Positions 1 through 41,581 of a stretch of 41,581 bases of DNA are shown piece after piece. Source of the DNA: a virus. Position 1 is the stretch's first letter; each line of letters begins with the position of its first letter. The stretch is from IMG/VR virus record IMGVR_UViG_3300024999_000201, positions 1 to 41,581 of that record. One strand, 5' to 3'. Both the position numbers and the translations under genes were made by a program. The notes beneath the pieces were generated by a model, which did not search any database, was not told the origin of the DNA, and worked only from the letters and a program-made list of their open reading frames with translations.

Positions 1-257
1 CTTCCATCTTCTCCCCCTTTAGTTTGTGATAGGTAGGTTTCAATCCACTTATACAAGTCGTAGCCGTATGTGTAGCCATCAACCCAGCCCTCGTCTGTTA
101 GATACTTACCAAACCCCCTCACAGCTTCCCCTCTTTCCTTTTGTACTTCGGTGTTTGGTGTGTATCTCTCAAGAATATACTTCTGTACTTCGGGATATTT
201 TGATAAAACTTCTGCAACTCTTTTTATTTCCTCTATCTGTTCATCTATAATTTTCAT
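1..257 (-). CDS. Small hypothetical protein, 3' end beyond the window
   Basis: I do not recognise this protein. An open frame of 85 codons starts at ATG 255-257, overlapping the preceding gene's TGA (ATGA), and runs off the left edge. The N-terminus MKIIDEQIEEI closely matches MKNIDEQIEEV at the start of the gene at 40945-41391, after which the two diverge; this is a shared start module. The last visible residues are SQTKGGEDG, encoded by one copy of the repeated TCACAAACTAAAGGGGG element. That element doubles as a ribosome site for an ATG at 5-7, so another gene probably begins right at the edge. Small, charged, no membrane segment. It belongs to the leftward early operon. Confidence 0.7.
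   Translation of the reverse strand, partial: MKIIDEQIEEIKRVAEVLSKYPEVQKYILERYTPNTEVQKERGEAVRGFGKYLTDEGWVDGYTYGYDLYKWIETYLSQTKGGEDG
13..29 (-). repeat. SD-containing repeat TCACAAACTAAAGGGGG, copy 1
   Basis: Read on the minus strand this is TCACAAACTAAAGGGGG, identical to copies at 40155-40171, 40316-40332 and 40492-40508 and one base from 40731-40747. In the upstream gene it encodes SQTKGG; its purine tract is a ribosome site for the ATG at 5-7. The contig breaks just beyond it. Confidence 0.85.
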
Positions 258-598
258 TCTGTCTCCTTTTGTTTGGTTTTGAGGGCTAAAATCAACATTA
301 CCGCTTCCTTCCTATCAATAAGTGCTGACTGATAGTCATCATCAACCACTTCTTTGTCCATATTCTGTAACACCTCAATTACCTTATCTATTACACTATC
401 CCAGCTATCTTTGGTGGGTTGAAGGGCTTTATCCTGAAACCTTAATATTAAATCAACTAAGGTACTAAATACCTGTTTTGTGGATAACACCGACATCTCC
501 TTCCCAGCCCTCTTGTAAACCATAAAATTATTGTTAAACTCTCGGAGTTCATTCTTTAAAATCTGTTCTTCTATCTCTCTGGCTGTATATGGTTTCAT
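254..598 (-). CDS. Hypothetical 114-residue early protein
   Basis: No family recognised. It is a soluble, mostly helical, charged protein starting MKPYTAREIEEQ. The start overlaps the stop of the upstream gene (ATGA at 595-598) and the stop overlaps the next start, so translation is probably coupled. Around residue 61 it contains LQPTKDS, encoded by a 17-base stretch (404-420) also present at 628-644 in the upstream gene, where it encodes LKPTKDS. Small accessory early phage gene, function unknown. Confidence 0.7.
   Translation of the reverse strand: MKPYTAREIEEQILKNELREFNNNFMVYKRAGKEMSVLSTKQVFSTLVDLILRFQDKALQPTKDSWDSVIDKVIEVLQNMDKEVVDDDYQSALIDRKEAVMLILALKTKQKETE
404..420 (-). repeat. 17-bp direct repeat (partner 628-644)
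   Basis: GCTATCTTTGGTGGGTT on the plus strand occurs at 404-420 and 628-644, in neighbouring leftward genes. It encodes PTKDS in both. The second copy abuts the 111-bp repeat that recurs at the right end of the window, so this may be a recombination junction between small genes. Confidence 0.7.
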
Positions 599-867
599 TT
601 TTCCTCACTTCCATTTAACTTATTACTGCTATCTTTGGTGGGTTTGAGATACGAACTAAATCTATCTCTGATTTGGGTTCTAATACGCACTAAATACCCC
701 TGCCCGTCAGAGGTGCTTTTATTTCCTATATCTTCAAGGAACTCCAATACTGCCAACAACATCGCTTTCCTTGCTATAAAGACTTCCTTTTCCACATCAA
801 CGCTTGGAGTTGATTTGGAATATTCTGTCTCGTTGTTAGGTTTAACCTTACTGTTGTACTTTTTCAT
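595..867 (-). CDS. Hypothetical 90-residue early protein
   Basis: Not recognised. The frame is open further upstream, but a GGAGG ribosome site lies six bases before the second ATG of an ATGATG pair, so I start at 867 (MKKYNSKVKPN). Middle residues form a helical segment rich in Leu, Glu and Arg, then a charged tail. Bases 646-756 are identical to the last 111 bases of the window, where the same reading frame appears with a different C-terminus. It overlaps its upstream neighbour by 20 bases and its downstream neighbour by an ATGA, as in an operon. Confidence 0.65.
   Translation of the reverse strand: MKKYNSKVKPNNETEYSKSTPSVDVEKEVFIARKAMLLAVLEFLEDIGNKSTSDGQGYLVRIRTQIRDRFSSYLKPTKDSSNKLNGSEEK
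646..756. repeat. 111-bp exact direct repeat, left copy
   Basis: Identical base for base to 41471-41581, the extreme right end. With one mismatch (645 T versus 41470 G) the match extends to 640/41465. Both copies encode the same part of one protein in the same frame. The flanks to the left of each copy differ. This fits a circular or permuted genome closed at an assembly overlap, with strain variation outside it, or a real duplication. Confidence 0.9.
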
Positions 868-1360
868 CATAATCCTCCAAAAAGAAATCAAATACTTCGG
901 CAGGTGTTCCATATACCTTGAAACTGCCTTCCTCTGCGAATCGTTCCATAAAAGCCTTCTTCTTTCTCGTAATTGTCAGATATGCTAGGTTTTTTACAAG
1001 AGTAGAGAGCTCCCTTTCGGCTCTTGCAAAGTTAAATCCGTTGTACTCACTATCAAAACAAGCTCTTAGTATTTCTTCTATTAAGCCGTCGGGACTGTCG
1101 GGTTCGTTAATGGGCTCGGCGGGCTGGTTATGCTTTTTCGTTACCTTATTCGTTACCCCACCAACGCTTTGCACGGGTTTACTGACACCCCTGTTACCGG
1201 GAATCGCCCTATTCTTATCCGTTGCCGGGAATCCCGGTGTTTCCTCATATAAAGATACGAGTTCGTTAGTGCAATCCCTTACATCAGCTTCACTCATTAT
1301 GCCCTCTCCCCATTTGATAACTATCTCCTCTACTTTCTGTCTATATTCTTGTAGTGTCAT
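848..1360 (-). CDS. Hypothetical 170-residue early protein
   Basis: No family recognised. It has an N-terminal helical part (about residues 1-45), a low-complexity linker rich in Gly, Pro, Val and Asn (45-90), and a helical C-terminal domain with Phe/Tyr-rich ends. No cysteine motif or membrane segment. A strong AAGGAGG precedes ATG 1358-1360, which overlaps the TGA of the upstream 51-codon gene. It ends 20 bases inside the start region of the 595-867 gene. Accessory early protein of unknown role. Confidence 0.7.
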   Translation of the reverse strand: MTLQEYRQKVEEIVIKWGEGIMSEADVRDCTNELVSLYEETPGFPATDKNRAIPGNRGVSKPVQSVGGVTNKVTKKHNQPAEPINEPDSPDGLIEEILRACFDSEYNGFNFARAERELSTLVKNLAYLTITRKKKAFMERFAEEGSFKVYGTPAEVFDFFLEDYDEKVQQ

Positions 1361-1512
1361 TTGTTTTCCTCCTTAGTGGGGGAGTCTATGGGTTCCGTTC
1401 TACCAATCCCCGCACATTTACAAGCCCAATGACATGTATAAGGATTCTTCCAAAACCTCTCTAAAGCTCTTTCACTTTTTCCATGTGTTGGACAATCGTT
1501 ATCTATTTTCAT
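1357..1512 (-). CDS. Cys/His-rich 51-residue protein (possible zinc finger)
   Basis: Small gene read directly from the sequence: ATG at 1510-1512 with GGGGAAG just upstream, TGA at 1357-1359 overlapping the next ATG. It begins MKIDNDCPTHGKS and has a cluster CHWACKC near residues 27-33. Together with the first Cys-Pro-x-His these residues could bind one zinc ion. The 3' end of the gene contains the AAGGAGG that serves the next gene. The tight coupling on both sides supports it being real. Function unknown. Confidence 0.6.
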   Translation of the reverse strand: MKIDNDCPTHGKSERALERFWKNPYTCHWACKCAGIGRTEPIDSPTKEENK

Positions 1513-1769
1513 CTTCCCCTCACTTTCCTTAGTTCGTTCAAACCATATAACTTACCTTCAAGGCTTGAAGCAGTCCGTATTATCTCAATACACTCTTCTT
1601 CGGTCCGGGGGGCACTATTTTTCTTAAGAACAGCTCTTCCTGCTACCGAGGAACACTTCTTCGGACCTTTTAAAAATGAATACAACCTACCTACCTTTTT
1701 CATAAACACCTTACTGTAGCGCGGATCTAAAACCCTTGGATTATACCCGGTAATTAAAGTTACAGGCAT
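1509..1769 (-). CDS. Hypothetical basic 86-residue protein
   Basis: Not recognised. It starts MPVTLITGYNPRVLDPRYS and is basic, with a KKVGRLYSFLKGPKKCS segment that could contact nucleic acid. It begins in a TAATATG junction directly after the replisome organiser stop and overlaps the following 51-codon gene by four bases. The position behind the organiser suggests a replication accessory role, but this is only context. Confidence 0.65.
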   Translation of the reverse strand: MPVTLITGYNPRVLDPRYSKVFMKKVGRLYSFLKGPKKCSSVAGRAVLKKNSAPRTEEECIEIIRTASSLEGKLYGLNELRKVRGR

Positions 1770-1770
1770 A

Positions 1771-2847
1771 TTATTTCCCTTCTATACGCTCCTTAAACTT
1801 TGTTACAAACTTCTCAGGGGTATGGAGCGGGGGAGCCCAGGACTCCCTATGACCCCCGTACAGACAATATTCTTGTATCCTTCCTTTGTGATAACTGTTG
1901 GCTTTAGCATAGTCATCTATCTCATCTATCAACGTATTCTCGTATATGTAACTCATAGTATACGGTGATAACGAACCTATAGTAGACATATCCCTAGATT
2001 TCTCCTTGCGGTAGGGAGAGGAAAGCCAATTATTAAAGGCGAGTATGGAATTACCACATTTTTTACCCTTACCTTCGTACCACGTAGCGAGGTCCCGGAC
2101 CATGTGTAGGAGTTCGTCCACCGCAGCCTTACTGATCCATTCAGGGTAGTATTTTAAAAAGGTTTTCCTGGTACAAGGTTTTAAGGAGCAAAGAGCCGTG
2201 TAGAGAGGGAGCGAGGGAGCGGGGAGATCTATAAACTCTGTAGAGGGCTCAGACTCGGTTTCAGATTTAGGTTTAAGTTCCTTCGGAGCGAGGGAGCCCG
2301 GTTCGGATTCTAAGGGAGAGATTGTTTCGAAGTCTAGGGGCGGAGAGTTTCGAAGCGAAGGGGCGAGGGGGACAGGTAAGGAACCAGGATACTCTTTTAA
2401 AAAAGATTTTTTTGCCTTCTTACTACTACTACTAATATCCTTATTATCATTATTATCATTATTGAATGTTGTTATTTGTTTGTTATTTGTTTGTTGATTG
2501 TTTGTTATTTGTTTGTTAGGTTGCCTGTTAACGCCTTGATAGTCTTTGTACTTATTTATTGTTATGACAGTGTATCTGTTGGTAGTTTTGATTGTTATTT
2601 CGCCTGTTGATTTTAGCTTATTTAACGCAGTGCGCACTTGTTGCACTGACAAAGCACCAATCTCCGTTGCTATATTTCCGTAGCTGGTAATTTTTTGACC
2701 TTCTTTTATGGCTATGCCGCACCATTCTGTGTCTTTGTGACTTGCTGTAAAAATAAGGTGTGTGAATACGCGGTACACGTTGGTGTCTGCGTACCATTGC
2801 CATTCCACTATTTTTCTGTGTATGGATACCCAACCGCTAATTGACAT
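1771..2847 (-). CDS. Replisome organiser / helicase-loader-like protein (DnaD/O-type)
   Basis: Probably binds the phage origin and helps load the DnaB-like helicase encoded at 30007-31233. The start MSISGWVSIHRKIVEW and the winged-helix-like segment to about residue 105 (SYGNIATEIGALSVQQVRTA then a wing-like beta pair) match the N-terminal domain typical of phage replisome organisers. A long Asn/Gln/Ser, then Pro/Glu/Ser-rich linker follows (about 110-230). The C-terminal domain (KYYPEW, NSILAFNNWLSSPYRK) resembles DnaD-type helicase-interaction domains. An upstream TTG is in frame, but AAAGGAA precedes the ATG at 2845-2847, so I use that. Expressed from the promoter at 3023-3050. Linker DNA contains repeated GCTCCCTCGCTCC. 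358 residues. Confidence 0.75.
   Translation of the reverse strand: MSISGWVSIHRKIVEWQWYADTNVYRVFTHLIFTASHKDTEWCGIAIKEGQKITSYGNIATEIGALSVQQVRTALNKLKSTGEITIKTTNRYTVITINKYKDYQGVNRQPNKQITNNQQTNNKQITTFNNDNNDNKDISSSSKKAKKSFLKEYPGSLPVPLAPSLRNSPPLDFETISPLESEPGSLAPKELKPKSETESEPSTEFIDLPAPSLPLYTALCSLKPCTRKTFLKYYPEWISKAAVDELLHMVRDLATWYEGKGKKCGNSILAFNNWLSSPYRKEKSRDMSTIGSLSPYTMSYIYENTLIDEIDDYAKANSYHKGRIQEYCLYGGHRESWAPPLHTPEKFVTKFKERIEGK
2082..2092 (-). repeat. Dispersed 11-mer CCTCGCTACGT
   Basis: Four exact copies occur: 2082-2092 (-), 7056-7066 (+), 39466-39476 (-), 39910-39920 (-); a 9-base partial is at 5449-5458 (+). Three copies encode Leu-Ala-Thr with codons CTC GCT ACG, of which CTC and ACG look uncommon in neighbouring genes. 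Chance expectation for an 11-mer in this length is about 0.02. Role unknown. Confidence 0.6.
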
Positions 2848-2974
2848 GCATTTCCTTTCTAAAACCAAATATCCCCCCGCCGGTTGAAAAGAATTTACAG
2901 GAGACTTTTCTATCTACAGCGATATAAAACGCGACGGGGGAGTATTTAATTTTAGTTAGTAATTTTTTAAACAT
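2837..2974 (-). CDS. Possible 45-residue protein upstream of the organiser
   Basis: Open frame from ATG 2972-2974 to TAG 2837-2839, overlapping the organiser start by 11 bases. It begins MFKKLLTKIKYSPVAFYIA and ends GFRKEMHVN; basic with a short hydrophobic patch. There is no convincing ribosome site directly before the ATG, though an AGGAGG lies about 35 bases upstream. It lies behind the promoter at 3023-3050. It could be a leader peptide, or merely part of a structured leader: arms ATCTACAGC (2912-2920) and GCTGTAGAT (2976-2984) form a 9-bp inverted repeat spanning it. Confidence 0.35.
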   Translation of the reverse strand: MFKKLLTKIKYSPVAFYIAVDRKVSCKFFSTGGGIFGFRKEMHVN

Positions 2975-2984
2975 TGCTGTAGAT
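2912..2984. promoter_or_regulatory. 9-bp inverted repeat in the organiser leader
   Basis: ATCTACAGC at 2912-2920 and GCTGTAGAT at 2976-2984 are exact reverse complements separated by 55 bases, between the promoter at 3023-3050 and the organiser start. They could pair in the leader RNA or bind a dimeric regulator. The interval also holds an antisense copy of the TTACAGGAGAC element (2895-2905, plus strand). Confidence 0.4.
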
Positions 2985-3022
2985 TCTGACTTCTGGCGTA
3001 TTTTTTGCCTCCTGTTTCTAAT

Positions 3023-3050
3023 ATTTTAGGCTTTCCATACTGAAAGTCAA
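3023..3050 (-). promoter_or_regulatory. Sigma-70-like promoter for the organiser operon
   Basis: On the minus strand TTGACT (3045-3050), a 16-base spacer and TAAAAT (3023-3028). It sits in the 240-base gap between 3109 and 2847 and points at the organiser and downstream genes. Confidence 0.5.
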
Positions 3051-3108
3051 TACGTATTTGTTGTTTAGGGCGGAAGTTACCTGACGGCTTCCCCCGCCCC
3101 GTTTGTGC

Positions 3109-3678
3109 TTATAGCGCGTGATAGTCCTGTGAATATTTACAGGTGTCCATCAGTTTGCCTTGGTTGTAAAAGCAAAGCATCACATCCAACGGCATTTCGA
3201 CCAGCTGTGATCTGAGCCAGTCAGTTACCTCTTTCACGCTCTCCTCGAAAGTATCAAAGCAGAATTTACGGTTACCCCTAGCGAAGAATCCAAACTCGTT
3301 GGTCTTACCAATCGATTCACAAAACTTATGGTGTCCCTCCGAGTTTTCACCTCTCCCGGATTCTAGTGTACGGATTTTTTCAACCAGCTCCCCCAGCCCC
3401 TCTTCATAAACGATTTTAGTCTTATCGGTTTGAGTGAGTGTTTTTTTCTCTGCAGCTAACACAGTGAAAGGTTCTGTTGATTCTACCTCTAGCAGGGTAA
3501 TTACTATAGGTTTCTGGGTTACTAACGGAGATCTAATCTCTACGTTGTGCCACTTGCTCCACAAAACTATTCCCCGGAAGTCCGCAAGGATTAACCCCAA
3601 ATCTACCAAGGTAAGCACCAAGCACACGCCCAGCAGTATTTTTTGCCTTTTAGTTAAGGCAATATTCAGTTTTTGCAT
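3109..3678 (-). CDS. Membrane-anchored muralytic-like (transglycosylase-type) protein
   Basis: Residues 14-35 form one hydrophobic segment after a short basic start, so the protein is probably anchored in the inner membrane with the rest outside. After a beta-rich linker (40-95), the C-terminal domain has LESGRGENSEG (Glu106), then TNEFGFF and a cysteine pair at about 120 and 140. The Glu-Ser-Gly ... Asn-Glu-Phe-Gly arrangement resembles small lytic-transglycosylase-like domains; I infer Glu106 as the catalytic acid. A strong ribosome site (AAGGAGG) precedes the ATG. It lies in the early region, far from the endolysin/holin genes, so a role in entry or superinfection exclusion is as likely as lysis. 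Confidence 0.5.
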   Translation of the reverse strand: MQKLNIALTKRQKILLGVCLVLTLVDLGLILADFRGIVLWSKWHNVEIRSPLVTQKPIVITLLEVESTEPFTVLAAEKKTLTQTDKTKIVYEEGLGELVEKIRTLESGRGENSEGHHKFCESIGKTNEFGFFARGNRKFCFDTFEESVKEVTDWLRSQLVEMPLDVMLCFYNQGKLMDTCKYSQDYHAL

Positions 3679-3708
3679 TTTCTATCACCTCCTTAAAAAT
3701 CGAAAAAT

Positions 3709-3921
3709 TTATAATATAATCCAATTACGGTCGAATGTTTCCCAGCTTCTATAGGGGCATTGAAACGGTTTTATAATTACCGGGTAGAAATTACCTATCA
3801 CCCAGCCCAGCGGTCCTCTTGAATACTCTGCGATGGTCAACTTGTATATTTTTCCCGTCTCTAACATCGGGAAAGTCTCGTCTGGTTTTCCTATAAACCT
3901 GCAACGTCTAATCATTTGCAA
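3709..3921 (-). CDS. Hypothetical 70-residue early protein
   Basis: Starts MQMIRRCRFIGKPDETF behind AGGAGG with good spacing. It looks beta-rich (GKIYKLTIAEYSRGPLGWVIGNFYPVII) like a small SH3-type barrel, with many aromatic residues in the last third. No known family. It follows the structured RNA element at 3950-4020, which would lie in its leader. Confidence 0.7.
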   Translation of the reverse strand: MQMIRRCRFIGKPDETFPMLETGKIYKLTIAEYSRGPLGWVIGNFYPVIIKPFQCPYRSWETFDRNWIIL

Positions 3922-3949
3922 TCCTCCTAAAAAAATGTTATATACATAA

Positions 3950-4020
3950 TGCCCGTTGAGCCTATGTGCAACCGCCCTGTGTTTACACGGTGCGCTTTGT
4001 TCCTCTAAGCGAGACGGGCA
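3950..4020. ncRNA. Compact structured RNA element, three-way-junction-like
   Basis: TGCCCGT (3950-3956) and ACGGGCA (4014-4020) form a perfect 7-bp closing stem about 70 bases long overall, extendable by a G-U pair. Inside are CTGTG/CACGG (3977-3981/3986-3990; C-G, U-G, G-C, U-A, G-C) and CGCTT/AAGCG (3993-3997/4007-4011, 9-base loop). Closing stem plus two inner hairpins gives a tRNA-sized fold, but there is no T-loop, anticodon arm or CCA, so I do not call a tRNA. The G-U pairs and a following AACTTTTT favour a plus-strand transcript, antisense to the surrounding genes; alternatively it is leader structure of the 3709-3921 gene. Confidence 0.45.
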
Positions 4021-4025
4021 ACTTT

Positions 4026-4217
4026 TTATATTTTATGGTAGTACGCCACGGCTAACTTCTCAGCTCTCTTAACGAAAGCTCTGCTCTCACACGTCAGGGC
4101 AAGTCCCGCGTGAGTATTTAACAGTTTTGCTGTTAGTTTGTGTCCGTCCCGGTGAAACTCTACGCGGTCAAGTCGGTAGTGTTTAGCGTTCGGGGCTTTA
4201 TATGTTGCTATTAGCAT
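4026..4217 (-). CDS. Hypothetical 63-residue early protein
   Basis: Begins MLIATYKAPNAKHYRLDRVEF; beta-strand-like first half, helical basic C-terminus (FVKRAEKLAVAYYHKI). No family recognised. Preceded by TTACAGGAGACTAAAA, a ribosome-site element shared with the starts at 4844 and 4980. Probably a small early host-interacting protein. Confidence 0.65.
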   Translation of the reverse strand: MLIATYKAPNAKHYRLDRVEFHRDGHKLTAKLLNTHAGLALTCESRAFVKRAEKLAVAYYHKI

Positions 4218-4222
4218 TTTTA

Positions 4223-4233
4223 GTCTCCTGTAA
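4223..4233 (-). repeat. Repeated ribosome-site element TTACAGGAGAC (copy A)
   Basis: TTACAGGAGAC followed by (A/T)AAAA and ATG occurs upstream of three early genes: 4223-4233, 4852-4862 and 4987-4997. A fourth copy lies on the plus strand at 2895-2905. The exact 11-mer is far beyond chance, so these small genes share a duplicated or exchanged translation-start module. Confidence 0.7.
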
Positions 4234-4243
4234 TTAAATACAA

Positions 4244-4429
4244 TTAAAATACTTCAGCTCCGCCGTCTAGCCTTATTATTGTGTGTTTTACATCTCCCAC
4301 GTTCGTGCCTTCTATTGCTCTGGTGCATAAATACTCAGCTCCGCCGTCGGTTCGTTTAAAGAATAGCGTGTATTTACTCGCTACCGCTATTGTGTCGTAG
4401 ATATTTAGTTTTTTAGTTGTTGTGACCAT
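4244..4429 (-). CDS. Hypothetical 61-residue early protein with internal repeat
   Basis: Begins MVTTTKKLNIYDTIAVASK. It contains DGGAEYL and, near the C-terminus, DGGAEVF, encoded by the same 14 bases (4254-4267 and 4335-4348), which suggests an internal duplication. It overlaps the upstream gene's 3' end by 17 bases; GGAAGAGGAAG upstream can serve as ribosome site. Function unknown. Confidence 0.6.
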   Translation of the reverse strand: MVTTTKKLNIYDTIAVASKYTLFFKRTDGGAEYLCTRAIEGTNVGDVKHTIIRLDGGAEVF

Positions 4430-4844
4430 TGGTTTCTTCCTCTTCCCATGAAATTAAGTAACTGTTTTCGCTTTTCCCTCCGCCTAAGTTTGAAACTCTA
4501 ACTTCTAAGGCTTCGGCTAGTCTGATAATTGACTCCTTGCCACAACCGCCGTCGATGTAGACTTTGTCTCCGTCTTCGTAAAGTATATGTTGTTTGTTTG
4601 TTTTCTTGTTGTAGAAGTGCAACCCGTAAAATGTATCCGTTCCGACATTCTTTGCCCGTTCAATAATCGGCGTGTATTTTGTCAGCACGTACGCAAGGGA
4701 AGTTCCCCCCATATCGTAGCCCCCACCACTACAGCCACACGAACGGTCTGTAAAGGTGTTGAAATTTTTAGTTATGTGCGCGGTACAACGTAGCCCTCGG
4801 CTGCTGTCTTTCCACGTTTGTCTGAGTATAATTTGCTCGGTCAT
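4413..4844 (-). CDS. Hypothetical 143-residue early protein
   Basis: The frame is open to 4937, but the TTACAGGAGAC ribosome element lies just before ATG 4842-4844 and the upstream part overlaps another small gene, so I start at MTEQIILRQTW. Gly-rich central segment with two adjacent Cys (SCGCSGGGYDMGG), then ALEVRVSNLGGG. Possibly an RNA- or metal-binding fold, but no family recognised. Acidic C-terminus. Second gene of the early operon behind the promoter at 5046-5074. Confidence 0.65.
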   Translation of the reverse strand: MTEQIILRQTWKDSSRGLRCTAHITKNFNTFTDRSCGCSGGGYDMGGTSLAYVLTKYTPIIERAKNVGTDTFYGLHFYNKKTNKQHILYEDGDKVYIDGGCGKESIIRLAEALEVRVSNLGGGKSENSYLISWEEEETNGHNN

Positions 4845-4851
4845 TTTTTTA

Positions 4852-4862
4852 GTCTCCTGTAA
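4852..4862 (-). repeat. Repeated ribosome-site element TTACAGGAGAC (copy B)
   Basis: Minus-strand TTACAGGAGAC directly upstream of the ATG at 4842-4844; same element as at 4223-4233 and 4987-4997. It decides the start of the 143-residue gene. Confidence 0.7.
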
Positions 4863-4878
4863 AAACCAATTAAATAAG

Positions 4879-4980
4879 TTATCTGAACAGTCTGCGAATA
4901 CGTGCGAGATAGAACATTTTTCTATGTTCTCTTTCAAGCTTTTTGATAAAGCTTTTTGTGGCTGGGTAATGTATTGCCAT
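4879..4980 (-). CDS. Basic 33-residue peptide, first gene of the early operon
   Basis: Small gene found by its ribosome site: TTACAGGAGAC, AAAAAG, then ATG 4978-4980; TAA at 4879-4881. The product starts MAIHYPATKSFIKKLERE and ends ARIRRLFR, strongly basic and probably a single amphipathic helix. It is the first frame after the near-consensus promoter at 5046-5074, about 60 bases downstream of the expected transcript start, so it should be among the earliest products. Function unknown; a nucleic-acid or host-polymerase-binding peptide is possible. Confidence 0.6.
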   Translation of the reverse strand: MAIHYPATKSFIKKLEREHRKMFYLARIRRLFR

Positions 4981-4986
4981 CTTTTT

Positions 4987-4997
4987 GTCTCCTGTAA
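4987..4997 (-). repeat. Repeated ribosome-site element TTACAGGAGAC (copy C)
   Basis: Minus-strand TTACAGGAGAC before the ATG at 4978-4980; same element as at 4223-4233 and 4852-4862. Confidence 0.7.
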
Positions 4998-5045
4998 TAA
5001 ATAAGTACGTTGTGCCTTTAGTGGTTTTGTTTTTCCACTATCAGA

Positions 5046-5074
5046 ATTCTAGCATTAAAATACGTATCTGTCAA
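5046..5074 (-). promoter_or_regulatory. Near-consensus early promoter
   Basis: Minus strand: TTGACA (5069-5074), 17-base spacer, TAGAAT (5046-5051). It drives the early genes from 4980 leftward. The -35 context CTTGACAGATACGTAT is almost the same as CTTGACAGATATGTAT at the promoter 37407-37434, pointing to a common early-promoter family. Confidence 0.75.
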
Positions 5075-5222
5075 GTATATTCTATCCGGGAAGTTTTAGA
5101 AAAATACTCTAATCTGTATTGTAGTATGTCGCCTCTTTATAGTTTGCGGGAAATATGCGGGAATTATAAAAAACTAGTAATGCAACACCTCGATTATGGC
5201 GTGGTTACAGCCTATAGTCGTA

Positions 5223-5252
5223 CACGTCGTTATATATACATTATACGACGTG
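5223..5252. promoter_or_regulatory. Inverted repeat CACGTCGT-N14-ACGACGTG, operator candidate
   Basis: Perfect 8-bp arms at 5223-5230 and 5245-5252 flank an AT-rich centre that contains TATAAT on the minus strand (with only a weak -35). The arrangement, in a divergent control region, suggests a site for a dimeric regulator controlling leftward transcription. It could also form an RNA hairpin. Confidence 0.45.
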
Positions 5253-5367
5253 GTTTTGAAATAAAAAAACTGGTACTATTGCTTGTAACTACAGCCAAAG
5301 CAACCGAATGTGGCAACCCGTTGGGCAGGGGCAGAAGAGGGTGAAGTATCCTATAGTAAACGAAACA

Positions 5368-5421
5368 AGGAGTTTATCCCGCCATTAAAAGATTTCCGTC
5401 AGGGGGTGGGGGATAACTCCT
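5368..5421. other. Long imperfect inverted repeat upstream of terS
   Basis: AGGAGTTTATCCC (5368-5380) pairs with GGGATAACTCCT (5410-5421) with one bulged T, about 12 bp of stem around a 29-base loop. It lies roughly 95 bases before terS. Candidate terminase recognition site, terminator or leader structure; the sequence alone does not decide. Confidence 0.4.
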
Positions 5422-5480
5422 AGCGGGGTCGCAACACAGTAGTGATATCCCTCGCTACATTTGACCAAATTCCCCGCTAC

Positions 5481-5507
5481 TTTACAAATTCGTATCTGTA
5501 CTATAAG
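5481..5507 (+). promoter_or_regulatory. Weak possible late promoter before terS
   Basis: TTTACA (5481-5486) and TATAAG (5502-5507) with a short 15-base spacer. The expected start would fall almost at the terS ATG (5516), giving a near-leaderless message; no good ribosome site is visible before that ATG either. An alternative is TTGACC at 5461. Confidence 0.3.
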
Positions 5508-5515
5508 ATAACTTT

Positions 5516-6346
5516 ATGTCACGAACAAAGGATGTTTCCCCTGTCGCATCAACAACAAGCATTAAATTCTTACAGGAATCCGGCTACATCGATTCCCCTA
5601 ACTGTGCTATATGCAGCGCCACTCACCCAGTCTCCCACATCCCTGTGCGCCCCGATCTCGAAGAAATATGGGTCCGTGCCGGTTCGCATAAAGCTCTCTC
5701 GTTCCTTCGCGGCTGTGGCATTAACGTAACTATCCGCTCCCTGCAACGTCACATCCAGAACCACGCTCCCTACCTTCGTGCAGGAATATGGCTAAAGCGC
5801 TCCCAAGATCTCATCAAAGCTGCCGTAGAAGAACACGCTGAAGCTGAGGTTGCAGTTCAAAACATCATAAACATCGGTAACAAAATGGTTCTTGAAGGTG
5901 CGCTCCCCGTTACCGAGCGACTTTTTGTCGAATCTCTAAAACTCCAAAGCAAAAACAAACAAGTCTCCTCGCTCCGAGGTTTCCTTGACGAAATAGAATC
6001 GGGCGCTTTTTCCAATGCAGAGCTTGTTGATGATAATAAAAAACAACTTGCATCCCCGGTCATTGAAGGCGAAACTGTAGAAGACGATATTTACACCACC
6101 CAACCCACCCCAAATGACCCCCCTCTTTCCTCTGAAACACCTCCTTCTTTAAATCCTAATACCGAAGATGGTACTTCTATCGTTTCAGCTCCTGAAACTT
6201 CACCAGAACCAATCCTAGAGCCTCCGATAAAAAAGAAAATAATTACTAAACCTCCATTAAAGAAGATACCTAAAGCCAAAATGCTTGAAACATTTGATGA
6301 TTTTAAACCATTTTTCCCCGAAGCGGAGGGACCTGATGTCGATTGA
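5516..6346 (+). CDS. terS: Terminase small subunit (candidate)
   Basis: Immediately precedes and overlaps (11 bases) the terminase large subunit, the usual place for the DNA-recognition subunit. The N-terminal part (residues 1-110) has CAICSATHP and a helix-turn-helix-like segment (GCGINVTIRSLQRHIQNHAPYL) suited to DNA binding. A helical middle (110-170) may oligomerise. The last 90 residues are a Pro/Thr/Ser/Glu-rich tail with KKKIITKPPLKKIPK. At 276 residues it is longer than most small terminases because of this tail. The codons are richer in C (ctc, cgc, tcc) than in the downstream structural genes, hinting at a different origin. The call rests mainly on context. Confidence 0.6.
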   Translation: MSRTKDVSPVASTTSIKFLQESGYIDSPNCAICSATHPVSHIPVRPDLEEIWVRAGSHKALSFLRGCGINVTIRSLQRHIQNHAPYLRAGIWLKRSQDLIKAAVEEHAEAEVAVQNIINIGNKMVLEGALPVTERLFVESLKLQSKNKQVSSLRGFLDEIESGAFSNAELVDDNKKQLASPVIEGETVEDDIYTTQPTPNDPPLSSETPPSLNPNTEDGTSIVSAPETSPEPILEPPIKKKIITKPPLKKIPKAKMLETFDDFKPFFPEAEGPDVD

Positions 6347-7772
6347 AGCCGCTAAAGAATACTACGCAAAATATTTTAAACTCGGTAAGGACGACCCCGA
6401 AATATTTATTTCTAAAATTGTGTCTCCCGCGCATTGGCGTAACCCCATAACCGGACAAGAAGAAGAAATGCGACCTAATGGTCCACAGCTTAAATGGCTT
6501 AAAAACTCAATAATGCCCTATAACGTGTTTGCAGCGGGTAACTCTTCCGGTAAATCTTTTGGTTCTGCCTTTAAAGCAGTTTGGTTTGCGAATTATAAAA
6601 AAAAGCCGGGAAAAAACTATGGGAGCTATGCAGAATTCATTTCACAACCCTATAAAGTTTTACTATCGGGTCCCGAATCCAAGCAGGCAATGTCTCTTTT
6701 TGAACAGGTTGAATTCTTACTTAAAAATTCCCCTTATTTGTCTCAGAAGATTGTCAGTATAACTACCGGAACTAAAAGAGATCCCCACGCCTGTATTGAC
6801 CTGGATAACGGGGCTTCTATTCACGCCATATCAACCAAAAACAAAGGTAAGCACATTGAGTCCGGGGACTTTGATTTGATTATTTTTGATGAGCCTGCAG
6901 ACGAACCCCACTTAAGTTATGTTATCGATAAAGTATTGGTTCCCCGTATGTTTAGACGTGGCGGTGTTTTAGACCTTGTCGGTACTCCTAAAGATAGCCC
7001 GGAGTTTTTAGACTGGTATCGTAAAGGTTGCTCCTCTGAGGATGAGTTTTATGACCCTCGCTACGTCGAACCTGAGTCCTACTACTCCCAAAACGCGTCC
7101 TCCTTTGAAAATCCGTTTGCAGACCAGGAGAAGATTCAGCAGTATGCATCCACTAAAAACGAGGATATTATTCAGGAAAGACTTTACGGTAAATTTGTCA
7201 ATTTCTCTGATTCTGCCTTCCCGGAGACTGTTATCCATGCGTGTCTTAACCCCGAACTTCCTGTGCATATTGAACCGTCTGACGGAAGGATTTATGTCAC
7301 GGGAGTTGATTTTGGTAGGAAAAACGACTTTACCGTGGCAGTTACTTTAGACGTGACGGAGTTCCCTTTTACCGTCGTCGACTTCGGTCGTTGGGGAGGG
7401 GGTAATGTATCTTGGGAGTTTATTTTTAACCAGCTTTATAGTATATTTGAGAAATATAGGTCAGAATTTTTTGTCGATGCGACATCTTCTGGCGGTGACA
7501 TGCAAGTAGAGTGGCTGAACGGTATGGGCGTGTTTTATAAGCAATTTATTTACACTCCCGCCAAAAAGGTTATACTGATAAATAACCTACAGGATATGAT
7601 GGCAAGGAGTAGAGTTAGGTTCGGGCTAATACCGGAGCTTAAAGATGAGCTTAGGTTTTACCCGCGAAGTCTCGAAGATAAACACTTCGACACGGACTGT
7701 GTTATGGGTCTTGCGCTCGCCTGCCTGCGTGCCAAAGATTTTGGTAATGTAAGCGAGCCGTACGAATATTAA
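6336..7772 (+). CDS. terL: Terminase large subunit (ATPase and nuclease)
   Basis: Packaging motor that cuts concatemers and drives DNA into the prohead through the portal. GGAGGG lies before ATG 6336-6338, so I use this start (478 residues) rather than an upstream in-frame ATG. Visible motifs: Walker A AAGNSSGKS (about 66-74), Walker B LIIFDEP (181-187), and RNase H-type nuclease acidic positions in VTGVDFGRKNDF (Asp325), FFVDATSS (Asp381) and the FDTDCVMG region near the C-terminus. Length is typical. It lies between terS and the portal gene, whose ATG follows the TAA directly. A CCTCGCTACGT motif lies at 7056-7066. Confidence 0.93.
   Translation: MSIEAAKEYYAKYFKLGKDDPEIFISKIVSPAHWRNPITGQEEEMRPNGPQLKWLKNSIMPYNVFAAGNSSGKSFGSAFKAVWFANYKKKPGKNYGSYAEFISQPYKVLLSGPESKQAMSLFEQVEFLLKNSPYLSQKIVSITTGTKRDPHACIDLDNGASIHAISTKNKGKHIESGDFDLIIFDEPADEPHLSYVIDKVLVPRMFRRGGVLDLVGTPKDSPEFLDWYRKGCSSEDEFYDPRYVEPESYYSQNASSFENPFADQEKIQQYASTKNEDIIQERLYGKFVNFSDSAFPETVIHACLNPELPVHIEPSDGRIYVTGVDFGRKNDFTVAVTLDVTEFPFTVVDFGRWGGGNVSWEFIFNQLYSIFEKYRSEFFVDATSSGGDMQVEWLNGMGVFYKQFIYTPAKKVILINNLQDMMARSRVRFGLIPELKDELRFYPRSLEDKHFDTDCVMGLALACLRAKDFGNVSEPYEY
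7056..7066 (+). repeat. Dispersed 11-mer CCTCGCTACGT (terL copy)
   Basis: Exact copy of the 11-mer found at 2082-2092, 39466-39476 and 39910-39920; the only exact copy on the plus strand. Confidence 0.55.
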
Positions 7773-9593
7773 ATGACTAATATAATTACTAATGTTAAAA
7801 ATGCTCTAGGTTATGCAGAACCCGCTGTTATTGAAGTAGCCCGGCTTTGGAACTCCATGTCGGATATTTATTCCCAAAGTACAACCAACTCACGAAGACA
7901 CAGAGACATGTTTTTAGGAAGTCAATGGACTTCGGAAGATCTGAGTAAAAAAGATAGAGTGCATAGAGTATATAACTATGGGGCACAACTTTTACGTAAA
8001 TTTCAGATGTATGAAGGAGCTAAAGGGTTTGATTTAAATGTTAAATATACTAATGACGATGAGCTTTCTTTACTTATTGCAGAGGCTACTGAAGCTTTAG
8101 CCTATCAGATATTAGATAGCGCTAAATTCTTTTCTAAATACTTAGAATCACGTCTTGCTAAAAGCCTTTACGGAACTATTTACTACGGACCTTTATGGAA
8201 CTCGGATAATAAAGACGGAGGACCGAAAGGGACTTTAGAAATAAGAACTTTAACCTCCGAAAGATGCCGCGTTTTATATCAGGATAATAACTTCGAAGTG
8301 CCGGAAGCTTTCATTACTTGTAAGAGAATGCATGTGGATGTTGCTCGAAGAATTTACGGCGGTTTGGTGGAAAAAACTATTGAACCGGATGACTATGTTA
8401 ATTCTGACGAATATAACAAAGCTGTTAAAGATTACGTTTTTAGTACGCAGCCTTCGGGTTCCTATAATCTTGACAGTAAAAATATGGTGACTATTTGGAA
8501 TATGACTAATACCGAAAGGTATGTGGTTACCGTGGGACACCAGGTAGCTATTGATAGAGAGCACGGATATAAGATAAACGGCAAGGGTTTTTGCCCCATC
8601 GTTCAGGAGCATAACATTTACTTAACAGGCTATCATATTGGGTTTTCCGATCTGTATTTTGTTGAGGATCAGCTCCGCGCTTTAAATAAACTTTACTCGC
8701 TTTTGGAAGAGATTGTTGAGGATAACGCATATCCTATTATGTTTGAAATAAACAACTCTCTTAGAGGTCAGAAACTTAAAAGAGGAGAGATGAGAGGTAA
8801 AGTGTTCCCGATGACCGTAGGACCTAATGAAGAGGGTATAAGACAGCTTCAGGCTTCCACTTTAGTACAGCCGGTACTTGCTGCTATAGCTGAAGTTAAG
8901 TCTACTATATTTGATATTTCTTCTATGCCTGCAGCTGCTTTTGGAGCTTACCAACCTAACACCAAGTCGGGTTTTCAAGCAACTGTTCAGATGCAGCCCG
9001 CACTTCAGGAGATAGACGGAAGACAGGTAAGAACTGCTGAAGCTTTAAATACTCTTATCAGACAATGCCTTGCTATTTTAGAAAAAGAAGATCCCGATTC
9101 ACTTACTATAAGTCTACCTGCTGAGACCAATCCGGCGGATGGTCAGGTTATAATTCCTGAACAGAAAGTAAAACTTAGTAACCTATCCGCACACACAATT
9201 GAGATTTTATTTGGAAATCCGCTACCTAAAGACGATGCCAGGGTGATTCAAAACGAGACTATGAAATATACTAATAAACTACAGTCTAAGAGAACTACAA
9301 TGCAGAATCTTGGTGTGGAGAGTCCTTCTAAAGAAAACAACATTATAGAGCAGGAAGATATTAAATTAGCGGAAATTCAGGCTAAGGTGCAATCCATAAT
9401 GGCTGAGGCGGAGGCTGCAGTTATAGCTAAACAACAGGCAGCAGCTACACCGAAACCAACGGCAGATGCTGGAGCTAACGGTCCTTTGAAACCGGGACAG
9501 AATCCCGAACAGAAGATGCCTACTCCTATTGGAGAAGAAGAGCCTGCTGTGGAAACTGCTGGAGAGGCGGTAGCGGAAACCAGCACGCTTTAG
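7773..9593 (+). CDS. Portal protein
   Basis: Forms the dodecameric ring at the capsid vertex through which DNA is packaged and ejected, docking terminase and then the tail. It directly follows terL with no gap. It is 606 residues, with a helix/beta portal-like body (HRDMFLGSQWTSEDLSKKDR near the N-terminus; a central wing; EVKSTIFDISSMPAAAFGAYQPNTKSGFQA, a conserved portal-type clip/stem region) and an Ala/Pro/Glu-rich flexible C-terminus after about residue 550. The length fits large portals of podophage or P22/N4-like type rather than short HK97-type ones. No ribosome site is obvious, so translation is likely coupled to terL. Confidence 0.82.
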   Translation: MTNIITNVKNALGYAEPAVIEVARLWNSMSDIYSQSTTNSRRHRDMFLGSQWTSEDLSKKDRVHRVYNYGAQLLRKFQMYEGAKGFDLNVKYTNDDELSLLIAEATEALAYQILDSAKFFSKYLESRLAKSLYGTIYYGPLWNSDNKDGGPKGTLEIRTLTSERCRVLYQDNNFEVPEAFITCKRMHVDVARRIYGGLVEKTIEPDDYVNSDEYNKAVKDYVFSTQPSGSYNLDSKNMVTIWNMTNTERYVVTVGHQVAIDREHGYKINGKGFCPIVQEHNIYLTGYHIGFSDLYFVEDQLRALNKLYSLLEEIVEDNAYPIMFEINNSLRGQKLKRGEMRGKVFPMTVGPNEEGIRQLQASTLVQPVLAAIAEVKSTIFDISSMPAAAFGAYQPNTKSGFQATVQMQPALQEIDGRQVRTAEALNTLIRQCLAILEKEDPDSLTISLPAETNPADGQVIIPEQKVKLSNLSAHTIEILFGNPLPKDDARVIQNETMKYTNKLQSKRTTMQNLGVESPSKENNIIEQEDIKLAEIQAKVQSIMAEAEAAVIAKQQAAATPKPTADAGANGPLKPGQNPEQKMPTPIGEEEPAVETAGEAVAETSTL

Positions 9594-9601
9594 TATGAAA
9601 T

Positions 9602-11698
9602 ATGGCTTACAAGACCGAAAGTCCAACAAAATCAAGAAGAAGCTTAACAAGAGCCTCCGCAAATTCAAGGGGTTACTCAAGCGTTTTAAGCGGGTTTTCT
9701 TCTTCTTTAAATGATGTAAGGAAAACTTTATTATCTGAGGCTTTATCCCGTATAAACTATGAGATAGAAGTTAACGCGTCTTCCAACGAAGATAAGTTAA
9801 ATCTGTATGAAAACTATCTTGAAAACTTAACTCCCGGAACTTCCGAGTACTATGATACTGCGCTTAAGATTCAGAACCTTAGAGACTCTTTATCTACTGA
9901 GGATTTTAACTATGCTAAAGCTTTATATTCCGGTAATCAGATCTCTGCTGAGGAATACTATAGGATACTAAAAGAGAGGGTAAATGAGGATGATTTATCC
10001 GATAAAGAGAGAACTCAAAGAACTTTAGATCTTTGGGATTTTGAAAGAAAAGTTAAAAATAATGCTACGGACGATGCCTTAAGAGAGGCAGCTTTACAGG
10101 AAAGCCAGGGTATTATATCTGCTTTTGATAGGCTTTCTGTTATTCAGGCAGCTTACGATGCTGAGACCGACCCGGACCGAAAACAGACCCTTAAAGGACA
10201 ACTTATTGCTCAAAGGGATGCCTCTGTAAAGGAAAATCAGTCTTATAGGGAGCTTATTATCAGAAAAGGTATCCAGGAAGGAACTGCCACTAAAAGTGAT
10301 TTATTGGCTTTATATGCTGAGAAATATCAGACTGCGAAGACTCCAAACGATGCTTTACAGGCTGAAATAAGTTTACAAAACCTTCTTAAGGAGGTTACAG
10401 CTGATAACAGTAAGATGTTTAAAAAGGAAGTAAAAGATATAGTAGCTGTTTTAGATAATAAGATTGAACAGGCAAGAAGAGACGGGGATGTAACCGCTCT
10501 TAAGCTTTTATATGATAACAAAGCTGGTGTTATTCAGCAGTTTTTCAATAGTGAGGATGTTTCTTTAGAAGATAAGGAAAGTTCTTCTACGTTTTTTACA
10601 TTTTTAAAAGAAACCTACGGTAAAGATTACGATATTGACTCCGGAACGGTGATAGATGTAGCACCTACAGCCGAAAACAACATTGAAATAGTAGAAGAGG
10701 CGTTACATAACCCCGATTCTTCTTTAATTGTAAGGACTTTTAGTCCCAGCGGTATCGGAACTAATAAGATTGTCAGAGGAGAAAAAACTACCATCACAAA
10801 ACCCGACGGTACTATTGAAAATTTCTATGATTTTGGAAAAAATGTTGCTGTTTCAAGAATAGATACCTCTTTAACAAAGGAAGCTATTGACCCAATTACC
10901 GGACAGGTTTTAAAGGATGAGCAGGGAAATCCTATCAGGGTGGGTGCAACTCCTTCCGGGCGAGAACTTAAGAGTTTGCCTGATAATTACGGTGATGTTT
11001 TACAGGTTGGGAATCTTAAGCCTTTAAGTGCAAATGAGTTTAAGGGGGAGTATGTGGATCTTTATAAAGATTCCGGTGGAAATATGGTACGCGGTTACAA
11101 GGTTTATGGGGAGAGGTTCAAAAACACTTTGGGGGCACAGCCTGTTGCTGGGGAGAATAATGCGTTTTTACTTACCACAAAGGATAATCAGATACCTAAT
11201 CAGAAGTATGTTAAAGAGCAGGAGCTTTACAGACCTACGATTAAAAATATTGTTGAGGGAATACCTAAAGGTGTAGTGAATACTATAAAATCTGCTTTTA
11301 CCCCCTCGTCCCAAGTACAAAGAGATACCCTTGCTATGCAGGGAATTGGTGACATAGCAAACGATGTTTCAAACACTATAAAAAAGATTGATTTTAGCGG
11401 TCTTACCCAGGGAATTCAGAACAATGTGTCTGATATTAAGATTCCTGAAGTAAAACTGCCTGATTTTAGTAAGAATTTTGCTAATATTGAGAGTGATATT
11501 CAAAGGCAACTTCTAAGTAGTGTTTTTAAACCTAATGTTGTTTTAAATACTGTTTCGGGTAATTACACAAGAGCAATTACCGGAGCTGTGACTAATTTTG
11601 TTAGAAACTCCCCTCTTGGGAATAATTTTATGAATTCGGTTGGAAATTTCTTTAGTGGTGCTCTCAATACTGTAAGAAATTGGTTCGGAGGTAATTAA
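9602..11698 (+). CDS. Large coiled-coil-rich probable virion protein
   Basis: 698 residues, unknown family. The basic, Ser-rich N-terminus (KSRRSLTRASANSRGYSS) leads into a long charged helical region (about 30-310), then a beta-rich middle (TGQVLKDEQGNPIRVGATPSG) and a C-terminus with amphipathic, Asn/Phe/Val-rich segments ending WFGGN. It lies between portal and scaffold and shares a TAATG junction with the 1333-residue gene. In podophages this position often holds internal or ejection proteins, so I infer a DNA-ejection or internal head role. Confidence 0.6.
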   Translation: MAYKTESPTKSRRSLTRASANSRGYSSVLSGFSSSLNDVRKTLLSEALSRINYEIEVNASSNEDKLNLYENYLENLTPGTSEYYDTALKIQNLRDSLSTEDFNYAKALYSGNQISAEEYYRILKERVNEDDLSDKERTQRTLDLWDFERKVKNNATDDALREAALQESQGIISAFDRLSVIQAAYDAETDPDRKQTLKGQLIAQRDASVKENQSYRELIIRKGIQEGTATKSDLLALYAEKYQTAKTPNDALQAEISLQNLLKEVTADNSKMFKKEVKDIVAVLDNKIEQARRDGDVTALKLLYDNKAGVIQQFFNSEDVSLEDKESSSTFFTFLKETYGKDYDIDSGTVIDVAPTAENNIEIVEEALHNPDSSLIVRTFSPSGIGTNKIVRGEKTTITKPDGTIENFYDFGKNVAVSRIDTSLTKEAIDPITGQVLKDEQGNPIRVGATPSGRELKSLPDNYGDVLQVGNLKPLSANEFKGEYVDLYKDSGGNMVRGYKVYGERFKNTLGAQPVAGENNAFLLTTKDNQIPNQKYVKEQELYRPTIKNIVEGIPKGVVNTIKSAFTPSSQVQRDTLAMQGIGDIANDVSNTIKKIDFSGLTQGIQNNVSDIKIPEVKLPDFSKNFANIESDIQRQLLSSVFKPNVVLNTVSGNYTRAITGAVTNFVRNSPLGNNFMNSVGNFFSGALNTVRNWFGGN

Positions 11699-14600
11699 TG
11701 CCTTACAACAGACCGTCCTGGGCTTCCTCGGTCCGAAATAAATATGCAAAGCTTGTCCCAACTCTCGGCGGTGCTGAGGGGTATGCACGTGCTTCCGAAG
11801 ATATTGGCATAAGACCTGAAGATATACCTGTTATCAGAAGAGGTCCTGCAAATATAGCCGATGTTTTACCGGGTGCTGGAGCTCAAAACGCTAAGGTAGA
11901 TTTTAGTAGAAGTACAAACAATACTTATAACAACAGAAACTTTAATGTTACAGGAGCCAAACCCGGTCTTTTTGGGACTTTGGTTTCTTCAGGAAAGGTA
12001 ACTTTAAGAAATGCTGGGGAACTTTTAAGTAAGCTTGACCCCTCTATGGTTATTGGTTCTGTAAAGGGAACGGTAGCTGAAACAGGGGAATCTTTTAAAA
12101 GGCTTTTTGGTGCTAATGCCTTAAATATCAGTAATTTTGTAACGGATGCTACATTTAGAAAAATGGCTTTGGGGCAGAAGTTAACGCAGGAGGAGATGGC
12201 TGCTTGGAGTGAAATGCGTGGTAAGGAGCTTTCCGATAAATATAAGAAGTTGGGACTTGATCCTACCAAGCAGTACGGTATTGGCGATGCTGCTGGGGAT
12301 GTGTTTAACGTGGTAACTGCCGCTGCCAGCGTAATACCTGTAGCAAAGGCGGGGGTTGCCGCTTTTAAAGCCGCTCCTATTGTCGGTAGGACACTTATTT
12401 CTTCCTTTACAACCAAGATAGGTACAGAAGCTGTTAAAGATGCTGTAAAGGCTGGGGGACCTTTAATTATAGATACTGCTGGTAATGTTTTTGCTAAACC
12501 TACTTCTAAAGTTATAGTAAAGACATTTTTAACCGAAGGGTTAAAGGACGGGTTTAAGTTCTTTAATGCTACTGCTGGTACTGTTGCTATTGAGGCTTAT
12601 AAGCAGGGCGTAAATATTGAACTTATGAACGAGGTTAGAAAAATCATATCTCCTGAGGCGGCGCTAAGAATTGAAAGAGACCAAAGAGCTTATGTTGGTT
12701 CTTTAAGTCTTGGAGAAAGGCTGACACTTGACTTAGCGGTAGGTATTTATCTTCCTTTTTATGTTCCCGGACTTAGGACCACTTTTAACTTGGTAACAAA
12801 CGGAAAGCAGGCAGTAGAGACCGCTATGATAAGTCGTGCTTTTGATAAAGCGTTTTCAGATCCTAAATCTATTGAAATTTTAAATAAGATATCTGAGGTT
12901 ACTGATTTAGGCACAGGTCTTGCTGGGGATGTTCAGCTTAAGGGAAATCTTTTAAAACATCTTTCTACCGTTATGGGTGAAGACCAGGTAGCAATTACTA
13001 CCGAGCACGTTTTAGAAACTATGGAATCTTGGGCTAAAAACCCTATCGCTGAGGTAGCTTTAAAAAGAGCGGAGCTTGAGAAGACTTCTACTAACCTTTC
13101 GTGGTATTCGGATAAACTTGGGCGCGCTTTAACTCCGGACGAGAGATTAATGCACTGGTTTATAACTGAAACCCAAGGTAAATATATCGGAGATTTAGGG
13201 GATAACCTTGCTTTTGAGTTTGAAAAAGCTTTAAAACTTAGAACTTCCGGTATTGCCGAAGGGTTTGAAGATGTTACAAAAATAGTTACAAGGCAGGAAG
13301 ACATAAAGCTTCTTGCTGGAGACATTACCAGGGTCGGAGATGTGGGTTCTGCTAGATCTGCTATAGACGGAATGCTTCTTAATAAGACTGAGCTTTTATC
13401 CACTCTCAGGGATAAACTCAGAGGTCTTGGAGGGGATTTAATTGAAAGAGACGGAAAATTTATAATTCCTGAGCAGTTTGTAAAACTTCCTGAGATAGGT
13501 GATATAAAAAATGCTTTGAGGGATATAAACGAGGAGATACTTGCTACTATTTCTCAAGCTAAAGCTTTGGGAATATCGGATAATATCTTAAAACTTCCTT
13601 CTAATAAATGGCTTCTTAAGGAGTGGGATGCTACTACAGCCTTTAACAGTATCAGAGCTTCTTCTGAGACGGCTCAGTTTCAGAGAGGTTTATTCCAAAA
13701 CTTTGATTTAAAAAATATAAGTCAGATAAAACTATGGGCTAGTAAGAATGCTGAGGCTTTAGACAGAATCTTCTCCGGTGGGGGTGCTTCTCCTAAACTT
13801 AAAGCTATGTTTGCCGATGCTGTAATTGACTTTAGAAACTTTAACCCCGATGCTTCGGAGAACGATGTTTTACAGTTTTTACTTTCTCTTCCAAGCAAGG
13901 AGGAGGCTTTAGGACGTGTTCCTAAATGGGTTACAAGCACCTTAAGTAAAGCAGAAAAACTAACATTAAAAATGAATGAAGCTGTTTCTAACTTTGATAA
14001 ACAACTTTTGGCTAACATAAGAGCCGGGGCGGATTTACCTAAACAAACTGTGGAAGATATCGTTACTGAAACTAGAAGGATTGAGGCGCAATTACCTCGC
14101 GGGGCGTTTGCTCCTGAGTATTTATCCAAGACAAGCAGATGGGGAGCTGGGGTAACGGAGATTCCTTTAGCAGATGAGCCTTTAAAGGTTGAAGGCTGGG
14201 CAAAACTTATAGCTGATTTTTCAGATTCTAATGGGATAACAAGAGCTGTAACAGACTACCTGGTTCCTCATAACCCTACAGATATTTATGTTAAGGCAAT
14301 GAATAATCTATCAAATCTTATAGAAAAACAAGCTCCTGGTAAAACCGAGAGTGTTATGAGACAGATATCAAAGATTCAGGATAAAGGTATATCTCTTATA
14401 CCGCTGATGCCTGGCGGCGGTCCCAAGTGGGAAGCTTTAGGTAAACCTATGGTATCTGGTGTTGATTGGAAGACTTTAGATAAACTCGGAGCTTCCTTCG
14501 GCGTTGATAATCTCGGCAGGATGACAAGGGAAGCGTTTGTTAATGTTTTAACTGAGTCGGGTGTTCGTATGGGTATTGTAGACCGTCTAAGAGCTGCTCC

Positions 14601-15699
14601 TGGGATTGGGGCAATATACGATGCTTTATATAGACAATGGATGCTTACCCGTTTTGCTTTAAATCCTATGTTTCATGCTCAACAGGTTCCTGAAGCGGGT
14701 ATTATAGGTATCTTAAGATCATTTAACTTGCCCGAAGGAATGTCTAAAAACTATATCCATTACGCAACAAGAAACCCTTTAACTTCTATGACTGCTGAGG
14801 AGCTTGAGCTTTATAAGGCTGTGTCTTCAAGGGGTTTGGGTAGAGGTACAAGAGATGCTCTAATGGACGTTGATATATTAAAGGGTACTACTTTGGAAGA
14901 AAATAAAAGACTTGCAGCCTTCATGGCGGAGTTCCCGGTTCAAGTCAGAGGACAACTTTTTGATATGCCCGCTTTAAAGAACGTAGATCCTTTGGTGCTG
15001 GAAGATTATAGGGACTGGATTTTAGGGCTACAGCAGAGTCCCAAAGCTATGGCGGATGCTATAAATGAGGCTTTTTCAACTACTGGGTTTGATTTAAAAA
15101 GCGAGGCGATAAAAAGAGCTGTACAAACTACAAGGGTAGAGGTACAGAAATTTACTACTTATAACCTTAACAGGTCTGCTCTTGAAAAGGATTTACACGC
15201 CTTTCTTTTCCCGTTTTCTTATCAGAAGAAGTTTTGGACTGAGGTAGGAAAGTTCGTTGGCGGAGGTTCTGTACTCAGACCTGTTGTAGTCAGCGAGGCT
15301 TTTAAAGGTATTTCCGATATAAACGATAGTCCTACTATGCAGGAAGTACGCGCCAAGTATCCTACGATGACTGGGTGGATTTGGAACATACTTCCGTTTA
15401 ATCCTACCTATCCTTTAATAGATATTACTCAGGGTAGTTATTGGTTGGGGGGTATTAGAGCAGATCCCACACAAGCAGTTCTGTGGGATACATTTGTAAA
15501 TAGTAGTGGTAAATATAATCTTTTTGAAGACCCCACGGCAGCTGCACAAAAAGTAGGGGGCGGTGGCTTTAAGTTCTGGACACAGGACGTAGCTACAGCT
15601 TTAAATGAGGTGTTCAAGCAGGAAACCCCGTCACAACAATCAAAATATATATGGATGCTTAACAGGCTTCGACAAGAAGCCGAGTTGCAAAAGCATTGA
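11698..15699 (+). CDS. Very large probable internal virion / ejection protein
   Basis: At 1333 residues this is the largest gene. It translates in a TAATG overlap after the 698-residue gene. N-terminal region is Gly/Ala-rich with hydrophobic stretches (GDVFNVVTAAASVIPVAK and following, about residues 195-235) that could insert in membranes. The middle is a long charged helical section. The last 350 residues are compact and aromatic-rich (RQWMLTRFALNPMFHAQQVP, HAFLFPFSYQKKFW, WIWNILPFNPTYPLIDIT), of the type seen in large phage polyvalent or internal proteins. It is not a typical tape measure: it precedes the capsid gene and lacks repeats. I infer an ejection protein. No enzymatic motif recognised. 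Confidence 0.6.
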   Translation: MPYNRPSWASSVRNKYAKLVPTLGGAEGYARASEDIGIRPEDIPVIRRGPANIADVLPGAGAQNAKVDFSRSTNNTYNNRNFNVTGAKPGLFGTLVSSGKVTLRNAGELLSKLDPSMVIGSVKGTVAETGESFKRLFGANALNISNFVTDATFRKMALGQKLTQEEMAAWSEMRGKELSDKYKKLGLDPTKQYGIGDAAGDVFNVVTAAASVIPVAKAGVAAFKAAPIVGRTLISSFTTKIGTEAVKDAVKAGGPLIIDTAGNVFAKPTSKVIVKTFLTEGLKDGFKFFNATAGTVAIEAYKQGVNIELMNEVRKIISPEAALRIERDQRAYVGSLSLGERLTLDLAVGIYLPFYVPGLRTTFNLVTNGKQAVETAMISRAFDKAFSDPKSIEILNKISEVTDLGTGLAGDVQLKGNLLKHLSTVMGEDQVAITTEHVLETMESWAKNPIAEVALKRAELEKTSTNLSWYSDKLGRALTPDERLMHWFITETQGKYIGDLGDNLAFEFEKALKLRTSGIAEGFEDVTKIVTRQEDIKLLAGDITRVGDVGSARSAIDGMLLNKTELLSTLRDKLRGLGGDLIERDGKFIIPEQFVKLPEIGDIKNALRDINEEILATISQAKALGISDNILKLPSNKWLLKEWDATTAFNSIRASSETAQFQRGLFQNFDLKNISQIKLWASKNAEALDRIFSGGGASPKLKAMFADAVIDFRNFNPDASENDVLQFLLSLPSKEEALGRVPKWVTSTLSKAEKLTLKMNEAVSNFDKQLLANIRAGADLPKQTVEDIVTETRRIEAQLPRGAFAPEYLSKTSRWGAGVTEIPLADEPLKVEGWAKLIADFSDSNGITRAVTDYLVPHNPTDIYVKAMNNLSNLIEKQAPGKTESVMRQISKIQDKGISLIPLMPGGGPKWEALGKPMVSGVDWKTLDKLGASFGVDNLGRMTREAFVNVLTESGVRMGIVDRLRAAPGIGAIYDALYRQWMLTRFALNPMFHAQQVPEAGIIGILRSFNLPEGMSKNYIHYATRNPLTSMTAEELELYKAVSSRGLGRGTRDALMDVDILKGTTLEENKRLAAFMAEFPVQVRGQLFDMPALKNVDPLVLEDYRDWILGLQQSPKAMADAINEAFSTTGFDLKSEAIKRAVQTTRVEVQKFTTYNLNRSALEKDLHAFLFPFSYQKKFWTEVGKFVGGGSVLRPVVVSEAFKGISDINDSPTMQEVRAKYPTMTGWIWNILPFNPTYPLIDITQGSYWLGGIRADPTQAVLWDTFVNSSGKYNLFEDPTAAAQKVGGGGFKFWTQDVATALNEVFKQETPSQQSKYIWMLNRLRQEAELQKH

Positions 15700-15724
15700 C
15701 ACCTATAGTATTTAGTTTTAGGAT
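15696..15724 (+). promoter_or_regulatory. Promoter for scaffold and capsid genes
   Basis: TTGACA (15696-15701), 17-base spacer, TAGGAT (15719-15724). The -35 overlaps the TGA of the 1333-residue gene. It is well placed to raise scaffold and major capsid transcription above that of upstream genes. Confidence 0.55.
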
Positions 15725-15762
15725 ATATGTATTGTTTAATACCTTGAAGGGGGGTGTTTAAA

Positions 15763-16419
15763 TTGGAGCCTGATAAAAAATTGCCTGATGAAACGTCTAA
15801 GGCTGATGAACCACTTAACGTAGAACCGGAAAAAAAGCCGGGAGAGCCGACAAGTGAGTCTAAGCCAACCGAACCGTCTAAAGAGGAACCTGTAAAAACT
15901 GAGGATCCTCAAAAAGCAATTCAGAAGCATGCCGATCTTCGTAAGAAGGCGGAAGAAGATGCAGAAGTCGCAAGAAAAGAAGCCGAGATAGCAAAAAAAG
16001 CTGCCGAGGAATCTGAAACTAAACTTGCAAACCTGCGTAAAGAGAAGGCTGAAATACAGATTAAAAATCGTATTCAGAACTCGAATCTTCCGGAATCTAT
16101 GAAGGAGAAAGCTTTAAAGGACCCCGTTAAGTGGCTAGTTGCACAGAATACGGATAAAGTTCCTGAAAAGCCTACTTGGGATGATATTGATACTCTTATC
16201 AATACTGAATTGGATGGTACGGTAACTGGTTATGAAACCGACTTTGGGCGTAAACCTTCGCCGAAATCCACCTTTATAGATTTAGATAATGCTCCTGCGA
16301 GTGCTCCCGGTAAGGAGATATCTCGTAGTAAGCTTGCTGGTATGTCTCCTTACGAAATAGCTAAACTTCCTACGGAAGTTGTAGAAGAAATGAAGAAGAA
16401 GGAAGCAAGTAATAATTAA
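15763..16419 (+). CDS. Capsid scaffolding protein
   Basis: Directs prohead assembly and is then lost or proteolysed. It lies directly before the major capsid gene. The composition is classic: acidic Pro/Glu/Lys-rich N-terminus (1-55), a long Ala/Glu/Lys coiled coil (about 55-110), then a short Pro-rich linker and a C-terminal helix that would contact the shell. There are GTG (15754) and TTG (15763) candidates; AAGGGGGG sits eight bases before the TTG and abuts the GTG, so I choose TTG (218 residues). No protease motif seen. Confidence 0.7.
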   Translation: MEPDKKLPDETSKADEPLNVEPEKKPGEPTSESKPTEPSKEEPVKTEDPQKAIQKHADLRKKAEEDAEVARKEAEIAKKAAEESETKLANLRKEKAEIQIKNRIQNSNLPESMKEKALKDPVKWLVAQNTDKVPEKPTWDDIDTLINTELDGTVTGYETDFGRKPSPKSTFIDLDNAPASAPGKEISRSKLAGMSPYEIAKLPTEVVEEMKKKEASNN

Positions 16420-16445
16420 ATCTTTGAGGAGGTGAAAAGTAAAAA

Positions 16446-17393
16446 ATGAGTGATTCAGGAATAGTTGCAATGGATTATGCCATTCCAGAAGTTTGGGCTG
16501 CGGAAGTTTTGGTGGAAGGTGAGAAACAGCAATTTTGGAGTCAGTTCGAGGGAGCGCAGGGCTCCGGAATGCCGGTTATCCGAAAGGATGACTTGTCCAA
16601 AATGGCTGGTGATACCATCCATATCATCACAGTATCGAATCTAACAGGAGCCGGAGTTACCGGGGAAACCGCACTAGCTGATAGTGAGGAAACCTTAGTA
16701 GTCGGTGAAGTTCAGGTTACGATTGCCAGACTTAGACACGCTATCAGATTTACAAGAGATGCGATCCAACGATCGATAATTGATTGTAGAACTGTTGCAA
16801 AAGGAAGGTTAGCCTACTGGTTAGCCGACAAATTGGATTCAGCCATGTTCACGATTGCAGGAACCGGAAATACATATAATGTGTATGGAGGTACAGCAAC
16901 CGGAACTGGTAACTTGACCTCCGGGTCAGGGAACGGTATGTCAGCTGCTTTAGTTTCGAGAACGAAAGTTAAGCTCTCGGATAACAAAGCACTTCCCATT
17001 AGAACGTCAAACGGAAACAAGTACTACGCACTAGTTATGCATACCTATGATGGGTATACATTGAAGCAGGACACCACATTTAACAGTAATTTGTTAAGTG
17101 CTGCTGCTAGAGGCGAAAACCATCCTATCTTCACGGGTTCTTTAGGGATCTATGACGGTATGATATTGTACGTTTCTCAAAACGTATCTAATACAGATAG
17201 CAAATCTAAGTGTGTGGCGTTTGGTGGTGAGGCTTTTGCCAGAGCATATGGACAATACCCAGACTGGGTAGAGGAATGGTTTGACTACAAGAATAAACTT
17301 GGTATTGCTACATCCGTGGTCTATGGAGACAAGAGAGCAGTCGAAGCGAATTCAGTTGTGGTAAACACCTATGCTGCAAACCCCAATGCCTAG
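16446..17393 (+). CDS. Major capsid protein (N4 gp56-like)
   Basis: Main shell protein, 315 residues. The N-terminus (MDYAIPEVWAAEVLVEGEKQ), the GDTIHIITVSNLTGAGVTGE segment and the EETLVVGEVQVTIARLRHAI / TRDAIQRS pattern match the N4 gp56-type HK97-fold capsid family as I know it. A very strong ribosome site, GAGGAGGTGA, precedes the ATG by about 10 bases, and a promoter lies upstream of the scaffold gene, consistent with the most abundant product. Codons are more balanced than in flanking genes. It is followed by 171 bases of strongly structured sequence. Confidence 0.85.
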   Translation: MSDSGIVAMDYAIPEVWAAEVLVEGEKQQFWSQFEGAQGSGMPVIRKDDLSKMAGDTIHIITVSNLTGAGVTGETALADSEETLVVGEVQVTIARLRHAIRFTRDAIQRSIIDCRTVAKGRLAYWLADKLDSAMFTIAGTGNTYNVYGGTATGTGNLTSGSGNGMSAALVSRTKVKLSDNKALPIRTSNGNKYYALVMHTYDGYTLKQDTTFNSNLLSAAARGENHPIFTGSLGIYDGMILYVSQNVSNTDSKSKCVAFGGEAFARAYGQYPDWVEEWFDYKNKLGIATSVVYGDKRAVEANSVVVNTYAANPNA

Positions 17394-17416
17394 GGATCTG
17401 CTGACTAGCGGAGAAT

Positions 17417-17544
17417 ACAGGTAATCTCTATTACTCAACCTGTCCGTGAGGGAGGGACCCTTACACGGGGGTACGTTAAGCCCTTGTTTTAAAAGTAGAT
17501 ATTTGCAAATATCTCTCCTTCGGTATTCCCTTCCCGGAGGAGAG
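17417..17544 (+). other. Structured intergenic RNA between capsid and glycosyltransferase genes
   Basis: Within the 171-base gap: ACAGGT/ACCTGT (17417-17422/17438-17443, with inner GTAA/TTAC), CCGTG/CACGG (17444-17448/17464-17468, with GGG/CCC inside), a perfect 18-base palindrome AGATATTTGCAAATATCT (17497-17514), and an 11-bp hairpin CTCTCCTTCGG / CCGGAGGAGAG (17513-17523/17534-17544; one G-U pair, 10-base loop). The last overlaps the palindrome end, so the two are alternatives. It may stabilise or process capsid mRNA, attenuate the downstream gene, or bind a protein. No clean U-tract terminator. Confidence 0.6.
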
Positions 17545-17564
17545 TTCATTGAGGGGAACATTGG

Positions 17565-18653
17565 ATGAACATATTATATTTAGCAAACACGAAAGTTATC
17601 GATGGGTGCGGTTACTACCGAAATCTCCTACCTTCCCTGTATTTGGAGTCTTCGGGTATGGATACCTGCAAGATAACTAATCAGATAGTCACAAAAACGG
17701 ATAAAGATAAGAAGGGTAATATCACTAACGTATATTACGAGCTTTCTATTCTTCAATGGGCGGATATTTTAGTCTTTAATAGGTTTTTGGATGCTCCTTA
17801 CGAGCCCCTGGTAAAAACAATGATTCAGGCAGCCAAGCATTACAAGACCGCCATTATCTATGAAACTGATGATGATTTTTACAATATCCCTCTTTCCAAT
17901 CCTGTAAGGGAGAATGCTTTAAGGGCTCTGCCTCTTATAAGAATAATGATGGAAGCTGCAGATGCTTATACGGTTACCACTAAAAGACTCGGAGAAACGC
18001 TGGAAGAAAACTCTATCAGGGAAAAGCCTGTGTATGTACTTCCTAATTCGGTAGAAATCGGAAGATTTGTTGTTAAACACGACCTGTTCTTAAAGCCTAA
18101 AAAGCCGGGAGTTATAAGGATAGGCTGGTCTGGGGGTGCTACCCATGTTAATGATTTTAAGAAGACCGGTTGTTTTGACGCTTTAAAAGAGATTATGGCT
18201 ACAAATAACGACGTTGAATTCGTTTTTATGGGTAGTTCTAATGTGGATGAAATATTTGACTTTAAGCACGAGTCTGTAGGCTTTGTTCCTATAGACATCT
18301 TCCCGGAAACCTTAAGAAGCCTGGACTTGGATATTGCTTTGTGCCCTTTGGAAGACTATAAGTTTAATTCAAACAAGTCTGCTATTAAATGGGAAGAGTA
18401 TTCTGCTTGTGGTTACGTTACCGTCTATTCTAATGTTCCCCCCTACTCCGATGTTATAAAGGATGGGAAGACTGGTTTTGCTGTAAATAATACCAAGGAG
18501 GAGTGGGTAAGCACTATAAATAGACTTATAGCAGATAAGGGCTTAAGAACCCGAACTGCCAGGCTTGCCTTTTCTGAGGTCCATAATAAGTTCAACATGG
18601 AAAAGAACTTTATGTTGTGGCATAGGGCATATAAACAGGTCTTAAAACGCTAG
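17565..18653 (+). CDS. Glycosyltransferase, GT4-like (GT-B fold)
   Basis: Probably transfers a sugar from a nucleotide sugar to a protein or glycan. 362 residues. The N-terminal half has NTKVIDGCGYYRNLLPSLYL and the YETDDDF segment; the C-terminal nucleotide-binding half has IRIGWSGGATHVNDF, FPETLRSLDLDIALCPL and WEEYSACGYVTVYSNVPPYS then DGKTGFAV, the usual donor-site pattern of GT4 enzymes. GAGGGG precedes the ATG. It sits between the capsid gene and tail genes inside the late operon, so the target may be a virion protein. It is not closely similar to the second GT4-like gene at 33929-34732. Confidence 0.82.
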   Translation: MNILYLANTKVIDGCGYYRNLLPSLYLESSGMDTCKITNQIVTKTDKDKKGNITNVYYELSILQWADILVFNRFLDAPYEPLVKTMIQAAKHYKTAIIYETDDDFYNIPLSNPVRENALRALPLIRIMMEAADAYTVTTKRLGETLEENSIREKPVYVLPNSVEIGRFVVKHDLFLKPKKPGVIRIGWSGGATHVNDFKKTGCFDALKEIMATNNDVEFVFMGSSNVDEIFDFKHESVGFVPIDIFPETLRSLDLDIALCPLEDYKFNSNKSAIKWEEYSACGYVTVYSNVPPYSDVIKDGKTGFAVNNTKEEWVSTINRLIADKGLRTRTARLAFSEVHNKFNMEKNFMLWHRAYKQVLKR

Positions 18654-18657
18654 ACAC

Positions 18658-18686
18658 TTGTTTACAAACCTTATTTGACATATAAT
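18658..18686 (+). promoter_or_regulatory. Late promoter upstream of tail/adhesin genes
   Basis: TTGTTT (18658-18663), 17-base spacer, TATAAT (18681-18686) in the 71-base gap after the glycosyltransferase gene. A perfect -10 with a fair -35. A second TTGACA (18676-18681) overlaps the -10 but has no partner downstream. Confidence 0.6.
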
Positions 18687-18724
18687 TTGGTTGAAGGGAA
18701 AGTATAAAATTGGAGGATTTTTAG

Positions 18725-19198
18725 ATGCCTATAGCGCAATCTGATATAAAATTCTTTAAATCTGCTGCTACAGATTCAGATGGTGGGGCTATTTCCGCGA
18801 CTGAAATAACGGATAATACCTTAAATAACCTATTTGACGACGTTTCAGGGGATGAGGCTCAGGCTGGCGATGTTGAATACCGAAAGATATTCATAAAAAA
18901 CAACCACGGTTCTTTAACATGGATCGCGGTAAAGGCTTGGATTGAGTCTCTTACATCTTCTACGGACGACGAGATAGCTATTTCACTATCTACTAACTTA
19001 ACTGGGTCTAATGCTACTGGGGACGGTCAGAGCTACGTTGCTCCTACTGCCAAGACTCACGGCGATGTCTTGGTTGTTGGAAATCTTACTGCTGGTGGAT
19101 ATAAAGATATTTGGATCAGAAGGACCGTTAGTGCTGGAGCCGCTGCCTTTACAAACGACACGGCTGTTTTAAAAGCTGAAGGCGAAACAGCTGCCTAA
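18725..19198 (+). CDS. Small beta-rich virion protein (decoration or tail component)
   Basis: 157 residues behind GGAGGA. It starts MPIAQSDIKFFKSAATDSDGG and is beta-rich, Thr/Ser/Gly/Ala-rich without charge clusters (RKIFIKNNHGSLTWIAVKAWIES; GGYKDIWIRRTVSAGAAA). Such sequences are common among phage structural proteins next to capsid and tail-fibre genes. It is probably a virion surface protein; decoration protein versus tail tube or fibre base cannot be decided from sequence alone. Confidence 0.55.
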   Translation: MPIAQSDIKFFKSAATDSDGGAISATEITDNTLNNLFDDVSGDEAQAGDVEYRKIFIKNNHGSLTWIAVKAWIESLTSSTDDEIAISLSTNLTGSNATGDGQSYVAPTAKTHGDVLVVGNLTAGGYKDIWIRRTVSAGAAAFTNDTAVLKAEGETAA

Positions 19199-19209
19199 CG
19201 TATTTTAAT

Positions 19210-21090
19210 ATGGATGCCATAAAGAATTTCGTAAAAGTCGAGGTCTCTACCGGCTACGATTCTGCTGCTACTTCTGTAGTCTTAAAAGCAGGAGACGGTG
19301 CAAAACTTCCTGATCCCGCAACCGCTAACTATAATCTTGTTTGGTGGAATTCTACCGACTACGCCGATCCTGCCGACGACCCTTATGTTTCTATTGTCCG
19401 GGTTACCGGTAAGTCTACGGACACTTTAACTGTTGTACAGCCTTCCTCTGCTACAGGTAATAACTATAACGGGGAAACTTCTTCCAATACTGCACAAAAT
19501 CATAATATAGCCGATAAGGTTTATAAGATGGCTTTAGCCCCTACCTATAAGGTATTTAATGACCTTGTTCCTAAATCTTTGATTGCTGCTAAGGGAGATT
19601 TGGTTGTTGGTAGTGCCGCCAGTACCCCGGCAATATTAACTGTTGGTGCAAACAACAAAATTCCAATAGCCGCAAGTGGCGAGGCAACGGGTTTGAAATG
19701 GGATTATGTGGGTTCTTTAATAAACGCACCCGAAGGATTTTTAATCAACGGTAAGATAGTCCCTAGCGCAACCGTACCTACAATAGATAATAACTTAGGA
19801 AGTACCGCTTCTGATTTGGGTTTTGAAACTGATTATTGGTATGCACAACCATTTACAACAGGTGCGGGTATAACAGCACTTGATTTATGTACATTTCAAC
19901 TTAAAAAGACAGGAAGCCCGACAGGTAACATGACTATTGAAATACAATCTGATAATGCGGGTTCTCCTAGCGGTACTGTTTTATATACTACTACTTTAGA
20001 TGTAGCAACTCTTACAACAGCCTATGCTACATATGCAATATTTCCTAGACTTACCGTTACCGCCGCTACTAAGTACCATTTTTGTTGGAAGGGACAGGAT
20101 GCTTGGGCAGCAGGAACTACAGTAACTGTTGGATTTGCTAGTGGTTCGGGACTTCCCACCATGCATTATGGAGCAGGAAACTTTGCAAGTTCCTCTACTT
20201 CTTTAACCTTGAACTTAAAAACTTATGTAAATGCGGGGGACTTAACAGTAGCGATAAAAGGTATGGGTGGTAACGACCCGTCATCTACAAATCCTGTGTA
20301 TTGTAGGATAGGCGATACTGTAAGAAGTATTACAGCAGCTTTATCGGTTACTAAAAATGCAGGAACTAATTGGTTTAACTCTGGCTCTACTAAGTTAGCG
20401 ATGAAAGAAATTGATTACTTTGTATATCTTGGGTATAACGCAACAGATGGGGTGGTAGTTGGTTTTTCAAGAAGACCGCATGGACATATATATAGTGATT
20501 TTTCAGCAACCACTACTGACGAGAAATACTGTGCAATTTCAACAATAACAAACGCAGCAGCAGGGGATAACTATGTTAATGTGGGTAGGTTTGCTGCAAC
20601 TCTAAGTGCAACAGTAGCACTCACTTGGACAGTACCAACATTTACAGGAATAAATTTAATACAGAGACCGATTTACACTACAAGATGGTTGTCGTATACA
20701 CCTGCACTATATGCTTCCACAACAGACCCAATATTAGGGTCTTCTCCAATACAAACAGGAAGATATATGATTATTGATAGAATGTGTATTGCCCAGGCTC
20801 AAATAGCTTTCGGCAGTTCTGGGGCAAACGCAGGTTCTGGTGATTACAGACCAGGATTACCTGTTAATGCGGGTGGTGAAACAGCCAACCATACAAGATA
20901 CATGGGTTCTGGTTTTGCGTATGACGCAACTGGTAGCACTTATCCTTTAGCTGTGGCTGTTGTGTATAACATCGCAGCCGATAGGGTATGGACAATGTAC
21001 TATGCAAATGCAGCAGTTACACACGCAGCACCTGTTGGATGGACTACCAACGATACATTTGGAATAACAATTTCTTATGAGGTATCTTAA
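19210..21090 (+). CDS. Receptor-binding / tail-fibre-like protein
   Basis: 626 residues. The N-terminal part (1-115, VKVEVSTGYDSAATSVVL, NLVWWNSTDYADPADDP) looks like a virion-attachment domain. Residues about 129-170 contain GDLVVGSAASTPAILTVG and GEATGLKW, a motif common in trimeric phage fibres. The rest (170-626) is a beta-sandwich-like, Thr/Gly/Ala-rich region with a carbohydrate-module look, probably the receptor-binding tip. Around base 19700 codon use shifts: Thr and Ala become mostly ACA/GCA downstream, ACT/ACC/GCT upstream. This suggests a swapped tip. No obvious ribosome site; AT-rich leader. Confidence 0.65.
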   Translation: MDAIKNFVKVEVSTGYDSAATSVVLKAGDGAKLPDPATANYNLVWWNSTDYADPADDPYVSIVRVTGKSTDTLTVVQPSSATGNNYNGETSSNTAQNHNIADKVYKMALAPTYKVFNDLVPKSLIAAKGDLVVGSAASTPAILTVGANNKIPIAASGEATGLKWDYVGSLINAPEGFLINGKIVPSATVPTIDNNLGSTASDLGFETDYWYAQPFTTGAGITALDLCTFQLKKTGSPTGNMTIEIQSDNAGSPSGTVLYTTTLDVATLTTAYATYAIFPRLTVTAATKYHFCWKGQDAWAAGTTVTVGFASGSGLPTMHYGAGNFASSSTSLTLNLKTYVNAGDLTVAIKGMGGNDPSSTNPVYCRIGDTVRSITAALSVTKNAGTNWFNSGSTKLAMKEIDYFVYLGYNATDGVVVGFSRRPHGHIYSDFSATTTDEKYCAISTITNAAAGDNYVNVGRFAATLSATVALTWTVPTFTGINLIQRPIYTTRWLSYTPALYASTTDPILGSSPIQTGRYMIIDRMCIAQAQIAFGSSGANAGSGDYRPGLPVNAGGETANHTRYMGSGFAYDATGSTYPLAVAVVYNIAADRVWTMYYANAAVTHAAPVGWTTNDTFGITISYEVS

Positions 21091-21105
21091 AATGAAAGGA
21101 AATAT

Positions 21106-21162
21106 ATGACATCTAACAACACGAACAAATTTAGAGTAAAAAAAAAGGTAACTTCGTTATAA
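21106..21162 (+). pseudogene. 18-codon remnant or leader peptide
   Basis: ATG at 21106 behind AAGGAAA, reading MTSNNTNKFRVKKKVTSL and stopping at TAA 21160-21162. It looks like the first residues of a longer tail protein cut short, or a small leader for the repeat protein at 21183. The frame is too short to be sure it is expressed. Confidence 0.25.
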
Positions 21163-21182
21163 TCTTCGGGAGGGATATTTAA

Positions 21183-21848
21183 ATGCCTTACGGCTCATCA
21201 TCATACGGTTCTTCAACATACGGCGGAGGTGGGGGTAGAAGCTTTATTAGTAAGGTTTTAACCCTAATCTATAATATTTTCAGTAACGTCAGCATCACTC
21301 TTACAGTCATATACATCATCAGAAATCTTGTAAATAATACACTTTCCTTTATCTATATTATTTTAAATAATGTAAGTAACACTTTGTCTGTTATATGGAA
21401 TATAATGGCTACGGTTGCCGCTAGAATCTTTACGTTTATCTATAACATACGAAATAATGTAAGTAACAGCCTGACTATCGTATGGATCCTTCGCTACTTC
21501 GTTAATAAATCTTTACATCTTATTTACAACATCTACGCGTTTCTTTCCAACCAGCTTTTCATCCTTTGGAACCTCCTAAACCACGCATCAAACCAGCTTT
21601 CCCTCCTCTGGAACCTTCGCTCCTTCGTGAGTAATACACTATCGGTCATATGGATAATTACCGGGGTTATTTCAAAAGCTCTAATATTAGTCTATAATAT
21701 AATTAAGTTTGAAATAGGTTACCGTAGGAAACCTGTTATTATAGGGTCTTCTCTCGAAAACCCGGTAATTATAGGCGCTACTAAAGACTCTCCTACGATG
21801 TTAGAAACAGCGGGTGACTCTCCACAGGTGTTGTCCGCAGGAGAATAA
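21183..21848 (+). CDS. Hydrophobic 14-residue-repeat virion protein
   Basis: 221 residues behind GGGAGGG. The start is Gly/Ser/Tyr-rich (MPYGSSSYGSSTYGGGGG). Residues 26-176 are about ten tandem 14-residue repeats with consensus L-(S/T)-x-I-(Y/W)-N-I-x-x-x-V-S-N-(S/T); one repeat has 15 residues. The tail has smaller repeats (NPVIIGATKDSP, SPTMLETAGDSP). Alternating hydrophobic/aromatic positions separated by VSN turns suggest stacked beta strands (a solenoid or fibre shaft) rather than transmembrane helices, although a membrane protein cannot be excluded. It lies between adhesin and connector genes, so a virion role is likely. I know of similar repeats in environmental phage proteins but of no assigned function. 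Confidence 0.7.
   Translation: MPYGSSSYGSSTYGGGGGRSFISKVLTLIYNIFSNVSITLTVIYIIRNLVNNTLSFIYIILNNVSNTLSVIWNIMATVAARIFTFIYNIRNNVSNSLTIVWILRYFVNKSLHLIYNIYAFLSNQLFILWNLLNHASNQLSLLWNLRSFVSNTLSVIWIITGVISKALILVYNIIKFEIGYRRKPVIIGSSLENPVIIGATKDSPTMLETAGDSPQVLSAGE
21258..21710 (+). repeat. Tandem 42-bp coding repeats (14-residue period)
   Basis: Ten degenerate units encoding residues 26-166 plus a partial unit to 176. DNA identity is partial (for example AATAATGTAAGTAACA recurs), so the array is old or selected at protein level. Confidence 0.8.
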
Positions 21849-21849
21849 A

Positions 21850-22677
21850 ATGAACGCACCAGTTTATATAACCAACCCGGAAGACGGGATAGCAACATAT
21901 GATACTATAGATATTCTTAGAAGTGTTGATAGTTATGCCTCAGTTTATGCTAATGAGGATATAGACCTTACCACCAGAAACCAATTCGGTCCTGGATACA
22001 CTCAGTATATGGATCTAAGCGGTAATTCCTCCTATTCCTATAAAACACGTTTTAAAAACTCAGTAAGTGGGGCGGTATCAGAACTTTCAGATATCCTATT
22101 AACAGGCTCTTCCTATGCCATCTCAGAGGCAAGACGTATTATAAGAGATGCCGACTCAGCCTCCTATGTTTTTACAGATGCCGAGGTTAAAGCCGCGGAA
22201 AAAAGAGCTGTAGGTTCCTTATTCCCCAGGCTTTTAGTAGGGGATAAAGATGAGTCTAAAACCATAGTTGTAGATACTTTAGATTATGACCTTCCTGTAA
22301 ACTGCTTCAGAATTAAGCAGGTTTTTAAAGGTACTGTAGCAGACGGCACTTGGGAAGAATTAGAAAACTACGAAAATATAGACGGTAAGACCTTAAGGCT
22401 GGATGAAGGCGATGTTGGAGAAGCCCTAAAACTTACCATTTATTTTAACCGTCCTTTAAGAAACTCCGGGGAAGTGCCTCTCAGACTTCAGCCTATTGTA
22501 ATATATGAGATACTCGGCGAGTTATACGAGATGCTTGCTAATGACCGAGGTATCAAGTTTAAAGCTTTCCAAGCCCTGCAAAGAGACAGCGATATAAGAC
22601 CTGAAACATTAAAGCAGATGGCTCAGGATGCTAGAGCTACAGCAGAGCGTTTAAAAAGCACTATAGAAAGGGGTTAA
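21850..22677 (+). CDS. Head-tail connector / neck protein (candidate)
   Basis: 275 residues; AGGAG lies just before ATG 21850, so I do not use an upstream in-frame ATG. Residues 1-90 look like an immunoglobulin-type beta domain (Ser/Tyr-rich). Residues 95-275 are helical then mixed (YAISEARRIIRDADSASYVFTDAEVKAAEKRAVG ..., LPVNCFRIKQVF, IVIYEILGELYEMLAND, DARATAERLKS), resembling the helical adaptor proteins that dock on the portal. The beta domain fused to an adaptor-like domain is unusual. Function inferred from fold look and position. Confidence 0.5.
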   Translation: MNAPVYITNPEDGIATYDTIDILRSVDSYASVYANEDIDLTTRNQFGPGYTQYMDLSGNSSYSYKTRFKNSVSGAVSELSDILLTGSSYAISEARRIIRDADSASYVFTDAEVKAAEKRAVGSLFPRLLVGDKDESKTIVVDTLDYDLPVNCFRIKQVFKGTVADGTWEELENYENIDGKTLRLDEGDVGEALKLTIYFNRPLRNSGEVPLRLQPIVIYEILGELYEMLANDRGIKFKAFQALQRDSDIRPETLKQMAQDARATAERLKSTIERG

Positions 22678-22678
22678 C

Positions 22679-23497
22679 ATGACCGCCCGCAAGGAATACT
22701 TATTGGATTCCGAACCCGAAATCACCTTTAACGATAATACCGATAAGAATAATTGGTATCGGCTTATAAGCTTGATTTTTGATACTAATGTCCGAAACAT
22801 AGAGGATGAGAAAGCTGATATGGGTATCGAAGATTACGATTCTAAGCTTGGTAAAGGTACAGGGAAGTTAAAGGTTGGAATATTTGCTGAGAATGAAGGA
22901 AAGTTAAACAAGCTTATATCCGATATTAAAAAAGCATTAAATCCCGTTCTTATGCAGGAAAACACTAATTCTGATGAAGGGTATTTGCCTTTTAAATGGA
23001 CCGAGACTATAGATACTACCGCCTATAATATGGAGGTTTGGGTTAAATCTTTGGAAATACCGAGGGTTTTATTAAATGAGAATGGTTCCGGCGCTATTAC
23101 CGAATGTAATGTAAAGGCTAAAGAACCTAAGAAATTCTCTCAGGAAACCATTGATATTATAGTGAATACCGCCAGCGCTACGGGAATAGGAACTAACGCC
23201 GGGGATATGCCTACCTATCCTACCGTTACTATCACAGGTCCTTCTCAAGCTTCTCCTAAAATATACTACAGCGAGACCGGGGAGTATTTTGAAGTAAACG
23301 ATACTTTAGGTCTTGTGGATGAGTATGTTATAGACTTTAAAGAAGCAACAGTTAAGAAAAACGGAGTCAATGCCTACGACAAAAAGACAGCAGCCTCTAA
23401 GTTTTTCAGTTTAAAATCCGGTGTAGTAACCATAGTCTGTTCTAATTTGAGTAGCGGTCACGCACACATAGCCTTTAAAAGTGCGTGGACGTTATAA
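22679..23497 (+). CDS. Distal tail (Dit)-like protein
   Basis: 272 residues behind AAAGGGG. It contains KLGKGTGKLKVGIFAENEGKLNKLISDIKKALNPVLM, PFKWTETIDTTAYNMEVWVKSLEIPRVLLNENG and a beta-rich C-terminal domain, in the order seen in Dit proteins (an N-terminal ring domain then a galectin-like beta domain). Dit forms the ring linking tail tip to hub. The following gene is the hub, which supports the call. Similarity was judged by eye only. Confidence 0.5.
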   Translation: MTARKEYLLDSEPEITFNDNTDKNNWYRLISLIFDTNVRNIEDEKADMGIEDYDSKLGKGTGKLKVGIFAENEGKLNKLISDIKKALNPVLMQENTNSDEGYLPFKWTETIDTTAYNMEVWVKSLEIPRVLLNENGSGAITECNVKAKEPKKFSQETIDIIVNTASATGIGTNAGDMPTYPTVTITGPSQASPKIYYSETGEYFEVNDTLGLVDEYVIDFKEATVKKNGVNAYDKKTAASKFFSLKSGVVTIVCSNLSSGHAHIAFKSAWTL

Positions 23498-23502
23498 ACG
23501 CC

Positions 23503-24576
23503 ATGTTAAATCCTGAAATAAAAATAGTAGCCGAGAATGCAGCCGGGACAGAACTTTGCGAGTTTAAAAAAGCCTCTTTTATTTCTTTTACTAGGTTTTT
23601 ATCCTCTGTTGGGGAACTGACTTTTGTTATTCCCAGGACTGACCCAAACTTCGTACATTTAGTAGGTTTAAAGACCCATCTTAAGGTCTTTAGAGACGGG
23701 GTACTGGTTTGGAAAGGAATATACGATTATCTTAGAGAAGACATGTACACCTATACTGTGTTTGCCAGTACCTACGAGAGTTTACTGGACTATTATCTAA
23801 TAAATCCCACAGCTGCAGCTACTTCTACTTCCCGTGCTTTTACCACCAAAAAACTGGGAACTGAGATTGCTCAGATACTTTTTAACGAGGCGGTAGCTAA
23901 AACTAACAGTTTGCTTTCAGGATTTACTTTAGGTACTGTAGAAAATCCGTATACGCCGGGAACTACTACCGAGATGACTGCAAGCTACTCTTTTGATTAC
24001 GATAAGCTTTCCTATGTAATACGCTCTTTAGCTAAGTCCGGGGGAGCTGATTGGAAGATGGGATTTGATAAAACCTTTAACTTCTACAGAAGGCTCGGAT
24101 CAGATAAGGCTGCTATAGTTTTCCATATAAAAGACGGAGAACCTTCCAATATAGTTGATTTTAAAAGAGATCAGGATTTTAGAAAAATAGGTAATAGTAT
24201 CTTTGCTTTCGGTGTGGGAGTAAAGGTTAACTTCTTAAAAAGCGTTAAAACCGATGCAACCAGCCAAACTACCCACGGGCTTATGGAAAGAAACCTTGGA
24301 ATGCCTAAAGACCTCATAGACCAGGCAGCCTTAGATAAGCTGGTAGATGACCAGATTCAGGTAACAAAGCTCCCTACAAGCGTTGTAGCGCCTTCCCTTA
24401 TTATAAAAAACGTGGGGTTTCTTACCGGGTGGGATGTGGGGGATAATGTTGTTATAGACTTAAATATCGGTCAGACTGCTTTAACTGAGTATAAAAGGGT
24501 TTTAGGTATCAACGCTTACTATTCCCAAAGTGGCGCGGAAACTGTACATGTTTATTTAGGAGATAAGAAGGTCTAA
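23503..24576 (+). CDS. Tail hub / baseplate protein (ReqiPepy6 Gp37-like)
   Basis: 357 residues from ATG 23503 (a GTG at 23485 is in frame but overlaps the previous gene). It starts MLNPEIKIVAENAAGTELCE, then FISFTRFLSSVGELTFVIPR and LKVFRDGVLVWKGIYDYLRED: the pattern of Gp37-type siphovirus hub proteins, in which a beta barrel forms the tail-tip hub. The middle has TMTASYSFDY-like beta segments; the C-terminus LTGWDVGDNVVIDL is also typical. It ends in a TAATG overlap with the next gene. Confidence 0.7.
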   Translation: MLNPEIKIVAENAAGTELCEFKKASFISFTRFLSSVGELTFVIPRTDPNFVHLVGLKTHLKVFRDGVLVWKGIYDYLREDMYTYTVFASTYESLLDYYLINPTAAATSTSRAFTTKKLGTEIAQILFNEAVAKTNSLLSGFTLGTVENPYTPGTTTEMTASYSFDYDKLSYVIRSLAKSGGADWKMGFDKTFNFYRRLGSDKAAIVFHIKDGEPSNIVDFKRDQDFRKIGNSIFAFGVGVKVNFLKSVKTDATSQTTHGLMERNLGMPKDLIDQAALDKLVDDQIQVTKLPTSVVAPSLIIKNVGFLTGWDVGDNVVIDLNIGQTALTEYKRVLGINAYYSQSGAETVHVYLGDKKV

Positions 24577-25412
24577 TGGACTCAATGCTGCATCCTCAAG
24601 CCGACTCTGTTACAGTAGCAGAGCTAATAGAAAGACTTTCAGCCTTAGAGTCCCGTAACTCTTTAGGTGCTGCCTTGCAGGGGGGTACTGCTGTAACTTA
24701 CGATGCTAACGGCAGAATCATTAATCTAAACGCCTCTTCTATTAACGCCGGCAGCATAAATGCTTCAATTATCTCTGTTTCTAATATTAACGCTTCAAAT
24801 ATAAGCTCCGGGACTCTTTCTGCTGACAGGATAGGAGCTAATTCTATAGAAGCCTCCAAGCTTTATGTAAGTGAGCTTTCTGCTATTTCTGCTAATTTAG
24901 GCACTATCACAGCAGGAAATATAACAGGAGCACTTATAAAGACTTCTCCAAGCGGACAGAGGGTGGAGCTGACTTCCAACGATTACATAGAACTGTTTAA
25001 TGCTTCCGGTCAATCCAACGGAAAAATATACGGCACTTCTACTGACTTGTTGATAGAAGCTACAAATGCTGTTGGAGTAGGATTTGTAAAGATTATAGGA
25101 CACGACAGTCCTGTAGGGGTAGGCATATACGGAGGTTGTGTTATGGATGCTCTTTTTACAGAATCTATAAATTATGGGGGGGCTTACTTAAGTATGGATG
25201 CTAATCTTGCTGTAAGCGGTTGGGGATCCTTTGGTGGAGATGTTGATTTAAACGGACACATTTTAAGTGAAATAGGGTATTTGAATTTTAACACCTCCAA
25301 TAACAGCTCAACCGACGGTAGGATGTGGTATTACAACGCCGGCGGAGATACAAGATACTTTAGAGCAAGGCTCGTAAACTGGAACGGTCAGTTTGATATG
25401 ACCGGTTTTTAA
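24576..25412 (+). CDS. Tail-tip fibre protein with Asn/Ser beta repeats
   Basis: 278 residues. After a helical start (VAELIERLSALESRNSLGAAL), residues about 45-115 are a run of short repeats (NASSINAGSINASIIS, NASNISSGTLSADRIG), a beta-helix-type pattern common in hub-attached fibres and host-specificity proteins. The C-terminus is a Gly/Asn-rich beta domain, probably the trimer tip. Translation is coupled to the hub gene. Confidence 0.65.
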   Translation: MDSMLHPQADSVTVAELIERLSALESRNSLGAALQGGTAVTYDANGRIINLNASSINAGSINASIISVSNINASNISSGTLSADRIGANSIEASKLYVSELSAISANLGTITAGNITGALIKTSPSGQRVELTSNDYIELFNASGQSNGKIYGTSTDLLIEATNAVGVGFVKIIGHDSPVGVGIYGGCVMDALFTESINYGGAYLSMDANLAVSGWGSFGGDVDLNGHILSEIGYLNFNTSNNSSTDGRMWYYNAGGDTRYFRARLVNWNGQFDMTGF

Positions 25413-25414
25413 AT

Positions 25415-25765
25415 ATGATAGGTAAAATTAAAGTAAAAGAAAATATACAAGGGAGGATAACAGAGGCTAATAAGAACTATGTCTTTGACCGGGATGCGGA
25501 AAAGTTAGACCCCTTGTTCCCGGAGGAAATGGGCAAGTCCTACACAGGTTTAAAGCAGAACAGAAAAAGAATGCTGGATAAAACTGAATTTCCCGACAGA
25601 CTTCCTACGGCAAGTCTTACTCCATATCCTATTGATGAGGATGATTTTATAGGGCAGTTTGAGTCTAAAAAGAATCTTTATCTTACCCTCGCCCACGCTT
25701 TTAATAAAGCAATGGAAAGGATTGAGGCTTTAGAAAAGCAAGTATCTGATTTGACAAATGTGTAA
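25415..25765 (+). CDS. Hypothetical 116-residue tail-region protein
   Basis: Not recognised. Begins MIGKIKVKENIQGRITEANK; charged middle; the last 40 residues are a coiled-coil-like helix (AHAFNKAMERIEALEKQVSDL). Two bases after the previous stop. Possibly a fibre chaperone or small tail component. Confidence 0.6.
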   Translation: MIGKIKVKENIQGRITEANKNYVFDRDAEKLDPLFPEEMGKSYTGLKQNRKRMLDKTEFPDRLPTASLTPYPIDEDDFIGQFESKKNLYLTLAHAFNKAMERIEALEKQVSDLTNV

Positions 25766-25785
25766 TATACTTCTAGAATTTAACG

Positions 25786-26001
25786 ATGATACTTTCTAAC
25801 CTGACTATGTTAACCCCCGAACAAGTAAAAGATAAAATATCTCTTATAGAACAAGAGATAAAAAAGCTTAACGAGATACTTCAGTTATCTATAGAAAAGA
25901 GAGCCTTTTTACAGGGTCAGCTTCAGACATACATGTATTTACTTGCAGACCCGGAGGAAACTCCCGTAAAGGAGCCAGAAAAAAATGTTAAAGGGAATTG
26001 A
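25786..26001 (+). CDS. Hypothetical 71-residue coiled-coil protein
   Basis: Helical, heptad-like (EQVKDKISLIEQEIKKLNEI) with an acidic Pro-rich tail. It overlaps the endolysin start by 17 bases. No ribosome site is clear at 25786; a second ATG lies at 25807. Its position before the lysozyme suggests a tail chaperone or lysis accessory, unproven. Confidence 0.55.
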   Translation: MILSNLTMLTPEQVKDKISLIEQEIKKLNEILQLSIEKRAFLQGQLQTYMYLLADPEETPVKEPEKNVKGN

Positions 26002-26743
26002 TATCAGCGCCCATCAAGGTACTATTAACTTTACTGCTTTAAAACCAGCTATAGATTTCGCAATAATTAAGGCTACTGAAGGAACTGTATATAAAAATCC
26101 AGTACTTTCTGTCTACGCCAACGGCATTTTAAATCAAGGGATTCCTGCTTTTTATTATCACTTTGCCAGACCTGATGTAGGTAATACCGCTGAGGCTGAG
26201 GCAAACTTCTTTATAAAGACATTAAAAGATAATAACCTTTTAAGGGTAGGGACGGTTCTCTTTTTAGATTACGAACCTCCTGCCTGGAACGGAGATGTGG
26301 TTGCGTGGTGTAAGAAGTTTTTAGATACCGTTTCGGCTCAGTTTAAAGGCTATAAACCTTTAATATATTTAAACCTTAGTCAGACTAGAAGCTATAACTG
26401 GCTTCCTGTTATATGGGCTAATTACGGTCTTTGGCTCGCTTATTATAACCCTCTTATGCCTTCCGTTCCTTGGTCGGTAGTTGCATTTCAGCAAACAACT
26501 AGTACGGGTTCTGTTCCTGGTATAACAGGCAATGTAGATTTAGATGTGTTTTATGGTGACAAGACAGCTTTAGCGAAGTACGGATTGTCTTCAGAAGCTA
26601 TAGCTACAATAGATCCCCTCGCTATTTGTCAGGCGGAACTCAAGACTGCTAAGGCTCAGATTTTAGCCTTGCAACAGCAGATAACCAACTATGACAAACT
26701 GTTAGCTGCTATTTCCGCATTACTGCGGGATTTCAAGGCTTAA
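25985..26743 (+). CDS. Endolysin, GH25 muramidase
   Basis: Cleaves the glycan backbone of peptidoglycan between MurNAc and GlcNAc at lysis. The start LKGIDISAHQG (Asp6), FLDYEPP (Asp95, Glu97) and the NVDLDVFYG segment are the characteristic GH25 active-site positions. The catalytic domain covers about residues 1-195; residues 210-252 form a coiled-coil tail rich in Ala, Gln and Leu rather than a known wall-binding module. No signal peptide, so export depends on a holin, probably the gene at 26909. GH25 endolysins are most frequent in phages of Gram-positive hosts. Confidence 0.9.
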   Translation: MLKGIDISAHQGTINFTALKPAIDFAIIKATEGTVYKNPVLSVYANGILNQGIPAFYYHFARPDVGNTAEAEANFFIKTLKDNNLLRVGTVLFLDYEPPAWNGDVVAWCKKFLDTVSAQFKGYKPLIYLNLSQTRSYNWLPVIWANYGLWLAYYNPLMPSVPWSVVAFQQTTSTGSVPGITGNVDLDVFYGDKTALAKYGLSSEAIATIDPLAICQAELKTAKAQILALQQQITNYDKLLAAISALLRDFKA

Positions 26744-26744
26744 A

Positions 26745-26921
26745 ATGAACTTCAAAAACGCTGCCCGGAGTAAATCCTATATGGTAAGAAGGCGTGCCCG
26801 AAGGTTCTTACAGGAAGACCTTTTAAAGTACTTAAACAGAAGATCTATTTTTAGTAAATATTTAGAAAAATTTAGAACTCTTTTTAGAGAGTTTTGGGAG
26901 GAAGTTAAGTGGAGCAAATAA
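26745..26921 (+). CDS. Basic 58-residue protein in the lysis cassette
   Basis: ATG at 26745, two bases after the endolysin stop; TAA at 26919-26921, overlapping the holin start. Strongly basic (VRRRARRFLQEDLLKYL), ending with a Trp-rich amphipathic helix (FWEEVKWSK). Its 3' part contains the GGGAGG that serves the holin. No family recognised; an antiholin-like or regulatory peptide is possible. Confidence 0.55.
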   Translation: MNFKNAARSKSYMVRRRARRFLQEDLLKYLNRRSIFSKYLEKFRTLFREFWEEVKWSK

Positions 26922-27205
26922 TTGCACTTGCTGTGGTGACCGAGGCTGCTACGGAGTATATATTTTCAGACATACCTCTTTTCGAGAAGTATATTAAAAA
27001 GCTTTCGATGGTGGTGGGTATTGTTATAGCGCTACTTTTTAGAGCTGATATCTTTATCCTTTTAGGCGTACAAACCGTAAGCCCGGTTGCTGCCTACGTT
27101 ATAACGGGTATTCTTATCTCAAGAGGTAGTAACGTCTTAAATAACCTAATAACGGTTGTTCAGAGCCGTTCTGATAAAGCCAAGCCTGAGAATAATGCCT
27201 TATAA
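26909..27205 (+). CDS. Holin (candidate)
   Basis: 98 residues from GTG 26909 behind GGGAGG. Two to three hydrophobic segments (about 3-15, 33-55 and 58-75) and a charged C-terminal tail, the layout of small phage holins. It directly follows the GH25 endolysin, the usual order. It would form inner-membrane holes that release the endolysin. The family cannot be assigned by eye. Confidence 0.65.
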   Translation: MEQIIALAVVTEAATEYIFSDIPLFEKYIKKLSMVVGIVIALLFRADIFILLGVQTVSPVAAYVITGILISRGSNVLNNLITVVQSRSDKAKPENNAL

Positions 27206-27422
27206 AGAACTTGTATTAAAATCCAAGGCTCAAGCTGAAAAGCTCCGACAGGAGTTTACAGACAGGTATGGAAAAGAAGAAGGGGAAAAGAAGTTCCGGG
27301 AGGTAGAAGCGAGGAGTCCCAAGATCGAGGATTTACCGGAGAGAGTACCTGTTAGTTTTCACCATTCTAAACGTCGAATAAACCTATCCAGGAAGTTTGG
27401 CGGTCATTGGAGGGGTGTCTAA
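27195..27422 (+). CDS. Hypothetical 75-residue charged protein ending the late operon
   Basis: ATG 27195 (MPYKELVLKSKAQAEKLRQE), overlapping the holin end by 11 bases; an in-frame start lies further upstream but would overlap the holin by 50 bases. Very charged and helical, then SFHHSKRRINLSRKFGGHWRG, a His/Arg-rich tail that could bind nucleic acid; it is faintly like HNH or zinc-type small proteins but lacks a full motif. Confidence 0.55.
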   Translation: MPYKELVLKSKAQAEKLRQEFTDRYGKEEGEKKFREVEARSPKIEDLPERVPVSFHHSKRRINLSRKFGGHWRGV

Positions 27423-27474
27423 TATCGGTTTTCTAATAAAAGTCTCTCTACGGGCATTGTAGCGCTAAATCGGA

Positions 27475-27702
27475 CTATTGGGCTACACTACAGCCTAAAC
27501 TACCCTCAAAAACTGCAGCTGCGTAGAGTTGGTGTATTTTAGGTGGGGTATAACCTCTACTTCTAAGTTCGTCCTCGTATTCTTCCACTCTACGAAGTCC
27601 CACGTCCCATTCTTTCTTAGCTTTTTCGGTTTTTGGATTCTCTCTTGCAATCGTCCACTTAACAATTACATCATATTTAGTCTCAAGTTCCTTATTATCC
27701 AT
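27475..27702 (-). CDS. Hypothetical 75-residue protein
   Basis: Last gene of a leftward operon, facing the late operon end 52 bases away. ATG 27700-27702 overlaps the stop of the upstream gene (ATGGATAA); an in-frame ATG at 27723 is also possible. Helical and charged (NKELETKYDVIVKWTIARE). Function unknown. Confidence 0.5.
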   Translation of the reverse strand: MDNKELETKYDVIVKWTIARENPKTEKAKKEWDVGLRRVEEYEDELRSRGYTPPKIHQLYAAAVFEGSLGCSVAQ

Positions 27703-27940
27703 TTCTTTTAATGGTTTTAGCATTTTTTAGCATCCTTATAAATTCTGGGTCTATGGAATAAAACTTTTTAAGTAATTTCTTTATACCCTCTTCGGTAGCT
27801 TTCGGGTCTGCGTACATATTCCCCATGGCAAAAAGGATTTCTTTTAACCGGGTATCTTCTTCAATAGTATGCAAAGCCATAGTTTCGGCATACTCTATGG
27901 CTTGCAGTAAATCTTTTTTAGTTTTAGGCTGGTAAGTCAT
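27695..27940 (-). CDS. Hypothetical 81-residue protein
   Basis: Helical, starting MTYQPKTKKDLLQAIEYAE. It overlaps the SSB-like gene end by 17 bases, so is probably co-translated with it. Not recognised; the operon context suggests a replication or recombination accessory. Confidence 0.6.
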   Translation of the reverse strand: MTYQPKTKKDLLQAIEYAETMALHTIEEDTRLKEILFAMGNMYADPKATEEGIKKLLKKFYSIDPEFIRMLKNAKTIKRNG

Positions 27941-28640
27941 CGAAGTTAACCTCGATATCGTCTAATGTATCTGAGACTTTTTCCTTGCCTTTAGCTTCGG
28001 CTTTAGCTATTGTTTCGGATTCCTCTAAACCATCTTTTTTAAGCAGGTAGTCTTTCCAGGAAGCTTGCATAGCTTCAAGCTCTTTTCTGTATTCTTTTGT
28101 TATTTCTGCTGTATCTGTTCTGAACCCGGCGTAGCTGTAAGTTACACTCTTGCCATTTGGTAATGTGGCTGTTCTTGACTTTGCTTCGGCTACAATAAGG
28201 AGGTTATAAATACCCCCGGTTGCTTTTCCCGTCTTCACGAGCTGGGGAAGTACCTGATTTCTGAAGTCAAAAAGTGCCGTGGAGCGAAGAGACATCATAA
28301 ATATTTCCTGAGTGTCTTCGTTTACTCCAACCAAGGCGTAGACCTGATCCATCTTAGTTTCATCGTTAAAATTGGGTGCTTCTCTATGTGCTAAGGCTAA
28401 AACCCTAAGCTTAAGTTCCTTGTAGAACTCCTTGGTAGCATTATTTAAGAATACGTTGTTTGGACAATCTGAGCCGTCTGCAAGTATTCTATCTTCGGGT
28501 TTGGTCATAGGACCTACGAACTTATAGAATGGAAGCGGTAAATCTGATACGGGTACGTTTTCAAGCCCTGAGATTCCTATTCCTCCATTATCGGTAGTAG
28601 TAAGACCGGTTTCTTGTTTTTTAACTAAATCTTTAGTCAT
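27924..28640 (-). CDS. Putative single-strand DNA-binding / recombination-associated protein
   Basis: 238 residues. The central part (about 40-175) is beta-rich and reminiscent of phage OB-fold proteins (LRVLALAHREAPNF, YALVGVNEDTQEIFMMSLRS, GGIYNLLIVAEAKS). It ends with KVSDTLDDIEVNFDDLPA, a flexible acidic tail like the partner-binding tip of SSB proteins, though without the usual final Phe. It sits in an operon with small zinc and HTH proteins, downstream of the promoter at 29727-29754. I infer an SSB-like role; a recombination-mediator or single-strand annealing partner is also possible. Confidence 0.5.
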   Translation of the reverse strand: MTKDLVKKQETGLTTTDNGGIGISGLENVPVSDLPLPFYKFVGPMTKPEDRILADGSDCPNNVFLNNATKEFYKELKLRVLALAHREAPNFNDETKMDQVYALVGVNEDTQEIFMMSLRSTALFDFRNQVLPQLVKTGKATGGIYNLLIVAEAKSRTATLPNGKSVTYSYAGFRTDTAEITKEYRKELEAMQASWKDYLLKKDGLEESETIAKAEAKGKEKVSDTLDDIEVNFDDLPA

Positions 28641-28866
28641 TCTTTTGTTCCCTTCTAATACGGTAGTTCACACTATCGTATCTTAACAGCCAAAAATAAA
28701 TAGTACCTCTTTTAAGTTTGCGGACGGCTGACTCCCCAAACTCTCTTTTTAAAATATCCGGTATGGCATCGACCCGGTAGACTCTTTGTCCATTAATTTC
28801 GTAATTATAGAGCTGAATTGCTCTTTTTATTATTTCCGGTCTATACTTTGATTTTGTTTCCGTCAT
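28633..28866 (-). CDS. Small helix-turn-helix-like protein
   Basis: 77 residues, basic. KYRPEIIKRAIQLYNYEI and DAIPDILKREFGESAVRKLKRGTIYFWLLRY resemble the paired helices of transposase- or terminase-type HTH domains. Overlaps the SSB-like gene by eight bases. Could regulate the operon from the palindrome at 29670-29687 or assist replication; no family assigned. Confidence 0.5.
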   Translation of the reverse strand: MTETKSKYRPEIIKRAIQLYNYEINGQRVYRVDAIPDILKREFGESAVRKLKRGTIYFWLLRYDSVNYRIRREQKND

Positions 28867-28875
28867 AAGGATATT

Positions 28876-29292
28876 CTACTTCTGCGTGACATAAATGTCA
28901 ACTTTAAGGTCTTTACAAATCTTCTTAAATTTTTCCCTAAGCACGTTTATGTCCAAAATAAATACTTCCTGTATCTTTTCCGGGGACCAACTTGCTAGGT
29001 AGTACTTCTGTAAAGCTTCCATTTCAGACCTTTCAAAGTGACTTGCCATAAAGCCGTGCGTTATGCTCATGGTCAAAGCTACTTCCTCAAACATATTCTG
29101 AACATCCGTTCCCCCCAAGAAAACTATTTGAGAAGGAGTCAGGCTTTCAAAGAACTTGTCCATTTTAAGACCTATCTCGTGGATATCCTTATCTGTTATA
29201 GGCGATATCTCAACGCTAAGTTTTTTCCTGGTTCTTCTTGCTACAATAGTACTTACGATTCCATAATAAAAACTAAGTATTTTATCCACCAT
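28876..29292 (-). CDS. Hypothetical 138-residue helical protein
   Basis: I start at ATG 29290-29292, which overlaps the stop of the upstream zinc-ribbon gene; a TTG further upstream would overlap it by 50 bases. Mostly helical, with LSFYYGIVSTIVARRTRKKLS near the N-terminus and Met/Phe-rich middle. No known domain. Confidence 0.55.
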   Translation of the reverse strand: MVDKILSFYYGIVSTIVARRTRKKLSVEISPITDKDIHEIGLKMDKFFESLTPSQIVFLGGTDVQNMFEEVALTMSITHGFMASHFERSEMEALQKYYLASWSPEKIQEVFILDINVLREKFKKICKDLKVDIYVTQK

Positions 29293-29587
29293 ATTCAAAA
29301 GTGTCCTGATATCCGCAGATATCGCAGACTTCTCCTCCAATTCTTATACCTGTGGCAGGTTGGTCTAAATTTGTTACTTTATGACAACCGAGGTGATGGC
29401 AGTCCGGGCATAAATACATAGGTATCTGCATCTTTAAATGCTCCTCGTATTTATCCTTGTATTTGGGATTAGTTTCAGATAAAGGGTCTCTGTTATCAAT
29501 AGGCACTCTTTTAACATTCTCCCCATCGAAATCTTGAGATTTTGAGCTGTTTTTATAGGTTGTTTTATCAGGATCGTATTCGTCCAT
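29282..29587 (-). CDS. Small zinc-ribbon protein
   Basis: 101 residues, first gene after the promoter at 29727-29754. An acidic/polar N-terminal half is followed by YLCPDCHHLGCHKV and EVCDICGYQDTFEYGG, two CxxC knuckles that should bind one zinc ion. Ribbons of this type occur in phage transcription or replication factors. A 6-bp hairpin (29606-29623) lies just before the start. Confidence 0.65.
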   Translation of the reverse strand: MDEYDPDKTTYKNSSKSQDFDGENVKRVPIDNRDPLSETNPKYKDKYEEHLKMQIPMYLCPDCHHLGCHKVTNLDQPATGIRIGGEVCDICGYQDTFEYGG

Positions 29588-29605
29588 ATATTTAATTACC
29601 CGCGC

Positions 29606-29623
29606 TAGGCGCAGTACCGCCTA
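29606..29623. promoter_or_regulatory. Hairpin TAGGCG-N6-CGCCTA before the zinc-ribbon gene
   Basis: Perfect 6-bp GC-rich stem with a 6-base loop, 19 bases upstream of the ATG at 29587, overlapping where a ribosome would bind. No strong AGGAGG is visible there. It may lower translation of the first operon gene. Confidence 0.4.
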
Positions 29624-29669
29624 AAACTATTATGTAAAAAGGCAGCTGTTACACAACCTCACCGCGCCG

Positions 29670-29687
29670 AGCGTGATGCATCACTCT
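29670..29687. promoter_or_regulatory. Palindrome around GTGATGCATCAC, operator candidate
   Basis: Perfect 12-bp palindrome (29673-29684), extending two further matched pairs beyond one mismatch. It lies about 40 bases downstream of the -10 at 29727-29732, in the transcribed leader. Candidate binding site for a small dimeric regulator. Confidence 0.45.
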
Positions 29688-29726
29688 AAAAAACACTACT
29701 TGTGTATCACAGAGTCGATAGATAGA

Positions 29727-29754
29727 ATATTAAACCAGAATACACATTTGTCAA
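29727..29754 (-). promoter_or_regulatory. Promoter of the SSB-like operon
   Basis: Minus strand TTGACA (29749-29754), 16-base spacer, TAATAT (29727-29732). Sits in the 175-base gap after the helicase-side operon and drives genes from 29587 down to 27475. Confidence 0.65.
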
Positions 29755-29762
29755 TAGATACT

Positions 29763-30014
29763 TTATACCGGGGGGTTTATATATTCTACCCCTACCCTAC
29801 TTTCTGCCGTCACTTCGGGATAAACAACCTTATCCCTTTCCATTAGGGTCTGGTACATCTTTTTCCACCAGGAGGCATTTTCCATATTGTCTTGGTACAG
29901 TTTGAAACACAACTCCCTCGCTTCGATTCTGAGCTCTTTTTTGGCACTTTCTGTAAGGGTGTCCCCCTCAATATTTTTTAAAAGTTCTTCAAACCTGCTT
30001 TTAAGTTCAAGCAT
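29763..30014 (-). CDS. Hypothetical 83-residue protein behind the helicase gene
   Basis: Helical and charged (KSRFEELLKNIEGDTLTES), with WWKKMYQTLMERDKVVYP in the middle. Its start overlaps the helicase stop by eight bases. Function unknown; coupled expression suggests a helicase partner. Confidence 0.6.
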   Translation of the reverse strand: MLELKSRFEELLKNIEGDTLTESAKKELRIEARELCFKLYQDNMENASWWKKMYQTLMERDKVVYPEVTAESRVGVEYINPPV

Positions 30015-31233
30015 ATTCTTTCATCCTTCCCGTCTTGAAGTCTGCATCAAGCTCCAGTTCAAAGGTAAAACCGTTTCTGTTCTTCTTAACATCCACCACA
30101 AGTTCGTTTTTAGAGTCTTCTTTCCTTTTAAGGACAATGCCAAGATCTGCACAGGCTTCAATCGTTCCCGAACCTTTATACCCAAACGCCCCGGAAGTCC
30201 CTGTTTTTTGGGATTCTCTACTTACCTGAGAGGCTACTATGACACAAATCTTTTCAGATAAAGCAAGATTTTGGAGTTTTCTTATGGCGTTGGAAAGCTC
30301 CTCGTACTCATCTTTTCCTCCGGCAAGGTTTTGCAGGAAGTCAACAACAACAACATCTAAACCCTTATCTGCAAGCTCTCTTTTAACGTAAAAAATAACT
30401 TCGTCTATGCGGGTTATTCCACTAATTATGCGGATTGGTGAGGTTAAGATACCTTGTAGCGCGGAATCCCTCTTATCCTTGCTTTCAGGTGTCAGGCGGT
30501 CTTGTATCATATCGAACTCAGGAATGCCTGTATTTATAGCTGTAAGTCTCCAAGCAAGCCTAGTTTCTACCATTTCTGTAGACAGGTATAAAACCTTAGC
30601 CCCGTCTTTTAAAGCATTGTTAGCAAGATTCAAACAAAACCAAGACTTACCTATAGAAGTGTAGGCTCCGACTACCCACAGTTGTCCCTTCTGAAGTCCG
30701 CGGGTAGCGGAGTCTATTCTCCTATATCCTGTAGAAAATCCCCATAAATCCTTTCCTTTATAGAGTTCTATTTCCTTTTTCATCTCCTCAACCAAAGTCT
30801 CTGACGTGATATCGGTTTCTAAGCGGGATTCTGTAAGGTTAAAAAGCTTGTGAGCTACGTCCGTTATCAGCTTATCTATAGTGTTATTGGCGTAGTTTTT
30901 GCTATCTACAAGAAAACCACCTATGTTTTTTAAAGCCCAGGTACGCTTGGCTTCCTTGATATGCTTTAGATATTGATTTAATTCCTCTTTATCAAACTCG
31001 TGTGAGGATCTACCAAGTTCCCTAACAAGCTTAATAGAATTTTCATCACTAAAGCTTTCTTCTAAGGTGAAGTAGTCTAAAAATTCCTTTTTACTATAAA
31101 GGTCTACTATTTTGGCAAAAATTTCTTTATATCCCGGAGTTATAAAATCTTCTGGCGACAGTTTAGCAAGAACTTGATCTATAAGATAAGGTGTTTTTAT
31201 TATTCCACCGAGCAGAGTTTTCTCGTAGTTCAT
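30007..31233 (-). CDS. Replicative DNA helicase, DnaB-like
   Basis: Hexameric 5'-3' helicase unwinding phage DNA at the fork. 408 residues, somewhat shorter than bacterial DnaB. The N-terminal helical domain has EKTLLGGIIKTPYLIDQVL (about 4-22). The RecA-type motor has Walker A GAYTSIGKS (189-197), Walker B VVVVDFLQNL (294-303) and sensor VIVASQVSRES (about 322-332). KKNRNGFTFELELD near the end is the usual DnaB C-terminal pattern with an Arg. No primase domain is fused and none is found elsewhere. It is first in its operon behind the promoter at 31268-31297. Confidence 0.9.
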   Translation of the reverse strand: MNYEKTLLGGIIKTPYLIDQVLAKLSPEDFITPGYKEIFAKIVDLYSKKEFLDYFTLEESFSDENSIKLVRELGRSSHEFDKEELNQYLKHIKEAKRTWALKNIGGFLVDSKNYANNTIDKLITDVAHKLFNLTESRLETDITSETLVEEMKKEIELYKGKDLWGFSTGYRRIDSATRGLQKGQLWVVGAYTSIGKSWFCLNLANNALKDGAKVLYLSTEMVETRLAWRLTAINTGIPEFDMIQDRLTPESKDKRDSALQGILTSPIRIISGITRIDEVIFYVKRELADKGLDVVVVDFLQNLAGGKDEYEELSNAIRKLQNLALSEKICVIVASQVSRESQKTGTSGAFGYKGSGTIEACADLGIVLKRKEDSKNELVVDVKKNRNGFTFELELDADFKTGRMKEYA

Positions 31234-31267
31234 TGATTAATCCCTTACTAAATTTTTAAGTAAGAAT

Positions 31268-31297
31268 ATTATGTATACTATCGAACAAATATGTCAA
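31268..31297 (-). promoter_or_regulatory. Promoter of the helicase operon
   Basis: Minus strand TTGACA (31292-31297), 18-base spacer, CATAAT (31268-31273). It is embedded in the inverted repeat 31277-31308, suggesting regulation. Confidence 0.6.
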
Positions 31298-31308
31298 TAA
31301 CCGATAGT
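31277..31308. promoter_or_regulatory. Operator candidate ACTATCG-N18-CGATAGT over the helicase promoter
   Basis: Perfect 7-bp arms at 31277-31283 and 31302-31308 lie on either side of the -35 box, the right arm directly abutting the stop of the next leftward gene. A protein bound here would cover the promoter. ACTATCG also occurs at 28671-28677, in a coding region. Confidence 0.45.
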
Positions 31309-31635
31309 TTAGTCTTCTTGGCTAAAGCGGTACACCAAGTAAAAAGACCAAGATATAAAAGTAAAAAATGCATTGACGAGGACACTTCTTATTGGAGATA
31401 AGGAGTGCGCTACAGCTCCATTTCCTGTTAAGGATAGTAGGGAGAGCAGGGCATTAATTAAAGACCCGATAGCAACGCCTGAAACCAGCATTGTAAGGAT
31501 TTTATTCATGGGGGTAGCCTCTCTTTTTATTACTTTTCTTTCTTCAATGAGTATTTTAGTCAGATAAATGGCGGGTGGGACCGCAAGGAAAGCCAAGGCA
31601 AGGTTTGTTAAGTTTAAAAGGTCTCTTATAATCAT
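31309..31635 (-). CDS. Three-helix membrane protein
   Basis: 108 residues with hydrophobic segments at about 8-28, 45-68 and 85-103, connected by short charged loops (EERKVIKREATPMNK). It lies at the end of the resolvase/95-residue-protein operon. Holin-like in size and layout, but in the replication region; alternatives are membrane anchoring of replication or a superinfection-exclusion factor. Confidence 0.55.
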   Translation of the reverse strand: MIIRDLLNLTNLALAFLAVPPAIYLTKILIEERKVIKREATPMNKILTMLVSGVAIGSLINALLSLLSLTGNGAVAHSLSPIRSVLVNAFFTFISWSFYLVYRFSQED

Positions 31636-31651
31636 ATCTTATAGCATTCTA

Positions 31652-31939
31652 TCACTTTCTTTTCCTAGTGGTAAGTACGTTTAGCACCTGGGTGGTTAGA
31701 TTAGTCTGGTTATCTATGATACCTTTCAACTGGACATTGGTTTCTGTATTTCTGTTAAAAGCATCTAAAAGCTTATCTGAGGCATCTGAAATAGCATCGT
31801 CCTTTTTTATAATATCTTCCCTGTGGTTTTTTTCTTTTTCCTTCATGTCTTTCCATACAACGGTTAAGAAGTATAGTAAAAGTCCGGTTATTCCGAGATC
31901 TAAAATGCCTTTAATATAATCAATAGTTTCCATGGACAT
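31652..31939 (-). CDS. Single-pass membrane protein with coiled coil (XhlA/BhlA-like)
   Basis: 95 residues: one N-terminal hydrophobic segment (about 9-29) followed by a long polar coiled coil (KDMKEKEKNHREDIIKKDD ... NVQLKGIIDNQTNL) and a basic end (TTRKRK). The layout resembles the XhlA/BhlA holin-associated family, in which the membrane helix is usually near one end. Overlaps the resolvase gene by 20 bases. Role in lysis is uncertain because it is far from the endolysin. Confidence 0.5.
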   Translation of the reverse strand: MSMETIDYIKGILDLGITGLLLYFLTVVWKDMKEKEKNHREDIIKKDDAISDASDKLLDAFNRNTETNVQLKGIIDNQTNLTTQVLNVLTTRKRK

Positions 31940-32381
31940 CCACTAATTTAATATAACTATCTACTAAAAGAATTGCATCAGCCTCGTCATCTATAAGGTT
32001 ATCTTTTAAGCTTATAATCTTGGCTTTTTCTATGCTTTCCTCTTTGGTTTTTATATCCTGTAGTCTTTTTAAGGTCTTATTATGTATAAAATCTACCGTA
32101 TCACACTCGGCACAGGCTTGAGAAAAGATAGCACCACCGATAAGATTTAGCATTCTAGTTACCTTACCATTTCTAACAGCCAGGGGCTCCTCTATAACAA
32201 CGATGGTAGGTTTATATTTTTTAAATATTTCGTTAAATCTGGAAACTATTTCCCTCAGTTTCACAAGGGAATACGTGCCGGGGAACTCAAGATAAAAAGA
32301 CTCCTTATAAATACCGTTCTCAAATACTGCGACTCCGCAAAAATGGGAACCGGAATCAATACCGATAGTAATACAACTCAT
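31920..32381 (-). CDS. RuvC-like Holliday junction resolvase
   Basis: Cuts four-way junctions in replicating or recombining phage DNA before packaging. 153 residues with the RNase H-like pattern: ITIGIDSGSHFCGVAV (Asp9), IVVIEEPLAVRNGK (Glu near 62) and IDDEADAILLVDSYIK (acidic pair near 130). The length equals RuvC. AGAGGGGA precedes the ATG. The C-terminus overlaps the next gene. Confidence 0.8.
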   Translation of the reverse strand: MSCITIGIDSGSHFCGVAVFENGIYKESFYLEFPGTYSLVKLREIVSRFNEIFKKYKPTIVVIEEPLAVRNGKVTRMLNLIGGAIFSQACAECDTVDFIHNKTLKRLQDIKTKEESIEKAKIISLKDNLIDDEADAILLVDSYIKLVDVHGNY

Positions 32382-32420
32382 TTGTTTCCCCTCTTTCTTT
32401 TAACTGACATCCTACACCCC

Positions 32421-32933
32421 CTAGTTTATTTTAAATAAATAATGGATACCGTCTATATCAAGTATCTCTGCTCCATATTTTACACCTAAGTACTGTGGAT
32501 CAACAATAGACTTAACCCACTCGTTCCCGGCGTTAGGCACTCCCCACGGGCTTTTACCGGGGTAGTTTTCTATACCTATAGTAGTTTTAGCCACTCGTAT
32601 CCCTTCCGACAAAGCTTGTTCCCAATTATTTAGCTGGTGAAGTATGGTTGACAGGACTGAGGTATTAAAAGCCTTATCCTTAAAAGGAAGGTCGTGAGCA
32701 TCCCACTTTATAGCTTGTAACCCCCGCTCCAGGCATTTTTGGACCAACCAGTGCGTATATTCAACTCCAATGCCCCCCTTTACTTCAGAAAGAAGGAACC
32801 CTCCATTACAGCCTATATCTACATACATAGGCTTAATAAAAGGCTTTAAAGAGTCTATAAGGGTATCATTTGCCGAAGACCAGCCCCTGTCTATTAAATT
32901 CGGATAGACGTTCTCTTGCCAATGATCTGCCAT
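32421..32933 (-). CDS. SAM-dependent methyltransferase 1
   Basis: 170 residues from ATG 32931-32933, chosen because GGGAGGA lies immediately upstream. Class I fold: motif I YVDIGCNGGFLL (about 50), acidic end of strand 2 (GVEYTH), then WDAHDLPFKDKAFN and VLSTILHQLNNWEQAL, typical of small-molecule or sugar methyltransferases. It has no DNA-methylase (N/D)PPY motif. It sits in a cluster with a deacetylase-like protein, glycosyltransferases and two other methyltransferases, so glycan methylation is the leading idea. Confidence 0.7.
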   Translation of the reverse strand: MADHWQENVYPNLIDRGWSSANDTLIDSLKPFIKPMYVDIGCNGGFLLSEVKGGIGVEYTHWLVQKCLERGLQAIKWDAHDLPFKDKAFNTSVLSTILHQLNNWEQALSEGIRVAKTTIGIENYPGKSPWGVPNAGNEWVKSIVDPQYLGVKYGAEILDIDGIHYLFKIN

Positions 32934-33481
32934 AAATCCTCCCATCTATAGCCAAACTTGTTTTTCTCTTCAAAACGCCACTCGTGGAGATAAAGCATTT
33001 TAATATCTTTTGGGATATCAAGACCGTGCTTTGGCATTCCGGGAAGGTAATCCTCTATTCTTTCCATATGCCCTAGTACCTTTAAATCGCAAAAACTGTC
33101 TGCATACTCCTCCCCCTCATTAAAAGGCAAGATAAAGTATTTTGGGTTTAATCCCCACATATTTAGTATTTCCTTAGCTGTAGCTACATCTCTGTAAGGG
33201 GGTTTATGCGAGTGCCAAAGCCCGTGTACAGCGAAGAAATCCTGCGTTCTACTCCTTAAAAACCTAACAACCTCCATATTATCAAGTAGAGTCTTCTTAC
33301 CTCCCAGAGCTACTATCTCACCGTCAGTCATGGATTTTTCTATAGCGTGGGTTTCTCCTAATGGAGTTATTGCGTGAATTATCTGAACTCCGTACCTATC
33401 ACAGCCATAACAAAATACCTTTAAATTATCAATATCCGTATCTGCCGAGACATCGTCGTTTCTGATTATTAAGCTTGACAT
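32894..33481 (-). CDS. Polysaccharide deacetylase-like protein (NodB/DUF2334 type)
   Basis: 195 residues from ATG 33479-33481 behind GGAGGG. The start SSLIIRNDDVSADTD carries the Asp pair of this superfamily; FAVHGLWHSHKPPYRD provides the His-x3-His metal site; FILPFNEGEEYADSF resembles the third conserved region. Likely a metal-dependent de-N-acetylase acting on a sugar or glycan, cytoplasmic (no signal peptide). It overlaps both methyltransferase neighbours, so the three are made together. The family is known to act on N-acetyl sugars; the substrate here is unknown. Confidence 0.6.
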   Translation of the reverse strand: MSSLIIRNDDVSADTDIDNLKVFCYGCDRYGVQIIHAITPLGETHAIEKSMTDGEIVALGGKKTLLDNMEVVRFLRSRTQDFFAVHGLWHSHKPPYRDVATAKEILNMWGLNPKYFILPFNEGEEYADSFCDLKVLGHMERIEDYLPGMPKHGLDIPKDIKMLYLHEWRFEEKNKFGYRWEDLWQIIGKRTSIRI

Positions 33482-33942
33482 ATAACCCTCCAATCCCTCA
33501 CTGGCATGTGCATAATACCCTCTTGAGTAAATTCAATGTTTTTAAACCCGGCTTTTTCTAAAAGGTCTTTCATTTCTTCTTTCTCATAAACATAGTGATG
33601 TAGAAGTATGGGGTCTATTTCCGTATCTTGGTTGCCGTAAAGACCCCAGCGACCGTGAATATCTCCGTCCAGGTACATTTTTACAGTATCTTTAAGGCTG
33701 GTAAACTCAATGGTTATAGTACCCCCTTTTCTAAGTACCCGGTGCCAATCTGATAGTATCGCCGGGAACTGCCACGCATAAAATGATTCTATAACGTGCG
33801 TTGCTATAATTTCTTCTATTTCCCCGTCACGAAAGGGTAAAGGCTCTCTTAAATCATGTGTAATATCCGCGCCTTCGCAGAGATCTACATTTAAAAAACC
33901 CTCTACCGGAAGATGCCCCCCTCCAAGGTTAAGACTTAGCAT
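33469..33942 (-). CDS. SAM-dependent methyltransferase 2
   Basis: 157 residues starting at ATG 33940-33942 (MLSLNLGGGHLPVEGFLNVD) behind AAGGAG. The LNLGGG ... GFLNVDLCEGADITHDL pattern, then ATHVIESFYAW and HRVLRKGGTITIEF, is the form common to methyltransferases in polysaccharide-synthesis loci. Slightly short. Overlaps the glycosyltransferase upstream and the deacetylase-like gene downstream. Confidence 0.7.
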   Translation of the reverse strand: MLSLNLGGGHLPVEGFLNVDLCEGADITHDLREPLPFRDGEIEEIIATHVIESFYAWQFPAILSDWHRVLRKGGTITIEFTSLKDTVKMYLDGDIHGRWGLYGNQDTEIDPILLHHYVYEKEEMKDLLEKAGFKNIEFTQEGIMHMPVRDWRVICQA

Positions 33943-34732
33943 AGACAATCTCCTTATATAAATCAGTAATCCCTTTACAAAACCCTTCCCACGTAAAATG
34001 AGCTACTTGGGGGGCGGTGTAAAATCTCTTTATTTCTGTTGTGATGCTTTCCACATTCCGTTCACATGTATGCAATGTTAAATATTTTGCTACCCCCACA
34101 CCTGTGGTAAGAAGCGGTTTATTTATTGCGGCACATTCCATAGCTATGGTATTAGCCCCCTCATCTTGTGAGGCAACTACCATAAGATCTACAGAATCAT
34201 AGAACTTTTGCATATCCGTAACTCCCAGCTCTCCCCCGGCTACCTCAAGCTTTATCCCTAATTTATCACAGGCTTCTTTAACTAGGTAGTATCCTTTATA
34301 GATTCTGCTTTCTTCTGAGTTATTCTGAAACGCCATACCTACCGTGAATCCTTCTTTTACTTTAAGGTTTTCAAAGAACAACCCGTCCGAAATGCAAGTA
34401 GCATCGGTAAATATTGACAACTGCTTGGGATTTATAACATGGGTATTTATACCGTTGTCTCTAAGGAACGGGGGGATCCAGTCAGGAAACCTAAAACTTC
34501 TTATAGACACTAAAACAGGCACTTTACTCCCTGTAATAAGTCTCTGATAGGGATAAATGTCCCAGTTATTGAAATGAATCAGGTCGTAACCTTGCGGGAA
34601 TTGTGCGGGAATTGGGTCCTTATAACTTGCTATATCAATATCTACTCCATATTTCCCGCATATTTCCCGCATCTTTTTGGAAATACGATCCACTATCCAA
34701 CCTTGCCCGTCTGAGTATAATAGTACTTTCAT
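33929..34732 (-). CDS. Glycosyltransferase, GT4-like
   Basis: 267 residues, short for a GT-B enzyme. N-terminus MKVLLYSDGQGWIVDRISKKM and HFNNWDIYPYQRL; C-terminal donor site FYDSVDLMVVASQDEGANTIAMECAAINKPLLTTG, with the Glu-x7-Glu pattern (EGANTIAME). Transfers a hexose or similar to an unknown acceptor. It begins right at the stop of the zinc-ribbon gene. It belongs with the methyltransferases and deacetylase-like gene in one operon. Confidence 0.78.
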   Translation of the reverse strand: MKVLLYSDGQGWIVDRISKKMREICGKYGVDIDIASYKDPIPAQFPQGYDLIHFNNWDIYPYQRLITGSKVPVLVSIRSFRFPDWIPPFLRDNGINTHVINPKQLSIFTDATCISDGLFFENLKVKEGFTVGMAFQNNSEESRIYKGYYLVKEACDKLGIKLEVAGGELGVTDMQKFYDSVDLMVVASQDEGANTIAMECAAINKPLLTTGVGVAKYLTLHTCERNVESITTEIKRFYTAPQVAHFTWEGFCKGITDLYKEIVYAKS

Positions 34733-34941
34733 TACTTTTTCCTTAAATGGTTAAAATTAAATACTTCCGTAACAGTCTGCCTTTTCCCACAAACATCGCA
34801 TTTAGATATACGCCAGACCGGGAGTTTTCTTAACTCGGCGTTTGCAATGTTATCTAAAGAATCCCCATATTTAATACCACAGTCGTAGCAAACCCAGGCA
34901 GCCTTTTGTAAGACCTCTTCTGTTATTTTTACTCTCCTCAT
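34732..34941 (-). CDS. Small zinc-ribbon protein
   Basis: 69 residues with VCYDCGIKYG and SKCDVCGKRQTV, two CxxC knuckles, basic at both ends (MRRVKITEE, NFNHLRKK). AGGAGG precedes the ATG inside the upstream small gene. Probably nucleic-acid or protein binding; common as small phage proteins of unknown function. Confidence 0.65.
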   Translation of the reverse strand: MRRVKITEEVLQKAAWVCYDCGIKYGDSLDNIANAELRKLPVWRISKCDVCGKRQTVTEVFNFNHLRKK

Positions 34942-35078
34942 TCTAACTTCCTCCTAATGTCCATTATACTAATCAAGGTTAGGATAAGTAACATACCGTG
35001 GAAATCTTTGCTTATAACAGTCACTATAAGTAGCACAAAAAGCAAAACTTCCTGAATTAATATTATCGCTAATTTCAT
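34938..35078 (-). CDS. 46-residue membrane peptide
   Basis: ATG at 35076-35078 overlaps the preceding gene's TGA and the TGA overlaps the next ATG. The product starts MKLAIILIQEVLLFVLLIVTV, one transmembrane helix, then a second hydrophobic stretch (MLLILTLISIM) and a basic end. No strong ribosome site of its own; coupling is likely. Its 3' end holds the AGGAGG of the next gene. Confidence 0.5.
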   Translation of the reverse strand: MKLAIILIQEVLLFVLLIVTVISKDFHGMLLILTLISIMDIRRKLE

Positions 35079-35776
35079 TTTAAATGCGGGAAATAAGCAA
35101 ACTCCTTGCTTCCTTCAAACTTTGGGTTTCTGTCCGGACCTTGGACAAAACCATCGAAATAATTACAAATTAGATCATAAGCCCTCATACAGTAGTCAAC
35201 GCTTAGTTGGTCACGTTTACTGCCTTTACATATTTCATCCCACCACATCTCGTTAAAAGCAGCTACTTCAGGCGTGTGTCTTCTTAAAATAACCGTACAG
35301 GCGGTAAGTCCGAAGTGTTCGGGAAAGAAATTATCCCGATATCTCTGCATCTGTGCATCTATAATAGCCGGGTCATCGAGCTTTAGTTTTTTACACACCT
35401 CAGCTTCTTCGTAGGCGGAATCCCTTAAGGGGTGTTTGAACATACAAAGGTCATCTTCCTGCAGATATTTTTTTATAAGGTTGTCTATTTTAACCAGGGG
35501 TATAACATTTCCATCTATCCAAAGGCTATAAGGTGCGTTTGGAAAGACTTTATGAGCCATTGCCTTGTAGTATTTAGCACGTCTTACCGGGTCTTTTATC
35601 TGCATCACTTCTTTACTCATGAGAAAGGGGTTCCAAGCCCACCTAGCTTCTTTTCTGACACTGCTATCATCGTAGAACAAATAAAAAGAATCATTGTTGC
35701 CACGGATATTGCTATTAAACTTTAAAGGCGCATCTTTTCCTCCGGCTATTGCCGTATAAATGTAATTATTACCCAT
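35075..35776 (-). CDS. Glycosyltransferase-like protein, DUF616 type
   Basis: 233 residues. RRAKYYKAMAHKVFPNAPYSLWIDGNV, then LCMFKHPLRDSAYEEAEVC and RRYDQLSVDYC-like end regions (here KRDQLSVDYCMRAYD) are the hallmarks of the DUF616 family of putative glycosyltransferases, with the WIDGN motif as metal/donor site. The start MGNNYIYTAIAGGKD is typical. Acceptor unknown. It is the third glycosyltransferase of this phage. Confidence 0.72.
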   Translation of the reverse strand: MGNNYIYTAIAGGKDAPLKFNSNIRGNNDSFYLFYDDSSVRKEARWAWNPFLMSKEVMQIKDPVRRAKYYKAMAHKVFPNAPYSLWIDGNVIPLVKIDNLIKKYLQEDDLCMFKHPLRDSAYEEAEVCKKLKLDDPAIIDAQMQRYRDNFFPEHFGLTACTVILRRHTPEVAAFNEMWWDEICKGSKRDQLSVDYCMRAYDLICNYFDGFVQGPDRNPKFEGSKEFAYFPHLK

Positions 35777-35972
35777 TTATTTCCAAAGTCCCTTCGTTAA
35801 GCAGTCCCGCTAAATCCTCGGAAAAACTACTCATTACAATAAAATTAGTAAGAACCCCCACTACCATAGCTTTTTTATTCTTGTCTCCCTTAGACTCTTT
35901 CTCAGCGTACTCAATCATACTTTCCTTAAATACTTCTTTAATCTTTTCTTCCAGTTTTATAGTTTCTTCCAT
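35769..35972 (-). CDS. Hypothetical 67-residue protein
   Basis: Acidic helical N-terminus (MEETIKLEEKIKEVFKES), then a short hydrophobic segment VVGVLTNFIVMSSF. GGAGGA lies before the ATG. It overlaps the DUF616 gene start. Not recognised. Confidence 0.6.
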   Translation of the reverse strand: MEETIKLEEKIKEVFKESMIEYAEKESKGDKNKKAMVVGVLTNFIVMSSFSEDLAGLLNEGTLEING

Positions 35973-35973
35973 A

Positions 35974-36555
35974 CTAATCCTCCAAAGAAATTACTACAGC
36001 AAAGCCGTTCTCTGCCTTATCGTCCCTATCTAAGTAGTCTATAACCTTGAAATCAAGATGCCTACAAAGTGCTAAAAATGCCTCTGTATCCCATACCGAC
36101 CAATGTCCCAGGGGAAATTTAAAACTAGACATTGTTATCTTCCCGGAGTGTCTGTCTTCTAGTTCTTGTATAGTAGTAATAGGTCTTCCTCTATCCGGGG
36201 TTCTGTCGACGTGCGGTGCTATTATAAAAATATACTTCCTTGCTACCCTTTTCCATTCATACAACGCAGCGAGGGGATCCCAGAAATGCTCTATAACATG
36301 TGAGCTTACCACAAAGTCGTAAGACTTATCCGGGAAAGGTAGGCTGTCTCCGGGTGCTACTACATCTACCTTTATTGGCTCTACGTTCGTCCCCTTGAGC
36401 ATTTCAAGCTCAATAAGCTTATATTCCTCATCTCTGCTATCTGTTATGTCTACGTTGATTGTATCGAGTCCAAAGGGGTTATGGTTAGCCCCACCTATTT
36501 CAATACCTTTTAGACCGTCTAAGTATTTATGGGCAAGCACCGATTCCGGGAACAT
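35974..36555 (-). CDS. SAM-dependent methyltransferase 3
   Basis: 193 residues. GLKGIEIGGANHNPFG is an unusual motif I (Gly-Gly-Ala), followed by IDTINVDITD-like strand 2 (LDTINVDITDSRD), DSLPFPDKSYDFVVSSHVIEHF and EWKRVARKYIFIIAPH, a type II methyltransferase-11-like pattern often linked with glycosyltransferases. The start overlaps the upstream small membrane gene in a TAATG. Probably acts on the same substrate pathway as the neighbouring genes. Confidence 0.7.
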   Translation of the reverse strand: MFPESVLAHKYLDGLKGIEIGGANHNPFGLDTINVDITDSRDEEYKLIELEMLKGTNVEPIKVDVVAPGDSLPFPDKSYDFVVSSHVIEHFWDPLAALYEWKRVARKYIFIIAPHVDRTPDRGRPITTIQELEDRHSGKITMSSFKFPLGHWSVWDTEAFLALCRHLDFKVIDYLDRDDKAENGFAVVISLED

Positions 36556-36689
36556 TATTTAAAAGTGCCTTTAAAATAATCAGATAACCACGCTACAATC
36601 AGGTAAGCAATAAGAAGTAGAGACCCCGCTATTCCGGTTGTTAAAACGAATAAAAATAATATTAATACAACGTACATTAGTGTTTCCAT
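36555..36689 (-). CDS. 44-residue membrane peptide
   Basis: ATG 36687-36689 behind AAGGAGG; TAA at 36555-36557 within TAATG of the next gene. Starts METLMYVVLILFLFVLTTG, nearly all hydrophobic with one long or two short helices, then a charged tail (DYFKGTFK). Small phage membrane protein of unknown role, paired with the next gene upstream. Confidence 0.6.
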   Translation of the reverse strand: METLMYVVLILFLFVLTTGIAGSLLLIAYLIVAWLSDYFKGTFK

Positions 36690-36844
36690 TAGACCTCCTT
36701 GCAGGTAGTTTGGGCTATAAGTATGCATAAAGCTAAAATAGTTACCACGTGAAACCCAACAAGATTACTAGTAAGCATAAACATAAAAAAAAGAGCAAGA
36801 CCTGTTAAAATTATAGTAAGCATCGTTTTTATATTTTCACTCAT
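36689..36844 (-). CDS. 51-residue two-helix membrane peptide
   Basis: ATG 36842-36844; TAA overlaps the following ATG (TAATG). Starts MSENIKTMLTIILTGLALFF; second hydrophobic segment FHVVTILALCILIAQ. The last codons (CKEV) are the AAGGAGG ribosome site of the 44-residue gene. Function unknown. Confidence 0.55.
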   Translation of the reverse strand: MSENIKTMLTIILTGLALFFMFMLTSNLVGFHVVTILALCILIAQTTCKEV

Positions 36845-37121
36845 ACTTTTTTACCTCCGCAAATTTTATAGGGAAGTACCATTGAGTCTCCTGACCTACA
36901 GCCTTTTCCCTTCCAAATTTAATAACATCCTCGCTTTTAAACGTCCAGATCTCCTTTTTTCTTTGGTCTACAAATATCATAACAGGTATCCGGTTGTTTT
37001 TGATTTTAGTTATCACGTGAGTCTGCACCGAAAGCTCCTTTGTCATCCACAAAACAGCCTTAGAGAAGTTCACAAACTTGGTATAGTCTTCCCGATGGAA
37101 GTGACCTACGTTTATTGACAT
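36837..37121 (-). CDS. Hypothetical 94-residue protein
   Basis: Beta-rich small protein beginning MSINVGHFHREDYTKFVNF, with RIPVMIFVDQRKKEIWTFKSEDV in the middle. No family recognised. Overlaps its upstream neighbour by 10 bases and the 51-residue membrane gene downstream by eight. Confidence 0.65.
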   Translation of the reverse strand: MSINVGHFHREDYTKFVNFSKAVLWMTKELSVQTHVITKIKNNRIPVMIFVDQRKKEIWTFKSEDVIKFGREKAVGQETQWYFPIKFAEVKKYE

Positions 37122-37393
37122 AGCGTGACCTCCAGGCTTTCAACTTTCATGTGTTTGAACTTCAGATTATCTTTAACCACTTTTCTTATGTGATTTTTAA
37201 GCTTTTCTATCTCTTTGTCGGGGAGTTCTTTTTCAGACTCCGTGGAAATCGTCATAATCTGTATCGGCTCTTTATTCTTCAAAGAGATCTTGTGACCGGG
37301 GAGCCCAAACTCCGATAGGAGGTTATTTATCTCTTGTAGAGGACCTCCTGAGTAGGTAACTATTCCCTTCACAACGAACTTATAATTAAACAT
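37112..37393 (-). CDS. Hypothetical 93-residue protein, short-leader message
   Basis: ATG 37391-37393 (MFNYKFVVKGIVTYSGGP). Looks like a ferredoxin-type alpha/beta protein (KISLKNKEPIQIMTISTESEKEL then EIEKLKNHIRKVV). No ribosome site precedes it; the promoter at 37407-37434 predicts a transcript start only about seven bases upstream, so translation may be leaderless. First gene of the operon running left through the methyltransferase/glycosyltransferase cluster. Confidence 0.6.
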   Translation of the reverse strand: MFNYKFVVKGIVTYSGGPLQEINNLLSEFGLPGHKISLKNKEPIQIMTISTESEKELPDKEIEKLKNHIRKVVKDNLKFKHMKVESLEVTLCQ

Positions 37394-37406
37394 TTCCAAT
37401 GAGAAT

Positions 37407-37434
37407 ATTTTATTACATTATACATATCTGTCAA
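37407..37434 (-). promoter_or_regulatory. Promoter of the glycan-gene operon
   Basis: Minus strand TTGACA (37429-37434), 16-base spacer, TAAAAT (37407-37412). The CTTGACAGATATGTAT context matches the early promoter at 5046-5074. Confidence 0.65.
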
Positions 37435-37454
37435 GGGGTATGTTACAGAAATGC

Positions 37455-37479
37455 CCCCATTATTTGCAGTCTAATGGGG
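37455..37479 (-). terminator. Hairpin between the phosphoesterase gene and the next operon
   Basis: CCCCATTA (37455-37462) and TAATGGGG (37472-37479), 9-base loop, in the 96-base gap. On the minus strand the hairpin is followed by GCATTTCTG, only a weak U-run, so termination efficiency is uncertain. It precedes the promoter at 37407-37434. Confidence 0.5.
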
Positions 37480-37489
37480 ACAGGGGCGG

Positions 37490-38299
37490 TCATACTGAGC
37501 AATGAATGTCCCAATGTTCTCCAGATAAAGTGATGTTCGCTATACCCGTTTCAATTGGAAACATGTTCTTCTTCTGTGCGTAAGACCCCTCGTATTCCAG
37601 GAAACTCCCGGTCAGAACGAAATACTTTTCGCACGTAGCTACTGTGCGGTTTCGAAGATCGATGGAACGACGGGGGACTTTTATAGACAACAATTCGTGG
37701 GTGTGCCCGTATAAATATAAATCCGCGTCTGTGTGCTGTGCAGTTCTCATTGCAGCCGTCAGCTTTGTGTGAGGATACCAGGCGTTTGAGGAACCGTGTT
37801 GCGCATGGACAATGTAATTGTTTTTGCGCACTTTCAGTTTCAAAAATGCCGAGTAACCCCCGAATGGAACCTTAAGCATGTTGGCTAAAATCTTGGAAAC
37901 ACGAATACCCGAATCTTTCCAGATGCGTTCTTCATGGTTACCTTCCAAGACAACTAAAATCTTATTCCGGATGGGGAGTAAAACTTCGTACAAGACATCA
38001 AGCTGTACCTGCGGGCTCCCGGTCTGTTCAACCCAACCGGCTCCCACGGAGTTTTTGCTTGCTGCCTCCATTAGATCACCCATGAGTACCACGTAGCAAT
38101 CGGTCCGTTGAATAAACGCTATGGTTTTTTCAAACTTTCCGATATTACAGGTAGGTGCACCGAGATGCGCATCGCCGACCGGGACTAAAAGCAGGCTGCG
38201 AGCGTCGAAATCTCTTGAAACGGACCCCACTTCTCCTGTAGAAGATCCCCGAAAAATGTTTAACAGATTCGGTTCCTTTTCTTTGGTTTTTACTGTCAT
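37490..38299 (-). CDS. Calcineurin-like metallophosphoesterase
   Basis: Two-metal phosphoesterase, 269 residues from ATG 38297-38299 behind AAGGAG. Motifs in order: VGDAHLG (42-46), MGDLMEA (73-79), EGNHEERI (119-126), VHAQHG (about 164-169) and YGHTHEL (197-203), complete for the family. Substrate not evident; phage relatives act on nucleic acids, cyclic or nucleotide phosphates. Its DNA has more CG-rich codons than the flanking genes, and it lies with two small genes in a unit with its own promoter and flanking terminators, as in a mobile moron. Confidence 0.85.
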   Translation of the reverse strand: MTVKTKEKEPNLLNIFRGSSTGEVGSVSRDFDARSLLLVPVGDAHLGAPTCNIGKFEKTIAFIQRTDCYVVLMGDLMEAASKNSVGAGWVEQTGSPQVQLDVLYEVLLPIRNKILVVLEGNHEERIWKDSGIRVSKILANMLKVPFGGYSAFLKLKVRKNNYIVHAQHGSSNAWYPHTKLTAAMRTAQHTDADLYLYGHTHELLSIKVPRRSIDLRNRTVATCEKYFVLTGSFLEYEGSYAQKKNMFPIETGIANITLSGEHWDIHCSV

Positions 38300-38301
38300 T
38301 G

Positions 38302-38496
38302 TTAGCTCCTTGTATCTAGGACTCTCACCTTCATACCCCCGATTAAAGCCCACTCATTGCACTCTTCTTTATCCAGAGTGAACTCAAGGGCTTGTTCGTA
38401 GGCATCACAATAATCCCGCCCCGTAAAAGTTATTACGATAGGGATTCTTCTTCCCAAACAGTCCTCAAAAACAAGCATCACTTCTATGGTAAGCAT
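38302..38496 (-). CDS. Hypothetical 64-residue protein in the HNH/phosphoesterase unit
   Basis: Starts MLTIEVMLVFEDCLGRRIP behind GGAGGAG. Alpha/beta, ending GGMKVRVLDTRS. Two bases upstream of the phosphoesterase start. Not recognised. Confidence 0.6.
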   Translation of the reverse strand: MLTIEVMLVFEDCLGRRIPIVITFTGRDYCDAYEQALEFTLDKEECNEWALIGGMKVRVLDTRS

Positions 38497-38497
38497 T

Positions 38498-38740
38498 TCA
38501 ACGTCTCCTCCTCCCTTTCTTATGTCTCTTGGAAGAACCTGGGTAACATTTGTGGTATGCCCGATGACAGCGGGTACACCACGTTATCAGGTTCTCAACG
38601 GTATATGCACCACCCCTACAGCGGAAAATTTTGTGATGCATAGTAAGCGGATTGGCTTTGGAGTCAACGCAGTTACACTTCTGACACCTGTAGCCGTCCC
38701 GCTCAAGTACAATATTTCGTACGGACGATCTCGGACACAA
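38498..38740 (-). CDS. HNH endonuclease
   Basis: 80 residues. The TTG start at 38738-38740 is set by a very strong ribosome site, GGAGGTGAT, six bases upstream. Motifs: YRCQKCN, NPLTMHHKIFRCRGG (the HH of HNH), NLITWCTRCHRAYHK (N ... CxxCH), a complete small HNH with a structural zinc site. Very basic tail. May be a free-standing homing endonuclease or a packaging-associated nicking enzyme; packaging HNH genes are normally beside terminase, which this is not. Confidence 0.82.
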   Translation of the reverse strand: MCPRSSVRNIVLERDGYRCQKCNCVDSKANPLTMHHKIFRCRGGAYTVENLITWCTRCHRAYHKCYPGSSKRHKKGRRRR

Positions 38741-38758
38741 GTATCACCTCCCAAAACG

Positions 38759-38786
38759 GATTTAGATTTCAAACTTCAGTTGTCAA
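38759..38786 (-). promoter_or_regulatory. Possible promoter of the HNH/phosphoesterase unit
   Basis: Minus strand TTGACA (38781-38786), 16-base spacer, TAAATC (38759-38764). Good -35, poor -10. It begins just after the terminator at 38792-38818. Confidence 0.4.
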
Positions 38787-38791
38787 AGAAC

Positions 38792-38818
38792 AAAAAAAAG
38801 CGACCGTATTAGTCGCTT
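38792..38818 (-). terminator. Rho-independent terminator
   Basis: Minus strand: AAGCGAC, 7-base loop, GTCGCTT running into eight T (38792-38799). A 7-bp stem plus U-tract, 58 bases after the stop of the gene at 38877-39236. Clear intrinsic terminator for the leftward operon from 41581. Confidence 0.85.
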
Positions 38819-38876
38819 AGTAAGTACTCTATTCTTCTCCTTTATTAGGAAAAAGTTTCATTAACCAAGAATGAGA

Positions 38877-39236
38877 CTATGAGATGTGTTTGTCAAGATA
38901 TTTTATTATCCGCTTAAGTATGCTATGATTCGAGCTCTTATCCTTGTTGCGAAGGAGCGAGGTAACTGTGCTACCATAAGGTTTTGACCGTCCTTGTAAT
39001 GCTATAGGATTTATTCCAAAGGACGGAGCAATTATATTTTCCAAGGCTATAAACATATCTAAAACATCTTTTCCGTCCCCAAAGGTTACTATTTCTATCG
39101 GATCTGCGTTTGGATTTTCTTTAAAACCTACCGTCTTAACAACAGCAATAATCCCGGCAGCCGCTCCGTATTCTTTAACTATCCCGGTACGTTCCGAGTT
39201 TACCTTTACTTCTACAATTTCCCGCGTATTTTCCAT
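38877..39236 (-). CDS. Hypothetical 119-residue protein
   Basis: ATG 39234-39236, preceded by GTG; AAGG lies upstream. Begins MENTREIVEVKVNSERTG; middle GAAAGIIAVVKTVGFK, basic C-terminus (KDKSSNHSILKRIIKYLDKH). Not recognised. Last gene before the terminator at 38792-38818. Confidence 0.6.
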   Translation of the reverse strand: MENTREIVEVKVNSERTGIVKEYGAAAGIIAVVKTVGFKENPNADPIEIVTFGDGKDVLDMFIALENIIAPSFGINPIALQGRSKPYGSTVTSLLRNKDKSSNHSILKRIIKYLDKHIS

Positions 39237-39250
39237 CACACCATTTTACC

Positions 39251-39931
39251 TTATTCTTCTAAGTAATTTTCTGAAAGCATCATCGCAGGCATTTCTCCTT
39301 GGGTATACTTGCACTCAGGATACCTGTTACAAGCCCAAAACACATTCCTGCTGCCATTATTAGTCCTTTTAACCAGTTCTCCCTTACCGCACGTGGGACA
39401 ACTCGTTACAGCCTTAAGCTGGGGCTTTAAAAGCATTGCTGAAAACAAGTCGGACATATGTAACAACGTAGCGAGGGGGCTATTTTCTAACTTACCGTTA
39501 AGTACTGACCAACCGCCTTCTGCCATCCATAAAGCGTTCATCTCGTTTTCAGTTAGAACTACCCCGTACTTGGCACAGTAGTTTTGGACCAGCATTTCCT
39601 GAACTGCAAACGGATGTTTGATATAACTGTAGGTTATTCCATTATCGTCCGGGGTATAAAACTCCATCTTAGCAAGATCGTGTAAGAAAACACTTACTAT
39701 AAATTCTTCCCGACTAATAACATTCTCACCATCATTATTCTTTAATCCTTCTGCTATAGGAAGTCCGAACTTAAGCATTTCCAGCATGTGCTGAATAAGA
39801 CCTCCTTTAAAATTATGGTGATGGCGTTCTCCGCCGGGAGTTAGGGCGAGTCTTTCTTTCTCGGCTAAAAATATCCCGTATACCTTTGTGTCCTTTAAAT
39901 AATTATCCAACGTAGCGAGGGGGTCAATCAT
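39251..39931 (-). CDS. HD phosphohydrolase fused to a topoisomerase-type zinc ribbon
   Basis: 226 residues. The HD domain covers about residues 30-165: GGLIQHMLEM (His48), VFLHDLAKME (His84-Asp85) and LLHMSDLF (Asp161), as in dNTP/nucleotide phosphohydrolases. Residues 178-212 form a topoisomerase I C-terminal type ribbon: CPTCGKGELVKR and FWACNRYPECKYTQG (Cys178, 181, 201, 207). Such ribbons bind single-stranded DNA, so the HD enzyme may act on or near DNA ends or ssDNA. Two copies of the 16-mer CAACGTAGCGAGGGGG (plus strand) lie inside the gene. Overlaps the 39924-40112 gene by eight bases. Confidence 0.75.
   Translation of the reverse strand: MIDPLATLDNYLKDTKVYGIFLAEKERLALTPGGERHHHNFKGGLIQHMLEMLKFGLPIAEGLKNNDGENVISREEFIVSVFLHDLAKMEFYTPDDNGITYSYIKHPFAVQEMLVQNYCAKYGVVLTENEMNALWMAEGGWSVLNGKLENSPLATLLHMSDLFSAMLLKPQLKAVTSCPTCGKGELVKRTNNGSRNVFWACNRYPECKYTQGEMPAMMLSENYLEE
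39466..39476 (-). repeat. Dispersed 11-mer CCTCGCTACGT (HD gene, copy 1)
   Basis: Part of a 16-base match, CAACGTAGCGAGGGGG on the plus strand, shared by 39464-39479 and 39908-39923. Encodes PLAT. Confidence 0.55.
39910..39920 (-). repeat. Dispersed 11-mer CCTCGCTACGT (HD gene, copy 2)
   Basis: Second copy within the same gene, at its 5' end; encodes PLAT like the first. Confidence 0.55.
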
Positions 39932-40112
39932 TATTATTTCCCTTCAATCTGATATACCACTCAGATTTTAAACTATTAATATTTTGGTACACATAAAGCT
40001 TTAAGTCTTTCTGATCTACTAAATAAAAGGTTGACTTGCGTTTCCAAACTTCAACAGTAGTTTTCCTATCCTGCAAAACATTATAAGCCTCTGCAAATAC
40101 TCCTCCGTGCAT
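39924..40112 (-). CDS. Hypothetical 62-residue protein
   Basis: Beta-rich and basic (KTTVEVWKRKSTFYLVDQKD). Starts in a one-base overlap with the stop of the preceding gene and overlaps the HD gene start. Function unknown. Confidence 0.6.
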   Translation of the reverse strand: MHGGVFAEAYNVLQDRKTTVEVWKRKSTFYLVDQKDLKLYVYQNINSLKSEWYIRLKGNNND

Positions 40113-40306
40113 TATTCCAGTCTTTTCGCTATTGTTATGTCCTCATTCCCCCTACCCCCTTTAGTTTGTGAAAAGTTAATTATTGTTTTCCCCAGTATCC
40201 ACAACTTGAAAGGCTTGAAGTAAACTATAACCAAACTTCTACGACTTCCGTCTTTATACTTTTTTGTTATTTCAATGTCAGGTCTCTTTGCACTTCCTGT
40301 AATCAT
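40112..40306 (-). CDS. Hypothetical 64-residue protein containing SQTKGG
   Basis: Begins MITGSAKRPDIEITKKYKDG, beta-rich, basic. Near its end the repeat at 40155-40171 encodes SQTKGG, as in other genes of this train, but here the frame continues for 13 more residues (RGNEDITIAKRLE). After the repeat's ribosome site an ATG opens only ATG AGG ACA TAA, possibly the scar of a lost gene. Confidence 0.6.
   Translation of the reverse strand: MITGSAKRPDIEITKKYKDGSRRSLVIVYFKPFKLWILGKTIINFSQTKGGRGNEDITIAKRLE
40155..40171 (-). repeat. SD-containing repeat TCACAAACTAAAGGGGG, copy 2
   Basis: Exact copy on the minus strand, inside the 40112-40306 gene and encoding SQTKGG. The only copy not at a gene end. 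Confidence 0.85.
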
Positions 40307-40482
40307 TTATCTGTACCCCCTTTAGTTTGTGACCTATATCTCCAATCAGACCTAGAATATTGAGAACACACGGAACACCTTGTCCTTCCAAGCCTTTTAG
40401 CTATAACAGGGGGGGCTACTTTGCCGTAAAGTTCCCCAAGTATCTTAAAATCCCCATCTGACCATTTCTTCCAAGTTTTCAT
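40303..40482 (-). CDS. 59-residue Myb/SANT- or GcrA-like helix-turn-helix protein
   Basis: Read from the sequence: ATG 40480-40482 behind the repeat's AAAGGGGG, TGA at 40303-40305 overlapping the next ATG. It starts MKTWKKWSDGDFKILGEL and continues YGKVAPPVIAKRLGRTRCSV, the Trp ... Ala-x-x-Leu-Gly-Arg pattern of small Myb/SANT-like or GcrA-type DNA-binding domains. Ends RSQTKGGTDK, nearly the same tail as the upstream gene. Likely a small DNA-binding regulator. Confidence 0.65.
   Translation of the reverse strand: MKTWKKWSDGDFKILGELYGKVAPPVIAKRLGRTRCSVCSQYSRSDWRYRSQTKGGTDK
40316..40332 (-). repeat. SD-containing repeat TCACAAACTAAAGGGGG, copy 3
   Basis: Encodes SQTKGG at the end of the HTH gene and supplies the ribosome site for the start at 40306. 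With flanking bases it matches copy 4 over 30 positions (40303-40332 versus 40479-40508) with one difference. Confidence 0.85.
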
Positions 40483-40724
40483 TTGTCTGTACCCCCTTTA
40501 GTTTGTGAAGGATATAGTCCCAAATCAACACCCTTCGCACCTTCTTGGGAAGCACCTAAATCAATACCCCAACCTGTGTAGGTTAACTGCTCGTTCTCAA
40601 AGTAAATATGTATATTGCCTATCTCAAGCCTATATCCCTTACCAAAAGGTTTTAACTGCATAGGCATACCCATTTCGTACAACTCATCAAAGTATTCTGC
40701 TATTGTGTTTTCTATTTCTTTCAT
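40479..40724 (-). CDS. Hypothetical 81-residue protein ending SQTKGGTDK
   Basis: Begins MKEIENTIAEYFDELYEMG; an alpha/beta protein with KGYRLEIGNIHIYFENEQLTY. Start overlaps the upstream stop (ATGA) and its end carries repeat copy 4. AAAGGAGG before the start comes from repeat copy 5. Unknown function. Confidence 0.65.
   Translation of the reverse strand: MKEIENTIAEYFDELYEMGMPMQLKPFGKGYRLEIGNIHIYFENEQLTYTGWGIDLGASQEGAKGVDLGLYPSQTKGGTDK
40492..40508 (-). repeat. SD-containing repeat TCACAAACTAAAGGGGG, copy 4
   Basis: Gene-end copy encoding SQTKGG; ribosome site for the HTH gene start at 40482. Confidence 0.85.
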
Positions 40725-40948
40725 TCTTGTCCTCCTTTAGTTTGTGAAAGGAAGTTTTCTGCTAACTTTTTTAGATGTTCTATTCCTCTTGGGGCGTTGA
40801 TTTTCTTGGGTAGGTAGTCAATGTATCCCATTACCATATCCTTTCTGTCTTTCTCTAGGTAACTTACAAGCACCCACCAAAACCTTTCATCTTTCACCAT
40901 AAAACCAAACTTACTTCTAATGTCTTCTACTAACTGCTCTGTTGTCAT
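40721..40948 (-). CDS. Hypothetical 75-residue protein ending SQTKGGQE
   Basis: Begins MTTEQLVEDIRSKFGF; helical with WWVLVSYLEKDRKDMV. Overlaps both neighbours by four bases. Its C-terminus is encoded by repeat copy 5. Confidence 0.65.
   Translation of the reverse strand: MTTEQLVEDIRSKFGFMVKDERFWWVLVSYLEKDRKDMVMGYIDYLPKKINAPRGIEHLKKLAENFLSQTKGGQE
40731..40747 (-). repeat. SD-containing repeat TCACAAACTAAAGGAGG, copy 5
   Basis: One base from the other copies, and that base makes it a perfect AGGAGG ribosome site. Encodes SQTKGG. Confidence 0.85.
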
Positions 40949-41391
40949 TTTTTAACCCCTGCTAAACTTTCTACTGTTGGCTCTCCGTACTTTTCTTTAT
41001 CCCCGATAGCTTCAGCACACCTTTTATTTATTCTGCATAAGGCGTTGTAGTTATCCCTATTAACATCGCTGTCTAAAACCGTACTGTTGTAAAGTGCTTT
41101 GGACATTTCCCATATTTCCTTTGCAAACCTCCTCACCGCTTCTTCCTTGGTTTTTTTGCTTTTGGCGTTTATAAACTCCTCAACATACGAAACAGTGTCG
41201 TTACCTTCTTCATCGCACCATTTTGCCATTTTCATATTTTCTTCTTCTATCGCTTCTTCTCTTTCCTTTTGTATTAGCTTGAATGCCCACCGTAAAAAGA
41301 CAGCTATTTCAGGGCTTATTTCAATGCCCGTAAGTTCAAACCACTTATTATGTAGTGTTACTTCCTCTATCTGTTCATCTATATTTTTCAT
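40945..41391 (-). CDS. Hypothetical 148-residue helical protein
   Basis: Begins MKNIDEQIEEVTLHNKWFEL, sharing its first residues with the left-edge gene (1-257), then EISPEIAVFLRWAFKLIQKEREEAIEEENMKMAKW, a charged helical body. GGAGAA precedes the ATG. No family recognised; small-phage accessory type often found in such operons. Confidence 0.65.
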   Translation of the reverse strand: MKNIDEQIEEVTLHNKWFELTGIEISPEIAVFLRWAFKLIQKEREEAIEEENMKMAKWCDEEGNDTVSYVEEFINAKSKKTKEEAVRRFAKEIWEMSKALYNSTVLDSDVNRDNYNALCRINKRCAEAIGDKEKYGEPTVESLAGVKK

Positions 41392-41450
41392 TTGTTCTCC
41401 TCTCTTGAAACGGTAGCGAAAATAACTTGCTGTTCTGTGTAGTCTGTCAT
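41388..41450 (-). CDS. Possible 20-residue peptide
   Basis: ATG 41448-41450 with AAGGAG upstream, TGA overlapping the ATG of the 148-residue gene. Reads MTDYTEQQVIFATVSREENK. It overlaps the stop of the gene before it, as in the rest of the operon; it may be a real peptide, or a translational bridge. Confidence 0.35.
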   Translation of the reverse strand: MTDYTEQQVIFATVSREENK

Positions 41451-41581
41451 TTGGACTCCTTGTTGGGTTGGAGATACGAACTAAATCTATCTCTGATTTG
41501 GGTTCTAATACGCACTAAATACCCCTGCCCGTCAGAGGTGCTTTTATTTCCTATATCTTCAAGGAACTCCAATACTGCCAA
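41447..41581 (-). CDS. Second copy (3' part) of the 595-867 protein, 5' end beyond the window
   Basis: The 44 visible codons start LAVLEFLEDIGNKSTSDGQG and are identical to the other copy until SSYL, then end QPNKESK instead of KPTKDSSNKLNGSEEK. The nucleotide match covers the last 111 bases exactly. Either the same gene seen again across a circular junction with a variant 3' end, or a recent duplicate. The new tail contains AAGGAG used by the 41450 start. Confidence 0.75.
   Translation of the reverse strand: MAVLEFLEDIGNKSTSDGQGYLVRIRTQIRDRFSSYLQPNKESK
41471..41581. repeat. 111-bp exact direct repeat, right copy
   Basis: Identical to 646-756. If the ends are joined here the circle is 40,825 bases, and positions 1-645 become an alternative branch. 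Confidence 0.9.

Follow-up and report, generated by a model that had tools for sequence, protein, structure and literature searches.

A Repeated Sequence at the Boundaries of Small Phage Genes Suggests Gene Swapping in Frame

A 17-bp element, here named J1, recurs at the boundaries of small genes in the window (the whole 41,581-nt stretch of viral DNA analyzed) and in related viral contigs. With a probability of roughly two in three, J1 is a conserved boundary sequence for the homologous exchange of small gene cassettes, which doubles as a translation-coupling site. The observations behind this reading are the following: where J1 is located and what it does there; that it forms a tail on proteins of 11 unrelated groups; that its DNA, and not only its peptide, is conserved; that gene content changes at its copies; and that it keeps its place in a conserved order of short joints. 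Together, they suggest an in-frame swapping of small genes by way of repeated joints.

J1 Copies and Their Two Roles in the Window

The name J1 covers the 17-mer TCACAAACTAAAGGGGG, which occurs four times, and its one-base variant TCACAAACTAAAGGAGG (carrying GGAGG), which occurs once (table 1). All five copies were found where the original prediction had placed them, on one strand (minus) and in the coding direction. A scan allowing three mismatches gave these five matches and no others in the window; 100 dinucleotide shuffles gave a mean of 0.13 and a maximum of 1, which rules out a chance origin of the array copies.

Each of the five copies reads SQTKGG in frame within an ORF. Those at 40731, 40492, and 40316 end a gene and stand 6–10 nt ahead of the next ATG, the 3′ half of J1 (AAAGGRGGT) being the Shine-Dalgarno site of the following gene, with nine conserved bases (TCACAAACT) lying outside it. 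The partner gene of the copy at 13 falls beyond the contig end. It can be seen in a related contig (L005), which is 100% identical to positions 1–746 of the window and continues after this copy with an N6/N4 DNA methyltransferase gene (start L005:740). Thus, the expectation that four out of the five copies close one gene and supply the ribosome site of the next one was borne out, three times directly and once through L005. The fifth copy, at 40155, sits inside a gene and is followed by a dead frame of three codons and a stop, as had been described.

The window genes that carry the tail are mutually unrelated, in agreement with the earlier claim, and the closest pair of copies (40303–40332 and 40479–40508) does match over 29 of 30 bases (96.7%). 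No RNA fold common to the J1 copies was detected, with z-scores from −1.9 to +1.5 over seven copies.

The left end of the window lies 12 bases past the copy at 13, so that the contig ends at a J1 copy as noted before. A 125-bp stretch is duplicated near both contig ends (632–756 and 41457–41581, 97.6% identity). Because of this duplication, the contig probably broke at repeats; a circular or permuted genome, in which a gap separates the contig ends, is possible.

Table 1. Joints and Genes of the Arrays, in Window Coordinates
Feature	Position	Strand	Remark
J1: tail of gene 3–257, ribosome site of next gene beyond contig end	13–29	−	methyltransferase seen in L005
J1 within ORF 40112–40306	40155–40171	−	
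J1: tail of gene 40303–40482, ribosome site of gene 40112–40306	40316–40332	−	
J1: tail of gene 40479–40724, ribosome site of gene 40303–40482	40492–40508	−	
J1, GGAGG variant: tail of gene 40721–40948, ribosome site of gene 40479–40724	40731–40747	−	
Dead frame ATG AGG ACA TAA	40135–40146	−	same junction opens a 65-aa gene in L005
Tail-bearing gene	3–257	−	large MKxIDEQIEE/IQKEREEAV family
64-aa ORF	40112–40306	−	internal J1 copy
59-aa gene, J1 tail	40303–40482	−	weak matches to phage regulator families
81-aa gene, J1 tail	40479–40724	−	no family match
75-aa gene, J1 tail	40721–40948	−	
148-aa gene, large family	40945–41391	−	N-part common (95–97% DNA) to L014 and G011 genes with other C-parts
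J2, intragenic joint	41252–41272	−	IQKEREEA
J2 variant, intragenic joint	124–144	−	QKERGEA
J3 joint	254–284	−	KTKQKETE tail and ribosome site
J4 joint	402–423	−	LQPTKDS
J4 joint	626–647	−	LKPTKDS
J5 joint, gene start	41362–41391	−	MKNIDEQIEE
J5 joint, gene start	228–257	−	MKIIDEQIEE

Spread of J1 among Viral Contigs

Two sets of names refer to the same records (G001 = L004, G002 = L005, G003 = L007, G004 = L009, G005 = L011, G006 = L012, G007 = L014, G008 = L017, G009 = L018, G010 = L019, G011 = L021, and G012 = L023), W stands for the reverse complement of the window, and the array coordinates of the records are counted along the gene-reading direction.

The search of related contigs for the 17-mer, which had been put forward as a check, returned 24 stretches among the 2.9 million viral contigs scanned, about half of them by chance. 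The J1 matches rejected as chance were located in the interior of GroES (L002, L006, L013, L015, and L016), in GC-rich sequence (L001, L022, and L024), and in cellular contigs (L160 and L161). The true relatives are about a dozen other viral contigs with arrays of small genes akin to those of the window. Relaxing the motif to a 16-mer gave mostly chance matches and added two distant contigs to the relatives (L124 and L132). No relatives came from a search based on the terminase, the known phages giving only remote terminase matches (22–32% identity).

Leaving out duplicate records, there are 25 J1 copies in all. The claim that J1 always stands in the SQTKGG frame holds for the window and fails among the relatives, since J1 is the in-frame SQTKGG 3′ end of a gene in 23 of the 25. 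The first exception (G006, array coordinate 293) has a longer upstream ORF in another frame, which stops at a TAA inside J1. In the second (L014:688), the upstream gene stops just before J1.

By blastp, the proteins with the tail form 11 groups that have no links between them, one large family and ten others. In the methyltransferase, the Pfam domain ends at residue 209 and SQTKGG begins at residue 222 of 242; its best phage homologues mostly align only to residue 211–216, a few of them to 220–230. Since the domain and most of these homologues end before SQTKGG, the tail of this protein is, judging from the alignments, an addition.

An anti-defense reading of the cassettes was dropped, as PADLOC gave no match except the methyltransferase. 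The accessory array of one relative also contains a tandem repeat (SAVRSAVYSAV repeats) within a gene with a DUF6745 domain (L014:1425–1666).

Gene Content on the Two Sides of J1

Homology between genomes starts or ends at J1, with four endpoints no more than 3 nt away from it. G001 and G002 share 98.9% identity over 4352 bp from J1 −2, and the genes upstream of this point are unrelated. A 229-bp cassette (95.2%) is common to G001 and G007 from J1 +3 to the next J1 +0, both outer sides being different. G011 and G012 share the gene before J1 at 87% and diverge at +2. None of the 276 testable copy pairs has both neighbors in common. The strong pairs that share exactly one neighbor are four (two upstream only and two downstream only), and a further 19 upstream-only pairs are weaker and go back to parts of the large gene family. 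Within 5 nt of J1, which makes up 2.9% of the arrays, lie 4 of the 14 array homology endpoints (P about 6e-4, a rough value, as the endpoints were collected by hand).

The dead frame after the copy at 40155 and the junction at G002:1403 have the same one-base deletion (TAGG in place of TAAGG), by which the usual stop is lost; the genes differ on both sides, which fits the reuse of one junction. In G002 this junction precedes the 65-aa gene, so that the proposed loss of a gene after 40155 is plausible rather than proven.

The alignment of the loci, therefore, did show gene content differing at J1 copies, and the relatives do not present a fixed gene order free of J1. These content changes support the predicted role of J1 as a joint for cassette exchange in frame, from which a crossover is what we infer, not what was observed. 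On the other side, the independent J1 junctions are few (four) and all come from metagenome contigs, and some junctions are at the starts of genes that have no J1 there (G012, upstream of 23647).

Ordered Joints in the Arrays

Of about six short joints (J1–J6), J1 occurs most often. The joints always lie on one strand, and shuffled sequence yields almost none of them. One of them, J2 (IQKEREEAV, ACAAAAGGAAAGAGAAGAAGC), is intragenic, lying in members of the large gene family. Up to J2, the N-parts of three genes (40945–41391 in the window, L014:2681, and G011:12173) are 95–97% identical; beyond it, they continue into three different C-parts. In the window gene, this N-terminal stretch spans 41252–41391, which points to the swapping of half-genes at J2. 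Both the window and L005 have J3 as coding sequence; in G001 it is located after the stop of a longer preceding ORF. The remaining joints (J4, J5, and J6) stand at other ends and starts of genes.

In scans with mismatches, the order J4-J3-J5-J2-J1-J6 was found, full or partial, in W, G001, G002, G008, and G011, and smaller parts of it elsewhere. Similar arrays with J4 and J3 and without J1 are found in L164 and L165. Isolated J1-like matches outside the arrays, with two or three mismatches (G001:20384, G012:12309, and G010:33173 and 36441), look like chance.

A wider proposal, speculative and distinctly doubtful, is that these phages keep, as a scaffold for shuffling, joints that are mostly coding and follow an ordered grammar (J4-J3-J5-J2-J1-J6). 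Related phages would then exchange whole genes and half-genes in frame through a recombinase suited to joints of 20–30 bp, as a continuing generator of accessory-gene diversity.

Mechanism and Alternative Explanations

In a chain of small, translationally coupled genes, J1 completes the coding sequence of one gene and provides the following gene with its ribosome site. By the proposed mechanism, a crossover inside two J1 copies could join any upstream cassette to any downstream one, because there are several copies per array and copies in many related phages, and would leave the frame, the ribosome site, and the coupling intact. Other joints at gene ends, at gene starts, and inside the IQKEREEAV family would serve likewise; as such joints also lie within genes, whole genes and half-genes would be exchanged in register. 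The crossover would proceed by homology within the joint (of RecA type or by single-strand annealing), and homologous crossover, rather than selection alone, would keep the joint conserved. A point against this is that the bases common to unrelated copies are often only 17–25, which is short for RecA. No recombinase was identified; the window encodes a RuvC-like resolvase (non-specific), an HNH endonuclease, and a DnaB helicase. A 238-aa protein (27924–28640) has an acidic C-terminal end (NFDDLPA), matches nothing in Pfam or PHROG, and is possibly a single-strand DNA-binding protein, a guess from its tail.

J1 could instead be only an extended ribosome-binding leader, like the start-associated sequences (SAS) of cluster K mycobacteriophages. 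The shared tail would then be a by-product of gene overlap, and illegitimate recombination with selection would have produced the mosaic boundaries, which would fall at J1 because nowhere but at gene ends would they be tolerated. AAAGGRGG is indeed present in all array copies, each of them shortly ahead of a start codon, similar leaders occur by chance in unrelated contigs (L008 and L020), and the SAS offer a precedent without known recombination (PMC3203893). However, a leader does not account for the nine conserved bases outside the Shine-Dalgarno site, for the same frame on 11 unrelated groups, or for J2, which is equally conserved inside genes and far from a start codon. This explanation, the main alternative, is, on balance, somewhat unlikely.

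Metagenome assemblers might also have fused different phages at a short repeat, in which case the junctions would be artefacts. All records are metagenome contigs, both ends of the window are in repeated sequence, and its left end stands just past a J1 copy, where L005 and L014 diverge. Nevertheless, at the informative junctions the paired sequences differ within or beside J1 (CAG/CAA, AAG/AAA, TAAGG/TAGG, and TCA/GCC), so the exact words shared across the breakpoints are short and a fusion is improbable. In addition, the three-copy array of G001 recurs under other IMG numbers, at 100% in G005 (2062 bases compared) and at 99.8% in G003. Artefacts are, therefore, a very improbable source of the junctions.

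A function of SQTKGG as a peptide tag (signal, degron, or binding motif), for which many phage proteins would be under selection, is hardly credible: the same peptide does stand in frame on 11 unrelated protein groups, but the silent positions are fixed as strongly as the others, a scan with all synonymous codons for SQTKGG gave no further family contig, two copies are not in this frame, and the residues that follow vary (KE, KGE, TDK, QE, RGNE, and others), so that SQTKGG is not the true C-terminus. In detail, the serine codon is TCA in all 23 in-frame copies, a codon used for 12% of the serines in the genes of the window, and the CAA, ACT, and AAA codons are nearly fixed. Because these silent codons are uniform and two copies lie outside the frame or after a stop, J1 is conserved as DNA and not as a peptide alone. 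As a caution, when small proteins without any relationship share a C-terminal peptide, it can be a trace left by a DNA joint and not a protein signal.

The preferred reading, homologous exchange at J1, touches on the long-standing question of whether phage mosaicism arises by homologous exchange at short boundaries or by random illegitimate recombination with selection (PMC3233612). The two models predict different junction spectra here, which can be counted in existing reads, since the boundaries can be named explicitly, recur in frame, and come from several metagenomes.

Similar Systems in Other Phages

The kind of system is already known from the SAS, the promoter early stem-loops (PeSLs) of T4-type phages, the conserved boundary sequences of mosaic phages, and the nin region of lambda. 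What differs here is that one sequence of 17–25 bp is reused at many boundaries, coding and acting as a ribosome site at once, and that it belongs to an ordered set with an intragenic joint.

The SAS (PMC3203893) are a 13-bp asymmetric repeat 3–7 bp before the starts of many unrelated non-structural genes, mostly in one orientation, with a Shine-Dalgarno core and extra conserved bases. J1 is likewise a ribosome-site repeat of one orientation before many unrelated genes, but its sequence differs from the SAS consensus GGGATAGGAGCCC. Unlike J1, the SAS are placed mostly in large intergenic gaps (>50 bp) and are not a shared coding tail; the passages of PMC3203893 on them report no gene exchange there.

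PeSLs (Arbiol 2010; Comeau 2014; in PMC4503421 and PMC3950731) resemble J1 as repeated regulatory cassettes between small accessory genes, tied to modular shuffling. Each is an intergenic promoter with a stem-loop, whereas J1 is a coding tail with a ribosome site and folds in no consistent way.

Conserved boundary sequences, or linkers, of mosaic phages have been proposed as a target of homologous recombination (PMC3233612). Like them, J1 is a short sequence that recurs where modules meet while the genes flanking it change, its 25 copies following 11 unrelated upstream protein groups and no pair sharing both neighbors. In contrast to them, it is coding in a set frame (23 of 25), carries a ribosome site, occurs several times per genome, and is part of the ordered joints.

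The nin region of lambda has been called a "chain of interlinked genes" (Kroger and Hobom 1982, quoted in PMC8022706). Small genes are tightly packed with ATGA overlaps in both systems, and the J1 arrays show the stop/start overlap (ATGA or close) and the ribosome site inside the upstream gene of a nin-type chain. Pfam and PHROG searches of the array genes gave no significant match naming a nin gene, and the nin junctions hold no repeat as long as the 17-mer, unlike the single sequence reused here. In lambda (L163; 41081, 41950, and 43040), the tails of NinB, NinC, and NinG (DRAA, REAA, and SEAA) are similar to one another and overlap the ribosome site of the following gene, which is the J1 theme in a shorter form.
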